Below, piece after piece: positions 1 through 64,000 of a DNA stretch of 64,000 nucleotides; within the stretch, counting starts at the first letter, position 1, and each line of letters starts with the position of its first letter. A program made the position numbers and the translations under genes. Source of the DNA: Bacteroidales bacterium (GTDB taxonomy: Bacteria; Bacteroidota; Bacteroidia; Bacteroidales; UBA932); the NCBI GenBank assembly GCA_017454905.1, contig JAFTCB010000025.1:61390-125389 (forward strand), given 5' to 3'. The notes beneath the pieces were generated by a model, which saw only the letters and a program-made list of their open reading frames with translations, ran no database searches and was not told the DNA's origin.

Positions 1-102
1 TCCCTGAGCAACCTCGACGCGCTCGTGGACGTAGCCGTCGAGCAGAAATACATCACACCCGCCCAGAAACAGCAGATCCTCGAATTCCGCAATACATTAT
101 GA
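1..102 (+). CDS. C-terminal end of an unidentified protein, possibly orotate phosphoribosyltransferase
   Basis: Only the last 33 codons are inside the window; the TGA stop overlaps the pyrB start in an ATGA arrangement, so the two genes are translationally coupled. The tail reads as an amphipathic helix ending in LEFRNTL. The short helical tail and the coupling to pyrB fit a pyrimidine gene such as pyrE, but that is inference from context and a remembered family feature. The visible part has no diagnostic motif. Confidence 0.45.
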
Positions 103-1178
103 AACACCTCATCGACCCCACCGACCTCACCAAAGAAGAAATCGACCAGATCGTAGCCCTGGCCGAGGACATCATCGCCCACCGCGAGCGCTATCAGGGC
201 AGCATGGCCCACAAGAAGCTCGCCACCCTGTTCTACGAGCCCAGCACCCGTACACGCTTGAGTTTCACCGCCGCCATGATGGAACTGGGCGGCAATGTCC
301 TCGGATTCTCCAACCCCCAGAGTTCCTCCGTGAGCAAGGGGGAGACCGTCCAGGACACCGTGCGCGTCGTGGGCTGTTTCGCCGACATCATCGCGATGCG
401 CCACCCCATCGAAGGCGCCCCGCTGGTGGCCTCCGAAGTGTCCCGCGTGCCGATCATCAACGCCGGCGACGGCTCCCACAGCCACCCGACGCAAACCCTT
501 ACCGACCTGCTGACCATCAAGCGCGAACTCGGCCACATCGACGGGATCACCATCGGTTTCTGCGGAGACCTGCGCTTCGGCCGGACCGTCCACTCCCTGA
601 TCAAGGCCCTGTCCCGCTACCAGGACATCAAGGTCGTGCTGATCGCCCCGGACGAGCTGCGCCTGCCGGACTACATCAAGCAGGATGTCTGCGACAAGAT
701 GGGAGTGAAGTACCGCGAGACGGACAGTCTGGACGAAGCCATCCCCGAGCTGGACGTGCTCTACATGACGCGCGTGCAGAAGGAGCGCTTCCTGGATGAG
801 GACGAATTCGACCGCGTCAAGGACAGTTTCGTGCTGGACGCCCGCCGCATGGCGCTGGCCAAGGAAAAGATGGCGGTGCTGCACCCGCTGCCGCGTGTCA
901 ACGAGATCCTCACCGAGGTGGACGACGACCCGCGCGCGGCTTATTTCCGCCAGGTTGAGAACGGCAAGCTTGTCCGTATGGCATTGATCATCAGCCTCAT
1001 GGAATGGAAGGACGACCCGGCGCATACGATGCCGGAACACGAGGCGCCTATCCTCAGCAACTCCCTGCACTGCACCAACAGCAAGTGCATCTGCAACAAC
1101 GAACATCACCAGCCCCGCTTCCGCCAGGCAGAAAACGGCATCATGCGCTGCTGGTATTGTGACAGCAAAGTGCGATAA
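99..1178 (+). CDS. pyrB: Aspartate carbamoyltransferase catalytic chain with C-terminal PyrI-like zinc tail
   Basis: This 359-residue protein condenses carbamoyl phosphate with L-aspartate in the second step of pyrimidine synthesis. The carbamoyl-phosphate motif [10 protein letters not shown] lies near residues 47-56, the loop SVSKGET near 77-83, then HPTQTLTD and the [10 protein letters not shown] motif, so the catalytic core is complete. An ordinary PyrB ends near 305-310 residues. Here about 40 extra residues carry C325-x4-C330 and C351-x2-C354, the same spacing as the four zinc ligands of the PyrI regulatory chain (CPNSNC and CKYC in E. coli), and flanking residues also match. The N-terminal allosteric nucleotide-binding domain of PyrI is absent. 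The start is the ATG overlapping the upstream stop. Confidence 0.95.
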
Positions 1179-1196
1179 AAACGCACTTTGCTGTCA
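1160..1196. terminator. Hairpin at the pyrB stop, probable bidirectional terminator
   Basis: Perfect 15-base inverted repeat (1160-1174 and 1182-1196) with a 7-base A-rich loop. The left arm encodes the last five PyrB residues and the stop lies in the loop. The right arm covers the 3' end of the broken gene on the opposite strand, so it can end transcription from both sides. No long T tract follows. Confidence 0.6.
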
Positions 1197-1717
1197 TAAC
1201 ATACGGCGTCGGGAGAGGTGCAGCGGGAGCGCGATGGCAAGAAGCAGGAGCGGCAGGACAGCCGGAAGCCAGCGCAAAAGCGTATCGGTCTTTCCCGGGA
1301 AGAGACTTGCCGGGAAGGACAGCAGCCCCCGGAGACTCTCCCACAAAGCGACCAGCCAGTCCGGTTGCAGCAGCGCAACGGCAGCCGCGCCAAGGCCCGG
1401 TAGAGATCTTCGTGCCGGAAATACCCGTCCGAAGCGTCCGGAGCCGGCAGCGGCGCATCCATGAAGGCGTCTAACGGCTCCGTCCGCACCTTCCGGGCAC
1501 GGATCCGGTCGATGAAGCAATGATAAGCGATGCGGAAAACCCAGGTCTGGAAACGGGCGGCACCCCGGAAACTCCCGGATGCGACATAGGCGTTGACGAG
1601 CGCCTCCTGCGCCAGGTCATCCGCTGAAGCAGCATCCCCCTCACACAGCACAAGCAGGAACCGCCGCAGCGGCTCCTGCACATCCGGGACCAGACCTATG
1701 AATTCTTCCCGCGTCAA
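1194..1717 (-). pseudogene. Broken ECF sigma factor fused out of frame to a membrane-protein tail
   Basis: From a TTG start at 1717 the frame gives an ECF sigma region 2: the DLAQEALVNAYV core-binding helix, then FQTWVFRIAYHCFIDRIRARK for -10 recognition. It proceeds to ALARLPLR, where region 4 should begin, and then becomes Cys/Arg-rich nonsense. In the neighbouring frame the DNA from about 1400 down to 1194 encodes a sensible membrane-protein tail with a hydrophobic helix (LPAVLPLLLLAIALPL) ending SRRRML. The simplest reading is a deletion that removed sigma region 4 and the start of a downstream membrane protein gene and joined the remains out of frame. A sequencing error alone would not restore region 4. 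The upstream gene stops 10 bases before this start. Confidence 0.65.
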
Positions 1718-1726
1718 AACCCTGCC

Positions 1727-2182
1727 CTATTCCGACGCTGACAATTCTTTCGCATACACCTTTCTCCCCACGAAATACACGATGAAGAAAGCGATGCCGA
1801 CTGCCAGCAATATGCCGCTGATGCTGAGCAAGAACAATGTCAAGCCAGGTTCCTTTTCGAATTGACCCGCCTGCCACAGCACCGAAATGGACACGGCTCC
1901 GGTAATCAGTCCGGTCAGGGCCGTAACACAGGCGGCCGTCAACCAGCCCATCAGTTTGTCTTTGGCCGTCTTCTTCGAGGCCGGCCGGAACAGGTCCGGA
2001 TTGATCTCCGCCCCGTTGTCCAGCGCTTTCAGCATGATCTCGGCCTTCCGGTCCACCTCATGCTGCCGCGAGCGCAGCACCAGCCATACGATCAGCACCG
2101 GCAACACCACGACGATGCAGATCGGTATCAGCGCATCGATAAAGTGATTAGCCCATGCACTTGAAATCAATAAAAACATCAT
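1727..2182 (-). CDS. Small three-helix membrane protein, DUF6249-like
   Basis: This 151-residue protein has hydrophobic helices at about residues 10-36, 78-103 and 112-138, and a charged stretch between the first two (HEVDRKAEIMLKALDNG). That layout, and its position directly upstream of an ECF sigma gene, resembles the DUF6249 proteins of Bacteroidales that are encoded beside sigma factors. The assignment is from memory of the family. With its sigma partner broken, it may no longer have a regulatory role. Tandem ATG codons at 2182 and 2179 are both possible starts. Confidence 0.6.
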   Translation of the reverse strand: MMFLLISSAWANHFIDALIPICIVVVLPVLIVWLVLRSRQHEVDRKAEIMLKALDNGAEINPDLFRPASKKTAKDKLMGWLTAACVTALTGLITGAVSISVLWQAGQFEKEPGLTLFLLSISGILLAVGIAFFIVYFVGRKVYAKELSASE

Positions 2183-2462
2183 ACTAAATACCTATTAAAT
2201 TCAACTTCAGTATCTCTCTGTCCGGAACCAGATTTCACCTATTAGACGGAAATCCCGTCCCAAAGGCTACAACAAAAACAATTTTTTCCAGCCTGCACTG
2301 AGAATCAACAAATTACAAATCAACCTTCGGCTAAAACGCCGAAAGTTAATTCATAATTCCCTGATAATCAACAGCGGATTGCAAAACCGCAGCGGAGAGA
2401 GCGGCGGAGGGTGCGGGTGCCTGCGCACGTTGGCCTGTGCTGTCGGGGCCGTGGGCCGGAGG
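2183..2462. other. Intergenic region without a recognised gene
   Basis: AT-rich spacer between the MBOAT gene end and the start of the small membrane protein; both are on the minus strand. A small hairpin (arms TTCGGC and GCCGAA, about 2324-2341) lies here and could help end transcription from the acyltransferase operon. I found no convincing TTTG/TAnnTTTG promoter and no ORF with protein-like composition. Confidence 0.4.
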
Positions 2463-4319
2463 CTAGAACTGGAAGTAGATGAACGCCTGGAGGTCGGCCG
2501 TGATGAACTGATAGACGACGAAGACGACGGCGACAACGATCAGCGCCATCACGGGCAGCGGCAGCATCGCGAAATTGATCCGGTACCAGCGTTTCCAGCG
2601 CACCGGCAGCCAGTGGATCACCATGCCGGCGATCACCAGCGCAAACACCTTCCAATACGAGGCGCAGATCTCCGGGATGACCGCCCAATTCCAGGCGGAG
2701 CCGATCTGGTTCACCATCCCCTGCGCCGTCTGCCACGCCACCTCATTGGCCGTTGCAGGATCCAGATTGCTGCCGCTGCGGAAGAACAGGCGCGTAAAGG
2801 TGATGAACGTGAAGGTCTGTACCACGCCCCAGATGTACCCCAGCTGCTTGCATCCCCTGCCGCCGGCCAGATGATAGATGAAACGGACCAGCGTGCCGAA
2901 CCAGACGACCAGCGCCCACACGAACAGCAGATTCCACACCGGCGCGCCCACCGTCCAGTGCAGCACGCCGAGAAGCGCCGTCAACGCAGAGACCAGGCCG
3001 AAACGCCAGCCCCACTTCATGTCCTTCCAGAACTGGAACACCACCAGGCCGATGCCGTTCAGGCCACCCCAGATGATGAAATTCCAGGAGGCGCCATGCC
3101 ACAGGCCGCCCAGCAGCATCGTGATAAAGCGGTTGATGTTGGCCAGGATCTTCTTGCGCCGGTCCGGGTTGAAATACGCCACGGTACCCAGCACGGCCGC
3201 CATAGCCACGAAGACCAGCGAAACCACCCAGCTACCCGACAGAATCGCCGCGATCACCGCGAAAAGGATGATCCAGAAATAGGTCCCGAAGGTCGCGTTG
3301 CGGTTGCCTCCCAGGGGGATGTACAGATAGTTCCGCAGCCAGGTGCTCAGGGACATGTGCCAGCGACGCCAGAAATCCTGCGGATTGGATGCCTTGTAGG
3401 GAGAATTGAAGTTCTGCGGCAGGTAGAATCCCATCAGCATGGCCACGCCGATGGCGATATCCGTGTAGCCCGAGAAATCCGCATACACCTGCAGCGAATA
3501 GCCGAACAGGGCTGCCAGGTTCTCGAACCCGGTGAACAGCAGCGGGTTCTCGAACACCCGGTCGATGAAATTGACGGCGATATAATCACTCAGGATCAGT
3601 TTCTTCGCCAGGCCGTTCAGGATCCAGAACACGGCGATGCCGAACTGCTTCCGTCCCAGGAAGAAAGGCTTGTAGAGCTGCGGGATGAACTCGCTCGCCC
3701 GCACGATCGGACCTGCGACCAGCTGCGGGAAGAAACTCACGTAAAACCCGAAATCCAGGATATTGTCAACGGGCTTCACCTGCCCCCGGTATACATCCAC
3801 GGTGTAGCTGATCACCTGGAAAGTGAAGAACGAAATACCTACCGGCAGCACGATCCTGTCCACCCGGAACAACTCCCCGCCGCCCAGGGCGTTGCCCAGC
3901 ACACCGAAGACATTGACCACCTTGAGTTCCAGTCCTGTCAGCGAATGCACGAAATCCGCAAAGAAATAGGCGTACTTGAAATAGCAGAGCAGCAGCAGGT
4001 CGATACAGACGCTCAGCACCAGCCAGGCCCGCTTGGGCCCCGGCCGCTTCGCAGAGGCGATCCGCCGGGCGATCATGAAGTCCGAACAGGTCACGAAAAG
4101 CAGGATCAGCACGGACAGGCCGCTGGTCTTGTAGTAGAAGAAAAGGCTGACGAAGAACAGGAAAGCATTGCGCAGCAGGCGCTTGTCCCCGATCAGCGCA
4201 AAAACGGCATACACCAGGGCGAAAAACGCCCAGAAATAAAACTGCGTAAACAGCAGGGGCGAGTTCGGGTCGAACCCGAACAGGCGCTGTGCAAAACCTG
4301 CTATGCCGCTCCAGTCCAT
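2463..4319 (-). CDS. MBOAT family membrane-bound O-acyltransferase (AlgI-like)
   Basis: This 618-residue polytopic membrane protein resembles AlgI, which O-acylates envelope polysaccharides. Hydrophobic helices run through most of the protein. The family motifs are visible: a conserved RRWHMSLSTWLRNYLYIPLGG-type block in mid-protein, and the histidine of GGLWHGASWNF, the expected catalytic residue. It starts 3 bases after the stop of an SGNH protein, and a second SGNH protein precedes that. MBOAT plus SGNH partners is the usual pattern for polysaccharide O-acetylation, where MBOAT passes the acyl group across the membrane and SGNH proteins transfer it. The actual polymer is unknown. Confidence 0.93.
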   Translation of the reverse strand: MDWSGIAGFAQRLFGFDPNSPLLFTQFYFWAFFALVYAVFALIGDKRLLRNAFLFFVSLFFYYKTSGLSVLILLFVTCSDFMIARRIASAKRPGPKRAWLVLSVCIDLLLLCYFKYAYFFADFVHSLTGLELKVVNVFGVLGNALGGGELFRVDRIVLPVGISFFTFQVISYTVDVYRGQVKPVDNILDFGFYVSFFPQLVAGPIVRASEFIPQLYKPFFLGRKQFGIAVFWILNGLAKKLILSDYIAVNFIDRVFENPLLFTGFENLAALFGYSLQVYADFSGYTDIAIGVAMLMGFYLPQNFNSPYKASNPQDFWRRWHMSLSTWLRNYLYIPLGGNRNATFGTYFWIILFAVIAAILSGSWVVSLVFVAMAAVLGTVAYFNPDRRKKILANINRFITMLLGGLWHGASWNFIIWGGLNGIGLVVFQFWKDMKWGWRFGLVSALTALLGVLHWTVGAPVWNLLFVWALVVWFGTLVRFIYHLAGGRGCKQLGYIWGVVQTFTFITFTRLFFRSGSNLDPATANEVAWQTAQGMVNQIGSAWNWAVIPEICASYWKVFALVIAGMVIHWLPVRWKRWYRINFAMLPLPVMALIVVAVVFVVYQFITADLQAFIYFQF

Positions 4320-4322
4320 CGC

Positions 4323-5543
4323 TTATCTGTTTTCTTTATCCGCTATCAACGCCTGGACGAACAGGTCGCCCACCAGCTGGTAGCCTGCTTCCGTAAAATG
4401 CAGCCGGTCCGCCTTGATCAGGCCGGCATCCCGCCATTTCTCGACCGTATGGGCGCCGCCCATCACGCCGTAGAGGTCCCAGACCCCGGCGCCGAACTCC
4501 TCCGCCAGCTCCATCATCGCCGTGCGGATGGCTTCCGCATTGGTATTGTAGGTCATGCCGCGCCGCACATAGCGGTAGCTGTCGTTGTTCGTGATGAAGA
4601 TGAAGGCGCATTCCGGATTGGACCGGCGCACCTTGGCGATCAGCCGGCGGTAGTTCTCCTTGAATTTCTCCGGCTTGAAATCCTTTGCGCTCATGGCGGA
4701 GTCATTGATGCCCACGCCCAGGACGGCCATGTCCGGCCGGACGAGGTTCAGGTCGCGCTCAAGGTCATCGCAGCGGTCCACCCAGTGCGTCAGGGCCGCC
4801 CCGTTCACGCCGGAGGCGAAATAATTGACCCCCGGCCGCCAGCTGACCGGTTCCAGTCCGTTCAGCACGAATTCCTCCCCCTCCGGGATGCAGAACTGCA
4901 CCAGCACGGAATCGGTCGGGGCCGGCAGGTCGAAAAGGTAGGTGCCGGTCTGTTCTTCGTATTCGAAACGGAGTGTATCCGCCAGGCAGATGATGTAAGG
5001 ATACGCCCGGGGCGTACTGCCATAACCCAGCACCCGCAGGCTCTCGCAGGTCCAGCGGTCCGAGCCGTCCAGGTTCAGTTTGAAACTCACCGACGCGTCC
5101 CGGCTGGAGGTCCGGGCCCCGAAGCCGGTGATGCCATAGCGGGGACGGCGGAGACTGGTGGGGCGCGTCAGGATGGGCGCTTCCCATTCCCCCGTCGTCT
5201 GGATCCGGTAGGACTGGTCGGTATTGGTCTCAGTCAGGCGGACCGGAAAGAGGAAGCCCCGGTCGCCCCGGACCGTCAGCGAGTCGATGTCGTCGCGGAT
5301 CCGGTTGGGCAGGGTGGCCGCCTGGACATGGGACCCGCCCACGTGCCAGATGTTCACATTGCCGCGTCCCGACTCCATGAGTTCATCCAGTTTGGCATAG
5401 AAAACGTCCTGCGCCATCCGCGATCCCGGGAAGACCAGCCCGAGTTTCGACGAATCAGCGCACGCAGGAAGTTCCTGCGCGTGCAGGCCGGCTGCTCCGA
5501 GAAGCAGCGCCAGACATGCAAGAACGATTCTCTTACCGGCCAT
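4323..5543 (-). CDS. Secreted SGNH/GDSL-fold protein, partner of the MBOAT acyltransferase
   Basis: This 406-residue protein has a signal peptide ending near AGLHAQE. SGNH blocks are visible: the nucleophile block reads HVGGSHVQA (S71), block III is GVGIND with the catalytic Asn-Asp, and block V is DRLHFT near the C-terminus, giving the Asp-x-x-His pair. The nucleophile block has Gly where GDS has Asp, a variant to note, but Ser is kept. The start overlaps the upstream SGNH gene by 11 bases. It probably acts in the periplasm as an O-acyl transferase or esterase on the polymer modified by the MBOAT protein. Confidence 0.85.
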   Translation of the reverse strand: MAGKRIVLACLALLLGAAGLHAQELPACADSSKLGLVFPGSRMAQDVFYAKLDELMESGRGNVNIWHVGGSHVQAATLPNRIRDDIDSLTVRGDRGFLFPVRLTETNTDQSYRIQTTGEWEAPILTRPTSLRRPRYGITGFGARTSSRDASVSFKLNLDGSDRWTCESLRVLGYGSTPRAYPYIICLADTLRFEYEEQTGTYLFDLPAPTDSVLVQFCIPEGEEFVLNGLEPVSWRPGVNYFASGVNGAALTHWVDRCDDLERDLNLVRPDMAVLGVGINDSAMSAKDFKPEKFKENYRRLIAKVRRSNPECAFIFITNNDSYRYVRRGMTYNTNAEAIRTAMMELAEEFGAGVWDLYGVMGGAHTVEKWRDAGLIKADRLHFTEAGYQLVGDLFVQALIADKENR

Positions 5544-6897
5544 GCTCCTTTCTCCAACGGTAATACTCGTAGTACAGCATCAGGGATTCGCTGAACAGTT
5601 CGCCGACACGCTGGGCTCCCGCCAGCGTGAAATGCACATAGTCAGATCCGGCGAGAGCCGGACGGGCCTGCACCCACTTGACCATCGAATTCTCGCCGCC
5701 CATCACGCCGTAGATATCCCAATATGCAGCGCCGCAGTCGTTTGCCGCCGTCCTCAGGGAATCCACGACGGCCGGCAGTTTCGGATAGGTCTGGCGCTTG
5801 CCGTCCACCACCGTCGCCATGTCGGACGGCCCCATGAAGATGATCCTGGCGTCCGGCGCCTGCTTCTGCAGGAAGCGGATCTGCTTGCGGATCGATTCCG
5901 CATAGGTGGAAATCCCCTTGTCCGTCTTGAGGTAAGGCATGCTGTTGCCGCCGTACTGCAGCAGGATCAGCCGGACATTCTCCTCGCGATAGTAGGTGCG
6001 GAGCTGCTCTTCGTCCATGGTGGTGAAGATGGTGCCCGAGCAGCCCCGCATCGGGACATTATCCATCCGCACACCCGTCTTGCTATCCAGCAGGATGCCG
6101 TACAGGTCGCCGAATCCGGACACGGTCAGGGAGGCGCGCGCCGAACTGTCGGGAAGCTCGAAGCGCACGAAGGAGATGCTCTTCCCCGGCTCGACGACCT
6201 GTTTCACGCCCTGGCTCGTCACGGACAGCGGACCACGCAGGTTGCCGGCGACCAGGGTCATCCGGTCAAATGTGCTCTGCTCCTTGCTCTTGCCTTTGAC
6301 CGGATAGAAGGAGAAGGTGGCCAGGCTGATGGTATCCAGCCGGGTGAAATCAGCGAAAGGGCCGTATTTGCGGATGCCTGCCCGGTGGCTGGCGTCGCCG
6401 TAATTATAGAAACGGGACAAAGTGGCGGAACTGCTTCCGCCCACACGCTGCGTGCCCCGCCTGCGCGCCGGCATCATGCCCGGACCGCTGCCTCCGAAAC
6501 GCTTCTGGAGGCTCTCGCGGATGGTCCCGGTGATGCGGTCCTCTTCAATCTGGGAATCCCCGTAATGGACGATGCGCACCGGGGTCGTGCCCGCCCGGTC
6601 CAGCGCCGCAAACAGCGGATCGAAGAATCGGATGTCTCCCTCCGGGAGGTAGAAGCGGGACGGATCTTCCCGGAAGAAAGCCTGGTACTGGTCCTTTTCC
6701 GCGGCCAGGATTGCCTGCATGCGCTGCTCGAGCAGTTCCTCCGGGGACGGGCCGGTATCCGGCTCGGCAGCAGACAGCACGGAGGAGAGTTTCGGGAATC
6801 GAAGTCCCAGCCAGCCGTCAGCAGGGAAAACGGCACAGATCACCGCCAGGACGGCGATCACGGAAAACAGGAAAAGGACGATCTGGTATCTTTTCAT
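5533..6897 (-). CDS. SGNH/GDSL-fold envelope protein with N-terminal membrane anchor
   Basis: From the ATG at 6897 the product is 454 residues: an N-terminal hydrophobic helix (about residues 4-25), a linker, then an SGNH domain. Block I is VHYGDSQIEED with a canonical GDS, the block III Asn is in LLQYGGNS, and the Asp-x-x-His block is SDYVHFT near the C-terminus. The start overlaps the uvrB stop as TAATG, so translation is coupled. The reading frame stays open further upstream inside uvrB, but MKRYQIV gives a proper signal anchor. It is a paralogue of the next gene and probably works with it and the MBOAT protein. Confidence 0.85.
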   Translation of the reverse strand: MKRYQIVLFLFSVIAVLAVICAVFPADGWLGLRFPKLSSVLSAAEPDTGPSPEELLEQRMQAILAAEKDQYQAFFREDPSRFYLPEGDIRFFDPLFAALDRAGTTPVRIVHYGDSQIEEDRITGTIRESLQKRFGGSGPGMMPARRRGTQRVGGSSSATLSRFYNYGDASHRAGIRKYGPFADFTRLDTISLATFSFYPVKGKSKEQSTFDRMTLVAGNLRGPLSVTSQGVKQVVEPGKSISFVRFELPDSSARASLTVSGFGDLYGILLDSKTGVRMDNVPMRGCSGTIFTTMDEEQLRTYYREENVRLILLQYGGNSMPYLKTDKGISTYAESIRKQIRFLQKQAPDARIIFMGPSDMATVVDGKRQTYPKLPAVVDSLRTAANDCGAAYWDIYGVMGGENSMVKWVQARPALAGSDYVHFTLAGAQRVGELFSESLMLYYEYYRWRKEHGR

Positions 6898-9077
6898 TAT
6901 TCTTTCCACACTTTGAGATATTCCTGCAGGGCCCACATTTCGTCGCGGTAGCGGGCGGCCTGCATGAAATCGAGGTCGGCTGCCGCCTTTTTCATCCGGC
7001 GGCGGTCCTCCTCGACCATTTTTTCGATTTGTTCCCGGGACATCGAGCGGATCACCGGATCCTGCAGGACGGCGGCCAGGTCGGCGGTCACATAGCCATC
7101 CCGGTACGCGTCGCCCGCCTCGCGCTTGGAGTCGTGGCCGAAACCGACGCTCACCGAACCGCGGCCCAGATCCGAAGGATTGGGAATGTAGGTCGGATCA
7201 TCGTAAGAGTTGGCGGCGCTGACCCGGCCGGTCGTGCCGTTCGCCAGCCCGGGACGGACGGGCTTGCCGCCTCCGCGGGCCGTCAGTTCCCCGGCCAGGA
7301 TATTCTGTTTCACCTCGATCTGTTTCGGGGTGATATGATGCAGCTTGTTGTATTCGATCTGTTTTTTGCGGCGGCGGTCGGTCTCCCGGATGGTCTGCTC
7401 CATGGAAGGGGTGACCGAATCGGCATACATGATCACCAGGCCGTTGACGTTGCGGGCCGCGCGGCCGGCCGTCTGCGTCAGGGCGCGGGCGGTGCGCAAG
7501 AAGCCCTCCTTGTCGGCATCCAGGATGGCGACCAGCGAGACGGTCGGGATATCCAGACCCTCGCGCAGCAGGTTCACGCCCACCAGCACGTCGAACAGCC
7601 CGTTCTTGAAATCCTCGATGATCTCCACGCGGTCGGCCGTGTCCACGTCGGAATGGATATAGCGGACGCGGATGCCGATACGGCGCAGGTATTCGTCCAG
7701 TTCCTCCGCCATCCGCTTGGTCAGCGTCGTAACGAGCGTCCGCTCGTCGCGCTCCGCCCGGACACGGATCTCCTCCACCAGGTCATCCACCTGGTTCTTG
7801 GTCGGACGGACCTGGATGGGCGGGTCCAGCAGGCCGGTCGGGCGGACCACCTGTTCGACCACCAGGCCTTCGGACTTCTCGAGTTCGTAGTCCGCCGGGG
7901 TGGCGCTGACATAGACTTTCTGGCCCGTGAGGGCCTCGAATTCCTCGAACTTGAGCGGGCGGTTGTCCGCGGCGGCAGGGAGCCGGAACCCGTACTCGAT
8001 CAGCACGGACTTGCGCGAATGGTCCCCGCCATACATGGCATGGACCTGCGGAAGGGTCACGTGGCTCTCGTCCACGAAGGTGATGAAGTCCTTGGGGAAA
8101 TAGTCGATCAGGCAGAAAGGCCGCTGCCCTTCCTTGCGGCCGTCGAAATAGCGGGAATAATTCTCGATGCCCGGGCAGTAACCCATTTCCTTGATCATCT
8201 CCAGATCATACTCCACCCGCTGCTTCAGGCGCTTGGCCTCGATTCCCTTGCCGATGCCTTCGAAATAATCCATCTGGTGCACCAGGTCGTCCTGGATATG
8301 GGACACAGCGGCAATGCTCCGCTCCTTGGTGGTCACGAAGTTCCCGGCCGGATAGATGTTGATCTCGTCGAGGTCCTCTCGCCTGGCGCCCGTCACGGGA
8401 TCGATGAGGCTGAGGCTGTCCACCTCGTCGCCGAAGAACTCGATGCGCACCGCATCGTCCGATCCGCCGAGATAGACGTCCACCGTATCGCCGCGAACCC
8501 GGAAGGTCCCCCGCTTGAACTCCACCTCGGTCCGGTTGTACAAGGCATCCACCAGCCGGTAGAGCAGGCCGGTGAGGCTGCGGGTCTCCCCACGCCGGAC
8601 CGGCACGGTCTGGGCGTGGAAATCTTCCGGATTGCCGATGCCGTAGAGGCAGGAGACGGAGGAAACGACGATCACGTCGCGGCGGCCGCTCAACAGGGCG
8701 CTGGCGGCACTCAGGCGCAGTTTCTCGATCTGGTCGTTGATGCTCAGGTCCTTCTCGATATAAGTATCGGTGGTCGGGATATAGGCCTCCGGCTGGTAAT
8801 AGTCGTAATAGGAGACGAAATACTCTACCGCATTGTGCGGGAAAAAGGACTTGAATTCGCCGTAGAGTTGAGCGGCGAGCGTCTTGTTGTGGCTCAGGAT
8901 CAGGGCCGGACGCTGCAGCCGCTCGATGACTCCGGCCATCGTAAAGGTCTTGCCCGAACCCGTCACGCCGAGCAGCGTCACGTCCCCCACCCCGGCATCC
9001 AGGGCGGAGCACAGTTGCGCAATGGCTTCCGGCTGGTCGCCGGCAGGTTGATATTCGGATTCGAGCTGAAATTTCAT
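6897..9077 (-). CDS. uvrB: Excinuclease ABC subunit B
   Basis: UvrB of 726 residues, the damage-verifying helicase of nucleotide excision repair. Visible features are Walker A GVTGSGKT at residues 37-44, the beta-hairpin region around [12 protein letters not shown], the DESH box, helicase motifs through QTAGRAARN, and a C-terminal UVR motif (about residues 690-720) that contacts UvrC. It is slightly longer than the usual 660-680 residues because of a linker before UVR. Its ATG lies one base inside the stop of the upstream HTH gene, and a -7 box lies 9 bases upstream of the ATG, so uvrB has its own promoter. Confidence 0.98.
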
Positions 9078-10240
9078 AAATCAGGCAAAGATAACGATTC
9101 CTCGCTATCTTTGCAACGCCGCGAGCGGGCCTGGACCACGGAAGGGAAATGTTTGCGTAAAAAAGTGCGCAGGCTTTTCGCGTTCAGGCCATATCTGGCG
9201 GCCAGCTCTGTCACGGGCACATCCGCGGCCAGGTACTCTTCCGCGGCGTCCTTGAACTGCTCCCAGCTTTCCCGTTTGCACGAAGTGCCGTTGGGCAGCA
9301 GGACCCTGTTGGAGGCTTTCACCCGGGCGGCCAGTTCCGGATCATGTTCCCGCACGTACCAGCGGAGCCGGTCCGTGGAAGTGATGCCGGCGGCGAAAGC
9401 GGCATCGTGCATCGAAGATCCGGAACGCAGCAGCGCCATCGCGGGCGCATAGCGTTCTGCGGCGGAGACCGAATAGCGTTTCGGCTCCGACGCGGACGGT
9501 ATCGGAGCCGGACCGTCCACGCGACGGCGGAGCATGTCGTCTTTGTGCCAGTTGTACAGGTAGCTGCGGAAAGCCCCGGTCCGCACCCCGCAGCGGTAGC
9601 AGATCTCCGTAATCGGCAGCGATGTGGTGCGGAGCAGTTCCAGGGCCTGTGCGTAGCGTTCGACCGTCTCTTTGCGGGGCATGTGCGGCTGATTGCTGCC
9701 GTTTTTCTCGCCATAGCGGAGTTCCCTGCCGGACGCGGCAACGCGGGTCAGGTGCCGGGCTTCCGCAATCCGCTTGTGGTAGTAGAGGATATGCTCGCGC
9801 AACCCGGAATAGGAGACGCCGCAGCGTTCCGCTACTTCCTGGACGGACAGGTCGGTCGTCTCCAGCAGATGCACCGCCCGGGAGTATTGCTGCACACTCG
9901 CGCGGGTCGCGCCCCGGAAGATGCCGTCGGCGATGCCGAGCCTGCGGCGGAGCGCTTCGCGGTCCGGGATGATTTCCGGGAAATGCCTGCGCAGCTGATT
10001 GTTCAGGGCCGCCGGGCTCAGTCCGAATTCCCGGGCGATCCCGGAAATATTCATCCCGATATGGCCGATATCCGAGCAGGCGAGGATGGCATCCCGGTAT
10101 TTGGCCGACGTCTCCGGACGCTGTCCGAAACGGGGATAGGGTCTCTCCTCCGGGGAAGGGGTCCCGGATTCCGCCTTACTCGCGGACACAGCGGACGGGA
10201 CATCCATACGCATCATAATATCCGTTGTTAGAGTATGCAT
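9074..10240 (-). CDS. Protein of five tandem helix-turn-helix repeats, putative DNA-binding regulator
   Basis: I do not recognise a named family. The 388-residue protein is built from five units of about 45 residues, at roughly 48-92, 119-163, 196-240, 264-308 and 329-373, spaced about 70 apart. Each has the pattern aromatic-x2-Ala-x-x-L-L ... hydrophobic-x-E-(V/I)-A-x-(R/Y)-x-G-(V/L)-x-(A/S)-x-x-(L/F)-R, as in [18 protein letters not shown] and [18 protein letters not shown], typical of an HTH. No sensor, catalytic or membrane domain is visible. It follows the fimbrial operon in the same direction. The ATG at 10240 overlaps the preceding gene by 65 bases; the ATG at 10207 (residue 12) is also possible. 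A regulator of the fimbrial locus is inference. Confidence 0.75.
9086..9093 (-). promoter_or_regulatory. Probable -7 box of uvrB inside the HTH gene 3' end
   Basis: The minus strand reads TATCTTTG (TAnnTTTG) 9 bases before the uvrB ATG. A mirror copy on the plus strand at 9106-9113 makes a perfect inverted repeat of GCAAAGATA. No clear -33 TTTG was found. If used, the transcript would be almost leaderless. Confidence 0.5.
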
Positions 10241-12587
10241 GCAGTTTATCGAAAGTCAAGGTATAACTGACGGTTGCAGAATGAGCGGACGAGGCCCAGT
10301 ACACCCCGTCCTCCCCGGGACGGCGGCGCGCGCCGCTGCCATCGCTTCTCGTTCCCGAGGCATACAGGAAGATCCTTCCGGTTTGCTCCGCACGGACAAA
10401 ACCCTCGGGATAATAATAGCGGCCGCTCTTCTCCTGGTCCCAGACCGTCGTATATGTACCTTCCGGTTCATTCTCCGTCGTCAGGGGGCTGAATCCGCTC
10501 CAGACTCCGTTCACAGGCACCTTCCAGCCGGCCGGACAGGGATCATAGACAGACTTTTTGTGCTCCAGCGAAGCCTGGTTCCCGGCATGCTGCCAGAAAA
10601 GCCGGTCGTGCCACGGACTGTCCGCCCGGCCGACGGCAGCCATGTCGTCATCCGCGGCGGTCCAATTCTGCGAACTCTGGCAGATGAAGGTCATCGGATG
10701 GGTCACGGCATAGAGCGTATTCCTGGCACCTGCCGCCCCGGTCTGGTTCTTGCCGATGACCCGGATGCCGTTTCCGCTCAGAGAGCCCGTCACCACGGCA
10801 GACGCCGTCCCGCCCAGGTAGAAATAGTTGCTCCTGCCCTCCCGGTCCCTGTCCAGAAACGGATCCTTCCGTCCGAACTGGTAGAAAAGGCCCTGGCTTC
10901 CGGGCAGGGCCGGATCCGCACCGGCGGCTCCGAGGGAGCGGTCCATGATGAATCCTTTCGCATATCCGACCGTGCCGTCCGTTGCCGGCGTATTCCAGAG
11001 GGCGTTGTTGTACCGGTGGACTTCGCCCCCGCCGACACCGTAGATGTACTGCCCGGGCACGGGTACGACATACCTGTCCGGATCATAATCCGTGATCCAG
11101 AGGTGCCAGCTCCACAGGATGATGCCGTCGACTTTCATCGCCACGACGACATTCCCCTGCATGCCCGCGGACACCCTGACCTTGATGAAAGGCTGGGAAT
11201 GAGCCGGATTCGCCGGATCGAAGCCTGTCCCGGCATCGAAGCCGGACACAAGGAAAGCATCGTCCCCCGTATAGCCGGAGAGGTCGAAATCGCTCCAGAG
11301 CACTTCCGCCGTCCAGCGGGTCCCTCCGTCCAGCACATAGGAGGAATAGCCTTCCCGGGTGCTGGCGCCGTAGACTCCGCCGTTGACGCCGCTTTCATTC
11401 CAGAAGACGGCGGCCCGCCGGACCGGGAAAGCGTAGGTCCGGGACTGCCCTTCCGTCTGGGGAGGGTGCAGCATGTAGCAGTTGGCATCGGTCCCGAACG
11501 TAACCTCGCCCATATCCTCGATCCGGTAGTCATACCGGGCATCGCCTTTCGCATTGATGGAAATGTCGTAAGTGTACTTGTGGTTGGGCAGGAGATTGAA
11601 ATCGGAAGTCAGGTCCCCGCCCAGGTAGTAAGTATAGGCAATCGGCGTGCGGTCGGGTCCGTAGGTCCCGTAAAGGCGGAAACGGGTCGCCCCGCCGGGG
11701 GCGCCGCTGCCCTTGTTGTACTGCAGGGTGTTGCCGGTCGTCCCGCGGAGGTTGGCGGGCACGTAATAGGTGTAGGTCTGGACCGCGCCGGCATTGCCTT
11801 CTTCGGCAAAATCCTGGCGGACATAATCGAAACGGAAGGGAAACGCATCCGAAAAAGGATCGCGGAAGACGACGGAAGCATCCCCGGCGGTGAGCGCTGG
11901 ATCGATATGCGCGAGATAATAGTATTTGGCATTGATTCCGCACAGATGCACCTGAGAGAGGGTCACGACATCATCCCCGGACAGGCCGGAGGTATTGTTG
12001 GTGACCCGCACCACGATCTTGGCGACATTGCGCCTGAGCGTCAGCACCAGGGAGGTACCCGCCGTGATGCTCCCGGTCCGGAGCGAAGCGCTCATGCGGA
12101 GGTAATCCTGGCCGCCGGAGGAGATAAAGACCCCGGACAGTTCCGGGATGGTGGTATAATCCTGTTCCAGGAAAGCGCCCAGCGTCGTTCCTGAATTGAC
12201 GGAAATGCGTCCGAAGGTATTGGCCAGCACCACCACCGTGTTCGGGCCTTCGGATGCGACCAGGGTCAGCTGCTCATCCTCCGTCAGGGGCCAGTGGTCG
12301 AAATACACCTGACCGCCGACCAGCGGGGCCTCCGCCGTGACGCCGTTGAACTGCAGGACCAGGAAATTGGCGATCTGGCTGTCGCCGGTCACGCCCTCCG
12401 AATCCGGCTCCTGGATAGTCTTGGTCTGCGGCATGCCGTCTTCAAGGATGGCCGTCCGCAGGCAGAAAGACACGGGGACCCGGTCCGGCCCGCCCTCATC
12501 CGGAACCGGGTCTTTCATGCAAGAAGCAACGGAAAGCAACACCGCCGTGACGGCAGGGAGCAAAAAGGATCGGTAAAATGTTTTCAT
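10176..12587 (-). CDS. Fimbrial tip-like lipoprotein, DUF4906 region plus C-terminal FISUMP domain
   Basis: The product is 803 residues from the ATG at 12587, where MKTFYRSFLL starts a lipoprotein signal with the lipobox Cys at residue 23; the frame is open further upstream but lacks a signal. The N-terminal half has the fimbrillin-like pattern of Bacteroidales DUF4906 proteins (LRRNVAKIVVRV, then LLPNHKYTYDISINAKG, then NCYMLHPP). The C-terminal part carries YDPCPAGWKVP and a YWASS block, hallmarks of the FISUMP (Fibrobacter succinogenes paralogue) domain. Long surface lipoproteins at the end of fimbrial operons are usually tip or adhesin subunits. The stop lies inside the downstream HTH gene. 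Confidence 0.8.
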   Translation of the reverse strand: MKTFYRSFLLPAVTAVLLSVASCMKDPVPDEGGPDRVPVSFCLRTAILEDGMPQTKTIQEPDSEGVTGDSQIANFLVLQFNGVTAEAPLVGGQVYFDHWPLTEDEQLTLVASEGPNTVVVLANTFGRISVNSGTTLGAFLEQDYTTIPELSGVFISSGGQDYLRMSASLRTGSITAGTSLVLTLRRNVAKIVVRVTNNTSGLSGDDVVTLSQVHLCGINAKYYYLAHIDPALTAGDASVVFRDPFSDAFPFRFDYVRQDFAEEGNAGAVQTYTYYVPANLRGTTGNTLQYNKGSGAPGGATRFRLYGTYGPDRTPIAYTYYLGGDLTSDFNLLPNHKYTYDISINAKGDARYDYRIEDMGEVTFGTDANCYMLHPPQTEGQSRTYAFPVRRAAVFWNESGVNGGVYGASTREGYSSYVLDGGTRWTAEVLWSDFDLSGYTGDDAFLVSGFDAGTGFDPANPAHSQPFIKVRVSAGMQGNVVVAMKVDGIILWSWHLWITDYDPDRYVVPVPGQYIYGVGGGEVHRYNNALWNTPATDGTVGYAKGFIMDRSLGAAGADPALPGSQGLFYQFGRKDPFLDRDREGRSNYFYLGGTASAVVTGSLSGNGIRVIGKNQTGAAGARNTLYAVTHPMTFICQSSQNWTAADDDMAAVGRADSPWHDRLFWQHAGNQASLEHKKSVYDPCPAGWKVPVNGVWSGFSPLTTENEPEGTYTTVWDQEKSGRYYYPEGFVRAEQTGRIFLYASGTRSDGSGARRRPGEDGVYWASSAHSATVSYTLTFDKLHAYSNNGYYDAYGCPVRCVRE

Positions 12588-12598
12588 GGATATCCGGT

Positions 12599-13702
12599 TT
12601 AAAAATGGTCGTTCCACGCATCCGCGACGTATGCTCCCTCCGGAGTAGTCCATCCGTCCACGCGGACCGTCCCGATCACGCCAGGACTCTCCGAATCGTC
12701 TCCGGACAGGGTCCCGCCGTCGTCCCAGGCAGCGGTCAGGAGCGAGACGACGACATGGGATTTGGATACGCGCAGGCAATAGGTATAGTCCGTCATCGGC
12801 GACACCGGCTCCGTCAGGTCGACCAGGGCCCGGGAAGGATGGGCGGAGTCGTCCCCCAGCAGGATTTCGACCTGCGGCCTGAGTTCCGCATTCGCCGCAG
12901 CTTGATAATCGATGGCGGGGATTGTCTGCCGGGCTGAGGTCCAGGAACCGCCGTCGGCGCGTACCAGATGCATCGGCGCGCCGCCGCAGTCATAGAGCAC
13001 GACATCCCCGGAAGTGCGGCCGGCCGTCGAGAAGCCCGTGGTCAGATACCAGCGGCCGGCCAGGGTGCAGTTCCGCAATGTGATCCGCTGGATGTACGCT
13101 TCGGCCAGTTCTCCGCATTCGATCCGGACGCAGAGTCCCGCACGGCGGTCCCGGAGCACAAGCGCCGTCGAGGAGGCATAGACATACTCCCCGTCCAGCC
13201 AGGTGCCGGAAAGCGTTACGGGGACCGGGTCGCTGACATAGAGCTCCCGGTCCGGCTCCCAGGAATAATAACGCAGCGAGCCGTCCGGGGAGAAGGCCGC
13301 GGCCGGAGAGGCGGCGACGAGATAGGCGGGACCGTTGCTCCCGCGCAGCCCATACCGGGCGTCCCGGTCGGCTTCGTCCAGGGCGGCTGCCGGTGTACCG
13401 TCTTCCCTGAGCGGCAAGCCGGCAGCGTCCACCCGGCAGGGAGAAAGCCAGATCCCGCCCGCCACGGTAGCCTGGTGGTCGACGGGCAGGCTGCAATAAG
13501 TCCCCTGGGCGGTCAATGCCTGCGTAGACAGGTCGAACAAGGCAGCCCTGCAGGTATACTCGCCGGCACCCGGAGACTTCGTATCCAGGGGAAAGAGGAC
13601 CGTGGCCGCCTCCGCCGGAAGGCATTCCGGGAAGACGCGTTCGCAGGAAAGGAAGGAGAGGAGCAACGCCGCAGGCGGGAAAAGATGGAGCAAATGGGGC
13701 AT
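12599..13702 (-). CDS. Fimbrial-locus lipoprotein of unknown family
   Basis: This 367-residue protein has a signal peptide with lipobox FLSC (Cys20). The remainder is rich in Gly, Thr and beta-type segments. A weak fimbrillin-like order can be seen: a processed N-terminus, then a block (YLTTGFSTAG) and a final segment TVRVDGWT that resembles the terminal strand of fimbrillins. I cannot place it in a named family. It lies 7 bases after the fimbrillin gene at 13709 and 11 bases before the tip-like gene, so it is an operon member, probably a minor subunit exported as a lipoprotein. Confidence 0.7.
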   Translation of the reverse strand: MPHLLHLFPPAALLLSFLSCERVFPECLPAEAATVLFPLDTKSPGAGEYTCRAALFDLSTQALTAQGTYCSLPVDHQATVAGGIWLSPCRVDAAGLPLREDGTPAAALDEADRDARYGLRGSNGPAYLVAASPAAAFSPDGSLRYYSWEPDRELYVSDPVPVTLSGTWLDGEYVYASSTALVLRDRRAGLCVRIECGELAEAYIQRITLRNCTLAGRWYLTTGFSTAGRTSGDVVLYDCGGAPMHLVRADGGSWTSARQTIPAIDYQAAANAELRPQVEILLGDDSAHPSRALVDLTEPVSPMTDYTYCLRVSKSHVVVSLLTAAWDDGGTLSGDDSESPGVIGTVRVDGWTTPEGAYVADAWNDHF

Positions 13703-13708
13703 ATCGTT

Positions 13709-14767
13709 TCAGATTTCTTCTGTACCCAGGATTTCCGCCGTCCAATCGCGGCTGACGGTGATGCCGTCAAAGCAGACATAGTTGTCCAGGGTAAAATGGA
13801 AAGTATATTTGCAGCCGGGCTGGAAGCCGGAAGTCACGCCGTCATCATGCAGGAGATGCGCCCGCCTCAGGACAAAGGGCTGAAGTGTCTGTCCGTTCAT
13901 GGTGAAGGTGAACACCAGTTCATCATCATCTACTTCCGTCGGCACGAGCAACAGATATGCAGTGGCCGGCCGGTCGGCCGAGTTGACGGTCGGATAGTAT
14001 GGAGAGAAACTGATATTCATGGAGTCGCTCACCGTTCCCCCGGGATTGACCGCGCCGGTCAGGGCATTGAATGTCCCGGATGTGTAGAGGCGGGCCGTCG
14101 TGACTCCGTCCGCGTCCGGATCCCGCAGGGTGATGCCGATGTCGGTGAGGGAATACGATGATGCGCCGTTCACCAGCCGGAACTGGAAGGCCAGCAGGGA
14201 CAGGACATGCCGGAAACTGAACCGGGCCGTCAGTTCTCCGCCGGATCCCGGATCCAGGTCCGTATTGGCAGCCGGGTCCGGGTTCTCCACCGCGTACATC
14301 AGGTCCGCCTGGTCGTTCACCCGGCCGGCAATGGTGAACGGAATCGCGTCCGGGCCGGACAGGAAGGCATTCTGCGTATATGGCGCATAAGCATACAGGT
14401 CCGCCGCGGCGCCATCTTCCCGGACCGTCAGGGTGATGTTCTCGCAGGAGGCTGCCGTCGTGGCGCCGGTGGAGAAATCGCCTGCATAATAATAATTCCA
14501 GCTGTCCGTATCGTTCGAATACCGGGCACGGATATTCCAGGAATTGGGTTTGTGCGCCGTCGTCGTGCTGCCCCTTTCGCAAACGAAAATGCCGTATGTG
14601 CCGTTGTCGGGGAACACCGTACCGGTGACAGGGCCCTTGGTTGCCGCCGGCATTTCCGCAAGCGACGGGAGGATGCGGACTACCGCCTCACCGCCAGGGC
14701 GCGTCACAGGCTCCCGGGTGCAGGCCGGGAGGAAAAGCATCAATAAGAGAATGATCCGTTTCTGCAT
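13709..14767 (-). CDS. Fimbrillin family lipoprotein
   Basis: This 352-residue protein has a lipobox FLPAC (Cys16). Family features follow: a TKG sequence after the N-terminal strand, the sequence AYAPYTQN, then LMYAVENPD and FSFRHVLSLLAFQFRL, the helix-like block shared by Mfa-like/FimA-like proteins. It ends with GCKYTFHFTLDNYVCFDGITVSRDW, the typical terminal donor-strand region. The spacing to the next genes is short (4 and 6 bases). It is likely a structural subunit that Lol/BAM export, then a surface protease (not in this window), would release for polymerisation. Confidence 0.85.
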   Translation of the reverse strand: MQKRIILLLMLFLPACTREPVTRPGGEAVVRILPSLAEMPAATKGPVTGTVFPDNGTYGIFVCERGSTTTAHKPNSWNIRARYSNDTDSWNYYYAGDFSTGATTAASCENITLTVREDGAAADLYAYAPYTQNAFLSGPDAIPFTIAGRVNDQADLMYAVENPDPAANTDLDPGSGGELTARFSFRHVLSLLAFQFRLVNGASSYSLTDIGITLRDPDADGVTTARLYTSGTFNALTGAVNPGGTVSDSMNISFSPYYPTVNSADRPATAYLLLVPTEVDDDELVFTFTMNGQTLQPFVLRRAHLLHDDGVTSGFQPGCKYTFHFTLDNYVCFDGITVSRDWTAEILGTEEI

Positions 14768-14771
14768 GAAG

Positions 14772-15902
14772 TCAATACATTAGTTCCTGGCTGGCATGTG
14801 TGTTACCCGCGTCCGTCCAGTCCAGGATGGAGACGGCGAGGCGGGCCTCCTTGCGGTCTGCCACGGGCACGGTGATGGTATAACGGACGGTCTTGCCGAC
14901 AGGCCAGTCCGGCGTGCCGGCGAGGGGCAGGCTGACCACGTTTTCGTCCAGGCGGGCATCGCTCCCCCGGTTCTTGACGACATATGTGATGTCCAGGAAG
15001 GCTCCCTCCGGAAGTGTCTGGGGCAGCAGGTACAAGCGTCCGTTGATGGTATTGTTCAGCCACATGGCCTCGGCGCCGTCGAGATAATTGTCCCCGGTGA
15101 TGAGGTCCAGCGCCTGGGTGGAGAGCGTATAGGAAGCGACAGGCATGTCGCCGCTGCCGTCCAGCGGAGAGATGACACTGCACCATGCTTGACCCGGAAT
15201 CCCGACATTTTCCGTAAAATAAAGATACTCGGAGCCAATCACGTCACGGATGGAGATCCGGGTGACGGTCACCCCTTCTTCCGCATTGAGGGCTCCCTCG
15301 TATTTACACCAGAACTGGATGTCCGTGGTGAGATGCCGGGTAAAATCCAGCACCAGCCGGCCGGCATGGCGGTTCACGTCCAACAGGGGCGCAGCGGCGA
15401 TGAAATCGATCTGCGTGGCCGGGGTCGTACCGGGCGTAAAGCAGATCAGGGGCGATCCGGGCAGATAATGGTCGAGCCGGTCCGTGAGGGATGTTTCCGG
15501 ATTGACCGTCAGGCAGATATCCGAGTCCGGGCCGGTATCCTCCCGGTAAGGAGCATAACAAAAATAACTGAGCGTACCGTCCAGGGGATAATAGACAGGG
15601 TCCGGCGCACCCGTGGCGGTCATGCCGTGCCAGGTATCCCCCGACAAGCCGAAGCGGTGGTTCCAGATATACGGCCGGGATCCGGCGCCGAAGACTTCCC
15701 CTTCCGGTGTATACCAGGCGCTGACACTGAAATGCTGGGCGGCCAGGCGTTCCACGGTCGTCAGCTGCGGAGCGCCTTTGGTCCCAGATGCCCGGGCACT
15801 GAATTCCACGGAGATCCGGGCTGCAGGCACCGGCTCCCGGTCGCACGCCGTTCCGGCAATGGCCGGCATGGCAAGGATGATGAAGATGGCGGATTTTCTC
15901 AT
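14772..15902 (-). CDS. Fimbrillin family lipoprotein
   Basis: 376 residues with lipobox AGTAC (Cys20). It shows the fimbrillin order: RASGTKG after the first strand, YFCYAPYRED, then IDFIAAAPLLDVNRHAGRLVLDFTRHLTTDIQFW (read in pieces: an I-D-F-I-A block followed by a strand-turn block), and a terminal KTVRYTITVPVADRKEARLAVSI region with DW. It is the second of three consecutive fimbrillin-like genes and differs clearly from both neighbours, so the genes are not recent duplicates. A gap of about 50 bases separates it from the fimbrillin gene at 15952. Confidence 0.82.
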   Translation of the reverse strand: MRKSAIFIILAMPAIAGTACDREPVPAARISVEFSARASGTKGAPQLTTVERLAAQHFSVSAWYTPEGEVFGAGSRPYIWNHRFGLSGDTWHGMTATGAPDPVYYPLDGTLSYFCYAPYREDTGPDSDICLTVNPETSLTDRLDHYLPGSPLICFTPGTTPATQIDFIAAAPLLDVNRHAGRLVLDFTRHLTTDIQFWCKYEGALNAEEGVTVTRISIRDVIGSEYLYFTENVGIPGQAWCSVISPLDGSGDMPVASYTLSTQALDLITGDNYLDGAEAMWLNNTINGRLYLLPQTLPEGAFLDITYVVKNRGSDARLDENVVSLPLAGTPDWPVGKTVRYTITVPVADRKEARLAVSILDWTDAGNTHASQELMY

Positions 15903-15951
15903 GGCAAGTACCCCGGCGGGCGGCCAGGCCCTCCGGGATAAAAACGTTGGA

Positions 15952-17124
15952 CTATTCGAGGACGAAAGTGTCGGCGACGCGATCGAAATCGACGACCGTC
16001 TCCGTGATGATGATTTCGTTCAGATTGATATCAAGGTTATAGACATACTTGTAGCCGGCCTGCCAGACACGGCGGGGCACGTTGTAGTAGTACTGCATCG
16101 TGTTGCCGCCGACGGTATAGGTGACACAGAAGTTCCTGGCCTGCTGCTGCGGGACGAGCAGGGTCTCGCCGAGCTGGACATAGGCATTCTCCGTCAGGGC
16201 GGTGCCGTAATCCACGGCCGAGCCGATTGCCGGAGACTCGATGTTGCAAGGGCTTACGGACGGCGTTCCGGCAAAGGAAGGCATTTTCCAGTTGGCTGCC
16301 ACGACGCCCTCGCCCGCTGCGTCAAAAGACCAGCCGGCCACGAGATCGTTGCGCTGGTTGTCCACCTGGAAGGTACCCCGGGTCTGCAGGGTCACCTGGC
16401 CCGCGGCCGGAGCGCTGCAATCCGCATAGGCCTTCGGCGACGCACCGTTCAGTTCGGCATTCCGCGCAGCGATAAACTCCGGCGTCACGAAGGAAATGTC
16501 ATTGACTGCCAGGCCGGAGGCCGCCTGGTTGATGCGGACATTGAAAATCAGGAGGGCCTGCGCATGCCGGAACTCCATCTTGATATACGGTGTCGTACCG
16601 GTGGCCAGGGATGTCTGCCCGTTGGCGGCCGCATACAGGAGATCCACCTGATTGGCATAGGTATCCCAGGAAGCCACGGTAAAATCCCGGGCCGCCACGG
16701 CGCCGTTGAAAGCAGGAGCGGGAATCCCCGCCTTCGCGCCCTTCGGCAGGGCATAAGCCAGGAAATCCATGGACGATCCGCCGACCGGCCAGTACAGGGG
16801 AGAAGCATCCGCGGCGGATTCATCCTCATAATGATGCCAGTCGGGATCTCCCGTCCCCGCCGTCACCTTGTTCATGAACAGCTGGTCGGTGAAGAAGTGC
16901 GGTGTCTCCAGCGAGCCGTCCGATGCATACTGGGAAGCGGAAGCATAGATGGCGTAACCCTCGTCGTCGAAACTTGTTCCGGAGAGTTCCCCGGCCTTCG
17001 TGACGCCCTGGAGGGTGGTTTTGAAGCCGATTTCGCCCGGGGTCCCAACGACTGTGGTCCCGGTTCTGTCGCAGGCGGCCAGCATGAGCAGGGCCGCAGC
17101 TACCAGGAAGATTGTCTTTTTCAT
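15952..17124 (-). CDS. Fimbrillin family lipoprotein, first of the three
   Basis: 390 residues, lipobox LMLAAC (Cys18). Fimbrillin features: IGFKTTLQGVTKAG, DFLAYALPKG, VDLLYAAANGQTS, MEFRHAQALLIFNVRI, then GYKYVYNLDINLNEI and a final VVDFD strand. As first of the three fimbrillin-like genes and with good matches to the family it may be the major structural subunit; this is inference from order. The ATG is preceded by an AT-rich 30-base gap from the DUF5119-like gene. Confidence 0.87.
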   Translation of the reverse strand: MKKTIFLVAAALLMLAACDRTGTTVVGTPGEIGFKTTLQGVTKAGELSGTSFDDEGYAIYASASQYASDGSLETPHFFTDQLFMNKVTAGTGDPDWHHYEDESAADASPLYWPVGGSSMDFLAYALPKGAKAGIPAPAFNGAVAARDFTVASWDTYANQVDLLYAAANGQTSLATGTTPYIKMEFRHAQALLIFNVRINQAASGLAVNDISFVTPEFIAARNAELNGASPKAYADCSAPAAGQVTLQTRGTFQVDNQRNDLVAGWSFDAAGEGVVAANWKMPSFAGTPSVSPCNIESPAIGSAVDYGTALTENAYVQLGETLLVPQQQARNFCVTYTVGGNTMQYYYNVPRRVWQAGYKYVYNLDINLNEIIITETVVDFDRVADTFVLE

Positions 17125-17155
17125 TTTGAAGTAGTTTTAATTGTGAATAATGGGT

Positions 17156-18160
17156 TTACAAGGGGATTTCCACGATTTCTGCATTCCAGTCGCCGACGGT
17201 CGGGACGATGCCCCCGGCATCCTGCTCCGGAACGCGGAGGGGCTCTTCGATGATGATCTCATGCCGGGTATTGTCCGGATTGTCGAACTGGTCGGTGACA
17301 TTGAAAGTCCACTGGAAGCGGAGGCCGTCATGGGTCGAGGCCAGGACATGGAGGAACACGTCATTCCGGGTCCCCGGGAGCTTGCCGAACGTGTTGAAAA
17401 CCGAGAAAAGGCGCCCGTTCTCCGCATCGGTCCCGCAGGAGAAGCCGATGGCGCAGGCTTTGCCCGGGAATCGTCTGTCCCAGAGATACTTGCCCGCCGC
17501 CTGACCGGTGATGTACACATCTGCCTGCCGGATCCGGTCCACGCCTTCGACCTGCCGGATCTCAAAGGTATATGTCTCCAGCAGGGTGGTCATCTCCGTC
17601 TCCAGCACGACCGGACTTTCCGTCCCGGCACGGACCGGTACGACGGCGTCCGGAATCCGTCCCGCGAAGAGATGATCCGGCTCGAAGATGACCGGGTACT
17701 CCGCCCCGGTTCCTTCTCCGGCGCGCGTCTTGATCTGGGATCCGGACCCTCCGGAAAAGGCATACGCTCCGGCGCGGCTTCCGGCGTCCGTCACCCGGGT
17801 CGTCTCCGTGCCCAGGGAGTACACCAGCAGGTCATAGGTCCCCGCCGGCACATCGACGAATCCGCCTCCGGCAGGGAGATAATCCTCCGCCACCAGCTCA
17901 TGCGTCAGGAGATCATAGAAGCAGGCACGCACCTGCCGGGGCATCTTGCCCGCAAGTTTTTCCCGAAAGAGCGGGTATTGCTCCGGATCAAGGTCTTCAG
18001 GAGTGATTGCCTGGAGCCGGATATCCAGTTTGAGATATACCCCGGAAAGGGCATCGTGCAGGGGGATGCGCCGGCAGGACGGCGCAAGAACGAGGAGGGC
18101 CAATGCCGGAGAGACTGTCCGGAAAAAACGGGAAATCCGTAGCAAGAACTTAAACATCAT
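17156..18160 (-). CDS. Fimbrial-locus lipoprotein, DUF5119-like
   Basis: 334 residues from the tandem ATGs at 18160/18157, preceded by a strong GGAGGAGG ribosome site and overlapping the upstream stop; the open frame further upstream lacks a signal. The lipoprotein signal ends with APSC (Cys29 counting from 18160). The block VRACFYDLLTHELVAEDY...VPAGTYDLLVYSLGTETT closely resembles DUF5119, a family found near the start of Bacteroidales fimbrial operons that is thought to anchor the fimbria, like FimB/Mfa2. The C-terminus WNAEIVEIPL resembles other family members. The family name is from memory. Confidence 0.8.
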   Translation of the reverse strand: MMFKFLLRISRFFRTVSPALALLVLAPSCRRIPLHDALSGVYLKLDIRLQAITPEDLDPEQYPLFREKLAGKMPRQVRACFYDLLTHELVAEDYLPAGGGFVDVPAGTYDLLVYSLGTETTRVTDAGSRAGAYAFSGGSGSQIKTRAGEGTGAEYPVIFEPDHLFAGRIPDAVVPVRAGTESPVVLETEMTTLLETYTFEIRQVEGVDRIRQADVYITGQAAGKYLWDRRFPGKACAIGFSCGTDAENGRLFSVFNTFGKLPGTRNDVFLHVLASTHDGLRFQWTFNVTDQFDNPDNTRHEIIIEEPLRVPEQDAGGIVPTVGDWNAEIVEIPL

Positions 18161-19422
18161 CGGACACCTCCTCCCTTGCTGCCATATATAGGAACGACGA
18201 TAGATATCTGTGCGCGTGTGGGTCCGAACCACCGGACCTGCCGGGTGACCCCGCTGCGGCGGAAAGCCTTGCCTCCCTGGACGAAAGTATCATAGGGCTG
18301 TGCGGGTGAGTAGATGCAGCCGATGCCCAGGCCGAATTCGAGGTGCATCCGGCCACCGAAGACGGGACAGGCATAGAGGAAATCCGCCCCTACATTGGCG
18401 AACTTGCCCTGGTACCCGCTCCAATCCCGCTCGAAATCATAATATCCGGCAGCGGCGTACAGCCCGATCGCATGCCCCAGGAGCCGTTGGCGGGAGGTCT
18501 TGCGCCTGTCCGGAAGCCAGTAGTGAAGCTCCAGGCCCAGGGCGAGCAGTTCCGTACAGGCGCCGCTGTAGTCCAGGCCCTCGCCGTGCTGCGGCCGCCA
18601 GATCCAGGGATAATACCAATCGGCGCCGACAGACCAATGTTCTCCGAGAGGCAGTTCGATCCCCAGGTTGGCGAATGGAACGGCCAGCGCGTTGGTGCGG
18701 ACGGCGGCCCGCACTTCCCTGCCGGTCAGGCCCGGGGAATTCCGGACCGGGGCGACGGCGGGGCGGTCCTGATAGACGGTATCCCGGACAACCCGCTCCA
18801 CGAAAAGCGTATCCCGCGGGACGGGAACTTCCCGGACCGGATGATAGACCACACAGCGGACATGTCCGCCGGCGGCACGGAGTTCCGGGAACACCTCCCG
18901 CTCCAGCCATCTCCAGGCTTCGCCGCCCCGGAGGAGTTTCAGCTGACGCTTGCGCCCGTCCACGACCCGGCCGTCCCGGACAATCCATTGCGGTGTGTGC
19001 CCGATGATGTACAGGGCTTCGTCCCGCCAGGGTATCTCCAGGGTGCGGACGATTGCGGCCAGGCTTTCCCAGTCTTCTCCGGCAGATTGATAATGGAAGA
19101 GAAGCGGGTCCAGCGGCAGGGTTTGCTGCAACAACCGTTCAAGCTTGCGCGCACGTTCGTCCGAGAGCCGGCGGTTGGCAGCCGTATTGCCGTCCGGAGA
19201 GGCTGACGTACGGACGCTGACATAACGCACGACCGCGGCCGTATCTGCCAGCAATGCCGACAGCTGCGTCCGGAAAGCCTCCAGCCGGGCGGCATTTTCC
19301 CGGTAAGACGGATCCACCTCCGAAGATCCCTTGCGGAAATAGACCTTCATCTCCAGGGTGTCGCTTTGTCTGGGTTGAGCGTTTGCCGCCGCCGTCCCGA
19401 GGAGCAGCGGCAGCAAACACAT
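18157..19422 (-). CDS. Outer-membrane DUF3575 family protein with OmpA-like N-terminal part, first gene of fimbrial operon
   Basis: 421 residues from the ATG at 19422, preceded by an AAGGG ribosome site; the frame remains open to 19566 but without signal peptide. A signal ends in AAANAQ. Residues about 25-200 resemble an OmpA-type peptidoglycan-binding half (VYFRKGSSEVDP, then RLSDERARKLERLL). The C-terminal half is a beta-rich DUF3575 region (LPLGEHWSVGADWYYPWIW ... HAIGLYAAAGYYDFE ... FGLGIGCIY). DUF3575 genes commonly open fimbrial operons in Bacteroidales. It overlaps the next gene by 4 bases. Confidence 0.85.
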   Translation of the reverse strand: MCLLPLLLGTAAANAQPRQSDTLEMKVYFRKGSSEVDPSYRENAARLEAFRTQLSALLADTAAVVRYVSVRTSASPDGNTAANRRLSDERARKLERLLQQTLPLDPLLFHYQSAGEDWESLAAIVRTLEIPWRDEALYIIGHTPQWIVRDGRVVDGRKRQLKLLRGGEAWRWLEREVFPELRAAGGHVRCVVYHPVREVPVPRDTLFVERVVRDTVYQDRPAVAPVRNSPGLTGREVRAAVRTNALAVPFANLGIELPLGEHWSVGADWYYPWIWRPQHGEGLDYSGACTELLALGLELHYWLPDRRKTSRQRLLGHAIGLYAAAGYYDFERDWSGYQGKFANVGADFLYACPVFGGRMHLEFGLGIGCIYSPAQPYDTFVQGGKAFRRSGVTRQVRWFGPTRAQISIVVPIYGSKGGGVR

Positions 19423-19499
19423 TGCAACCCTTAACTTAAAGAACACTGAAAAAGTTTGTTTTCTGTCCCTTTTTCCGATACAAAACAGAGGTATCAAAA

Positions 19500-19509
19500 A
19501 AACGGTCAT
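19500..19509 (+). repeat. Left candidate recombination site for the Mpi-type invertase
   Basis: Reads AAACGGTCAT. The half-sites AAACG and CAT surround a GT core and follow the remembered B. fragilis Mpi consensus ARACGTWCGT outside the core, with one mismatch. It is in inverted orientation relative to the site at 19656-19665 and shares 7 consecutive bases with it (AACGGTC). Confidence 0.45.
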
Positions 19510-19614
19510 TTTAATGATACGGTTTCCGGCTCCGCAAGACACCCGGGACAGGCCTGATAAAAACAAAACGCCGGACTGCCATTCAGCCCGGTCAGCGATT
19601 TTTTTTGATTTTTA

Positions 19615-19645
19615 TTTGGAATAAAGAAAAAAGGTTTTACCTTTG
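19615..19645 (+). promoter_or_regulatory. Consensus Bacteroidales promoter directed away from fimbrial operon
   Basis: TTTG at 19615-19618, exactly 19 bases, then TACCTTTG at 19638-19645, a full match to the -33/-7 consensus. No plus-strand gene follows until relA at 20412; the transcript would run antisense through the invertase gene. Inversion between the flanking sites would place its -7 box about 97 bases in front of the fimbrial operon start. Confidence 0.75.
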
Positions 19646-19655
19646 CAACGATTTA

Positions 19656-19665
19656 ACGACCGTTA
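19656..19665 (-). repeat. Right candidate recombination site for the Mpi-type invertase
   Basis: The minus strand reads TAACGGTCGT. It lies within a perfect palindrome (19651-19668) of 8-base half-sites around a 2-base core AC, the symmetry expected of a serine-invertase crossover site. The core AC is the complement of the GT core at the left site, so recombination would invert, not delete, the 150 bases between. Confidence 0.5.
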
Positions 19666-19705
19666 AATTAGCAAGTTAGCTCCGTTATACACCCAAATTC
19701 CGCGC

Positions 19706-20305
19706 TTATTTCATTTGGCGTCGCAGCCACCGGAGCAGGGTCGTTTTCGCCACGCCGCATTGCCGCGCAATTTCCGCTTTTGGCCTTCCTTTTGAGAGCA
19801 TTTCCAGGATCTTTTCCCGCTCATCATCCAGTTTGTAGCGCTTGTTTCCTGTGCCCGGCGGGCGGCCCAGTTTCCTGCCTTCTGCTTTTTTCCGGGCAAG
19901 GGCTTCCTTCGTACGCTGGCTGATCAGGTTGCGCTCGATCTCCGCTGACAGGCCGAAGGAAAACGCCAGGACCTTGGACTGGATGTCCTCGCCCAGGCGA
20001 TAACCTTCCTTGACCGTCCACACGCGGCAGCCGCGCTCCATGCAGGTGCTCAGGATTTTCATGATCATGAACATGCTCCTGCCCAGGCGGGACAGTTCGG
20101 AGCAGATGATGAGGTCGCCGCGGCGTATCCTTTTCAGAAGCCGCCCCAGTTCCCTTTTGTCGTAATCCCGGCTTCCCGAGATGGTTTCCTCGATCCAGCA
20201 ACCGGCGGAGAGGGCCTCCCGCAGGCAGAACTGCTCGATCTCATAGCGTTGGTTCTCGACCGTCTGACGGTCGGTGCTGACACGGATATAACAATAGATC
20301 ATCAT
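19706..20305 (-). CDS. Serine recombinase of the Mpi (master DNA invertase) family
   Basis: 199 residues from the ATG at 20305 (or 198 from 20302). The resolvase/invertase catalytic domain starts MIYCYIRVSTD, with the nucleophilic Ser about residue 9-10; it continues with CSELSRLGRSMFMIMKI, YRLGEDIQSKVLAFSFGL and SAEIERNLISQRTKEAL, the long E-helix block. The C-terminus (about 145-199) is a helix-turn-helix (KAEIARQCGVAKTTLLRWL). Length and sequence closely resemble Mpi of Bacteroides fragilis, which switches many promoters for surface polysaccharides. It lies immediately upstream of the fimbrial operon, the likely target. Confidence 0.93.
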   Translation of the reverse strand: MMIYCYIRVSTDRQTVENQRYEIEQFCLREALSAGCWIEETISGSRDYDKRELGRLLKRIRRGDLIICSELSRLGRSMFMIMKILSTCMERGCRVWTVKEGYRLGEDIQSKVLAFSFGLSAEIERNLISQRTKEALARKKAEGRKLGRPPGTGNKRYKLDDEREKILEMLSKGRPKAEIARQCGVAKTTLLRWLRRQMK

Positions 20306-20382
20306 AGGTGTATTTCCGATAAATATCGGCAATCACCCGCGTGTTCCGGCACGACAAAATCGTTCTGTTCCGGAAAATTGCC

Positions 20383-20390
20383 TATATTTG
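20383..20390 (+). promoter_or_regulatory. -7 box of relA
   Basis: TATATTTG matches TAnnTTTG and lies 21 bases before the relA ATG at 20412. The -33 element is weak (TTCTG at 20363-20367). It rules out the in-frame start at 20388, which would lie within the box. Confidence 0.6.
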
Positions 20391-20411
20391 TTACGGATAC
20401 GGCCAAACAGT

Positions 20412-22511
20412 ATGGAACATCTTATCGAACAGGCTCGCGCCCTGGCATGGGAGACATTGAAAGAGGATCTTCGTCACGACGGTTCCCCGTTTTTCGGACA
20501 CCCCGATAACGTTGCCCGCATCGTAAAGGACGAGATCGGTCTTCCGGATTCCTGTGTGGCTGCGGTCTACCTGCACGAAGCCGCCCGGCTCCACCCGGAG
20601 GTCGATCTCCGCGCCTTCCCGCAGGACGTCCTCACCATCGTGGACGGCCTCAACAAGATCTCGACCATCAAACCCAAGGACACCCGCCTGGAAGCGGAGA
20701 ACTACAAAAGGCTCATCGTCCAATACTCCACCGACCCGCGCGTGACCGTCATCAAGATCGCCGACCGGCTGGAAGTGATGCGCCAGCTGCAGATCTTCCC
20801 CAAGACTTCCCGGGACCAGAAGCTGCTGGAGACCCTGATGCTCTACATGCCGCTGGCCCACCAGCTCGGCCTGTACAACATCAATAACGAACTGGGCAAC
20901 ATCTGGTTCCGCTATTCTGACCCGGAGCAATACCGCGCCATCACCAACAAGCTCAAAGCCACGGAGAAAGACCGGGAGCAGATCACGGCGGAGTTCATCG
21001 AGCCGCTCAAGAAGAAACTCTCCGAGGCCGGCATCGTCTACAAGCTGAAGATCCGTACCAAGAGCGCCTATTCGATCTACCGCAAGATGCAGATGCAGAA
21101 GGTCCCGTTCGAAGGGGTCTATGATATCTTCGCCATCCGTTTCATCATCGATTGCGAGGACGACCCGAAAGTCGAAAAAGACCTCTGCTGGAAAGTGTTC
21201 TCCTATGTGACGGAAGAATACGAATCGGACACGAAACGGCTGCGAGACTGGCTCACCACCCCGCGTCCCAACGGCTACGAATCCCTCCATATCACCGTCA
21301 AGAACCGGCAGGGCCAGGCTCTCGAGGTCCAGATCCGCACCAAGCGGATGGATTTCGAAGCCGAGAACGGCAATGCCGCACACTGGGCCTACAAAGGTAT
21401 CCATCACGAGGCCACCCTGGACCGCTGGCTCCAGTCCGTCCGCGATGCCCTGGAGCATCCGCTGGAAGCTTCGCCGGAGGAAATGCCGGCTCCGCCCGAT
21501 AAGGAGATTTTCGTTTTCACGCCCAGCGGGGAACTCCGCATCCTGCCTGCCGGTGCGTCCGTGCTGGATTTCGCTTTCAACATCCACTCCGGTCTCGGCT
21601 GCCGCTGCATCGGGGGACGGGTCGGCGGCCGCGGCGTCCCGATCCGGGAGAAACTCAAGACCGGCGATGTCGTGGAGATCCTGACCCGCAAGGACCAGCG
21701 GCCCAGCCGCGACTGGCTGAACTGGGTCGTCACCTCCAAGGCCCGCACCAAGATCAAGCAGGAACTTGATGCCGATGAGCGGAAGGCCGCGGCAGACGGC
21801 CGCGAAATCCTGGGCCGCCGCCTGCGCAACTGGAAACTGGAACTGCCGGACGAATGGCTCATGGAGTTCCTCAAAGCGCGCAAGTATCCCTCCATCCTGC
21901 CTTTCATGGCAGCCATTTCCCGGGAGGAAGTCGATGTCAATGACATCAAGGCCTTCATCCTCCAGAAGCAGTCAGCCCAGCAGGAGCGTCCCGCCCAGAC
22001 GGATGCGGCTGCGGTGGAAAACACCGTGCCGAAAGGGTACGCCGGCTCCTCTTCCGACGACATCCTCGTCATCAACGCCAAGAATGTCAAAGGTCTGGAT
22101 TACAAGATGTCCAAATGCTGCAATCCGGTCTTCGGCGACGATGTCTTCGGATTCGTGACCCGCACGGAAGGCATCAAGATCCACCGGATCTCCTGCCCCA
22201 ATGCCGCCCGGCTCATGGAGCGCTACCCGTACCGGATCCAGAAAGTCGTCTGGCAGGACAATCCCAACACCGGAGACTTCCAGTGCACGCTGACCGTCAC
22301 AGCCGAACTGGACCACCCGGTCCTGAGTGCCATCATGGCCGTCATCGGACAGTTCAAAGTCTCGATGCGCACCTTCAATGTCAAGGAAAACCTGCGTGCC
22401 GGGACTTACGAGATCACCATCCGCCTGCTGGTGCCTTCCAGCGCGGAACTGGACAAAGTCATCTCGCAGGTCGGCAGCATCAAGCAGGTCATCAAAATAC
22501 GCAGGAACTGA
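20412..22511 (+). CDS. relA: RelA-type (p)ppGpp synthetase with degenerate hydrolase domain
   Basis: 699 residues. The order is HD-like hydrolase domain, synthetase domain (IRTKSAYSIYRKM, then YDIFAIRFI and NGYESLHITV), TGS domain (IFVFTPSGELRILPAGASV), a helical/zinc-type segment (KCCNPVFGDDVFGFVT), and a C-terminal ACT domain. In the hydrolase domain the HDxxED box is replaced by HEAARL (residues 55-60), so ppGpp hydrolysis should be lost while the synthetase motifs are intact. This suggests a monofunctional synthetase and a separate hydrolase elsewhere. The start is ATG at 20412, just downstream of a -7 box. It is coupled to the next gene by ATGA. Confidence 0.93.
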   Translation: MEHLIEQARALAWETLKEDLRHDGSPFFGHPDNVARIVKDEIGLPDSCVAAVYLHEAARLHPEVDLRAFPQDVLTIVDGLNKISTIKPKDTRLEAENYKRLIVQYSTDPRVTVIKIADRLEVMRQLQIFPKTSRDQKLLETLMLYMPLAHQLGLYNINNELGNIWFRYSDPEQYRAITNKLKATEKDREQITAEFIEPLKKKLSEAGIVYKLKIRTKSAYSIYRKMQMQKVPFEGVYDIFAIRFIIDCEDDPKVEKDLCWKVFSYVTEEYESDTKRLRDWLTTPRPNGYESLHITVKNRQGQALEVQIRTKRMDFEAENGNAAHWAYKGIHHEATLDRWLQSVRDALEHPLEASPEEMPAPPDKEIFVFTPSGELRILPAGASVLDFAFNIHSGLGCRCIGGRVGGRGVPIREKLKTGDVVEILTRKDQRPSRDWLNWVVTSKARTKIKQELDADERKAAADGREILGRRLRNWKLELPDEWLMEFLKARKYPSILPFMAAISREEVDVNDIKAFILQKQSAQQERPAQTDAAAVENTVPKGYAGSSSDDILVINAKNVKGLDYKMSKCCNPVFGDDVFGFVTRTEGIKIHRISCPNAARLMERYPYRIQKVVWQDNPNTGDFQCTLTVTAELDHPVLSAIMAVIGQFKVSMRTFNVKENLRAGTYEITIRLLVPSSAELDKVISQVGSIKQVIKIRRN

Positions 22512-23065
22512 TGCAAGAAGAAGATACCCGATATCTCGACCAATTCGAGCAGACGCTGGAAAACGGTCTCGTGAAAGTCTGCAGCGGCGCCGGGCTGCTT
22601 CCCGCCGACCTGGTCCGCAATCCCGATATCGACGGGATGTGGGACCTCTATATCAAGGACTACATCGCCGACGCCGTCGTCAATTTCAATGAATACCCGG
22701 AAGCGGCCATCGCCTGGGCCGGTTTTCTGGGGCTCGGGGTCGCATGGGCCTGGGATGCCGGCTGGCAGCAATACAAGGACCGGCCGTACCGGCGCTGGTA
22801 TGGATCCCGGGGCTGGGACGACATGGACGAACACATCCTCCGGGATGTGCTGGGACTGCCGCTGGACAGTCCGGAAGCCAGGAAAATCAGCGACACCTTG
22901 CAAAGCTGCGCCCTGGCCGTACTCGGCCTGCTGCAGCACGAAGGCATCGAGACCCAGACCGCCCGGGGGTTCTATCTGCTCGCCCGCGCCTATACGGTCC
23001 TGTACCGCATCGGCGCCGCGATCGAACTCCACCGGCTGGGCTACAAGAAAGTCCTGATCGGATAA
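22511..23065 (+). CDS. Conserved-looking unknown protein coupled to relA
   Basis: 184 residues; I do not recognise the family. The start overlaps the relA stop as ATGA. It is a mostly helical, acidic soluble protein. Noticeable features are repeated aromatic pairs (AWAGFLGLGVAWAWDAGWQQY; PYRRWYGSRGWDDMDEH), and a helix-rich C-terminus. There is no signal peptide; the hydrophobic stretch at about residues 60-76 is short and Trp-rich. Coupling suggests a role with the stringent-response enzyme, but nothing in the sequence proves it. The downstream GH53 gene is convergent, 3 bases away. Confidence 0.75.
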   Translation: MQEEDTRYLDQFEQTLENGLVKVCSGAGLLPADLVRNPDIDGMWDLYIKDYIADAVVNFNEYPEAAIAWAGFLGLGVAWAWDAGWQQYKDRPYRRWYGSRGWDDMDEHILRDVLGLPLDSPEARKISDTLQSCALAVLGLLQHEGIETQTARGFYLLARAYTVLYRIGAAIELHRLGYKKVLIG

Positions 23066-23068
23066 GGA

Positions 23069-24154
23069 TTACTGCGCGACGAAGGCGTCCATGATGCCGG
23101 TCGGACGGCCCTCCATGTCGAAGGCGCCGAGCCGGTAGCCGCGCGGACGGCAGCAGGGATTCCAGTAGAAAAGGCCGTGGCAATGCGGCGTTGCGCGGGC
23201 GGCCTTCACGATTTCCGCCATCTGGCGGACGCTCTCCGCCATGCGGGCTTCATCATCCAGGACCACTTCCGCACCCGTTTCCACAATCATCGTTTCCTTG
23301 CCGAAGCGCTCCCAGACATGGCCGATGTTCGCCATGCAGTCTGCGATGACCTGGTCGGCATCCGTAATGCCGTTGGTCGCAGCCCAGTAGGGATACAGCG
23401 ACATGCCGACCATGTCGTAGCGGGTGCCGCAACGCTCCAGGATACCGAGGTTCCAGTCATAGAGCGCCTGGTCGTAGCCGTTGTCCAGGTGCACGATCAC
23501 GACGGAAGCGGGGAAAACGCTCTTCACCGCCTCGTACCCCGCATCCAGGAAACCGGCATACTGCTCCGGATCCAGTCTGCTGTGGCCCATGTGCTCGGTG
23601 ACCTCGGCCCCCTGGTTGTTCCAGAGCAGGCCGTTGGTCGTCTCGTTGCCCACCTGGACCCATTTCGGCGTGATGCCGTTGTCCTTCAGGAGCTGCAGCA
23701 CCTCAACGGTGTGGGCCTTCAGGTCCTCCTTCATCTGCGCGTACGGATGCCCCAGCCAGGAGCGCGGAATGGGCTGATGCTGCGGATCCGCCCAGGTGTC
23801 GCTGTAATGGAAGTCGATCATGACCTCCATGCCCAGGTCCCGGGCGAGCCTGGCATTGTAGAGGACATCCTCCTTGTTGCACAGGCCCCGGAAATCGGTC
23901 GAATCCACCGGCTGGCCGGGACGGCCCCAGGGCCGCGGATGGACCCACACGCGCAAGCGCACCGCGTTGAGCCCCATTTCCTTCATCAGGGCCGTGACCT
24001 CCACGGGCGTATCTCCGGTGTGGTTGTAGTAGTATTCTCCGCGTTTTTCCGCTCCTGCGGAACCGCTGATGTCTGCGCCGAGCCAGAACGGCTCCGCCTG
24101 GGGTGCACACGCCGCCATCAGCAGCGCTGCGAGGATGAGGCCAACATGTTTCAT
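23069..24154 (-). CDS. GH53 arabinogalactan endo-beta-1,4-galactanase, lipoprotein
   Basis: 361 residues from the ATG at 24154; lipobox LMAAC (Cys16). The GH53 fold begins FWLGADISGS and VRLRVWVHP, continues with MIDFHYSDTWADP, the acid/base Glu in WVQVGNETTNG, and the nucleophile Glu in IVETGAE. It should cleave beta-1,4-galactan side chains of pectin at the cell surface. The frame stays open through the next gene upstream but the signal peptide fixes the start. It lies 20 bases after the EamA gene, in the same direction; no SusCD pair is adjacent, so it is an orphan glycanase. Confidence 0.95.
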   Translation of the reverse strand: MKHVGLILAALLMAACAPQAEPFWLGADISGSAGAEKRGEYYYNHTGDTPVEVTALMKEMGLNAVRLRVWVHPRPWGRPGQPVDSTDFRGLCNKEDVLYNARLARDLGMEVMIDFHYSDTWADPQHQPIPRSWLGHPYAQMKEDLKAHTVEVLQLLKDNGITPKWVQVGNETTNGLLWNNQGAEVTEHMGHSRLDPEQYAGFLDAGYEAVKSVFPASVVIVHLDNGYDQALYDWNLGILERCGTRYDMVGMSLYPYWAATNGITDADQVIADCMANIGHVWERFGKETMIVETGAEVVLDDEARMAESVRQMAEIVKAARATPHCHGLFYWNPCCRPRGYRLGAFDMEGRPTGIMDAFVAQ

Positions 24155-24174
24155 GACCGCTAAGATACGAAAAA

Positions 24175-25077
24175 TCATTGATTGGCGGCACGCGACCTGC
24201 TCACCAGGGCAACGCCGGCGAAGACCAGCACGGCCGCCAGCACTTTCTGCCAGGTCAGGCGGTCCATCCCGATGAACACGCTGATGGCGGCGGCGATGAG
24301 CGGCTGGAGATAAGAGTACATGCTCACCAGCGTAGGCCGGAGGTGTTTCTGCCCGACCGGAATCAGGAAATAGGCTACAAACGTGGCAAACACCACCACA
24401 TAGGCGATTTCCCACTGCACCGCCGGCCGCAGGGAGGCATAATCCGTATGGAAGAGTCCGTCCCAGGCGAACGGCAGGGAGATCAGCAGGGAGAAGAGGA
24501 ACATCCACTTCATCAGGGTCACGACGCTGTAGCGGGAGATCAAGGGGCGGAAAGCTCCCAGATAAGCCGCGAAACTCACGCCGTTCACCAGCAGCAGGAT
24601 CACCCCGAGCACCGTCGTCTCCGCCACCGGTCCCGCCGCACGCGTCGAATTGAAAATCAGCAGCAGCGCTCCCCCGAGGCTCATCGCCACGCCGCCCGCC
24701 TTCTTGAGCGTGATCGGCTCTCCGAGAAACAGGAAGGCGAAGCACATCGTATAGACCGGGCACAGGGCGCCCATCACCGCCGTGATCACCGGCGTCGCCT
24801 GCTCGATGGCGAACAGGAAACTTACCTGCGGCAGGAAAAGCCCGACGAACGAAGCCAGCGCTATCTTCCACATGTCCCGGGCAGGGACTTTTTCCCGCGG
24901 GAGAACCAGCGAGAGCAGCCAGAAGAGCACCGTGGCCCCGAATGCTCGCAGGACGAACATCACCATCGGGGACACCGTACCGTCGTTGGCGATGTCCTTG
25001 TTGAAGATGATATTGAATCCGAAAATCGCGTAGGCCCCGGCCGCAGCCAGGTGCCCCACCCACTTTTTATCTGCCAT
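24175..25077 (-). CDS. EamA/DMT-family transporter
   Basis: 300 residues with ten hydrophobic segments as two five-helix EamA repeats; repeat one is about residues 7-138 and repeat two about 155-292 (VLGVILLLVNGVSFAAYLGA ... LVSMYSYLQPLIAAAISV). DMT-superfamily members export or import metabolites; the substrate cannot be told. Starts after a 52-base gap from the CNNM gene. Confidence 0.92.
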   Translation of the reverse strand: MADKKWVGHLAAAGAYAIFGFNIIFNKDIANDGTVSPMVMFVLRAFGATVLFWLLSLVLPREKVPARDMWKIALASFVGLFLPQVSFLFAIEQATPVITAVMGALCPVYTMCFAFLFLGEPITLKKAGGVAMSLGGALLLIFNSTRAAGPVAETTVLGVILLLVNGVSFAAYLGAFRPLISRYSVVTLMKWMFLFSLLISLPFAWDGLFHTDYASLRPAVQWEIAYVVVFATFVAYFLIPVGQKHLRPTLVSMYSYLQPLIAAAISVFIGMDRLTWQKVLAAVLVFAGVALVSRSRAANQ

Positions 25078-25115
25078 ATACTACTAACTAACCGGATCCG
25101 GGACCTGCCCGGAGC

Positions 25116-25130
25116 GGGGGCAACGCCCCC
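25116..25130 (-). terminator. GC hairpin at the CNNM gene stop
   Basis: Inverted repeat GGGGGC and GCCCCC with a 3-base loop directly after the CNNM stop codon on the minus strand. There is no T tract, so it could be an attenuator or RNA-stability element between CNNM and the EamA gene. Confidence 0.35.
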
Positions 25131-26188
25131 TACTTTCCGGGCGCCGCCGGTTTCCGTACCGGGCGGCCCCGTTTCTTCCACCTGTCGCGGGCAAGCTGCT
25201 GCATGTCGCGGACCGTATCGTTCTCGTCCACGATCTCGCTGCCGAGCAGGGTTTCGATGATGTCCTCCAGGGTCAGGATGCCCTGGAAGCTGCCGTATTC
25301 ATTGATGATGATGGCGATCTGCTCGTCCTTGCCGAGCATTTCGTCCCAGATCTTGTCCAGCGGCGTATCCTCGTCGAAAGTCGCCACTTCGCGGCGTATC
25401 TCACCGAGGGTCAGGTCGAATTTATCCTCCGCCATGAGCTGCAGTGCCTCCATCCGGAGGATGTAGCCGGTGATGTACTCATCATTGTCGGCATAGACCG
25501 GGATGCGGCTGTGATGACGGAAATTCTTGTTTTTATAGAAGGACTTGAGGGTCATGGACTCCGGCGCGATCTCGCAGACGACCCGCGGGGTCATCACATC
25601 GTAGGCCGTCACCTCATCCATGCTGATCAGGTTCTGGATGATGGTATTCTCATCCTCCTCAAGGTCCCCTTCTTCCTCCGCGACATTCGCCATCGCGCTC
25701 ACCTCGTCGCGGGACACGGCAGTCTCCTGCGCATCCTCCGGCGTAATGAGGTCGGTCAGCCGCTCGATGAGCCAGACCAGCGGATACATGATGAAGATCA
25801 GGACCCGGATCATGCGCGTGGCGAAGCCCATCAGGGACTTCCAGCGGGTGGTACCGATGGTCTTGGGAATGATCTCGGAGAAGACCAGGATCAGGATGGT
25901 CATCAGCGCACTGACGAGGCCGAACCATTCGGATCCGAAGACGATGGTCGCCTGGCGGCCCACCCCGGCCGCGCCGATCGTGTTCGCAATCGTATTGAGC
26001 GACAGGATGGCGGCAATCGGCCGGGAGGAATCCTGCTTGTATTCCTTGAAACGCGTCGCGGGTTTATACCCCTCTTCCTCCCGCATCGTGATGTAGGAGA
26101 TCGGGGTGGACATCAGCGTTGCCTCCAGGATGGAACAGAGGAACGAGACGGCCAGTGCGCCCAGCAGGAAGAACAGCAGGAGTGCCAT
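25130..26188 (-). CDS. CNNM/CBS-domain membrane protein (hemolysin C/CorC-like)
   Basis: 352 residues. N-terminal CNNM (DUF21) transmembrane domain (about 1-140) with ILSLNTIANTIGAAGVGRQA and ILVFSEIIPKTIG, followed by a CBS pair (about 190-320; DVMTPRVVCEIAPESMTL and IIINEYGSFQGILTLEDIIETLLG). Family members export Mg2+ or other divalent ions. The extra CorC/HlyC C-terminal domain is absent; the protein ends soon after the CBS pair with a basic tail. Confidence 0.92.
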   Translation of the reverse strand: MALLLFFLLGALAVSFLCSILEATLMSTPISYITMREEEGYKPATRFKEYKQDSSRPIAAILSLNTIANTIGAAGVGRQATIVFGSEWFGLVSALMTILILVFSEIIPKTIGTTRWKSLMGFATRMIRVLIFIMYPLVWLIERLTDLITPEDAQETAVSRDEVSAMANVAEEEGDLEEDENTIIQNLISMDEVTAYDVMTPRVVCEIAPESMTLKSFYKNKNFRHHSRIPVYADNDEYITGYILRMEALQLMAEDKFDLTLGEIRREVATFDEDTPLDKIWDEMLGKDEQIAIIINEYGSFQGILTLEDIIETLLGSEIVDENDTVRDMQQLARDRWKKRGRPVRKPAAPGK

Positions 26189-26198
26189 GCAGTAAGGA

Positions 26199-27437
26199 TC
26201 AGAAGCTGTAACGGAGCATCACCTGGATGCGGTTGTTGCAAACCCAGTGGAGGTTCTCCGTGGCAAGGCCGAAGTTCTTCGCCGTCTTGCTGAAGGAACC
26301 ATACTGGATACCGGTCAGTTCGTATTCGAGACCCAGGGTCACTTTGCCCCAGTTGAGCATGAGCTCCGGGGTGATGCGGAACATCCGGTTCATGTTGGAG
26401 AAGCTGTTCTTGCTGAAATACAGGTCGCCGACCACTTCCTTCGCCGAGCCGAAGTTGCGGACATATCCGGCGAACAGCACGCCCTGCACCTTCTTGCCGT
26501 AGGTCAGGCTGAGCCAGGTGGAGGAGTTGCGCGTCGGCGTGTACTCCCAGCTGCCGTTGGAAAGGACGGCGCTGACACCGTAACCGCCGTTCAGGTTCAT
26601 ATGTTCGCCCGCCTGGGCGAAAATGGTCTTGGCCTTGATGGAGAACAGGCCCTTGGTATACTCGGCAAACGCGAATGGGCTGAACGTCGTGATGCGGTCG
26701 CTGACCCTGGCGGTACCGGCGTCATTGAGGTGGCGGGGACGGATGGAGAGCATGTCCACGCCCACGCGGCCGGTGAAGCCGCCCTGCTTGAGGCTCAGGC
26801 CGAGGTAGATCTCCGGGATGCCGCCGTACTTGATGTAATTGGCGGAAGCCCCTTCCGGACCGGCGGAGGTGTACTGCATCTGCCAGATGGCCGCTGCCGT
26901 CAGGGTCACGGAATCAGACAGTTTGCCGTCCATCACGACCTCCGGAGTCCTGCTGAACGGGCCGAAAGGTGCACCGGTGTTGAGGGAGAAGATATGCGGC
27001 ATGTCGGCTGCCATCGGATGCCAGCCCTGGCCGACCTTCAGGTTGAACCCGTTCTTACCCAGCGTCAGATAAGCCTGACGCAGGCGGAAGAGGGCTGTAC
27101 CGGTCACGCCGGACACGCCGGCATAGAAGTCACCTTCGAATTTGGCACCCACGTTCCAGCCGTTCACCTGGTAACCCGAGACGTCAAGTCCGAGACGGGA
27201 AGTGATGGCGCCGTAACTGACGGTGGTCATCTGGTTGAGGTCGTCGCCGTTCACCATCTTGACGTCTTTCGGGACATAATAGAAGAAGTCCTCGGTACCG
27301 TAGACGCTCTCGCGGGAGTCGATGACGAGGTAGTTGCGGATGAAGCCGTAAGGCTTGAACTGGATGGACGTATTGTCCTGCGCGCCGGCGCTCAGGCAGA
27401 CAGACAGCAGGACGGCTGCGATAACGCTTTTTTTCAT
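26199..27437 (-). CDS. Outer membrane porin-like beta-barrel protein
   Basis: 412 residues from the ATG at 27437; signal MKKSVIAAVLLSVCLSAGAQ. The sequence is a series of amphipathic beta-strands and turns (FKPYGFIRNYLVIDS, GLDVSGYQVNGWNVGAKFEGDFY, GLEYELTGIQYGSF) and ends with VMLRYSF, whose terminal Phe is the usual BAM signal. Similar proteins are annotated as DcaP-like or hypothetical porins in Bacteroidales. Located directly after a DASS carboxylate transporter, so it may pass the same substrates through the outer membrane (inference). Confidence 0.85.
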   Translation of the reverse strand: MKKSVIAAVLLSVCLSAGAQDNTSIQFKPYGFIRNYLVIDSRESVYGTEDFFYYVPKDVKMVNGDDLNQMTTVSYGAITSRLGLDVSGYQVNGWNVGAKFEGDFYAGVSGVTGTALFRLRQAYLTLGKNGFNLKVGQGWHPMAADMPHIFSLNTGAPFGPFSRTPEVVMDGKLSDSVTLTAAAIWQMQYTSAGPEGASANYIKYGGIPEIYLGLSLKQGGFTGRVGVDMLSIRPRHLNDAGTARVSDRITTFSPFAFAEYTKGLFSIKAKTIFAQAGEHMNLNGGYGVSAVLSNGSWEYTPTRNSSTWLSLTYGKKVQGVLFAGYVRNFGSAKEVVGDLYFSKNSFSNMNRMFRITPELMLNWGKVTLGLEYELTGIQYGSFSKTAKNFGLATENLHWVCNNRIQVMLRYSF

Positions 27438-27463
27438 CGGTATATACACTTTGGAAAATGGAA

Positions 27464-27500
27464 ATCTGGTGGTCCCGGCCATGGGGAGGGGCCACCAGAT
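27464..27500 (-). terminator. Stem-loop between carboxylate transporter and porin genes
   Basis: Inverted repeat with 13-base arms (ATCTGGTGGTCCC and its near-complement, one T-G wobble) around an 11-base loop in the 76-base gap. On the minus strand it is followed by a T-rich stretch. It could act as a partial terminator or a stabilising 3' end for the transporter mRNA. Confidence 0.55.
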
Positions 27501-27513
27501 GCATGCGTCTTGA

Positions 27514-28968
27514 TTAAACCGTCGGGAACGGGAAGAGTGCGGTAAGCAGGAAGTAACCGAACACGAAGCCGATCACGCCGATGATGATGCCGACCTTGGT
27601 CATGTCCTTGGTCTGGACGAGGCCTGTGGAAGCGGCGATGGCATTCGGCGGCGTGGAGATCGGCAGCAGCATGGCGATGGAAGCGCAGACCGCGATGAAC
27701 GGGATCATGGCGTTCATGCCGCCCAGCGAAACGAACTGGGCATTGTTGGCGGCAGTCGGATCGGACATGGCGGTGCCGACGACCACGAGGATCGGGACCA
27801 GCAGCGCAGCCGTCGCGGAGTTGCTGATGAAGTTGGAGAGCAGGTAGCAGATCAGGCCGGCGATGATCAGCACGACCACCACGTTCATCGAGCTGAACGG
27901 AATGGCGTTGATCAGCGTCGCGGCGAGACCGGTCTTGTTCAGGCCCGTACCGAGGGCGAAGCCACCGGCAACCAGCCAGAGCACGCTCCAGTTGATCTCC
28001 TTGATATCGGACTTCTCGAAAACGCCCGTTGCGGTATAGACGGCCAGCGGGATGAGGGCCACGACATTGGAGTTGATGCCCGTCAGGGATTCCGTCACCC
28101 AAAGGAGGATGGTCACGAAGAAAGTAATCCAGGCGACATAGTCCTTCCAGGTCTTCTTGCGCTCCTTGACCTCGATCTTGAGCTCGATCTTGTCGCTCTT
28201 GAAGGGGAAGAAAATCTGCAGCAGCACCCATGCGATCGCAATCATGATGATCACGTAGGGGATCATGCGGGACATCCAGGTCACGAAACTGATCTGGTAG
28301 CCGGCATTCTCCAGGGCGCCGAGGGCGATGGCGTTCGGCGGGGTGCCGATCGGCGTACCGATGCCGCCAAGGTTGGCGGACACGGGAATCGCCAGGGCGA
28401 GACCCACCTTGCCGGTCTCATCCTCCGGGAGGGACTTGAGCACCGGAGCCAGGAAGGCCAGCATCATGGCGGCAGTAGCCGTATTGCTCATGAACATGGA
28501 GAAGAGGGCGATCACAATCAGGAAGCCCAGCAGGACCATCTTCGGCTTCTTGCCGAAAATGCCGAGCAGGACCTTGGCGATGGCGGCATCCATGCCATAC
28601 TTGGAGGCGATGATGGCCAGCACGAAACCGCCGAGGAACAGCATCACCACCGGATCCGCGAAGGAGGCCATGATGCTCTTGTAGTCCACGAGGGTACCGT
28701 ATTCGGGCTTGCAGAAGAAGCCCAGTCCCTTGTCGGAGACGCTCAGCAGCATCACGACGATCACAAGCAGGGAGGTCGTCCAGTTGGGGATCACCTCGAA
28801 CATCCACATCAGGGCGGCGAACACGAAGATCGCAATCATACGCTGCTGGACGACGGTCAGGCCGGCGATACCGAAGGTATCGACAGGCAGGGCCCAAAGA
28901 AGGATTGTGAGAATCAGCACGATCGGCAGAATCACGCAATACTTAACAGAAAATCTACTGTTGGACAT
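27514..28968 (-). CDS. DASS-family (SLC13) sodium-coupled dicarboxylate/sulfate transporter
   Basis: 484 residues, polytopic. The family's two SNT motifs (MSNTATAAMM about 165-174, ISNSATAALL about 380-389) and two TPPNAI motifs (about 215 and 440) bind Na+ and substrate in the two inverted halves. Its own promoter (29009-29039) and the hairpin downstream suggest one mRNA with the porin-like gene. C4-dicarboxylates are the most likely substrates by family, but sulfate cannot be excluded. Confidence 0.93.
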   Translation of the reverse strand: MSNSRFSVKYCVILPIVLILTILLWALPVDTFGIAGLTVVQQRMIAIFVFAALMWMFEVIPNWTTSLLVIVVMLLSVSDKGLGFFCKPEYGTLVDYKSIMASFADPVVMLFLGGFVLAIIASKYGMDAAIAKVLLGIFGKKPKMVLLGFLIVIALFSMFMSNTATAAMMLAFLAPVLKSLPEDETGKVGLALAIPVSANLGGIGTPIGTPPNAIALGALENAGYQISFVTWMSRMIPYVIIMIAIAWVLLQIFFPFKSDKIELKIEVKERKKTWKDYVAWITFFVTILLWVTESLTGINSNVVALIPLAVYTATGVFEKSDIKEINWSVLWLVAGGFALGTGLNKTGLAATLINAIPFSSMNVVVVLIIAGLICYLLSNFISNSATAALLVPILVVVGTAMSDPTAANNAQFVSLGGMNAMIPFIAVCASIAMLLPISTPPNAIAASTGLVQTKDMTKVGIIIGVIGFVFGYFLLTALFPFPTV

Positions 28969-29008
28969 AATGTATATTAACTATTTTTGCTTGCACTGAA
29001 AAGCGGCG

Positions 29009-29039
29009 CAAATTTAGCCAATAAATAGATAAAAGCAAA
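29009..29039 (-). promoter_or_regulatory. Promoter of the carboxylate transporter
   Basis: On the minus strand TTTG, 19 bases, TAAATTTG: a complete match to the Bacteroides -33/-7 consensus, ending 41 bases upstream of the start codon at 28968. Confidence 0.8.
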
Positions 29040-29197
29040 GTTATTACCGGGAGAAAAAAGACGCGGCGCAATCCCTGACCGTTCCTGTCCGGTCCGGGGC
29101 CGCAGCCGCGCTCTAAAACACACTAACTTTTATCCGATTGCAAAAATAGCTGATCCCGGGTGAACGGAAAATCCCCATTTATGGTTATTTTTGCATT

Positions 29198-31279
29198 ATG
29201 GACAATCCGTTGCTGACTCCCTCTACCCTGCCCTTCGGTGCTCCGCGCTTCGATCTGATCCGGCAAGAGCATTACCTGCCCGCCTTCCGGGCCGCCATCG
29301 ACGAAGGCCGCGCGGAAATCGACGCCATCGCCGCCAATCCGGAAGCGCCTTCTTTCGAGAACACCGTCGAAGCCCTGGAGTTTTCCGGGAGCACCCTGGA
29401 CCGGGTCAGCGGCATCTTCTTCAACCTGCTGGAAGCCGAAAGCGACGACCGAATGCAGGAGATTGCCGAAGAAGTCTCTCCCCTGCTGACGGATTACGAG
29501 ATGTATGTCTCGCTGAATGAGACGCTCTTTGCCCGCGTCCGGGCCGTCTGGGAGCAGCGGGACGCGCTCCCGCTCGACGCCGTCCGGCGCAAACTGCTTG
29601 ACGAGAGTTATAAAGGATTCGTACGCAGCGGCGCACTCCTCTCCCCCGAGGACAAAAAGACCTATGCCCGGCTGGAAGAAGAGCTTTCGCTGCTGGAACT
29701 GAAATACGGCAAGAATGTCCTGGATGCGACCAATGCCTTCACCCTGGAGCTCACGGACGAAGCGGAACTGGATGGCCTGCCGGAGTATGTCCGGGACCTG
29801 GGCGCCGAGACGGCCCGGGAGAAAGGCCGCCCCGGCTGGGTCTTCGACCTCTCGCATCCGAGTTATGTCCCTTTCATGCAGTTCAGCGCCCGCGCGGACC
29901 TGCGGGAGAAGATGTGGCGCGCCTATAATTCCCGTGCGCTCGGAGGGCCGTCCGACAACACGGACGCCTGTCTGAGGATTGCGGATCTGCGGCGCCGCAT
30001 CGCACAGTTGCTCGGCTATGCGACCTGGGCCGATTACGCCCTGGAAGACCGGATGGCGAAAAGCGTTCCCGCCGTCCGCAGCCTGCTGGACCGCCTGATG
30101 GCTCCTTCGCTGCCTGCTGCCCGGCGGGAGGTCGCGGAACTCCTCGCCTGGGCGCAGGAGCGCGGCTATGGCGAGGCGCAGATGCAGCCCTGGGATTTCG
30201 CATTCTGGTCGGAGAAATACCGCGCAGAGCATTTCGCGCTCAGCGAGGAGCAGCTCAAGCCCTATTTCCGGCTGGAGAGTTGCATCGATGCCGTATTCGG
30301 CCTGGCCACGCGCCTCTACGGCGTGCAGTTCGTCCCGCGTCCCGACCTGCCGGGGTACCACCCGGACGTGCAGGTCTTCGACGTCCAGGATGCCGGCGGG
30401 CGGCACCTGGCGCTGTTCTATGCAGACTTTTTCCCCCGACCCGGCAAGCGCGGCGGCGCCTGGATGACCAATTTCCGCGAGCTTTCCGCCCCCGGCGGCA
30501 TGGAGCAGCGGCCGCTGGTGAGCATCGTGACCAATTTCACGAAACCCGGCCCCGGCAGCCCCTCGCTGCTTACCCACGATGAACTGACTACCTTCCTGCA
30601 CGAGTTCGGGCATGCCCTGCACGGGATGCTGGCAGAAGGCCGATATCCTTCGATGACGGGCACCAATGTCGCCCGGGACTTCGTGGAACTGCCCTCGCAG
30701 CTGATGGAGAACTGGGCTTTCGAACCGCAATGGCTGCAGCCCTTCGCCCGGCACTGGCAGAGCGGGGAACCCATTCCCGATGCCCTGGTGCAGCGGCTCG
30801 TCGCCGCACGCAACTACCAGGCGGCTTATTTCCAGGTCCGCCAGCTGCGCTTCGGCCTGCTGGATCTGGCGTGGCACACCCTGCGGGAGGAGATCCCCGG
30901 TCAGGCCGGGGATGACACGGGGTCATGCCCGGCCGCGACCGGGCATCCCGCCGACGTGACGGACATCGAAACGGCCGCCCTCGCAGACTTCGCCGTGCTC
31001 CCCGACATTCCCGGTACCTGCATCTCCACGGCATTCAGCCACATCTTCTCCGGCGGCTATTCTGCCGGGTACTACTCCTACAAATGGGCCGAAGTCCTCG
31101 AGGCCGACGCCTTCTCCCTCTTCCGCGAAAAAGGCATCTTCAGCCGCGAGGTGGCTGCCTCCTTCCGCGAGAACGTCCTCTCGAAGGGCGGCAGCGAGGA
31201 CGAAGCCGTCCTGTACCGCCGCTTCCGCGGGCACGAACCCGACCCGCAGGCCCTGCTTGACAAACTGGAAATCCACTGA
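29198..31279 (+). CDS. M3-family zinc metallopeptidase (oligopeptidase A/dipeptidyl carboxypeptidase type) with in-frame palindromic insert
   Basis: 693 residues. The zinc motif HEFGHALHGM (about residues 467-476) with a downstream acidic helix identifies an M3 (thimet) peptidase; the C-terminal FSHIFSGGYSAGYYSYKWAEVLEADAF block is also typical of the Dcp/OpdA group. No signal peptide. Residues about 565-585 (GQAGDDTGSCPAATGHPADV) are foreign to the family and are encoded by two adjacent palindromes (30893-30946). This segment falls between helices, so activity may remain. A TAnnTTTG box lies only 4 bases upstream of the ATG. Confidence 0.93.
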   Translation: MDNPLLTPSTLPFGAPRFDLIRQEHYLPAFRAAIDEGRAEIDAIAANPEAPSFENTVEALEFSGSTLDRVSGIFFNLLEAESDDRMQEIAEEVSPLLTDYEMYVSLNETLFARVRAVWEQRDALPLDAVRRKLLDESYKGFVRSGALLSPEDKKTYARLEEELSLLELKYGKNVLDATNAFTLELTDEAELDGLPEYVRDLGAETAREKGRPGWVFDLSHPSYVPFMQFSARADLREKMWRAYNSRALGGPSDNTDACLRIADLRRRIAQLLGYATWADYALEDRMAKSVPAVRSLLDRLMAPSLPAARREVAELLAWAQERGYGEAQMQPWDFAFWSEKYRAEHFALSEEQLKPYFRLESCIDAVFGLATRLYGVQFVPRPDLPGYHPDVQVFDVQDAGGRHLALFYADFFPRPGKRGGAWMTNFRELSAPGGMEQRPLVSIVTNFTKPGPGSPSLLTHDELTTFLHEFGHALHGMLAEGRYPSMTGTNVARDFVELPSQLMENWAFEPQWLQPFARHWQSGEPIPDALVQRLVAARNYQAAYFQVRQLRFGLLDLAWHTLREEIPGQAGDDTGSCPAATGHPADVTDIETAALADFAVLPDIPGTCISTAFSHIFSGGYSAGYYSYKWAEVLEADAFSLFREKGIFSREVAASFRENVLSKGGSEDEAVLYRRFRGHEPDPQALLDKLEIH
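30893..30946. repeat. Two adjacent palindromes inserted in frame in the M3 peptidase gene
   Basis: Hairpin one is 30893-30913 (arms ATCCCCGG/CCGGGGAT), hairpin two 30925-30946 (arms ATGCCCGG/CCGGGCAT); the two are related in sequence and lie 11 bases apart. They resemble intergenic REP-type palindromes more than coding sequence. Confidence 0.6.
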
Positions 31280-31281
31280 AT

Positions 31282-32487
31282 ATGAAACCCATCATCACCC
31301 ACTTCACTGACAACGACCTCTACACCTTCACCTGCCAGTACTACATCCTGGAGACCTACCCGCGCGCCGAAGTCGAATACACCTTCTTCGACCGCAACCA
31401 CCAGAAATACCCCCAGGGCTTCGACAAGCTCCTGCGCGAGCAGCTCGACCACATGGCCGAGGTCACGATCACGGACGAGGAAGTCGAATTCATGAAGCGC
31501 AAATGCGTCTTCCTACCGCTGTGGTACTTCACCTACCTGCGCGGCTACCGTTTCCGCCCGGGCGAAGTGCAGATCAGCCAGGACGAAGAGGGGTACCTGG
31601 ACATCAAGGTCCGCGGCAAATGGTTCTCCACCATCATGTGGGAGATGCCCATCCTGTCCTGCATCAGCGAACTGATGCACGGGCTGCGGGGCGACTTCGA
31701 ACGCTATGACGCGGCGCACGAGGAGGCCAAGGCCCGCGCCAAGACCGAGCGTATCTTCGGAAACGGCCTGGTGCTCGGCGACATGGGCACGCGCCGCCGC
31801 TTCAGCTTCGACCACCACGAGATGGTGGTGCGCGTGATGAAGGAGGTGTATGACTCCCGCCCCGACTGGCCCGGCAAGTTCACCGGCACGTCCAACGTCT
31901 GGCTGGCGATGAAATACGACTGCGTGCCGCTGGGCACGATGTCCCACCAGCTCATCAGCTTCGAGGAGAACGTCAGCGGCGTGTTCGAGTGCAACTTCAA
32001 CGTGATGAAGAAGTTCAGCGACGTCTATGACGGCGACAACGGCATCTACCTCTACGACTGCTTCGGCGACGAAGTTTTCTTCTCCAACCTCTCCAAGCGC
32101 ATGGCCATGATGTACAAGGGTCTGCGTGTGGACAGCGGCGACGAATTCGAGCAGACGGAGAAGATCATCGCGAAATACAAGTCCCTGGGCATCGACCCCG
32201 CCACCAAGCAGGTCTGCTTCTCCAACGGGCTCAACGTGGACAAAGCGATTGAAATCCACCAATATGTCGCCGGCCGCGTGCAGGACTCCTACGGCGTGGG
32301 TACGCACCTGACCTGCGACGTCACGGGCGCCGACCCGATGAACATCGTGGTGAAACTCACCCGCGGCCGCATCACCGAGCTCCGCGAGTGGCACGACTGC
32401 GTCAAGCTCTCCTGCAACCTCGGCAAGACCCTCGGCAATCCCGAGAAATGCGAATATTTAAGCCGCCTTCTGCAGAAGGCGGCTTAA
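31282..32487 (+). CDS. pncB: Nicotinate phosphoribosyltransferase
   Basis: 401 residues; converts nicotinate and PRPP to nicotinate mononucleotide in NAD salvage. Seen: FTDNDLYTFTCQY at the N-terminus, the catalytic His in LGTMSHQLIS, and RVDSGD followed by FSNGLNVDKAIEI, the ribose-phosphate site. Length is normal. It starts 2 bases after the M3 peptidase stop, so the two are cotranscribed. The last codons lie in a large palindrome. Confidence 0.97.
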   Translation: MKPIITHFTDNDLYTFTCQYYILETYPRAEVEYTFFDRNHQKYPQGFDKLLREQLDHMAEVTITDEEVEFMKRKCVFLPLWYFTYLRGYRFRPGEVQISQDEEGYLDIKVRGKWFSTIMWEMPILSCISELMHGLRGDFERYDAAHEEAKARAKTERIFGNGLVLGDMGTRRRFSFDHHEMVVRVMKEVYDSRPDWPGKFTGTSNVWLAMKYDCVPLGTMSHQLISFEENVSGVFECNFNVMKKFSDVYDGDNGIYLYDCFGDEVFFSNLSKRMAMMYKGLRVDSGDEFEQTEKIIAKYKSLGIDPATKQVCFSNGLNVDKAIEIHQYVAGRVQDSYGVGTHLTCDVTGADPMNIVVKLTRGRITELREWHDCVKLSCNLGKTLGNPEKCEYLSRLLQKAA

Positions 32488-32489
32488 AT
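32456..32489. terminator. 34-base perfect palindrome shared by the ends of pncB and gdhA
   Basis: Both arms are 17 bases with no loop; the core is GC-rich (CCGCCTTC), flanked by ATTTA/TAAAT, giving a T-rich tail on each strand. It covers the last PncB codons and the stop, and lies 19 bases from the convergent gdhA stop. It should be a bidirectional terminator. Confidence 0.8.
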
Positions 32490-32507
32490 CCGGATATGTA
32501 ATCAGCA

Positions 32508-33851
32508 TCAGATCGTTCCCTGCTCCAGCATCGCCTGCGCGACTTTCATGAAGCCGGCGATGTTGGCACCCTTCACATAGTCCACGCTGCCGTCCGGCTG
32601 GGTGCCGAACTTGACGCACTGCTCGTGGATATTGTTCATGATGAAGTGCAGTTTCTCGTCGACCTCCTTGCCGCTCCAGCTGATGTGCTCGGCATTCTGG
32701 GTCATCTCCAGGCCGGAAGTGGCCACGCCACCGGCGTTGACCGCCTTGCCCGGAGCGAAGAGGATGCCATTGTGCTGGAAGAAGTGGATGGCACCCGGCT
32801 GGCAGCCCATGTTGGACACCTCGCAGCAGCACCAGCAGCCATTCTCCTTCAGCTCCTTGGCATCATCCTCGGAGAGTTCGTTCTGGAAGGCGCACGGCAG
32901 GGCGATGTCGCACTTCACGCTCCACGCCTTCTTGGCCGCGGTGAAACGTGCCTTGTCCGGGAAGCGGGTCGCCATGTCCTCCACGCGGTCGCGGTTGGAG
33001 GCACGCATGACGAGCATGTAGTCGATCATCTCCTTGGTGATGCCGTCCGGAATCTCGCAGACGCCGTCCGGGCCGGAGATCGCGACGACCTTGGCACCGA
33101 GCTCGAGGGCCTTGGTGCAGGCACCCCAGGCCACGTTGCCGAAGCCGGAGATTGCCACGCGGCAACCCTTGATGTCCTTGCCAGCATGATGCAGCAGGTT
33201 CTGGGTGAAATAGAGCGCGCCGAAGCCCGTGGCCTCCGGACGCAGGATGGAGCCACCCCAGGTGGCACCCTTGCCGGTCAGCACACCGGTATTGTACTCG
33301 CGGGCGAGCTTCTTGTACATACCATAGAGGTAGCCGATCTCACGGCCGCCCACACCCACGTCGCCGGCCGGGATGTCCTGGTCGGGGCCGATGCACTGCC
33401 AGAGTTCCAGCATGAAAGCCTGGCAGAAGCGCATGATTTCCTCGTCGGTCTTGCCCTTGGGATCGAAATCGCTGCCGCCCTTGGCACCGCCCATCGGCAG
33501 GGTCGTGAGGGCATTCTTGAAAGTCTGCTCGAAGCCGAGGAATTTCAGCATCGACGGGGTCACGGCGCGGTGGAAGCGCAAGCCGCCCTTATAGGGGCCG
33601 ATGGCGCTGTTGAACTGGATGCGGTAACCGGTATTGGTCTGGACCTCTCCCTTGTCATCCACCCAGGTGACCCGGAACGAGAAGATCCGATCCGGCTCGA
33701 CCATCCGCTCGACGATCTTCGCCTTTTCGAATTCGGGATGCTGGTTGTAGACCTCCTCGATGGACTCGAGGACCTCCTGTACCGCCTGGAGATATTCACT
33801 CTCACCGGGGTACTTGGCCTGGAGACGGGCCATGATGTCTTTCGTCTTCAT
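32508..33851 (-). CDS. gdhA: NADP-type glutamate dehydrogenase
   Basis: 447 residues, the size of the hexameric class-I enzyme. The active-site lysine region GLRFHRAVTPSMLKFLGFEQTFKNALT, MGGAKGGSDFDPKGKTDEEIMRFC and the GDVGVGGREIGYLYG motif are intact, followed by a Rossmann domain with GFGNVAWG. It assimilates ammonia onto 2-oxoglutarate. The gene follows korB by 37 bases in the same direction, which joins 2-oxoglutarate formation and use. Confidence 0.97.
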   Translation of the reverse strand: MKTKDIMARLQAKYPGESEYLQAVQEVLESIEEVYNQHPEFEKAKIVERMVEPDRIFSFRVTWVDDKGEVQTNTGYRIQFNSAIGPYKGGLRFHRAVTPSMLKFLGFEQTFKNALTTLPMGGAKGGSDFDPKGKTDEEIMRFCQAFMLELWQCIGPDQDIPAGDVGVGGREIGYLYGMYKKLAREYNTGVLTGKGATWGGSILRPEATGFGALYFTQNLLHHAGKDIKGCRVAISGFGNVAWGACTKALELGAKVVAISGPDGVCEIPDGITKEMIDYMLVMRASNRDRVEDMATRFPDKARFTAAKKAWSVKCDIALPCAFQNELSEDDAKELKENGCWCCCEVSNMGCQPGAIHFFQHNGILFAPGKAVNAGGVATSGLEMTQNAEHISWSGKEVDEKLHFIMNNIHEQCVKFGTQPDGSVDYVKGANIAGFMKVAQAMLEQGTI

Positions 33852-33888
33852 TGTTAAAGATCAGTGTTATCCGTGTGTTTGTGGTTGG

Positions 33889-34908
33889 TTATTCTACTTC
33901 CCAGGTGGAGCCGCTGCGGAGCAGTTCGTCCACGCTGTGGATCTTGGACTTGGCCATCACGTCCTTGACCTGGTCGCGTACGCCGTCGTCATAGGTAATG
34001 TCCTTGACGTCGCGGATCACGCCGAGGGCCACCGGGTAGTCCGGGCCCTTCATGTCCGCCAGGGCCATGTGGATGCCGATATTGTCGGCATGGGCATCGT
34101 GGACAAGGATATCATCCTCCGTGAAGCCGCCCTCACCGATGCGCACGGCACGGATCTTCCGGCCGTCGTAGATGAGACCGCGGTCGCGGTTCTTGCCGAA
34201 GATCATCTTCTCCCCATGGCGCAGGACGATCGTATGGTCCGCCTTGACGGCCGGATCGGACAGGTCCTTGTGGGCGCCGTCGTTGAAGATGACGCAGTTG
34301 GTCAGCATCTCCATCACGGAGCAGCCGTCATGCAGGGCGGCCGCCGTCATGATCTCCTCGTTGAGCTTGAGCTCCACGTCCAGGGAACGGGCGAAGAAAG
34401 TCCCCTTCGCGCCCAGCACGAGGGAACCCGGATTGAACGGGTGCTCGACGGTGCCGTACGGAGAGGTCTTGGTGATCGCGCCGAACTTGGAAGTCGGGGA
34501 ATACTGTCCCTTCGTCAGACCGTAAATGCGGTTGTTGAAGAGGATGATGTTGATGTCGATATTGCGCCGGATGGCGTGGATGAAGTGGTTGCCGCCGATG
34601 GCGAGGGCGTCACCGTCGCCGCAGGCCTGCCAGACCGTCAGCCAGGGGTTGGCCACCTTGATGCCGGTGGAAACCGCCGTGGCGCGGCCGTGGATGCTGT
34701 GGAACCCATAGGTATCCATATAATAAGGAAGCCGGGAGGAGCAGCCGATACCGGACACCACCACGTAACGTTCCTTGTCGTAATTGAGCGCCTGGCTCAC
34801 CTTGGGAAGTGCGCGCTGCAGCGCAGCCAGCACGGCGTGGTCGCCGCAACCCGGGCACCAGCGGACTTCCTGGTCGCTCTTGAAATCTTTGAATGTCAGT
34901 GTTGCCAT
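33889..34908 (-). CDS. korB: 2-oxoacid:ferredoxin oxidoreductase beta subunit (2-oxoglutarate type likely)
   Basis: 339 residues. The TPP-binding features are WCPGCGDHAVL at the N-terminus, GIGCSSRLPYYMDTYGFHSIHGRA, and the metal-binding QACGDGDALAIGGNH, with FNNRIYGLTKGQ following. With KorA it forms the CoA-dependent 2-oxoacid synthase/oxidoreductase that uses ferredoxin. The 2-oxoglutarate preference is inferred from the family and from the gdhA neighbour. The korA stop is 3 bases upstream. Confidence 0.93.
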   Translation of the reverse strand: MATLTFKDFKSDQEVRWCPGCGDHAVLAALQRALPKVSQALNYDKERYVVVSGIGCSSRLPYYMDTYGFHSIHGRATAVSTGIKVANPWLTVWQACGDGDALAIGGNHFIHAIRRNIDINIILFNNRIYGLTKGQYSPTSKFGAITKTSPYGTVEHPFNPGSLVLGAKGTFFARSLDVELKLNEEIMTAAALHDGCSVMEMLTNCVIFNDGAHKDLSDPAVKADHTIVLRHGEKMIFGKNRDRGLIYDGRKIRAVRIGEGGFTEDDILVHDAHADNIGIHMALADMKGPDYPVALGVIRDVKDITYDDGVRDQVKDVMAKSKIHSVDELLRSGSTWEVE

Positions 34909-34911
34909 AAT

Positions 34912-36750
34912 CTACATCTCCTTCTGGATGGCCGAGACCAGTTCGCTCACGAGGAACGGCTGGCCCTGGATCTTGTTGAACTTACGAATGTCCCTGCCGG
35001 GGAACTTGGCCCGCAGGTAATCGGCGAACTGTCCGCTGTTCAGCTCGCAGACGAGGATCTTCTCGAAATGCGAGAAGACCTCTTCCGTATTGGCAGGCAG
35101 CGGGTTGATGTAGTCGAAATGGACATAGGAGACCTCTCCGATCTCGCGGACGGCGCTGAGGATGTGGCCATAGGTGCCGCCCCAGCCGACCACCAGCAAT
35201 TTGCCGGAGGCGGGGCCGTTCTGCATCTCGAGTGCCGGAAGGTCCCGGGCAATGCGGGCAACTTTCTCGGCACGTTCGGCGACCATCATGGCATGATTGG
35301 CCGGATCGGTGGAGAGCACGCCGGCGTGGTTCTTCTCCAGACCGCCGACACGGTGCTCGAAGCCCTTCTGGCCGGGCAGGGCCCATTTGCGGACCAGCGT
35401 TTCCGGGTCGCGCTCGAAAGGCTTGAACTTCTCGCCTTCCGCGAGGAGTCCCTGCACGAACGGCGGTTTGATCTCTGGATAATCTTTCATGGAAGGAATG
35501 CGCCAAGGCTCGGAGCCATTGCCCAGGAAGCCTTCGGAAAGCAGCAGGACGGGGGTCATGTGCTCCAGGGCGATCTTGGCCGCCTGGAACGCCGCGTCGA
35601 AGCAGTGTGCCGGGGAATGGGCGGCGACGACCGCCATCGGGCATTCGCCGTTGCGGCCGTAGAGCGCCTGGTTGAGATCGGACTGCTCCGTCTTGGTCGG
35701 AAGGCCCGTGGAAGGACCGCCGCGCTGGACATCTACGACGACGAGCGGAAGCTCGGCCATCACGGCGAGTCCCATCGCCTCGGACTTGAGGGAGAGACCG
35801 GGACCGGAAGTCGTGGTCACGGCCAGACTGCCGGCATAGGCGGCACCGATGGCCGTACAGATGCCTGCGATCTCGTCTTCCGCCTGCAGGGTCTTGGCGC
35901 CCAGGCTCTTGTGCAGGGCCAGTTCTTCCAGGATCGCCGTCGCGGGCGTGATCGGATAGGATCCGCAGAAGAGGGACAGGCCCGACTTCTCGGATGCGGC
36001 AAGCAGGCCCCAGGCCGTAGCCTGGTTGCCCGTGATATTGCGGTAGGTCCCCTTCTCCAGGTGCTCTGCGGGAGCGACCGTGTAGGTATTGGGAACCGCC
36101 TGGATGTTCGAAGCATAGTTGAAGCCGTCGTTCAGCACCTTCTTGTTGGGCTCGATCACCTCGGGGTGTTTCTTGGCGAACTTCTTCTCCAGGTAAGCGT
36201 AGATGTACTCCAGGGGGCGGTTGTAGATGTAGCACGCCATCCCGAGGGTAAACATGTTCTTGCACTTGAGGATGGCCTTGTTGTCCATCCCGCTGTCCTT
36301 GAGGCTCTCCTGAGTCAGGGTGGTGATCGGGGCGACGATCAGCGCACGGTCCTCGACACCGAGTTCGGTGAAAGGATTGTCCGTGGTGAAGCCCGCTTTT
36401 TTCATGCCGGCCTCATCGAAGGCGTCCTCATCCACGAGGATCATCGCGTGGCGCTTGCACCATTTGGCATTCGCCTTGAGGGCCGCAGGGTTCATCGCTA
36501 CGAGCAGGTCGCAGAAGTCGCCGGGCGTGGAGACTTTGCTGCTGCCGATATGGACTTGGAAACCGGACACGCCGGAAACGGTCCCATGCGGGGCGCGGAT
36601 CTCGGCCGGATAGTCCGGGAAGGTAGAAAGACCGTTGCCGTAGATGGCTGACATATCCGCAAAAAGAGATCCGGTGAGCTGCATACCGTCACCCGAATCT
36701 CCTGCGAATCTGATTACAACATCCTTGGCGTCAATGACTTTGTGTTGCAT
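34912..36750 (-). CDS. korA: 2-oxoacid:ferredoxin oxidoreductase alpha subunit with fused gamma domain
   Basis: 612 residues. N-terminal gamma domain (about 8-190) begins with VIRFAGDSGDGMQLTGSLFA and GTVSGVSGFQVHIG; then the pyrimidine-binding domain (GNQATAWGLLAASEKSGLSLF, PITPATAILEELA, and EDEIAGICTAIGAAYAGS). The fused gamma-alpha order is typical of Bacteroidales. It heads the korA-korB-gdhA run; the short 47-base gap upstream ends at the ompH terminator, and no clear promoter was found. Confidence 0.94.
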   Translation of the reverse strand: MQHKVIDAKDVVIRFAGDSGDGMQLTGSLFADMSAIYGNGLSTFPDYPAEIRAPHGTVSGVSGFQVHIGSSKVSTPGDFCDLLVAMNPAALKANAKWCKRHAMILVDEDAFDEAGMKKAGFTTDNPFTELGVEDRALIVAPITTLTQESLKDSGMDNKAILKCKNMFTLGMACYIYNRPLEYIYAYLEKKFAKKHPEVIEPNKKVLNDGFNYASNIQAVPNTYTVAPAEHLEKGTYRNITGNQATAWGLLAASEKSGLSLFCGSYPITPATAILEELALHKSLGAKTLQAEDEIAGICTAIGAAYAGSLAVTTTSGPGLSLKSEAMGLAVMAELPLVVVDVQRGGPSTGLPTKTEQSDLNQALYGRNGECPMAVVAAHSPAHCFDAAFQAAKIALEHMTPVLLLSEGFLGNGSEPWRIPSMKDYPEIKPPFVQGLLAEGEKFKPFERDPETLVRKWALPGQKGFEHRVGGLEKNHAGVLSTDPANHAMMVAERAEKVARIARDLPALEMQNGPASGKLLVVGWGGTYGHILSAVREIGEVSYVHFDYINPLPANTEEVFSHFEKILVCELNSGQFADYLRAKFPGRDIRKFNKIQGQPFLVSELVSAIQKEM

Positions 36751-36797
36751 CGCGTATGTTTAGTGTTGAATAATTATGGTTCAGGTTAGAAAGGGAA

Positions 36798-36824
36798 AGC
36801 CTCATCCCGGGTCGGGATGAGGCT
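36798..36824 (-). terminator. Terminator of the bamA-ompH operon
   Basis: Perfect 12-base arms (AGCCTCATCCCG and complement) and a 3-base loop, followed on the minus strand by a T/C-rich tail (TTTCCCTTTCT), 14 bases after the ompH stop. Confidence 0.75.
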
Positions 36825-36837
36825 GGAACTTTCCGGA

Positions 36838-37410
36838 TTACTGCTGGGCAGCTGCGGCGGCCTGCTGCTGAGCCTGGAGCTCTGCAGCCAGGGACTCAAG
36901 TGTCCTGTCGGCCGGAATATTCAATGCCTTGCGGGCGTCCGGGGTAAGGTCGAAGCTCTGGGAAGCATCGTAGTATACCAGGGAGCTGACATCGAAGACA
37001 TAGATGTATCCACCCTTCTTGGCAAGCTCCTGCACCGTTTCATTCACCTTCTGGTAAATCGGCTGCATGAGCGTCTCCTGCTGCTGCTGGAGTTCCACCT
37101 GCACGGTCTGCTGGAACTCCTGGATCCGCTGCTGGATGTCAGTCAGTTCCTTCTCCTTGCTCTGGCGGATGGCATCGGTCCAGGTGCTTCCCTTGGACTG
37201 ATAGGCAGAGAGTTTCGTATTCCACTCGTCGACCATGGCCTGATAGGTCTCCTGGGCTTCATTGCTCGCAGCGTTCATCGTCTCGCGCGCCTTGTCCATA
37301 TCCGGGCAGAGCTGGACGAGCTCGGTGGAATTCACGTGGGCAAACTTCGGCTGGGCAAAAGCAGAAACCGCAGCAAATGCCGTAACGGCGATCAAAAGGA
37401 TCTTTTTCAT
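36838..37410 (-). CDS. OmpH/Skp-like periplasmic chaperone
   Basis: 190 residues with signal peptide MKKILLIAVTAFAAVSAFAQ. It begins FAHVNSTELVQLCPDM, the OmpH start, and then forms a long coiled coil (about 40-130; Gln/Glu-rich) that would make the tentacles of the Skp trimer. It ends in a Gln/Ala run. Skp protects unfolded outer-membrane proteins; position directly after bamA is conserved in many Bacteroidota. Confidence 0.92.
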   Translation of the reverse strand: MKKILLIAVTAFAAVSAFAQPKFAHVNSTELVQLCPDMDKARETMNAASNEAQETYQAMVDEWNTKLSAYQSKGSTWTDAIRQSKEKELTDIQQRIQEFQQTVQVELQQQQETLMQPIYQKVNETVQELAKKGGYIYVFDVSSLVYYDASQSFDLTPDARKALNIPADRTLESLAAELQAQQQAAAAAQQ

Positions 37411-37441
37411 ATCAAACTGAAGAATTTAAAGTTATTATCTG

Positions 37442-40021
37442 TTAAAACTGTTGTCCGATTACGAAGTGGAACTGACTCTTCTGTCCTGCAGGACCGTCGA
37501 ATCCGTATCCCCAGTCGACACCCAGCAAGCCCACCATCGGTAAGAAGATGCGAACACCGACGCCAGCGCTGCGTTTGATCTGGAAAGGATTGAAATTCTT
37601 GATGTCGGACCAGCAGTTGCCACCCTCCGCGAACACGAGTGCAAAAATCGTGGAAGAAGGCTGCAGGATAATCGGGTAGCGGAGCTCCACGGTGAATTTG
37701 TCATACACGTTGCCGGCGTAGGCATATCCGTTGGAGTTGTAACTGGAAGGCTCATACGGGGTCAGCGAGTAGTTCTCGTAACCGCGCAGGGAGACGACTT
37801 CCGTGCCGTAGGAATAGTAGCCGGACATACCGTCGCCACCGACGAGGAAGCCCTCGAACGGGGAATAGCCCCATTTGCGGTTGTAGTAGCCGAGGTATCC
37901 GAACTGGGCGCGCGTCATCAGGACAAGGTCGCCGACCAGTTTGGTATAGTTGGCAGCGGAGAATTTCCACTTGTGGTATTCGATCCAGCGGTAACGGTCC
38001 CGGCCGCTCCAGTTGGAGTAATCCACGTCCTTCCAGCTCTTCACGGCCACCTTATTACCGTCCGCATCATAATCGAACTTGCGGAAGAGGGAGAACGGCG
38101 GAGTCAGCTGCAGGGAGAAGTTCATGTCCCAGCCGGCACGCGGGTAGATCTGCTGGTCGGTGGAGTTGCGCACCAGGTTCAGCGTGTAATTGATATTGTT
38201 GGCGACACCGTCGTCGAAGATGAAGTATCCGGCGTACCAGTTGGTCAACTTGTAGGTCTGCCAGTTGAAACCGTTGTAGAGGACGAAATAGTTGTCCGGC
38301 CACTTCAGGCGGTTACCCAGCGACGCGGAGAAACCGAAGACTTCCATCTCACGGTCGTGACTCAGGATGTTGAGGGCCAGATAGGAGTTGGTCTGGCGGG
38401 TATAGTAGGCGCTCAGGTTGAGGGCCGTCGGCTTTTTGCCGAAGAGCCAGGGTTCCGTAAAGCTGGCCGTGAGGGCGGTGTAGTAGGTACCGTTGGTCTG
38501 GAAACGGAAGGCGAGGTTCTGTGCATCTCCGAGCGGCACGGGCCGCCAGGCACCTTTCTCGAACATCCGGTGCGTGGAGAAGTTGTTGAAGGCCACACCG
38601 ACCGTGGCCACGAAGGTCCGGCCGCCCCAGCCGCCGGAGACCTCCAGCTGGGAGGACGGCTTCTCGGTCACATTGTAGACCAGGTCCACGGTATTGTCCA
38701 ACTGGTTGGGGATGATCGAATATCCGCCTTCCTTCATGATCGCTTCCGGATCGAACTGACCCAGCGAGGCGATTTCGCGGATGGACCGCTCGAAATCGGT
38801 CTGGCTGAACAGGTAGCCCGGACGGGTGAAGAGCTGGCGGCGGACCACCTTCTCATTGGTCAGGTCGTTGCCGTTGATGATGATGTTGTTGAGCGTAGCC
38901 TGCTTGCCTTCGGAGATCCGGAACTCGACATCCACGGAGTCGTTCTGGATATTGGTCTCGACCGGCGTGATGCCGAAGAACAGGAAGCCGTTGTCGCGGT
39001 ACAATTTGGTGATGTCCAGTTCGTTCTGCTTGCCGCCGCCATAGAGCCGTTTCTCCATGGTGACCATGTCGTAAACGTCTCCCTTGTTGATGCCGAGCAC
39101 CCTGTTGAGGTCTTCCGACGCATACACGGAATTGCCGGTCCAGGTCAGGTCGCGGAAATAGTACTTGTCGCCTTCTTCGAACACGAGATCGATCCCGAGT
39201 TTGCCGGGTTCGACATAGTAGACGGAATCGCGCACCAGGCGGGCATCCCGGTAACCGGCCTCGTTGAAGGCGCTCACCGCCAGCTTCTTGTCGTTGGCGA
39301 ATTCCTTCTCGTTGAATTTCTTGCTATGGAAGAAGTTGTAGATCTTGTTGGATTTCGTCTTCTTCATCGAGCGCGCCAGCTTGAACTCGCCCACATGCTC
39401 GTTGCCGATGAAATTGATATCCCGGATGCGCACCTTCTCGCCCTTGTCGATGGCGAAATTGACGCGGATGGCGTTCTTCACGACGGAGTCGCGCTGCACC
39501 TCGGTCTTGACGTCACAGAGCAGGAAGCCTTTCTCGGCGAAATAGCGTTTGATGATGTCCGTGGAGGTCTTTTCCACATATTCGGAGAATTCGCCGCCGC
39601 GACGCAGGTTGAGCCGCTCCTCGATATCCTTGCGTTCTCCGGACTTGACGCCGGAATAAGTCCAGCGGGACACGCGCGGACGCTCCTTGATCTTGATCCG
39701 GAACCAGACGGAATCCCGGGCCGTGCTCAGGCTGTCGATCTCCAGCGCGACATCCTCGAAGAAACGCTGCAGCCAGAGGCGGCGGACCACATTGGAGAGT
39801 TCTTCACCCGGGACGGTCACCTCCATCCCCTTGTGCAGACCGGTCTGGGAAATGATCTGCTGCTCGCCGAAATACGTATTCCCCTCGACCTTGACACCCG
39901 CGACGATATATTTCCGGGGATGGCTGTAGTCCACTTCGACATCCGTCTCCTGCGCCCGGAGCACGACCGGTGCAAGAAGCAGAGCCAGAAGGGTCAATAT
40001 CCGTCCTATTCTCATGTCCAT
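37442..40021 (-). CDS. bamA: Outer-membrane assembly factor BamA
   Basis: 859 residues from ATG 40021 (MDMRIG; an internal ATG at 40015 is also possible); the signal ends VVLRAQ. Five POTRA repeats (about 35-430; e.g. VAGVKVEGNTYFGEQQI, IRDINFIGNEHVGEF, FRDLTWTGNSVYASEDL) and an Omp85 barrel with the conserved VSLRGYENY-type (L/R)GY motif and a terminal Phe. It inserts beta-barrel proteins. It lies downstream of uppS (26-base gap) and has its own near-consensus promoter. Confidence 0.96.
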   Translation of the reverse strand: MDMRIGRILTLLALLLAPVVLRAQETDVEVDYSHPRKYIVAGVKVEGNTYFGEQQIISQTGLHKGMEVTVPGEELSNVVRRLWLQRFFEDVALEIDSLSTARDSVWFRIKIKERPRVSRWTYSGVKSGERKDIEERLNLRRGGEFSEYVEKTSTDIIKRYFAEKGFLLCDVKTEVQRDSVVKNAIRVNFAIDKGEKVRIRDINFIGNEHVGEFKLARSMKKTKSNKIYNFFHSKKFNEKEFANDKKLAVSAFNEAGYRDARLVRDSVYYVEPGKLGIDLVFEEGDKYYFRDLTWTGNSVYASEDLNRVLGINKGDVYDMVTMEKRLYGGGKQNELDITKLYRDNGFLFFGITPVETNIQNDSVDVEFRISEGKQATLNNIIINGNDLTNEKVVRRQLFTRPGYLFSQTDFERSIREIASLGQFDPEAIMKEGGYSIIPNQLDNTVDLVYNVTEKPSSQLEVSGGWGGRTFVATVGVAFNNFSTHRMFEKGAWRPVPLGDAQNLAFRFQTNGTYYTALTASFTEPWLFGKKPTALNLSAYYTRQTNSYLALNILSHDREMEVFGFSASLGNRLKWPDNYFVLYNGFNWQTYKLTNWYAGYFIFDDGVANNINYTLNLVRNSTDQQIYPRAGWDMNFSLQLTPPFSLFRKFDYDADGNKVAVKSWKDVDYSNWSGRDRYRWIEYHKWKFSAANYTKLVGDLVLMTRAQFGYLGYYNRKWGYSPFEGFLVGGDGMSGYYSYGTEVVSLRGYENYSLTPYEPSSYNSNGYAYAGNVYDKFTVELRYPIILQPSSTIFALVFAEGGNCWSDIKNFNPFQIKRSAGVGVRIFLPMVGLLGVDWGYGFDGPAGQKSQFHFVIGQQF

Positions 40022-40033
40022 TCGATAAATGTG

Positions 40034-40065
40034 CAAATATACCCAATTATTTGATTTTTCCGAAA
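40034..40065 (-). promoter_or_regulatory. Promoter of bamA
   Basis: On the minus strand TTTC (one mismatch to TTTG), 20 bases, TATATTTG; the box ends 13 bases before the bamA ATG. It overlaps the 3' end of uppS. Confidence 0.55.
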
Positions 40066-40754
40066 CGTCTGTCGCGGGAAGCATATTCTTCCAGGGCCGC
40101 CAGGAAAGCTTCTTCCCGGAAATCAGGCCACAGGGTCTCGGTAAATACAAATTCGGTGTATGCTGTCTGCCAAAGCAAATAATTACTTATTCTCTTTTCT
40201 CCCGAAGTGCGGATCAGCAAATCCGGATCCGGGATGCCTGCGGTCACCAGATGCCGGCTCAAATCCTCCGGCCTGACCTGGCGCCCGGGATTGTTCATCA
40301 AATCGTGTGCCATCTTTTCCGCAGCCTGCAGAATATCCCACTGTCCGCTGTAACTCAGGAAGAGGATCATCGTGAGCCCCTTGTTGCCGGCCGTCGTTGC
40401 CATGGCCCTGTCGATATCGGCATTGATCTCGTCGGAAAGCCGGGCACGGTTGCCAAGCACGATGAAACGGACATCGTATTTGCGGAATGTCTCGAGCTCG
40501 CGGACCATCGCGCGTCCCATCAGGTCCATCAGGCCGTGCACCTCATCTTCCGGCCGTCCCCAGTTCTCTTCGGAGAAAGCGAAGAAGGAGACATAGGGAA
40601 TCTTCCATTTGACCGCGGCGCCCATGACGGCGCGGACGCTGTTGACCCCTTCGAAATGCCCCTGGATTCTCTCTTTTCCCCTTTCCTTGGCCCAGCGGCC
40701 GTTGCCGTCCATGATGATGGAGACGTGCTGCGGTAATTTAGTCGGTACTTGCAT
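40047..40754 (-). CDS. uppS: Isoprenyl (undecaprenyl) diphosphate synthase
   Basis: 235 residues from ATG 40754, starting MQVPTKLPQHVSIIMDGNGRWA, which holds the catalytic Asp (residue 16). Also seen are VSFFAFSEENWGRP, ILFLSYSGQWDI and PDPDLLIRTSGEKRISNYLLWQ, all conserved. It produces the lipid carrier for cell-wall and surface glycans. The nadK stop is 4 bases upstream; the upstream frame is open inside nadK but not needed. Confidence 0.97.
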   Translation of the reverse strand: MQVPTKLPQHVSIIMDGNGRWAKERGKERIQGHFEGVNSVRAVMGAAVKWKIPYVSFFAFSEENWGRPEDEVHGLMDLMGRAMVRELETFRKYDVRFIVLGNRARLSDEINADIDRAMATTAGNKGLTMILFLSYSGQWDILQAAEKMAHDLMNNPGRQVRPEDLSRHLVTAGIPDPDLLIRTSGEKRISNYLLWQTAYTEFVFTETLWPDFREEAFLAALEEYASRDRRFGKIK

Positions 40755-40758
40755 GTTG

Positions 40759-41583
40759 TTACTCGGAGTCGCTGCCGTTCCGGACATCCTCGCCCCAAAG
40801 CAGGCGGGAGCGCAGCGCATTGATGAAATTGGAATGGCCGGGACGCACGCGCTTCAGGCGCGCAGGCGCGGCACACACTTCGATCCGGCAGTTCACCGGA
40901 ACCGTGTAATTGCGGTTGTCCATCGTGAGCACCGCCCGGTCCTCGCGGGAGCGGAGGGTGATCTTCAGACGGGAACTTTCCGGCACGATCAAGGGCCGGA
41001 CGTTGAGATTGTGCGGAGAGATCGGGGCGACGATGAACACCTTCGTCTCAGGCAGGCAGATCGGTCCGCCCACGCTCAGGGAATAGGCCGTAGAGCCGGA
41101 ACTCGTTGCGACCAGCAGCCCGTCCGCCCAATAGGTCGGCAGGGCGGCGCCGTCCACTTCTACGTCCACGCCGAGCATCGAGGCGCCCACCCGGGACACA
41201 CTCATCTCATTGAGGGCGAAGGACCGTGCCTCTCCGGCCGGAAGCGCATCGCAGCAGACCTGCAGCAACTCCCGCTCCTCCACACTATAATCGCCGCTAC
41301 GGAAAGCCTCCAGGATGGCGTCCGGATCACTTTCGGACAAGAAACCGAGACGCCCGAAATTGACCCCCAGCACCGGCACGCCGGCCGGCACGGCGAGGCT
41401 GGCGGCGGACAGGAAGGTCCCGTCGCCCCCCAGGCTGAGCAGCACATCCGTACCCGGCTGGAAATCAGAAGGCTGTCCGACAGGATACAAGACATGTCCG
41501 GCAGCACGGAAACGGTCCAGCAGCGCTTCCACGCGGGAATCGCTCTTGAGCCGTACCTTCTTGATATAATAGGCCAATTTCAT
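40759..41583 (-). CDS. nadK: NAD kinase
   Basis: 274 residues from ATG 41583. The GGDGTFL motif (52-58) and the NE/D motif (LNEMSVSR) are present, and SSGSTAYSLSVGGPI closes the nucleotide site. It makes NADP. The gene heads the nadK-uppS-bamA-ompH run; a -7 box lies 9 bases upstream of its start. Its divergent neighbour is pdxJ, so cofactor genes share a short promoter region. Confidence 0.97.
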   Translation of the reverse strand: MKLAYYIKKVRLKSDSRVEALLDRFRAAGHVLYPVGQPSDFQPGTDVLLSLGGDGTFLSAASLAVPAGVPVLGVNFGRLGFLSESDPDAILEAFRSGDYSVEERELLQVCCDALPAGEARSFALNEMSVSRVGASMLGVDVEVDGAALPTYWADGLLVATSSGSTAYSLSVGGPICLPETKVFIVAPISPHNLNVRPLIVPESSRLKITLRSREDRAVLTMDNRNYTVPVNCRIEVCAAPARLKRVRPGHSNFINALRSRLLWGEDVRNGSDSE

Positions 41584-41592
41584 TTCGGACCT

Positions 41593-41641
41593 CAAATTTA
41601 GCACTTAATTTACAATAATTGTATAGAAATGCTTACTTTTG
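41593..41641. promoter_or_regulatory. Divergent -7 boxes for nadK and pdxJ
   Basis: TAAATTTG on the minus strand (41593-41600), 9 bases before nadK; TACTTTTG on the plus strand (41634-41641), 23 bases before pdxJ. Neither has a clear -33 TTTG. The region between is strongly AT-rich. Confidence 0.5.
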
Positions 41642-41664
41642 TGAGATTTTTAATCCAAATTGAA

Positions 41665-42384
41665 ATGACCCGATTAAGTGTAAATATCAATAAGATCGCC
41701 CTCCTGCGCAATGCCCGCGGAGGCAACATGCCCGACGTCCTGAAAGCCGCCCTCGACTGCGAGCGGTTCGGCGCGCAGGGGATCACGGTGCATCCCCGGC
41801 CGGACGAGCGGCACATCCGCTACAGCGACGTCCGCACCCTGCGTCCCGCCGTGCGGACGGAGTTCAACATCGAAGGCAATCCGACCGGCAGTTTCACCGC
41901 CCTGGTCTGCGAAGTGGTCCCCGACCAGGTCACGCTGGTACCCGACGCCCCGGATGCGCTGACTTCCAACGCCGGCTGGGACACCATCCGCAACCACTCC
42001 TTCCTGAAGCGCATCTGCAGCACATTCAAGGAGCGCGGCATCCGCACATCCATCTTCATCGATCCCGATCCCAGGATGGCGGAAGGCGCCTTCAAATGCG
42101 GCGCCGACCGGGTCGAACTCTATACGGCCGGCTATGCCGCGGAATACGCACGGGACCGGGAGGCGGCCATCGCCCCCTATCTGGAGACCGCCAAGGCGGT
42201 CCGGGACCTGGGGCTCGGACTCAATGCCGGGCACGACCTGTCCCTGGAGAATCTGGCCTGGTTCATCCGCACCATCCCCTGGACCGACGAGGTCAGCATC
42301 GGACACGCCCTGATCTGCGACGCCCTGTATCTGGGCCTGGAAACAACTATCCGGGAATATTTATCGCAGATTCAGAATTTTTAA
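41665..42384 (+). CDS. pdxJ: Pyridoxine 5'-phosphate synthase
   Basis: 239 residues from ATG 41665 ([20 protein letters not shown]). Typical PdxJ features are [26 protein letters not shown] and a C-terminal [14 protein letters not shown] with [11 protein letters not shown]. It condenses 1-deoxyxylulose 5-phosphate with an aminoketone phosphate to form vitamin B6. The start at 41665 matches the usual N-terminus; an upstream in-frame ATG at 41629 would lie within the promoter. Confidence 0.97.
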
Positions 42385-42385
42385 C

Positions 42386-42393
42386 TACTTTTG
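42386..42393 (+). promoter_or_regulatory. -7 box for the second OmpH-like gene
   Basis: TACTTTTG lies directly after the pdxJ stop and 36 bases before the ATG at 42430. No clear -33 TTTG at the correct distance. Confidence 0.45.
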
Positions 42394-42429
42394 CATTTCC
42401 CTACGGAAAATAAGTAACTACAAATAGAA

Positions 42430-43062
42430 ATGAAGAAATTACCGCTTATCCTCAGCATCATCGCCCTCGCCGGCGTGATCGCCCTGGCCATCGTCGACCT
42501 CACCAAAGGCAGCAGCAAGAAGCCGGCCCCCGTCCAGACTGAGACCAGCGCCCAGCAGGGTGCCATCGTTTATTTCAACCTGGACCGCGTCCTGGCCGAG
42601 TATGACATGGCCAACGACCTCCGCAGCGTCTTCGAGACCAAGGCCAACAGCATCAACCAGGAAGTCCAGCGCCGTGTCAACAAGTTCCAGAAGGACGCCA
42701 ATGCTTTCCAGGACAAGATCAACAAGGGCCTTCTGACCCAGTCCACCGCCCAGGTCCAGGGCCAGAAACTGCAGGAGCAGCAGGCCAACGTGGAGAACTA
42801 CGCCAACCAGAAGCAGCAGGAAATCCTGGAAGAGCAGCAGGTGATGCTGAACCAGATCTACGATGCCATCAAGACTTATGTGGACAGCTACAATGAGACC
42901 CAGGGCTATGCGATGATCATCGCCACCGGCTCCTCCGCCATCATTTCCGGCGACATCTTCCCGAACCCGGTCGTCACCGGCGCCGCCGAACTTGATATCA
43001 CCGACGCCTTGATCGAAGGCCTCAACGCCGCCTACATCAAGGAAAAAGGCAAAACGGAATAA
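42430..43062 (+). CDS. Second OmpH/Skp-like protein, membrane-anchored
   Basis: 210 residues. A hydrophobic helix (about 5-24) with no obvious cleavage site suggests an inner-membrane anchor; after a flexible linker the OmpH start is IVYFNLDRVLAEYDMAN followed by a Gln-rich coiled coil (about 65-150) and a compact C-terminal part. It differs from the ompH at 36838. It is probably a periplasmic chaperone paralogue. Confidence 0.88.
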   Translation: MKKLPLILSIIALAGVIALAIVDLTKGSSKKPAPVQTETSAQQGAIVYFNLDRVLAEYDMANDLRSVFETKANSINQEVQRRVNKFQKDANAFQDKINKGLLTQSTAQVQGQKLQEQQANVENYANQKQQEILEEQQVMLNQIYDAIKTYVDSYNETQGYAMIIATGSSAIISGDIFPNPVVTGAAELDITDALIEGLNAAYIKEKGKTE

Positions 43063-43065
43063 GGA

Positions 43066-44187
43066 TTGAAGATCGCCATCCTGTCCTGCTTCCACCCTTA
43101 TCGCGGGGGGATCGCCCAGTTCAACGCCAACCTTTTTGAAGAGCTGGGCAAAGAGCACGATGTACGTGCATACAATTTCAGCAGGCAGTATCCCGATCTC
43201 CTTTTCCCGGGCAAGACCCAATACGTCACCCCCGAAGATGAAGCCGTATCCATCGAGGCAGAAGCCTTGCTGGATACGGCAAATCCTTTCTCCTGGGGCC
43301 GCACGGCCCGGGAGATCCGGAAATGGGGCCCCGATGTCCTCATCGTCCGGTACTGGATGTCCTGGTTCGCCCCCTCCCTGGGCTGGGTGGCCCGCCATGT
43401 CGGGAAGGGATGCCGGGTCGTCGGCATCCTGGACAACGTCATCCCGCACGAGCGCCATTGGTTCGATGCCCCGCTGACGCGCTGGTTCCTCCGGGGCCTT
43501 GACGGGGCGGTCACCCTCTGCGAAGAGGTCTCCCGCGACCTGCTCGCCCTCCGCCCGGACATCCCCTACGCCATCTTGCCCCATCCGATCTACACCCACT
43601 TCGGGAAGAAGCTTCCCAAAGAAGAAGCCGCCCGCATCCTCGGGCTCCAGCCCGGCCGCAAGACCCTGCTTTTCTTCGGCCTGATCCGGAAGTACAAGGG
43701 GCTGGACATTCTGCTGCAGGCGTTCGACCTGCTCGACGACAGTTACCAGCTGGTCATCGCCGGAGAGCCTTACGGCTCATTCGAACCCTACCGGAAACTC
43801 ATCGACGCGAGCCGGGACCCCGGGAGCATCCATGTATTTCCGGAGTTCATCCGGGATTCCGAAGTCAAGAACTACTTCTCGGCGGCGGACCTGACCGTTC
43901 TCCCGTACCGGAGCGCCACCCAGAGCGGGATCAGTTCCGTGTCCAACCATTTCGAAGTGCCGATGGTCGTCACGGACGTGGGCGGGCTGAAAGAGACGGT
44001 CGGAGAGCGCGGCACGGGAATTGTCTGCGATGAAGGGACTCCCGACAATGTCGCATCCGCCATCCGCCGGTATTTCGCGGATCCGCAGTTGCAGGAACAT
44101 CTGCGGGAAGGCATCCGCGCTGAAAAGGAAAGGCTCTCCTGGAGCCGTTTCAGCCATGACCTGACCGGATTTATCCAAAGATTATAA
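43066..44187 (+). CDS. Glycosyltransferase family 4 protein
   Basis: 373 residues. It begins MKIAILSCFHPYRGGIAQFN with the GG loop of GT-B enzymes; the donor-binding half has LLFFGLIRKYKGLDILLQAF, and near the C-terminus PYRSATQSGISSVSN, where the usual E-x7-E is weak. The acceptor is unknown. The start is TTG at 43066, 3 bases after the preceding stop, with AAGGA directly adjacent; no in-frame ATG fits. It forms a short run with the OmpH-like gene and the following periplasmic protein. Confidence 0.9.
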   Translation: MKIAILSCFHPYRGGIAQFNANLFEELGKEHDVRAYNFSRQYPDLLFPGKTQYVTPEDEAVSIEAEALLDTANPFSWGRTAREIRKWGPDVLIVRYWMSWFAPSLGWVARHVGKGCRVVGILDNVIPHERHWFDAPLTRWFLRGLDGAVTLCEEVSRDLLALRPDIPYAILPHPIYTHFGKKLPKEEAARILGLQPGRKTLLFFGLIRKYKGLDILLQAFDLLDDSYQLVIAGEPYGSFEPYRKLIDASRDPGSIHVFPEFIRDSEVKNYFSAADLTVLPYRSATQSGISSVSNHFEVPMVVTDVGGLKETVGERGTGIVCDEGTPDNVASAIRRYFADPQLQEHLREGIRAEKERLSWSRFSHDLTGFIQRL

Positions 44188-44198
44188 AGGAACGAACC

Positions 44199-45452
44199 AT
44201 GAAGAAATACTGTCTCCTCCTCCTGCTCTTCCTCGCACTGCCTGTCTGTGCGTCAGCCCAGTGGTACCTGTTCCCCGGCAAGAAGAAGCAGAACCAACAG
44301 CAGCAGACGACCGTCCAGGACACGGCCCGCCGCATCCGCCCGGACAGCACCCTGCTGCGGCCCACAGCCGATACGCTGCTAACGGAGCCGGCCGACTCCC
44401 TCGCCGGCGGACAGGACCAGGAAGTCCCGGACATCTTCGTGCTCGACATCCCGGCCGTCATCCAGGTCGGGCTGATCCTCCCGCTGCAGGCTGCAGACAA
44501 GAAACCCAGCGAGAATTTCCTCGACTTCTACAGCGGTGCCCTGATGGCGCTGCGCGACCTCGGCACCGGTGATACCCGGATCGACCTTCAGGTCTTCGAT
44601 TCCGCCAAGGAAAAGACCGCCGTGCCGCAGTCGCTGATTGACAACAGCGACATCATCCTCGGCCCGGTCACGCAGGAAAGTATCCTGGCGACCCTTCCGC
44701 TCTGCGGCAAGGACAAAGTACTGGTCTCCCCCCTGGATCCGAAAGCCGCGGAACTGGCCGCCACCGGTCCCGTGGTCCAGTCCCCCGCCCCCTGGACCGC
44801 ACAAGTGGACGAACTGGTCCGCTGGGTGGAAATGGACCGCCTGCTGGGGGCGGAGCTCTACATGGTCCGGGATACGGCAGCCCTGGTGCCCGGCGAACAG
44901 ACCGCCCGGCTGGTCGGGCAACTGCAGGAACGGGGCATTCCCTATCACAGCGTCCGTTCGGTCCAGGAGATTCCCTTCCAGAAAGACCGGCAGGTCCATG
45001 TCCTGATCGCTTCAGACCGTGACAATTTCATCACGGGCGTGGTCCGCAACCTGAGCATCGAAGGAGCCAGGAACAACGATGTCGTCCTGTACGGCACTTC
45101 CCGCATCCGCACCAACGGCACCGGCCCCGCGGACCTGCACAATACGAACGCCCACCTGACGGCTTCCTACTATATCGACTACGACGACCCGGCGGTGAAG
45201 CGTTTCATCTACGCCTACCGGGCCCTTTTCCAGGACGAACCGGGATCCTTCGCATTCCAGGGCTATGACACGATGCACTACTTCGTCACGATGTGCAAGA
45301 CATACGGCCGGCAATGGTTCAAGAAACTGCCGGAGTACGAAGAGAAAGGCCTGCAGGCGGACTTCCGTTTCCGGGAAGACAGCGGCCGCGTCAACCAGGC
45401 CGTCCGGCGGATCATCTACAACCCAGACCTGACCATGACCCGGGAAAAGTAA
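44199..45452 (+). CDS. Secreted periplasmic-binding-protein-like protein
   Basis: 417 residues with a signal peptide ending CASAQ, a Gln/Thr/Asp-rich linker, then a class-I periplasmic-binding (ABC amino-acid/LppC-like) fold from about residue 85: IQVGLILPLQA ... FYSGALMAL ... NSDIILGPVTQESILA ... FAFQGYDTMHYFVTMCKTYG. No permease is nearby. Related Bacteroidales proteins are annotated as LysM plus PBP or amino acid ABC substrate-binding proteins, and may bind peptidoglycan synthases as LpoA does; this is inference. Confidence 0.8.
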   Translation: MKKYCLLLLLFLALPVCASAQWYLFPGKKKQNQQQQTTVQDTARRIRPDSTLLRPTADTLLTEPADSLAGGQDQEVPDIFVLDIPAVIQVGLILPLQAADKKPSENFLDFYSGALMALRDLGTGDTRIDLQVFDSAKEKTAVPQSLIDNSDIILGPVTQESILATLPLCGKDKVLVSPLDPKAAELAATGPVVQSPAPWTAQVDELVRWVEMDRLLGAELYMVRDTAALVPGEQTARLVGQLQERGIPYHSVRSVQEIPFQKDRQVHVLIASDRDNFITGVVRNLSIEGARNNDVVLYGTSRIRTNGTGPADLHNTNAHLTASYYIDYDDPAVKRFIYAYRALFQDEPGSFAFQGYDTMHYFVTMCKTYGRQWFKKLPEYEEKGLQADFRFREDSGRVNQAVRRIIYNPDLTMTREK

Positions 45453-45462
45453 ACTTTTTTCT

Positions 45463-47124
45463 TTATTCGGAAAGCAGAGCCCGGGCGTTGGCGACAGCGG
45501 CCGGCGTGATGGTCTCTCCGCTGAGCAGACGGGCGATCTCCATCGTCCGTTCTTCGCCTTTCACTTCCCGGATGGACGAGACGGTCCTGCCATCCGCCGT
45601 GACGGATTTGGAGACCACATAGTGGGCATCCCCCTTGGCGGCCACCTGCGGGAGGTGGGTGATGGAGAAGACCTGCATCGAGCGCCCCATCTCGCAGATC
45701 ATGCGTCCCATCTTGTCGGCAACGCTGCCGCTCACACCCGTATCGATCTCATCGAAGATCAGGGTCGGCATACCGATGAACCGGGCCATCATGGCCTTGA
45801 GGCTGAGCATGATCCGGGAAAGTTCCCCGCCCGATGCGCACCTGGCCACATCCTGGGGATCGCGCCCGGTGGCAGAGAACAGATACGACACGCGGTCCGT
45901 GCCCGTGGCCCCCTCCGGTGCGGCACTGACCGCAACATCGAAGACGGCGCGGTCGAGCTCCAGGAAACGGAGCGATTCCGTGATGGCGGAGGCAAAGCCC
46001 GGCGCCGCCGTACAGCGGGCCTGGGTCAGTTCGGCACAAATGCCGTGGTAGCGGCCTTCAGCATCCTGCTCCGAGCGCTCCAGCTCCCGGATGCGGTCTT
46101 CGGCCGCGGAAGAATCAAACAGCGCTTCGCTGAAACGGTCCCGGACGGCAATCAGTTCGTCCACCGTCGTGCAGCCATGCTTCTTGAGCAGGGTGTAGAG
46201 CCGGGACAAGCGGTCTTCGACGGCCTCCAGCCGCTCGGGAGACAGATCCACCCGGCCGTCCAGGGTCTCGATTTCAGAACAGATATCATCCAGCTCGATC
46301 CGGGACGACTCCAGGCGGGCGGGCAGGCCGGAGACCGCCGGGAGATATTTGACGATGTGCTCCAGTTGCCGGGCGGCTTCCTTGAGGGCGGCCACGACAC
46401 CGGGCGTCTCCCCTTCCGGCTGCAGCAGGTCCAGGGAGCGGCCCAGCGCCTCCTTGATCTGCTCGGCGTTGGCCAGGCTCCGCTGCTCTTCTTCCAGGGA
46501 CTCAAGTTCGCCGGGGATGAGTTTCGCTTCATCCAGCTGCCGCCATTGGGCTTCGTTGTATTCGCGGTCGGCCTCCAGGCGGTCCCGCTCCTTCCGCGCA
46601 GCCTCCAGCTGCGTTCGGATGTCCTGCAGGGTGTGCCAGGCATCCCGGCAGGCGGCGAGCCGGGCACCGTTGCCGGCAAAATGGTCCAGTACGGAAAGCT
46701 GGAAACGGGGATCGGTCAGCAGCAGGCTCTTGTGCTGGGAATGGATATCCACCAGCCGGGCCGCGACTTCCTGCAGCACCCCCACCGGCACGGGGCAGTC
46801 ATTGATGAAACTCCGCGACCGGCCGGAAGCGGATACGACGCGCCGGATGAGCAGGGCATCCCCGTCATCCTCCACATCCGCCCCGGCCAGCAAGGCGGCC
46901 AGGGCCTCATCCTTTCCGGAGAATTCCGCTTCGACCACGCAGGAGTCCGCACCCTCCGAGATCAGGGAGGCGTCTGCACGGGCGCCGGCAAGCAGGGACA
47001 GGGCCCCAAGCAGGATGGATTTGCCGGCTCCGGTCTGTCCCGTAATAATGACCAGACCCTCCGGAAAAGAGATATCCAGAGAGTCTATCAGGATGTAATT
47101 GCGGATATGCAGGCTACGCAGCAC
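45463..47124 (-). CDS. recN: DNA repair protein RecN
   Basis: 553 residues, SMC-like. Walker A GQTGAGKS at 29-36, Q-loop SQHKSLL, coiled coil about 160-360 (ARKERDRLEADREYNEAQWRQ), then the ABC signature ASGGELSRIMLSLK and Walker B TLIFDEIDTGVSG, and the D-loop histidine ITHLPQVAA. It acts early in double-strand break repair. It overlaps rpoZ by 11 bases and ends the eight-gene run; the convergent neighbour is 10 bases away. Confidence 0.97.
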   Translation of the reverse strand: MLRSLHIRNYILIDSLDISFPEGLVIITGQTGAGKSILLGALSLLAGARADASLISEGADSCVVEAEFSGKDEALAALLAGADVEDDGDALLIRRVVSASGRSRSFINDCPVPVGVLQEVAARLVDIHSQHKSLLLTDPRFQLSVLDHFAGNGARLAACRDAWHTLQDIRTQLEAARKERDRLEADREYNEAQWRQLDEAKLIPGELESLEEEQRSLANAEQIKEALGRSLDLLQPEGETPGVVAALKEAARQLEHIVKYLPAVSGLPARLESSRIELDDICSEIETLDGRVDLSPERLEAVEDRLSRLYTLLKKHGCTTVDELIAVRDRFSEALFDSSAAEDRIRELERSEQDAEGRYHGICAELTQARCTAAPGFASAITESLRFLELDRAVFDVAVSAAPEGATGTDRVSYLFSATGRDPQDVARCASGGELSRIMLSLKAMMARFIGMPTLIFDEIDTGVSGSVADKMGRMICEMGRSMQVFSITHLPQVAAKGDAHYVVSKSVTADGRTVSSIREVKGEERTMEIARLLSGETITPAAVANARALLSE

Positions 47125-47434
47125 CGTCTTCCTGGGCTACGCGATAGTAGAGCTCGCCATCCTCGAATTCGGAAATCGCAACGAGGTCCGGTTTGGGCTG
47201 GCGCTCATAGTACTTGGAGATTTCAATCTGCTCCTTGTTCTCGAAGACCTCATCCATGGTGTCGCGCTCGCCGCGGAAATCTTCCAGTTTCTTGGCCAGT
47301 TCCTTCTTCTCGGCCAGGGCGATCTGGTTGGCGCGCTTGGAGAGGATGACCACAGTCTCATAAATGTTGCCCGTCGGGGCGGCGAGATCCTTGATGTCCC
47401 GCGTAATGGTGTTGGTAGGTATTTTCTTTTCCAT
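47114..47434 (-). CDS. rpoZ: RNA polymerase omega subunit (Bacteroidetes type)
   Basis: 106 residues. The Rpb6/omega core is TGNIYETVVILSKRANQIALAEKKELAKKL, followed by EVFENKEQIEISKYYERQPKP, which is highly similar to RpoZ proteins of Bacteroides. It promotes assembly of the polymerase. It lies between bamD and recN, a conserved order in the phylum. Confidence 0.93.
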   Translation of the reverse strand: MEKKIPTNTITRDIKDLAAPTGNIYETVVILSKRANQIALAEKKELAKKLEDFRGERDTMDEVFENKEQIEISKYYERQPKPDLVAISEFEDGELYYRVAQEDGAA

Positions 47435-47467
47435 ATCAACAATACGATGCGCAGCGGCGCGGAAGTT

Positions 47468-48262
47468 TCAATATTTTTCTTTCACTTTGGCATAAAGCCC
47501 GTCCAGCTCCTTGCGGTGATCCGATTCCGGGTATTCGCCGATAAAGTTGAGATAGTCGTCCTGGAAGACCAGGAAACGCTCTTTCTGCTTGGAGGGGACG
47601 CTCATCGCCGCGAATTTGTAGGAAGACATGGCCGAATAATACAGGATCTCCTCGCGGAAAACATTGTCCGCATCGTCCTTCAGGACATTCTTGAGCGCCA
47701 CACGGGCAGCCAGGTAATCTTCCATCTTGTAGTACAGTTTGGCACTCTCGAACGCTTTCCGGTCCAGGCGCTCGCTGAGTTCCTCCATATAATGCCGGCA
47801 AATGTCGGCATTGGCCCCGGAGGGGTGGTTGGCGAGATATTCCCCGATGGCATTGATCGCCGTATAGGTCGGCGTCTGGTCCAGTTCGTAGCGGAGCGTG
47901 GCCCGGTACAGGCAGTCAACCCGCAGGAACTCGGCCATCTCCGAGAAGGTGCTCTGCGGGAAATAGGTCAGGTACTGCTGGAAGTTGGTCTCAGCCGTGT
48001 AGTAGTCCTTGTTGGAGTAGTTGCTCAACCCCAGGTAGTACATGACCGTATCGTAGCGCTCGGTTCCGTTGGTCAGCAAGATGAGCGACTCGAAGAGCTG
48101 GGCGGCACGGTTGTACTTGCCGGTGTTGAAATAGGAGAACGCCGCCTGGTACTTGGCATCGGTATCGTTGCTCTCCAGGATCTTGTCATACTGCGACTTG
48201 CAAGCCGGAACGGCCAGCACGAGCAGCAGGGCCGCGGCGGTCAGTAAGGTGGATTTTTTCAT
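47468..48262 (-). CDS. bamD: Outer-membrane assembly lipoprotein BamD
   Basis: 264 residues from ATG 48262; lipobox AVPAC. TPR-like repeats (YQAAFSYFNTGKYNRAAQLFESLI, YYTAETNFQQYLTYFPQS, and others) match BamD. It couples BAM activity to BamA at 37442. The start overlaps the trxB stop as ATGA; the open frame upstream inside trxB is not protein-like. Confidence 0.93.
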   Translation of the reverse strand: MKKSTLLTAAALLLVLAVPACKSQYDKILESNDTDAKYQAAFSYFNTGKYNRAAQLFESLILLTNGTERYDTVMYYLGLSNYSNKDYYTAETNFQQYLTYFPQSTFSEMAEFLRVDCLYRATLRYELDQTPTYTAINAIGEYLANHPSGANADICRHYMEELSERLDRKAFESAKLYYKMEDYLAARVALKNVLKDDADNVFREEILYYSAMSSYKFAAMSVPSKQKERFLVFQDDYLNFIGEYPESDHRKELDGLYAKVKEKY

Positions 48263-49188
48263 CGTTTCAAATATTTTTCGGCATCCAAAGCGGCCCGGCA
48301 GCCCGAAGCCGCGGCGTTGACGGCCTGGCGGTAATGCGGGTCCTGCACATCCCCGGCCGCGAACACACCCTCGACGTTGGTGCGGCTGCTGCCGCCGTCC
48401 GTCATGATGTACCCGTTTGCATCGGTCTTCACCCACGGAGCGAACAGTTCGGACGCGGGATGGTGGCCGATGGCCAGGAAAAAGCCGTCTATCCGGATAT
48501 CAAAAACCTCGCCATCCTTGCGCAGCAAGCGGGCGCCGGTCACGCCGGAAGCGTCGCCCAGCACCTCCTGGGTATTGCAGTTCCACAGGATCTCGATGTT
48601 GGGGGTATTCATCACGCGCTGCTGCATCGCCACGGAAGCCCGGAGGACATCGCGGCGGACGATCATGTAGACCTTGCGGCAGAGGCCGGCCAGATAGGTC
48701 GCTTCCTCACAGGCAGTATCGCCGCCGCCCACGACCGCCACGTCCTTCTTGCGGTAGAAGAAGCCGTCGCAGGTCGCACACGCGGACACGCCGAGTCCGC
48801 GGAATTTCTCTTCGGAAGGAAGGCCGAGATAACGGGCCGTCGCGCCGGTCGCGATGATCACGGCATCCGCCTCCAGCTCCGCGGAGCCGTCCACGGTCAG
48901 CCGGAACGGCCGGACGCCCAGGTCCACCGCCGTCACGACCCCGCGGCGGATGTCCGCGCCCAGGTTCACCGCCTGCTCCCGCATGTCATTCATCAACTGG
49001 TTGGCATCCACGCCCTTCGGGAAACCGGGGAAATTCTCCACGACCGTGGTCGTGGTCAGCTGGCCGCCGGGCTCATTGCCTTCATACAGGACGGGGTCCA
49101 GGGCTGCCCGGGAAGCATATATCGCGGCGGTATAACCTGCGGGGCCCCCGCCGATGATCAGACATTTGATGTGTTCCATATCTTGCAT
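48259..49188 (-). CDS. trxB: Thioredoxin reductase
   Basis: 309 residues. FAD site LIIGGGPAGYTAAIYAS at the N-terminus, redox-active CATCDG (about 137-142), NADPH site VAVVGGGDTACEEATYL, and the second FAD motif VFAAGDVQDPHYRQ. ATG at 49188 or 49179. It reduces thioredoxin with NADPH. The upstream gene encodes a Fur-family regulator, a sensible pairing for oxidative stress. Confidence 0.97.
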   Translation of the reverse strand: MQDMEHIKCLIIGGGPAGYTAAIYASRAALDPVLYEGNEPGGQLTTTTVVENFPGFPKGVDANQLMNDMREQAVNLGADIRRGVVTAVDLGVRPFRLTVDGSAELEADAVIIATGATARYLGLPSEEKFRGLGVSACATCDGFFYRKKDVAVVGGGDTACEEATYLAGLCRKVYMIVRRDVLRASVAMQQRVMNTPNIEILWNCNTQEVLGDASGVTGARLLRKDGEVFDIRIDGFFLAIGHHPASELFAPWVKTDANGYIMTDGGSSRTNVEGVFAAGDVQDPHYRQAVNAAASGCRAALDAEKYLKR

Positions 49189-49198
49189 TGTTTATTCG

Positions 49199-49663
49199 TC
49201 ATTGTTTCTTGGCGGTTCCCGGCTTCCGGGTCGGATGGCACAGGAGCTGGATCTCGAACCCGTCGAGCTTGTAGCCGCGGAAACGGCGGCCCCGGAAATG
49301 CGCCTCCACCCAGGACATCAGTTCCTCATCTTCGAGGTCCCGCCAGGTCTGGTTGCGGGTGTCGTACAGGTGCAGGTGGTCCCCGCTCCGGACATCAAAG
49401 ACCATCTTGCCGCCCTGGCCGGAACGGCGCGAGTAGATCTTGAGATCGGCCAGCACCGTCAGGATATTGTAGACCGAGGCGGGCGAAACGGCCGTTCCTC
49501 CCTGCTCCGCCAGATATGCGGCCACGCCGTCCGCGGACGCATGTCCCAGGGCAAGCATCGCCTCATGGACGGCCACCCGCTGGGGCGTCGCCTTGAGTCC
49601 CTTGTCCCTGAGCAGGCGCTTGAACTGGATTATGTCCGGTTTGCCGGGGTTCCTGGCCTTCAT
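49199..49663 (-). CDS. Fur-family transcriptional regulator lacking the usual CxxC zinc motif
   Basis: 154 residues from ATG 49663. The winged helix has KGLKATPQRVAVHEAMLALGH and SVYNILTVLADLKI, typical of Fur/PerR. In the dimerisation domain the metal site reads GDHLHLYDTRNQTW; the CxxC pairs that hold structural zinc in most Fur proteins are absent. Placement between rpoN and trxB suggests a peroxide- or redox-responsive (PerR-like) role, by inference. The start is 4 bases after the rpoN stop. Confidence 0.85.
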   Translation of the reverse strand: MKARNPGKPDIIQFKRLLRDKGLKATPQRVAVHEAMLALGHASADGVAAYLAEQGGTAVSPASVYNILTVLADLKIYSRRSGQGGKMVFDVRSGDHLHLYDTRNQTWRDLEDEELMSWVEAHFRGRRFRGYKLDGFEIQLLCHPTRKPGTAKKQ

Positions 49664-49667
49664 CTGT

Positions 49668-51074
49668 CTAAAGCTCTTTGCGCCAGCGCGCCAGCGGAAT
49701 GCCGAGCTGGTCACGGTACTTGGCAATGGTACGCCGGGCGACCTTGTAGCCGCGGAGGCTCATCTGCTCCACCAGCTGCTCGTCGGTCAGCGGTTTCTTC
49801 TTGTCTTCAGCATCCACGCATTCCTGGAGGACCTTCTTGAGCTCCCGGGTGGACACCTCCTCCCCTTCCTTGTTCTCCATTCCTTCGGAGAAGAAATACT
49901 TAAGCGGGAAGATCCCGAAATGGGTCTCGATATACTTGCTGTTGACCACGCGCGAGATGGTCGAGATGTCGAATCCGGTCTTCTCCGCGATGTCCTTGAG
50001 GACCATCGGCTTGAGGTCGGCCTCGTCGCCGGACACGAAGTAATCGTGCTGGTATTCGAGGATGGCGGACATCGTCTTGTTGAGCGTGTTCTGGCGCTGT
50101 TTGAGCGCCTCCACGAACCATTTGGCGGAGTCCAGTTTCTGCCGGACGAAGGTCGCCGCCTCTTTCTGGGCGCGCTCCGAGGACCCTTTCGCCTCGATCA
50201 GCAGGTCCGCATATTTCTTGTTCACGCGCAGTTCCGGTACGGAGAAGCGCGGCATCGAGAAACTGAGCCGGCCGTTCTCGTGCTCTTCCAGCACGAAATC
50301 CGGGACAATCTGCTGCGCCTGGTCGGTGTAGGTGTAATCCACCTCCCCGCCGGGAGCCGGGTTGAGTTTGACGATGCGGGCCATCGCCCGCTTCAGGTCA
50401 TCCTCGGTCAGGTTCAGCCGGGAGAGGATCTTCTGGAAATGCTTGTTGGAGAATTCCTGGAAATAATCCTCCAGGATGTGTTCGGCATTGATCACGTCCC
50501 GGGTCTGCTTCATCGAACGGAGCTGGATCAGCAGGCATTCCCGCAAATCGCGGGCGCCCACGCCGGACGGATCGAATTCCTGGATGACCGCAAGCATCCT
50601 CAGCACTTCGTCGGCATCGGTCTGGATCCCGGCCCGGAACGCCATGTCGTCCACCAGGGATTCGATGTCCCGGCGCAGATAGCCGTCTTCGTCCAGGGAG
50701 CCGATGATGAAAGCGGCGATGTTGTACTCCTCCTGGGTGAGATTGCGGTAGCCCAGCTGGTCCATCAGGCTCTGGGTGAAACTCTGACGGACAGAGAAAG
50801 TGTTGTATTCGGGGCGGGGATCCTTGCCCCAGTTGTTGACACGCGTCTTGTAAGCAGGGATATCGCCCTCGTCCGTGATCTCATCCAGGGACACGTCCTT
50901 GGTCTCATCAGGCTTATCCGGATCGGGCGAATCATCCAGCACAGGGTTCTCCTCCAGTTCCGTACGGATCCGCTGCTCAAGCTCCTGGATCGGGAGCTCG
51001 ATCAGCTTGATCGTCTGGATCTGCAGCGGGGAGAGTTTCTGCTGCTGTTTGAGTTCTAAACCTTGCTTGATCAT
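49668..51074 (-). CDS. rpoN: RNA polymerase sigma-54 factor
   Basis: 468 residues. Region I starts KQGLELKQQQKLSPLQIQTIKLIELP; an acidic linker follows; the core-binding domain has LREFDPSG-like VIQEFDPSGVGARDLRECLLIQL; the DNA-binding HTH (DIAEKTGFDISTISRVVNSKYI) and the RpoN box ARRTIAKYR (446-454) are intact. No sigma-54 activator is encoded in the window. The gene follows the SPOR gene without gap. Confidence 0.97.
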   Translation of the reverse strand: MIKQGLELKQQQKLSPLQIQTIKLIELPIQELEQRIRTELEENPVLDDSPDPDKPDETKDVSLDEITDEGDIPAYKTRVNNWGKDPRPEYNTFSVRQSFTQSLMDQLGYRNLTQEEYNIAAFIIGSLDEDGYLRRDIESLVDDMAFRAGIQTDADEVLRMLAVIQEFDPSGVGARDLRECLLIQLRSMKQTRDVINAEHILEDYFQEFSNKHFQKILSRLNLTEDDLKRAMARIVKLNPAPGGEVDYTYTDQAQQIVPDFVLEEHENGRLSFSMPRFSVPELRVNKKYADLLIEAKGSSERAQKEAATFVRQKLDSAKWFVEALKQRQNTLNKTMSAILEYQHDYFVSGDEADLKPMVLKDIAEKTGFDISTISRVVNSKYIETHFGIFPLKYFFSEGMENKEGEEVSTRELKKVLQECVDAEDKKKPLTDEQLVEQMSLRGYKVARRTIAKYRDQLGIPLARWRKEL

Positions 51075-51620
51075 CTATTGTTCTACCGTAGCGAGAGAAG
51101 CGTCCTCCGGCCGTCCGACCGAAGGGTATTTGAAGCGCTCGCGGACGATGAAAGCGTCCGGGAAGTCGCCTTTGATCTTGCGCAGGAATGCTTCCGCATC
51201 CAGGCGCGTGCGGAAGTTGCCGACCGTCACCTTGAAATTCGGAGAAGCATAAGTCCTGTAAGCCTGTACCTGGGGATACATGGCATTGAAGCGGCGGATC
51301 ACCGAAGCGGATTCTTCCCGCGCGGTGCGCGTGCTCGCGAAATACAACCGGATCCGGAATCCGTTGAAATCCCGGCCGGCATGCCTGGCAATCTGGTTGT
51401 TCAGCGCCGTGCGGACCTCCGCGCTCTGGCGGACCACCACCTGCTCGGGCAGGGCCGAGAAGATGTCCCGGCCGAACAAGGCGGAGTCCAGCTGGACTTC
51501 TTCGCCGGCGTGTTCGATCTCACCCGTCCCTTCTTCGATGTTCTGCGCTTTCAGCGCCGGGGCCAGCAGCGCCATCAGGACGAGCGTCACGATTGTCTTA
51601 TTCCATTTCAGTCTGTTCAT
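51075..51620 (-). CDS. SPOR-domain periplasmic protein
   Basis: 181 residues; signal peptide ending APALKAQ. The C-terminal SPOR-like fold (about 85-165) reads GFRIRLYFASTRTAREES ... YPQVQAYRTYASPNFKVTVGNFRTRLDAEAFLRKIK. SPOR domains bind denuded peptidoglycan at division sites. It overlaps the upstream lipoprotein gene by 23 bases and touches rpoN. Confidence 0.88.
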   Translation of the reverse strand: MNRLKWNKTIVTLVLMALLAPALKAQNIEEGTGEIEHAGEEVQLDSALFGRDIFSALPEQVVVRQSAEVRTALNNQIARHAGRDFNGFRIRLYFASTRTAREESASVIRRFNAMYPQVQAYRTYASPNFKVTVGNFRTRLDAEAFLRKIKGDFPDAFIVRERFKYPSVGRPEDASLATVEQ

Positions 51621-52095
51621 TCTGTACCGGTTTATTGAGGATGGAGCTCAACGGGATGTCTTTGATTTCAATATTCTTGCCAATCCCGCCCCGCAGGGAG
51701 ACCCTGCCGTCGACCGAGAAAGTCACATCATCGTATGCACTCTCGTTGCCAATCAGCCGCAAGAGCTGGAAGGGATTGAATCCGTCGGCAATCTGGCCCC
51801 GGACCGGGACACGGTAGACCTTGTCCGTATGCCCGGCCACAATCAGCTGGTCGGCATAGGCGGAGAAGGCGTCCTGGTCGCGGTATCGCGCCAGTCCGTG
51901 CAGGTCCGTGATCTCGAAAGCCACGGTCGGGTTGTGGATCTCCACCTCCACGAGGGCGGACAGGCCGGTCAGTCCTTCCGGCACGATCGAGACGATCCGG
52001 GCCGAAGTGACCGAAATGTCCTTGATGCCTTCGCCCTTGCACCCGGCCAGCAGCAGGGAGAGCAGCAGCAGGAGGAAAAGATGGGCTCTCTTCAT
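51598..52095 (-). CDS. Small lipoprotein with LEA14-like beta domain
   Basis: 165 residues with lipobox LLAGC (Cys19). After that comes a beta-sandwich-like domain, ISVTSARIVSIVPEGLTGLSALVEVEIHNPT with ITDLHGLARYRDQDAFSAYADQL, reminiscent of the LEA type-2/WHy fold. No enzyme motif. It heads the eight-gene run, with a -7 box on the minus strand 25 bases upstream. Confidence 0.75.
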   Translation of the reverse strand: MKRAHLFLLLLLSLLLAGCKGEGIKDISVTSARIVSIVPEGLTGLSALVEVEIHNPTVAFEITDLHGLARYRDQDAFSAYADQLIVAGHTDKVYRVPVRGQIADGFNPFQLLRLIGNESAYDDVTFSVDGRVSLRGGIGKNIEIKDIPLSSILNKPVQNEQTEME

Positions 52096-52119
52096 GGGAT
52101 TCTTGCTCTAAACTATCTG

Positions 52120-52148
52120 GCAAAGATAAGAAAAATCTCTATCTTTGC
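52120..52148. promoter_or_regulatory. Divergent -7 boxes of miaB and the lipoprotein-rpoN-recN run, as an inverted repeat
   Basis: TATCTTTG on the plus strand (52140-52147) is 8 bases before miaB; TATCTTTG on the minus strand (52121-52128) is 25 bases before the lipoprotein gene. Together they form an inverted repeat with 9-base arms (GCAAAGATA) and an 11-base spacer. No strong -33 element is seen for either. Confidence 0.6.
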
Positions 52149-52155
52149 GAAGCGT

Positions 52156-53460
52156 ATGAAAAAGGTATATATAGAAACGTACGGCTGCCAGATGAACGTC
52201 GCGGATACGGAGATCGTTTTCTCCATCCTCGCCGCCGAAGGCTATGAACGTACGGAGGAGATGAAGGAAGCGGATGTGATCCTGGCCAATACCTGCTCTG
52301 TGCGGGACAATGCCGAGCAGCGCATCTGGGGACGGATCGAGCAGTTCAATTACCAGCGGAAGACCCGCCCCGGGGTCGTCACCGGCATCCTCGGCTGCAT
52401 GGCCGAACGGCTCAAGGAAGCCCTCCTGGAGTCAGGCAAGGTGGATATCGTCGCCGGTCCGGACGCCTACCGGAGCCTGCCGCGCCTGCTGGCCGCCGCC
52501 TCGCAGGGGCATCCGCAAATCGATGTCCTCCTCTCCCGGGAGGAGACCTACGGCGACATCGCCCCGGTCCGCGTGGACAAGAACGGCGTTTCCGCCTTCA
52601 TTTCCATCATGCGCGGGTGCAACAATGTCTGCTCCTACTGCGTCGTCCCCTTTACCCGGGGCGCGGAGCGCAGCCGCGACTGGCATACCATCGTGCGCGA
52701 GGCCTGCGACTGTGCCGCGCAGGGGTATAAAGAAATCACCCTGCTCGGGCAGAACGTGGATTCCTACCGCTTCGGGGAAATGGATTTCGCCGGACTGCTG
52801 GCCCGGGTGGCGGAGACGGTTCCCGGCCTGAGAGTGCGTTTCTCGACCTCCAACCCGCAGGATATCTCCGACGCCGTGCTGGAGACGATGGCTTCGCACG
52901 CCAACATCTGCCACCACATCCACCTGCCCGTCCAGTCCGGCTCCGACCGCATGCTCGAGAAGATGCGCCGCCGCTACACCCGGGCCTGGTACCTGGAGCG
53001 CGTCGCCCGGATCCGCGAGTTGATGCCCGACTGCGCCATCACCACGGACGTGATCGCAGGCTTCTGCTCCGAGACCGAGGAGGACCACCGCGATACGCTC
53101 AGCCTCTTCGAAGAGGTGGGCTTCGATGCCGCCTTCATGTTCTATTACTCCGAGCGTCCCGGCACCCTCGCCGCAAAGAAGTATCCCGATGACGTGGACC
53201 TGCAGACCAAGACGCGCCGCCTGGAAGAGATTATCGCCGTGCAGAACCGGCTCTCACTGGAAAGCAACCGGCGCGACCTCGGGAAGACTTTCGAGGTTCT
53301 GGTCGAAGGACCGTCGAAACGCAACCCCGCCGAACTCTGCGGGCGCAACAGCCAGAACAAGATGTGCGTCTGGCCGGATACGGAGCATCATGCCGGCGAT
53401 CTCGTGGAAGTGAGGGTCACGGACTGTACCCAGGCGACCTTGCTTTGCAAGCTCGCCTAA
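52156..53460 (+). CDS. miaB: tRNA-2-methylthio-N6-dimethylallyladenosine synthase
   Basis: 434 residues from ATG 52156 (MKKVYIETYGCQMN). The N-terminal UPF0004 cysteines are C11, ANTCSVRD and GILGCMAE; the radical-SAM CxxxCxxC is in RGCNNVCSYCVVPFTRG; a C-terminal TRAM region closes the protein. It adds the methylthio group to i6A37 of tRNAs. The frame remains open far upstream, but the -7 box at 52140 fixes the start. The last 4 bases overlap the convergent Fur-family gene. Confidence 0.97.
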   Translation: MKKVYIETYGCQMNVADTEIVFSILAAEGYERTEEMKEADVILANTCSVRDNAEQRIWGRIEQFNYQRKTRPGVVTGILGCMAERLKEALLESGKVDIVAGPDAYRSLPRLLAAASQGHPQIDVLLSREETYGDIAPVRVDKNGVSAFISIMRGCNNVCSYCVVPFTRGAERSRDWHTIVREACDCAAQGYKEITLLGQNVDSYRFGEMDFAGLLARVAETVPGLRVRFSTSNPQDISDAVLETMASHANICHHIHLPVQSGSDRMLEKMRRRYTRAWYLERVARIRELMPDCAITTDVIAGFCSETEEDHRDTLSLFEEVGFDAAFMFYYSERPGTLAAKKYPDDVDLQTKTRRLEEIIAVQNRLSLESNRRDLGKTFEVLVEGPSKRNPAELCGRNSQNKMCVWPDTEHHAGDLVEVRVTDCTQATLLCKLA

Positions 53461-53906
53461 CAGATTGATTCTTTTGAGATTCCGCGGAACCCCCGGCATT
53501 CCGGGCATACCCCGTGTGCCATGTATTCCACACTCTCCACCTCGAATCCGGCCGGGTATTTCACTGCCGGGACAGGCAGTTCTTCGATGCAGAACGTCCG
53601 TCCGCACACCTCGCAATGGAAATGGACATGCCGGTCGCTGTCCTCCTCTTCCTCCGCGCAATGGCAGACCTCATAGCGCACACTCTCCCCGTCGGCGAGC
53701 GCGTGCAGCAGATGGTGTTCCCGGAAGGTGGACAAGGTTCTGGAGACGATGGATTTGTCCACGGACTCCAGTTCGGTTTCGATCTCGGTCATGGAAAGCG
53801 GGCGTCCTGCGGCCAGCAGGGTGCGCAGGATCAGGATCCGGTTGGCAGTGGGCTTGATGCCGTGCTCGAGCATCAGGCTCTCCGGGGTTTCATCATGATG
53901 CATCAT
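53457..53906 (-). CDS. Fur-family transcriptional regulator with structural zinc cysteines
   Basis: 149 residues. A winged helix (HGIKPTANRILILRTLLAAGRPLSMTEIE) and a dimerisation domain with an HVHFHCEVCGRTFCIEELPVP site and a C-terminal CPEC pair. Unlike the Fur protein at 49199, both CxxC pairs of structural zinc are present, closer to Fur/Zur. A -7 box (53911-53918) lies 4 bases before the ATG, indicating a leaderless mRNA. Confidence 0.9.
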   Translation of the reverse strand: MMHHDETPESLMLEHGIKPTANRILILRTLLAAGRPLSMTEIETELESVDKSIVSRTLSTFREHHLLHALADGESVRYEVCHCAEEEEDSDRHVHFHCEVCGRTFCIEELPVPAVKYPAGFEVESVEYMAHGVCPECRGFRGISKESIC

Positions 53907-53910
53907 ACGG

Positions 53911-53918
53911 CAAAGTTA
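53911..53918 (-). promoter_or_regulatory. -7 box of the Fur-family gene
   Basis: TAACTTTG on the minus strand, ending 4 bases before the ATG at 53906. No TTTG was found at the -33 distance; the upstream region is AT-rich. Confidence 0.5.
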
Positions 53919-54000
53919 GGCATTAAAAATCATAAAAATCGGACCGCAGGAACGGTTTTTTATCGTTATTGATGTTTTTTGTACCTATTCTTGTCCCGCT

Positions 54001-54696
54001 ATGAAAATCAAAGATCTCAGCGCGGATGAGAGGCCGCGCGAAAAGATGCTCGCCCGCGGAGCGGGCAGCCTCAGCGACGGCGAACTGCTCGCCGTCCTCC
54101 TGCGCAGCGGCAACCGCGAATCCAGCGCCCTGGACCTCGCCCGCCAGCTGCTTGCCCTGGCTGACGGCCATTTAAGCACCCTGTTCCATCTGTCCCAGGA
54201 CAAGATGTTCTCCCTGCCCGGCATCGGCCCGGGCAAGGCTTCCAGCGTACTCGCCGCCTTCGAACTGGGGCGGCGCTTCCTGCAGGAAGAATCTTCCGCC
54301 GTCAAGACGCCGATGCTCACGGCCCGCCAGGTCTATGACCGGATGATCCCGCAGCTCAAGGGCTTGCCGCACGAGGAATGCTGGATCCTGTTCCTCAACG
54401 ACTACAATTACCTCCTGGGCATGCATCAGGTCAGCTCCGGCGGCGGGAATTCGACGGTCATCGACAAGCGGCAGATCATCCGGATCGCCTTGGACAAGGG
54501 CGCCTCCAGCCTGATCCTGGTGCACAACCATCCGACGGGAAATCCGACACCCAGCCGGGCGGACATCAAGCAGACGGATTCCCTGCGCAAAGGGATCAGC
54601 GCCGTCGGGCTCAACCTGCTGGACCATGTGGTCATCGCGGACGACAGTTTCTTTTCCTTCGCCGACGATCGGTGCTACTCTGCAATTTCAAAATAA
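54001..54696 (+). CDS. radC: RadC family JAB-domain DNA repair/recombination protein
   Basis: 231 residues. N-terminal helix-hairpin-helix (FSLPGIGPGKASSVLAAFELGRR) and C-terminal JAB metalloprotease-like domain with the HNHPTGNPTPSRAD metal site (H-x-H-x10-D). The exact biochemical role of RadC is unsettled. It is divergent from the Fur-family gene across a 94-base AT-rich gap. No partner gene follows; a transposase remnant lies directly downstream. Confidence 0.95.
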   Translation: MKIKDLSADERPREKMLARGAGSLSDGELLAVLLRSGNRESSALDLARQLLALADGHLSTLFHLSQDKMFSLPGIGPGKASSVLAAFELGRRFLQEESSAVKTPMLTARQVYDRMIPQLKGLPHEECWILFLNDYNYLLGMHQVSSGGGNSTVIDKRQIIRIALDKGASSLILVHNHPTGNPTPSRADIKQTDSLRKGISAVGLNLLDHVVIADDSFFSFADDRCYSAISK

Positions 54697-54717
54697 ACTT
54701 CGACAAAACCATCACTT

Positions 54718-55090
54718 GTGATTATGAAAAACCAACATCCACCCATCAAGTACATGCCGAAGACACCCCGTTCGCCAAAAGGAAAGAAGAAAAAGAAATC
54801 GAAAAAGCACCTAGCATGGAATTACAACTATCCTCCCGTATTTTTTCTGGGCCTGCTCAATTTCGACATCCGGCACATCAATCCTCAGCAGAATGACCCG
54901 GAGCAGTTTATCCACATTTTCTCCCTAAGGAACGAGCAGACCGGTGAACTGATGACGGACCGCCTGCGATTCGCTTTCCTGGAGGTTGCGCGTTTCGACA
55001 GGCCGATGGATGCATGCACGACCTTCGAAGTTATGATGAAGAATTTACCTGCTTTTGTCGAAACCCCGGAGCTTTGGGCGGATGATATTT
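54718..55090 (+). pseudogene. Remnant of a PD-(D/E)XK nuclease family transposase (Rpn-like)
   Basis: The stretch NYPPVFFLGLLNFDIRHI ... IHIFSLRNEQTGELMTDRLRFAFLEVARF matches the middle of Bacteroidales PD-(D/E)XK-type putative transposases (Rpn family) as I remember them. Normal proteins are about 300 residues and start with a nuclease core about 100 residues before this point. Here the N-terminal part is replaced by a Lys-rich stretch and the reading frame runs into repeats after about 120 residues, so both ends are lost. Confidence 0.7.
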
Positions 55091-55251
55091 TTTATCAAGC
55101 AAATATACAAAAAAGGGAGGAACAATCCTCCCGAAAACAATCAATCACGCGAAGCAAATCATTCAATCCGTCCCCCGCGTCAAAGGTCATCGGCTTTCAT
55201 CGCCCAGGAGCGAAGCGACGCAGGGGGTCCGCGGGGGAAACGTCCCCCGCG
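55091..55251. repeat. Short repeat region: 36-base direct repeat and GC hairpin at the end of the sigma gene
   Basis: A 36-base unit occurs at 55169-55204 and again, identical, at 55241-55276, a period of 72. The second copy is the 3' end of the sigma factor gene, so the first is a duplicated gene end. Between them lies a hairpin (55230-55251; arms CGCGGGGGA/TCCCCCGCG, 4-base loop), which may terminate the sigma transcript on the minus strand. Confidence 0.7.
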
Positions 55252-55848
55252 TCAAAGGTCATCGGCTTTCATCGCCTCGATGAAAGCCTTCGCACGCCGG
55301 ATGCGCGTACGGACCGTATTGAGCTCGATGCCGAGCTCTTCCGAGATCTCCTTGTACTGCAGGCCGTCCAGCAGCCGCATCCGGGCGATGGTCCGGTAGA
55401 GTTCGGGAAGGCCCTCGATATAACCTTCCAGTTTCTCGGCATCCTCCTCTTCGACGATCTGTTCCAGCGGCGTCGCCGCCTCATCCCCGATCGTGTCGAT
55501 GATCTGTCCGCTGCCGGCACTCTCCTTGTCGAGGGACACCAGACGGCTCTGCGCCCGGCTCTCCGCATCGATGGTGTCGAGCGCCGTGTTGTGCGCAATC
55601 CGGCGGAGCCAGGTGGAGAACTGGCTCTTGGACGGATCGAAACTGCGGATCTGCCGGAAGGCTTTTTCGAAACTGCGAGAGCAGATGTCGTCGATATAGA
55701 AATCATCCAGGTGCTTCATCGTACCCCGGAGGTAGGTGCGCAGGGACCCGATATGGGTGTCCCAGAGTTCGGTGAAAGCCGTGCCGTCACCGATAATCGC
55801 CCGTCGGATCAGTTCATCAGTGGGCTTCGAGCCAGGTTTTCCCATCAT
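55252..55848 (-). CDS. ECF-type RNA polymerase sigma factor
   Basis: 198 residues. Region 2 (FTELWDTHIGSLRTYLRG ... DDFYIDDICSRSFEKAFRQIRSFDPSKSQFSTWLRRIAHNTALD) and region 4 (LPELYRTIARMRLLDGLQYKEISEELGIELNTVRTRIRRAK) are complete, in contrast to the broken sigma gene at 1194. No anti-sigma gene is adjacent. Its start overlaps the polA end by 32 bases, so it is probably cotranscribed with polA. Confidence 0.92.
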   Translation of the reverse strand: MMGKPGSKPTDELIRRAIIGDGTAFTELWDTHIGSLRTYLRGTMKHLDDFYIDDICSRSFEKAFRQIRSFDPSKSQFSTWLRRIAHNTALDTIDAESRAQSRLVSLDKESAGSGQIIDTIGDEAATPLEQIVEEEDAEKLEGYIEGLPELYRTIARMRLLDGLQYKEISEELGIELNTVRTRIRRAKAFIEAMKADDL

Positions 55849-58540
55849 GGCATTCTACGGTTAAAGGGACAGACAGGGTAATGACGTTCTCCATCTCATG
55901 GACCAGCAAATCATGGACGGCGGAAATCTCGTCCTGCGGGACTTCGAGCAGCAGTTCATCGTGGATCTGGAGGACCATCCGCGCCCGGAAACCGCCCCCG
56001 CGAAGGCGGCGGTCCACCGCGTTCATCGCCAGTTTGATGATGTCGGCCGCCGTCCCCTGGATCGGGGCATTGACGGCGTTTCGCTCCGCCAGGGCGCGTA
56101 CGGCGGCATTGCCGGCCGAGATGTCCGCGATATAGCGCCTCCGGCCGAAGAGGGTCTCGACATAGCCCTGCTCCCGCGCCCGGGCCACCGTGGCGTCGAT
56201 GAACCCCCGGATGGAGGGGAAAGAGGCGAAATAATCGTCGATGATCTGCTTCGCCTCGGAGCGCGGGCAGCGCAGGCGTTCGGCGAGGCCGAAAGAGGAA
56301 ATGCCGTACATGATGCCGAAATTCGCCGTCTTCGCAATCCGGCGCTGGTCGGCCGTCACTTCCCCGAGCGGCACATGAAAGATTTTCGCCGCCGTGGCAG
56401 CGTGTACATCCACCCCGTGCCGGAAGGCATCCACCAGGTGGGCATCGCCGCACAGATGCGCCATCAGGCGCAGTTCGATCTGCGAATAATCCGCCGACAT
56501 CATCACCCAGCCCGGCTCGCCGGGCACAAAGGCCTTGCGGATCTCGCGGCCCTCTTCCGTACGGATCGGGATGTTCTGGAGGTTGGGGTTGGAGGAGGAC
56601 AGCCGTCCGGTCGCGGTCAACGCCTGGTTGAAAGTCGTATGGACGCGCCCGTCCACCGGCGAGATGTAGCCGGCGAAGGGTTCGATATAGGTGGAAAGCA
56701 ATTTCCGCAGGCCGCGGTAGTCCAGGATGGCATCGACGATGGGACTCCGGTCGGCCAGGTGCTGGAGGGTCTGCTCGTCCGTCGGCCAGTTGCCGGATTT
56801 GGGCTTGCGCGCCTTCGGGTCAAGTTTGAGTTTCTCGAAGAGGACCATCCCCACCTGCTTGGGAGAGAGAATGTTGAGAGAAGGCTCGTCCGCCAGCTGC
56901 CGCACTTCCGCTTCCCGCGCGACCATCTTGCGGCGGAGGCCGTCGGCAAATTCGCGCAGCGAGTCCAGGTCCACCTTCACACCCACCTGCTCCATCCGGG
57001 CCAGGACGCGGATCAGCGGCTCCTCGATCTCGTCATAGAGGCGCTGCATCCCCTCGGTCCCGGCAATCTCCCGCTCCAGGCAGCCCGCGAGCTGCAGGAT
57101 GGCTGCCGTCTCGAGAATCCGGTCGGGGCCGGCCTCCTCCGGGACTTCGTCAAACAGGGATCCGGTCGCCTGCGCTTCCGCAGCCTCCAGTTCGATACCC
57201 AGATAGCTCCGGGCCAGGACTTCCAGTTTGTGGCTGCGTTCCGGGCCCAGCAGGTAATGCATCAGTTCGATGTCCAGCAGGCGGCCATCCAGACCAATCC
57301 CGCGGGCGGCCAGGCGGTTCATCTGGGACTTGAGGTCCGTCCCGGCCTTGACGACCTGCGGATCCTCCAGCAAGGCGCGGAACTCCTCCGGCGCCCCCTG
57401 CGCCACCCCCTCCGGGGTCGCTACAAACAGCATTTCGCCTTGCAGATTGATTGCAACCTTTTTCTTATTATTTAAAATCTGGTCAACAGAGACGGATATC
57501 GCATTCAACTGTTTGTCCGGTTCGCTGTTCGGAAGGCTGCTGCCCGCGGCAACCGTAGTCACCCGTGACTCGTGAACGGGAGGAGCCCAGCCGTCAGGCT
57601 GGGAGGGATAGCGCGAAGCGCGTAGTTGTCCGCGGGCAGCCGGCCTTCCGGAAGAATCCTCACCCGCAGAAACAGCAACCTTCCGGATCAAGCGTTTCAG
57701 AGAAGGCATTTCGTATTTATCCATCAAGGCATCAAGCTCCGCCGTCTCGACTGTATCATAGACCAGCCGCTCTGCAGTCACATCCAGCGGAATGTCCGTC
57801 TTGATCGTAACCAGCCGCTTGGACAGCCCGATATGATCCTGCGCAGCGCGGAACTGCTCCTGCTGACGCGGCGTCAACTCGCCCAGATGCTCATATATCC
57901 CCTCGACCGTCCCGTACTTGCCCAGCAGTTTCGCCGCCCCCACCGGGCCGACGCCCTGCACACCGGGCACATTGTCCGACGCATCCCCGCAGATGGCCAG
58001 GATGTCGATCACCTGCCCCGGCGACTGGATCTTCCACTTCTCGCAGACCTCCGCCACGCCAAGCAATTCACTTTCCCCTCCGGCCTTTCCGGGCTTGACC
58101 TGGAAAATGCCGGATCCGACCAACTGGCCGTAATCCTTGTCCGGGGTCACCATATATACCTCGAAGCCCTCCCGGGCGAAACGCTTCGCGGCAGAACCGA
58201 TCACATCGTCCGCCTCGAAACCCGGCAGCATCAGCACCGGAATGTCCAGCGCCAGGACAATCTGTGTCAGCGGCTCCAGGGCCTCGATCACCAGCGCCGG
58301 GGTCTCCCCGCGGTTGGCCTTGTACTCCGGATACAGTTCATTGCGGAAAGTTCCTCCCGGAGGATCGAAACTCACCGCGATATGCGTGGGATGTTCCCGG
58401 TCGATCAGTTCCAGCAGATATTTGGTAAAACCGAACAGGATGGAGGTATCAACCCCCTGCGAATTGACCATCGGGCGCCCCAGAAACGCATAGTACATTT
58501 TGAAGATGAGCGCGTGGCCGTCAATCAGGAAAAGTTTCAT
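55817..58540 (-). CDS. polA: DNA polymerase I with in-frame palindromic insert and apparently inactive proofreading domain
   Basis: 907 residues. 5'-nuclease domain (about 1-290) with FLIDGHALIFKMYYAF, GFEADDVIGS and CGDASDNVPGVQGVGP; a linker; a 3'-5' exonuclease-like domain (about 345-520); and an intact polymerase (TDEQTLQHLA, SADYSQIELRLMAHL, RRIAKTANFGIMYG, VLQIHDELLLEVP). The proofreading DTE residues at the start of the exonuclease domain are not seen (VAINLQGEMLFVA stands there), so this activity is probably absent, as in Taq polymerase. Residues about 298-338 are encoded by a 119-base palindromic element. Promoter at 58545-58575. Confidence 0.96.
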   Translation of the reverse strand: MKLFLIDGHALIFKMYYAFLGRPMVNSQGVDTSILFGFTKYLLELIDREHPTHIAVSFDPPGGTFRNELYPEYKANRGETPALVIEALEPLTQIVLALDIPVLMLPGFEADDVIGSAAKRFAREGFEVYMVTPDKDYGQLVGSGIFQVKPGKAGGESELLGVAEVCEKWKIQSPGQVIDILAICGDASDNVPGVQGVGPVGAAKLLGKYGTVEGIYEHLGELTPRQQEQFRAAQDHIGLSKRLVTIKTDIPLDVTAERLVYDTVETAELDALMDKYEMPSLKRLIRKVAVSAGEDSSGRPAARGQLRASRYPSQPDGWAPPVHESRVTTVAAGSSLPNSEPDKQLNAISVSVDQILNNKKKVAINLQGEMLFVATPEGVAQGAPEEFRALLEDPQVVKAGTDLKSQMNRLAARGIGLDGRLLDIELMHYLLGPERSHKLEVLARSYLGIELEAAEAQATGSLFDEVPEEAGPDRILETAAILQLAGCLEREIAGTEGMQRLYDEIEEPLIRVLARMEQVGVKVDLDSLREFADGLRRKMVAREAEVRQLADEPSLNILSPKQVGMVLFEKLKLDPKARKPKSGNWPTDEQTLQHLADRSPIVDAILDYRGLRKLLSTYIEPFAGYISPVDGRVHTTFNQALTATGRLSSSNPNLQNIPIRTEEGREIRKAFVPGEPGWVMMSADYSQIELRLMAHLCGDAHLVDAFRHGVDVHAATAAKIFHVPLGEVTADQRRIAKTANFGIMYGISSFGLAERLRCPRSEAKQIIDDYFASFPSIRGFIDATVARAREQGYVETLFGRRRYIADISAGNAAVRALAERNAVNAPIQGTAADIIKLAMNAVDRRLRGGGFRARMVLQIHDELLLEVPQDEISAVHDLLVHEMENVITLSVPLTVECHDGKTWLEAH
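57531..57649. repeat. 119-base palindromic element inserted in frame in polA
   Basis: Terminal inverted repeats of about 23-25 bases (left 57531-57553, right 57625-57649) match at 22 positions with small gaps, sharing GGAAGGC and GCTGCCCGCGG. An inner hairpin (57586-57603, arms CCCAGCC/GGCTGGG) and a short GCGC-gaa-GCGC hairpin lie within. The reading frame stays open, adding about 40 residues between the nuclease and exonuclease-like domains. Confidence 0.7.
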
Positions 58541-58544
58541 GCGA

Positions 58545-58575
58545 CAAAGATGAAACTTTTTCGGATAGTTTCAAA
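58545..58575 (-). promoter_or_regulatory. Promoter of polA
   Basis: On the minus strand TTTG, 19 bases, CATCTTTG (one mismatch to TAnnTTTG). The box ends 4 bases before the polA ATG, so the mRNA should be leaderless. Confidence 0.6.
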
Positions 58576-58639
58576 CAACTGCCGGGGTTTTGAACCCAAA
58601 TTGGCATTTGGTGACGCTGGAAGCAAGTTTTCATAATAA

Positions 58640-59071
58640 AATTCAAAATCTTTTAACCGCGGTTCCTACTTCCTGTCCCTGAATTACATCGACAACGACG
58701 GCATGGCCCGTGGCAACAAGGATACCTACAAGCGCCTGACCGCCCAGATCAATGCCGACTACAAGATCAAGTCCTGGTTCACGATCGGCACCAACACCTC
58801 CATCGAGCGCTACCAGCGCCAGTCCCTGATCCAGGCCTCCGAGTATGCGGGATCCATCCTGCTCGGCGCCCTGATCATCGACCCGCTCACCCCGACGCTC
58901 TTCCATAGCGTCGATGAGATGCCGTTCAACATGCACAATGCACTCCAGAACGGCTTCGACGTGGACGGAGTCAATTACAAATACCACATTTATCAGAACG
59001 AGGAAGGCTACTGGTACTCCACCTCCAAGATCATGGAAGGCGAAGGTATCATCCAGAACCCCGGCTGGTAG
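58640..59071 (+). pseudogene. Internal fragment of a SusC-like TonB-dependent receptor
   Basis: About 140 codons from a stop-flanked frame. The protein GSYFLSLNYIDNDGMARGNKD ... RLTAQINADYKIKSWFTIGTN ... IDPLTP aligns with residues about 318-430 of the intact SusC at 59344 (GHFFTSLNYVNNDGIVVGKKD; RLTAQINADYQIFKW; IDPLTP). No signal peptide, plug or barrel end is present and no promoter is seen. The first ATG is at 58703, and the frame ends with a TAG. It is a remnant, or a possible cassette for gene conversion. Confidence 0.85.
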
Positions 59072-59094
59072 CAGTCCCCGCCCCGAATCCTTAA

Positions 59095-59119
59095 AAAGAA
59101 GGCCGCTAGGGCCTTCTTT
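59095..59119 (+). terminator. Rho-independent terminator after the SusC fragment
   Basis: Perfect 10-base arms (AAAGAAGGCC/GGCCTTCTTT), a 5-base loop, then a T-rich tail (ATTTTATT). It isolates the following susCD promoter from upstream transcription. Confidence 0.85.
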
Positions 59120-59243
59120 ATTTTATTCCGTCCCCGCGCCAGAATCATATTTGCGATACTTTTTTAAATAATCGCGCCGTTTTTTGAAATAAGTTCAAAA
59201 TCTTTCAAAAACGTATCAATCCTTTTATAAAGGGATGAAAGTC

Positions 59244-59275
59244 TTTGGCGGGTTAGAGAATCCGATGTACTTTTG
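59244..59275 (+). promoter_or_regulatory. Promoter of susC
   Basis: TTTG at 59244-59247, 20 bases, TACTTTTG at 59268-59275, a full match to the Bacteroidales consensus. It predicts a leader of about 60 bases before the ATG at 59344. A long AT-rich region precedes it. Confidence 0.85.
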
Positions 59276-59343
59276 ACTTGCAATAAGTGCGTCACAACGA
59301 CAAATATTTGTAACCCTATAATTAATCCTTAAACAAAACGCAC

Positions 59344-62300
59344 ATGTTTAAAAAACTGATGAAAGTGTCGAGTGTCCTGATGATACTCCTCGCTTCGCTC
59401 GGAAGCTTCTCAGCTTTCGCCCAGAACCGCACCATCAGTGGTACTGTCGTTGATACCGGCGGCCAGCCGGTCATCGGCGCAGCCGTCACTGTTGTCGGCA
59501 ACACGCGTATCGGTGCAGCCACCGACATCAACGGTGCTTTCTCCCTGTCCGTCCCCGCCGGGGCCACCATGAACGTGGAGAGCATCGGTTACAAGTCCCA
59601 GACCTTCACGGTCACCAACCAGACCACCTACAACATCGTCCTCGAGGATGATACCGAGATGCTGGAAGAGACCGTGGTCATCGGTTACGGCGTGCAGAGG
59701 AAGAGTGACCTGACCGGTGCCGTGGCTTCCGTCCGTTCGGACGACTTGAAGGACCGCTCCACGACCGACGCTGCCGCCGCCCTCCAGGGCAAGGCCGCCG
59801 GTGTGCAGATCATCAACACGTCCGGTGCTCCGGGTGAAGGTGCATCCATCCGTGTCCGCGGCTACTCCTCGAACTCCGGCTCCATCGGACCGCTCCTCAT
59901 CGTGGACGGTCTGAAGGTGGACAACATCCAGTACCTCGATCCTTCCATGATCGAGTCCATGGAGGTCCTCAAGGATGCCGCCTCCGCCGCCATCTACGGT
60001 GCGCAGGCAGGTAACGGCGTCGTCCTCATCACCACCAAGTCCGGCCAGGAAGGACACTCTTCCGTGACCTACAACGGCCGCTTCACCCTGCAGTCCCTCG
60101 GCAAGAAGGCCGAGATCTTCGGCGCCAAGGAATACATCGACTACCAGACCTACATCGGCAACCTCAATCAGGACCTGCTGAATGCCAACGGCTACAACGG
60201 CATTGACAACAACTGGTACGAGTCTACGTTCCAGCCCAGCTGGAGCCAGCAGCACGGCATCACCTTCCAGGGCGGCAACAACAAGGGCCACTTCTTCACC
60301 TCCCTCAACTACGTCAACAATGACGGTATCGTGGTGGGAAAGAAGGATGTGTACACCCGTCTGACCGCACAGATCAATGCTGACTACCAGATCTTCAAGT
60401 GGCTCAACGTCTCGACCAACAACTCCATCGAGAAGTGGAGCCGCCGGTCCGTCTCCAACGGTTACGGTTCCGTGCTGAACTCCGTGGTCTCCATCGACCC
60501 GCTGACCCCGGCCTACATCTCCGACATCAGGGACACCCCGGGCGGCATGCAGGAGCACTATGCTGCCACGCCTGATCTGATCCCGAGAGATCCGACCCAC
60601 AACAATGACTTCTACGGCACGTCCAAGTACCTGGAGGAAGCGACGGGTAACCCGCTCTTCCAGCGCGACAAGAGCGACAGTTCCAGCGGCGGCATCAACA
60701 TCCGCGGCGCCTTTGCGGCCAACTTCACCCCCATCCAGGGCCTGGTGATCACTTCCCGCTTCGGCTACCGCATCGCCCAGAACAGCAGCCACAGCTACAC
60801 CAAGCCGTACTGGCTGACCTCCATGGCTCAGTCCGCGAACCACGACATCTCCGCGAACGTCAACACGAGCTACTACTACCAGTGGGAGAACTTCGCCAAC
60901 TACAACCGTACGTTCGGCAAGCACAACGTCGGCGCGATGGTCGGTATGTCCTATACCGAGGACCACAACGACAACGCGAGCATCTCCTCCAACGGCCCGG
61001 ACATCCTCAAGGGCTATGAGGACAACTTCCTCTACATCGACTACTTGACCTCCGGCGCCACCAAGAACGTGGGCAACGCCCCGGGCATGAGCGCACAGCT
61101 GTCCTACTTCGGCCGTCTGATGTACTCCTTCGACAACCGCTACAGCGTGCAGGCCAACTTCCGTGCCGACGCCTACGACTCCTCCAAGCTGTCCAAGCAG
61201 GCCCGCTGGGGTTACTTCCCCTCCGTGTCCGCCGGCTGGACCATCAGCAACGAGCCGTTCTTCCGCGACAATGTCAGCCGCGACGCCGTCTCCTTCCTGA
61301 AGCTCCGTGCTTCCTGGGGTCTCAACGGTAATGTCAACGTCCTGAGCGGCTACCGCTACTCCACCTCCATCGCCATGAACGGACAGTGGTACCAGTACAA
61401 CCCGTCCGCCGGCGACGGTGCTCCGACCTACGGTTCCATGCCGTCCGGCCTCGCGAACCCGGGCCTGAAGTGGGAGACCTCCGAGCAGTATGACGCCGGT
61501 ATCGACGCCCGCTTCCTCAACAACCGCCTGACCTTCACGGCCGACTGGTATCGCAAGTACACCAACGACCTGCTGATCTCCATCTCCCCGCTGCCGGAAA
61601 TCGGTGTGTCCAGCACCACCGTCAACGCCGGTAAGGTGCTCAACACCGGTCTCGAGTTCGAACTCGGCTGGAAGGACCACATCGGCGACTTCTACTACAG
61701 CGTCAACGCGAACCTCTCGACCCTGAAGAACCAGGTCCTCGAGGTCCACGCGCTCCTCGACCGCATCGATCAGGATCCTGTCAGCGGTCTGAATGAGAAG
61801 ATGACGACCTCCTTCAAGTCCGGCTACCCGATCTGGTACTTCCGCGGCTTCAAGTATGCGGGTGTCGACCAGGCTACCGGTGCTCCGCAGTACTACGACA
61901 AGGACGGCAACATCACTCCGACCCCGGGCGAGAACGACAAGCAGTACCTCGGCGAGGGTATTCCTAACCTCACCTATGGTCTGACCGTCAACCTCGCATG
62001 GAAGGGCCTCGACCTCGTAATCTTCGGTACCGGCGTCGCCGGCAACGAGATCTACAACCTGATGGTCTCCGCCGACCGTCCCAAGACCAACGGCCTGACC
62101 TACTTCTGGAGGAACTCCTATGGCAACCCGGCCGTCGACAAGGCCAGCGCCAAGTTCCCGGATTCGAAACTCGTCGCTACCAGCTGGGATTTCTGGAGCT
62201 CCAGCGCCGCCGTGTTCAACGGTGCCTTCTTCAAGATCAAGCAGGTCCAGCTCGGCTACACCTTCCCGCGTGCCCTCACCCAGCGTGTCAAGATCAACGA

Positions 62301-62463
62301 CCTGAGGCTCTTCGTCTCCCTGGACGACTACTTCACCTTCACGAAGTACCCGGGCGCCGATCCTGAGACCGCTTCCCTCAACAATTCCACGGCCCGTGGC
62401 GTTGACTCCGGTTCGTATCCGACCATGAAGAAAGTTGTCTTCGGTGTGAACCTGACGTTCTAA
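59344..62463 (+). CDS. SusC/RagA-type TonB-dependent outer-membrane receptor
   Basis: 1039 residues. Signal peptide ending SAFAQ, carboxypeptidase-like domain (RTISGTVVDTGGQPVIGAAVTVVG), TonB-box-like EETVVIGYGVQRKSDLTGAV, plug (AALQGKAAGVQIINTSGAPG ... LKDAASAAIYGAQAGNGVVLITTKSG), and a large barrel ending VVFGVNLTF with terminal Phe. It imports glycans or other large nutrients with the SusD partner downstream. The substrate cannot be told, as no glycoside hydrolase follows within the window. Codon use rich in GGT/CGT suggests high expression. Confidence 0.97.
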   Translation: MFKKLMKVSSVLMILLASLGSFSAFAQNRTISGTVVDTGGQPVIGAAVTVVGNTRIGAATDINGAFSLSVPAGATMNVESIGYKSQTFTVTNQTTYNIVLEDDTEMLEETVVIGYGVQRKSDLTGAVASVRSDDLKDRSTTDAAAALQGKAAGVQIINTSGAPGEGASIRVRGYSSNSGSIGPLLIVDGLKVDNIQYLDPSMIESMEVLKDAASAAIYGAQAGNGVVLITTKSGQEGHSSVTYNGRFTLQSLGKKAEIFGAKEYIDYQTYIGNLNQDLLNANGYNGIDNNWYESTFQPSWSQQHGITFQGGNNKGHFFTSLNYVNNDGIVVGKKDVYTRLTAQINADYQIFKWLNVSTNNSIEKWSRRSVSNGYGSVLNSVVSIDPLTPAYISDIRDTPGGMQEHYAATPDLIPRDPTHNNDFYGTSKYLEEATGNPLFQRDKSDSSSGGINIRGAFAANFTPIQGLVITSRFGYRIAQNSSHSYTKPYWLTSMAQSANHDISANVNTSYYYQWENFANYNRTFGKHNVGAMVGMSYTEDHNDNASISSNGPDILKGYEDNFLYIDYLTSGATKNVGNAPGMSAQLSYFGRLMYSFDNRYSVQANFRADAYDSSKLSKQARWGYFPSVSAGWTISNEPFFRDNVSRDAVSFLKLRASWGLNGNVNVLSGYRYSTSIAMNGQWYQYNPSAGDGAPTYGSMPSGLANPGLKWETSEQYDAGIDARFLNNRLTFTADWYRKYTNDLLISISPLPEIGVSSTTVNAGKVLNTGLEFELGWKDHIGDFYYSVNANLSTLKNQVLEVHALLDRIDQDPVSGLNEKMTTSFKSGYPIWYFRGFKYAGVDQATGAPQYYDKDGNITPTPGENDKQYLGEGIPNLTYGLTVNLAWKGLDLVIFGTGVAGNEIYNLMVSADRPKTNGLTYFWRNSYGNPAVDKASAKFPDSKLVATSWDFWSSSAAVFNGAFFKIKQVQLGYTFPRALTQRVKINDLRLFVSLDDYFTFTKYPGADPETASLNNSTARGVDSGSYPTMKKVVFGVNLTF

Positions 62464-62483
62464 TGCTTAAAAGAATACGGAAT

Positions 62484-64000
62484 ATGAAAAAATTAGTATA
62501 CTCGGTTCTCGCTATTGCCGCCCTGTTCGCAGCCGTCTCCTGCGAGAAGAACCTCGACATTCCGCAGAAGGGTGTCGTCGCTATCGAGAGTTTCTACCAG
62601 ACCGATGAGGACGCCGAGGCCGCCCTGGCAGCCGCCTACGCCCGCTTCGTCACCCGCATCACCGGACAGGACGGAAGCTCCATCTATACGGACTACAAGG
62701 CCGCCCTCAACAACTGCGGTGACGATACGTATGCCGCCGGTTCCAACTTCGGTGACAACGACTTCATGGCCCAGCTGGACGAGTTCCGCCTCGACTCCGG
62801 CAACCAGGTGGTCGACCACTTCTACAAGAACCTGTTCCAGGTCAACTACGCCTGCAACCTGGTGATCGACAACTTCAAGGACGGCCTGCCCGAGGGCGGC
62901 CCGACCGCCACGACCAAGCGCTGCGTCGCCGAGGCCCGTGTGATGCGCGCTTACATTTACTTCCTGCTGACTGCTTGCTGGAACACCCCGCCGCTCGTGG
63001 ACCACGTGCTCACCGACGAGATGCCCTACAACCAGGACAAGGATCCTGAGAACCCGATGTCCCATGAGGACCTCTTCCGCTGGGTCGCCAGCGAGTGCGA
63101 GGCTGCGGTTGCTGACCTCGACGAGCGCAAGAGCACCACGGACAAGGACGGTGCCGTCAAGGTGACCAAGGGCTTCGCCTGGGCCCTCCAGGGCAAGGCG
63201 CTCCTCTTCGTCAAGGATTACAGCGGCGCCAAGACCGCCCTCAAGAAGGTCATCGACTCCGGCAAGTACGCCCTCGTTCCGGGCGACAAGTACTGGCAGA
63301 ACTTCCACGTCGAAGGCGATGCCAACGAGGAGAAGGTCTTCGAGCTGAACATCGAGCCCAACTCCGGCCTCAGCGCATGGGGCGGTATCATCCAGCGCTC
63401 CACCTGGATGGAGGCCAACATCTGGAACTGGCGTTCCGACCACTTCGTGGCAGGTGCCTCCCCGCAGGGCAAGTACACCGGCGGTGTGGACGGCTGGGGC
63501 GGACTTGGTGTCCCGCAGTGGTTCGGCGATGAGTTCTTCGCCAACGACGGCCACTCCCCGCGCTTCGACGCGACCCTCAAGCACATTGACGACGCCGTGT
63601 ACAACATGGAGTACGCCAACCCTGACATCGCAGCCCTTACCCCGGAGCAGCGCATGACCTCCAAGCTCGTCGGTATCGCCGATGTGAAGGACGGTCTCTA
63701 CGGCCAGTCCTTCTGGCTGCCGTTCAAGCAGCTCCTCCGCTCGACCGACGCCGCCAACTATGGCAGCAATGTCCGCATGAACAACGGTCTGATCATGCGT
63801 TACGCCGAGGTGCTCCTCCTCTACGGCGAGGCTTGCCTCCAGAGCGGTGACAACGCCCAGGGCGCCTGGGCCGTCAACGAGATCCGCAAGCGTGCCGGCC
63901 TGGCCGAACTGGCCAGCGTGGACATGAACGTCCTCAAGAAGGAGAAGAGCTATGAGCTCTGGCTCGAGGGCAGCCGCTGGCTGGACCTCCTCCGCTGGGG
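62484..64000 (+). CDS. SusD/RagB-type surface glycan-binding lipoprotein (partial)
   Basis: 505 codons are visible and the gene continues beyond the window. Lipobox AAVSC (Cys20). It shows SusD features: EKNLDIPQKGVV, VDHFYKNLFQVNYACNLVIDN, EARVMRAYIYFLL and YAEVLLLYGEACLQSG TPR-like helices, then AVNEIRKRAGL and YELWLEGSRWLDLLRWG. It starts 20 bases after the susC stop and forms the lid of the SusC importer. Confidence 0.97.
   Translation, partial: MKKLVYSVLAIAALFAAVSCEKNLDIPQKGVVAIESFYQTDEDAEAALAAAYARFVTRITGQDGSSIYTDYKAALNNCGDDTYAAGSNFGDNDFMAQLDEFRLDSGNQVVDHFYKNLFQVNYACNLVIDNFKDGLPEGGPTATTKRCVAEARVMRAYIYFLLTACWNTPPLVDHVLTDEMPYNQDKDPENPMSHEDLFRWVASECEAAVADLDERKSTTDKDGAVKVTKGFAWALQGKALLFVKDYSGAKTALKKVIDSGKYALVPGDKYWQNFHVEGDANEEKVFELNIEPNSGLSAWGGIIQRSTWMEANIWNWRSDHFVAGASPQGKYTGGVDGWGGLGVPQWFGDEFFANDGHSPRFDATLKHIDDAVYNMEYANPDIAALTPEQRMTSKLVGIADVKDGLYGQSFWLPFKQLLRSTDAANYGSNVRMNNGLIMRYAEVLLLYGEACLQSGDNAQGAWAVNEIRKRAGLAELASVDMNVLKKEKSYELWLEGSRWLDLLRW

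Follow-up and report, generated by a model that had tools for sequence, protein, structure and literature searches.

A putative invertible promoter-terminator cassette beside an Mpi-family serine recombinase gene and a pilus-like operon in a Bacteroidales bacterium

Introduction

Mpi of Bacteroides fragilis, a serine recombinase, is described as a master recombinase acting on 13 regions, seven of which are capsule promoters (PMC4747536), and a primer for the promoter of the PSA locus in the same species contains AGACGAACGT (PMC10939037). A further phase-variable locus of B. fragilis carries a fimbrial-protein match and is treated under type V pili, with reference to a paper titled on tyrosine recombinases (PMC12632263). 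Fimbrillin genes are enriched near groups of invertons, and terminators are named as still to be examined in inverton work (PMC11892184). A survey of resistance genes in Bacteroidales found the ON orientation to predominate in just 4 of 96 cases of an invertible promoter located downstream of an invertase gene (PMC8748976). In Escherichia coli, the fimS segment carries the fimbrial promoter together with a Rho-dependent terminator that affects fimE, and it is inverted by a tyrosine integrase (PMC9993118).

The window, i.e., the whole stretch of 64 kb analysed here, comes from a Bacteroidales genome of 2.4 Mb that is 81.7% complete, where it forms the end of a contig (G000:C57:61390-125389). 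A preliminary description had read a short intergenic region in it as an invertible promoter in the OFF orientation, under an Mpi-type invertase and controlling a fimbrial operon. Our analysis supports this interpretation, which proved largely right, and from the sequence and its comparison with related loci we infer the inversion itself. The 152-bp segment at 19507-19658 is very probably an invertible promoter-terminator cassette that is flipped by the adjacent Mpi-family recombinase, as judged from the enzyme family, the anatomy of the segment and its orthologues.

Organisation of the locus and the pilus-like operon

The gene order comprises a divergent RelA/SpoT gene, the gene of a 199-aa serine recombinase on the minus strand, an intergenic region of 283 nt and a minus-strand run of pilus-like genes, with the invertase and the operon co-directional (both minus). 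The genes are as follows:

20412..22511, plus strand: RelA/SpoT homologue, divergent neighbour outside the switch (PF04607, 4.2e-30)
19706..20305, minus strand: Mpi-family serine recombinase (invertase), 199 aa (NCBIfam NF009949, PF00239)
18157..19422, minus strand: DUF3575 / OmpA-like protein, first operon gene (PF12099, 7.9e-15)
17156..18142, minus strand: DUF5119 protein (PF17145, 1.7e-12)
15952..17124, minus strand: fimbrillin-like pilin (PF13149 Mfa_like_1, 3.1e-19)
14772..15902, minus strand: fimbrillin-like pilin (PF13149, 7.2e-07)
13709..14767, minus strand: fimbrillin-like pilin (PF13149, 2.5e-20)
12599..13702, minus strand: operon gene with no Pfam or NCBIfam family match at 1e-3
10176..12584, minus strand: DUF4906 protein, last gene of the run (PF16249, 6.4e-09, on 10236-12581)

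The operon that had been called fimbrial was borne out as pilus-like, with three Mfa_like_1 proteins and the DUF5119, DUF3575 and DUF4906 proteins in one run; several fimbrillin-like genes per run are the mark of a type V (Bacteroidota) pilus operon. The DUF3575 gene starts at ATG 19422, and an in-frame GTG at 19446 is possible as well, according to a by-eye comparison with the related loci G118 and G014. The Rfam and tRNA scans of the 64-kb window returned no matches.

The Mpi-family invertase and its relatives

The assignment of the recombinase to the Mpi type was confirmed by a whole-protein match to NF009949 with 306.5 bits against a cut-off of 272. The PF00239 Resolvase domain (3.8e-33) and a C-terminal HTH_7 domain were both found above cut-off. 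Its nearest solved relatives are annotated as DNA-invertase (4m6f and 3uj3), and it aligns also with the Tn3 and gamma-delta resolvases; the residues R8-V-S10 align with Tn3 resolvase, and SRLGR at 72-76 aligns with resolvase and Gin-type invertase. No second such invertase was found in the bacterium's own genome (81.7% complete), the sole one being that of the present locus. Judging by record titles, the relatives retrieved by the invertase search come mostly from metagenome-assembled gut and rumen genomes, and plasmid records gave partial invertase matches only.

Many of the relatives with 62-69% identity appear, by eye, beside restriction-modification specificity genes; this was tested for L101 and L091 (63% identity), where genes for TaqI_C specificity and Eco57I methylase proteins adjoin the invertase gene. 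The enzyme could accordingly be mainly a shufflon recombinase for such specificity genes, with the pilus switch as a relic, and similar sequence follows the invertase gene in more loci (by eye). We regard this as highly improbable, as the relatives with 75% (G014) and 80% (G118) identity adjoin the same pilus operon, the only such invertase of the own genome lies at the pilus operon, and the crossover sites of the window rank high among the site pairs described below. The stretches L101:5621-9895 and L091:5612-9914 are themselves probably shufflons of type IIG-like restriction-modification systems.

Contig ends were counted in 80 loci kept of 147. They fell within 200 nt past the invertase gene in 22 of the 80 on the downstream side (one of them inside the gene) versus 1 of the 80 on the upstream side. 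These frequent downstream stops suggest that the enzyme family is probably active, and they would be expected of DNA that rearranges in the sampled populations. The excess was not counted in favour of inversion at the present locus, because many such ends belong to the apparent restriction-modification shufflons.

Some relatives with about 50% identity adjoin TonB-dependent receptor-like genes, which was confirmed for the gene in L022. In several of the relatives L022-L030 (46-51%), a single AAACGNNCGTTT-like site was seen by eye downstream of the invertase gene, with a promoter-like stretch in forward orientation on one side of it and a TonB-dependent receptor-like gene on the other; no partner sites were found for these AAACGNNCGTTT-like sites. 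In L084 and L243, downstream of an Mpi-family invertase gene, a lipoprotein-like gene is preceded by one TTTAAACGAACGTTATAATT site.

Promoter, crossover sites and terminator in the intergenic region

The following features were located between the invertase gene and the operon:

19615..19645, plus strand: Bacteroidota sigma-70 type promoter TTTG-N19-TACCTTTG, OFF orientation (same orientation in G118)
19651..19668, minus strand: predicted invertase-side crossover site ATTTAACG-GT-CGTTAAAT (core 19659-19660, site model 20.4 bits)
19497..19514, plus strand: predicted operon-side crossover site AAAAAACG-GT-CATTTTAA (core 19505-19506, site model 16.4 bits)
19507..19658, no strand: predicted invertible segment between the cores, 152 bp (from the position of the two cores)
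19561..19591, minus strand: predicted intrinsic terminator, hairpin 19571-19591 (8 pairs, -12.8 kcal/mol) and a T-rich tail

The promoter has the full consensus and points away from the operon, as had been described: TTTG lies at 19615-19618 and is followed, after 19 bases, by TACCTTTG at 19638-19645 on the plus strand. Within the 64 kb, the pattern TTTG-N19-TANNTTTG is present at two positions, 19615 (plus) and 29009 (minus). The absence of a good promoter facing the operon likewise held, since none with at least 8/10 matches was found on the minus strand (spacers 18-21) in 19400-20420. By arithmetic, inversion would place the promoter at 19550-19520 on the minus strand, 97 nt from ATG 19422, in agreement with the proposed distance of about 97 bases, and 73 nt from the in-frame GTG 19446.

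The repeats that had been said to bracket the promoter, AAACGGTCAT at 19500-19509 and plus-strand ACGACCGTTA (minus TAACGGTCGT) at 19656-19665, do so, but as a plain repeat they are at chance level. The cores, GT at 19505-19506 and AC at 19659-19660, can be read directly in the sequence as an inverted pair with one shared core, and the right site is indeed a perfect 8+2+8 palindrome, ATTTAACG-AC-CGTTAAAT on the plus strand at 19651-19668. The region thus has the layout of an inverton, a promoter between two inverted recombination sites with an identical core, and the two sites are identical at only 11 of 18 positions. No inverted copy of the intergenic region was found in this assembly: it is present in one copy only, and the other eight matches are short and weak. 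Two extra intergenic matches adjoin apparent tRNA sequence and show no such site pair by eye. Viral contigs gave 0 matches to an exact stretch of 28 nt, a result of little informative weight.

The segment also contains the predicted terminator, which is absent from the preliminary description. In the current orientation its hairpin reads from the invertase gene towards the operon, and none of 100 shuffled versions of the segment attained its score; across the segments of the invertons compared below, some weaker terminator appeared in 11-28 of 100 shuffles. A built-in scan found the same terminator, with 1 found over 1.6 kb against 2.0 in shuffles, which is not significant. A terminator after the invertase gene is ordinary by itself, and what is notable is its position inside the segment that is predicted to flip. 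It bears on a further explanation, in which transcription running on from the invertase gene serves the operon and the plus-strand promoter plays no part. The two are co-directional, as read-through would need, but a terminator-like minus-strand hairpin stands between them and no minus-strand promoter of at least 8/10 was found upstream of the invertase gene up to 20420, which makes this explanation extremely improbable.

Comparative loci

We fetched 30 DUF3575 loci with up to 1.5 kb of flank from the genus samples (200 and 400 genomes searched). Three of them (the window and its orthologous loci G118 and G014) have this invertase beside the gene; among the other 27, some have a gene-facing promoter (a strict one in L121 and L122) and some do not. 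In G118, TTTG-N19-TACCTTTG is oriented as it is in the window, and several neighbouring genes are kept (by eye). In G014, an 11/11 inverted stretch (GGACATTAAAA) surrounds the degenerate promoter TATCTTCG, and there is no strict promoter match. Three more loci have the same layout with partly different targets: the invertase and inverton are followed in L097 by DUF3575 and DUF5119, in L267 by a small ORF and an Mfa_like_1 protein, and in L016 by a small ORF and a lipoprotein that matches no Pfam family.

The promoter is aimed back at the invertase gene, i.e., OFF, in all six loci (window, G118, G014, L097, L016 and L267), with a promoter match of 10/10 in four of them, 9/10 in L267 and a by-eye assignment in G014. 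This counts against inversion, as a fixed promoter would give the same result. The plus-strand promoter might never invert and might run antisense to the 3' end of the invertase gene and limit the enzyme, which would act elsewhere; the 6/6 OFF loci of the same layout and the orientation conserved in G118 fit such a fixed promoter. It would, however, leave unexplained why both ends carry sites that fit the model with locus-specific shared cores, and why no promoter faces the operon. Moreover, in L246, which has another layout with a divergent Mpi-family invertase and a TonB-dependent receptor gene, the promoter of the inverton is aimed at the receptor gene (ON). On balance, we hold a fixed promoter to be unlikely. 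In the inverton L246:1915-2006, the flipped state would point the promoter at the invertase gene itself.

The predicted terminator recurs in these elements. According to our own scoring, a candidate terminator lies opposite the promoter strand in six of seven invertons and on the promoter strand in none of the seven, and the score was reached by 0 of 100 shuffles in five invertons and by 1 of 100 in G118. The miss is L097, where there is a strong hairpin without a T tail.

Genome G204, of the same genus, has four matches to the pattern of site plus promoter, and a 61% identical invertase is encoded elsewhere in this genome. The inverted partner site in L193 (G204) is 17/18 identical. Two fetched G204 elements lie at contig ends. 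The element L193:3996-4131 (G204:C38) and those of G204:C45, C48 and C50 are near-identical and look like a multi-locus Mpi-type system.

Chance tests and the site model

The plain repeat pair was not significant against dinucleotide shuffles of the 283-nt intergenic region. At lengths 10, 12, 14 and 18, an equal or better best repeat was obtained in 4, 86, 76 and 65 of 100 shuffles, and the best intergenic repeats at these lengths are other A-rich stretches and not the pair reported. Plain inverted-repeat statistics, which were not significant for either the window or G118, were discarded as evidence.

The site model is based on an 8-nt half-site and was built from G014, L016, L097 and the repeated element of G204. 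In this model, the 8-nt half-sites are AT-rich, have CG, GG or TG as their usual ending and flank a 2-bp core whose bases are free. With one locus left out at a time, and L267 added, the two ends ranked 1 and 2 in 7/7 loci and the cores were equal within the locus in 7/7, a figure that is partly built in because the sites used for training had been selected by eye as pairs with equal cores. The cleaner held-out tests are those of the window and G118, both outside the training set. In the window, the two sites ranked 1 and 2 in the intergenic region (20.4 and 16.4 bits; the next, overlapping, 6.1) with the same GT core, and the pair score was reached by 0 of 1000 dinucleotide shuffles. The two ends in G118 likewise ranked 1 and 2, with the core AA and 0 of 1000 shuffles. 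When left out of training, G014 (core GA) gave 3 of 1000 shuffles and L097 (core TT) 0 of 1000, and the two ends in L016 ranked 1 and 2 in a region extended to include the first site. The cores across the seven loci are GT, AA, GA, TT, TT, AA and TC (in the invertase sense, G204 in the strand used), which amounts to five cores when orientation is considered and three when it is not.

In the whole 64 kb, the two sites of the window are the only ones with at least 15 bits. A total of 10 distinct same-core inverted pairs with at least 24 bits were found in 1.50 Mb of fetched loci (copies included), seven of which have a promoter between the sites, and the pair of the window scores second among the 10. 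The L284 pair and a second L267 pair were dropped, as no promoter lies between their sites.

Genus-wide pattern and repeat scans

The composite pattern of site and promoter gave 41 matches in 34 of the 400 genus genomes, compared with 4 for a control pattern read backwards. Of the 38 matches fetched besides the window, a partner site of at least 14/18 was present in L193 only, and a 46-51% identical invertase lay within about 0.8 kb in seven. The enrichment therefore supports the site motif and not the existence of 41 invertons. In the own genome (81.7% complete), the exact pattern, which misses imperfect sites, occurs once, at this locus; this search gave no picture of a master control of many scattered promoters in the B. 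fragilis style.

The repeat scan of 148 distinct invertase genes gave 24 rows with at least 14/18, of which four have a promoter-like site of at least 9/10: downstream of the gene in L016 and L240 (the same element as L097) and upstream in L256 and L264. It misses the switches of the window, G118, G014, L246 and L267, because their repeats are weaker. The strict pattern scan returned the window, L097 and a weak pair in L046. A AACGNNCGTT...AAACGGGCTGCAAAG stretch before a reverse promoter was seen near contig ends in G144, G325, G348, G349 and G150 (L161, L170, L177, L179 and L180).

Proposed switch

The locus is probably a real phase switch; its flipping and transcription, and the feedback considered below, we infer. 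The Mpi-family recombinase would cut at the shared GT core of the two inverted 18-bp sites and thereby flip the segment. In the assembled state, which is OFF, the promoter is directed at the 3' end of the invertase gene. The terminator on the opposite strand, if active, would end the transcripts of the invertase gene before the operon. After inversion, the promoter at 19550 to 19520 on the minus strand would drive the DUF3575 gene and turn the pilus-like operon ON, and the terminator would then face away from the operon. The net effect would be phase variation of a surface pilus.

More tentatively, the cassette might set its own switching rate. In OFF, transcription from the promoter would enter the invertase gene at its 3' end and the terminator would trim the invertase transcript; in ON, both effects would be gone and the invertase message would run on into the pilus operon. 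With the orientation feeding back on the recombinase, the OFF state would be self-stabilising, and the cassette could be an independently arisen Bacteroidota counterpart, based on a serine recombinase, of fimE control. Such feedback, if true, would give a reason why all six loci were assembled OFF.

Comparison with known systems

A recurrent promoter-terminator cassette under a serine recombinase, with possible feedback on the recombinase, may be new. The literature searched, in which few subscription journals are covered, so that it is weak evidence of absence, described no pilus operon that an Mpi-type enzyme switches through a segment with a terminator of its own. Such a switch would connect the serine Mpi family, familiar from capsule switching, with dedicated control of type V pili in a large Bacteroidales genus. 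Moreover, the pairing of promoter and terminator makes feedback on the recombinase a testable prediction, and the site model can find such switches even when, as here, the repeats match too poorly to be picked up by repeat-based searches.

The pili of the window and the fim pili of E. coli are unrelated. The switch may work like fimS without being a member of the fimS class, given its serine recombinase. Like fimS, it is a small segment with both a promoter and a terminator, here a predicted one that would act on the recombinase transcript, but it combines a serine recombinase with an intrinsic-type hairpin, in contrast to the tyrosine integrase (FimB-FimE) and Rho-dependent terminator of E. 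coli (PMC9993118).

The invertible promoters of resistance genes resemble the present one in that the segment lies directly downstream of the invertase gene, the promoter is of the TTTG / TANNTTTGY type and the state is mostly OFF; they differ in having other targets, some of them on conjugative elements, and the word 'serine' is absent from the text of that work (PMC8748976). For the invertons found near fimbrillin genes, the recombinases named in the accessible parts of the report are tyrosine-type or plain integrases, unlike here, and terminators are mentioned only as future work (PMC11892184).

The closest likeness is to Mpi of B. fragilis, which belongs to the same NCBIfam equivalog family and inverts promoters of surface loci (PMC4747536), and the AGACGAACGT of the PSA primer is close to the AACGNNCGTT core of the sites in the window (PMC10939037). 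The primer sequence also agrees with the Mpi site consensus near ARACGTWCGT that the preliminary description had given. Compared through published descriptions, the family profile and the primer, the two systems differ in that the enzyme of the window adjoins a pilus operon, its segment carries a predicted terminator, and the exact pattern of site and promoter is confined, in its own genome, to this single locus.
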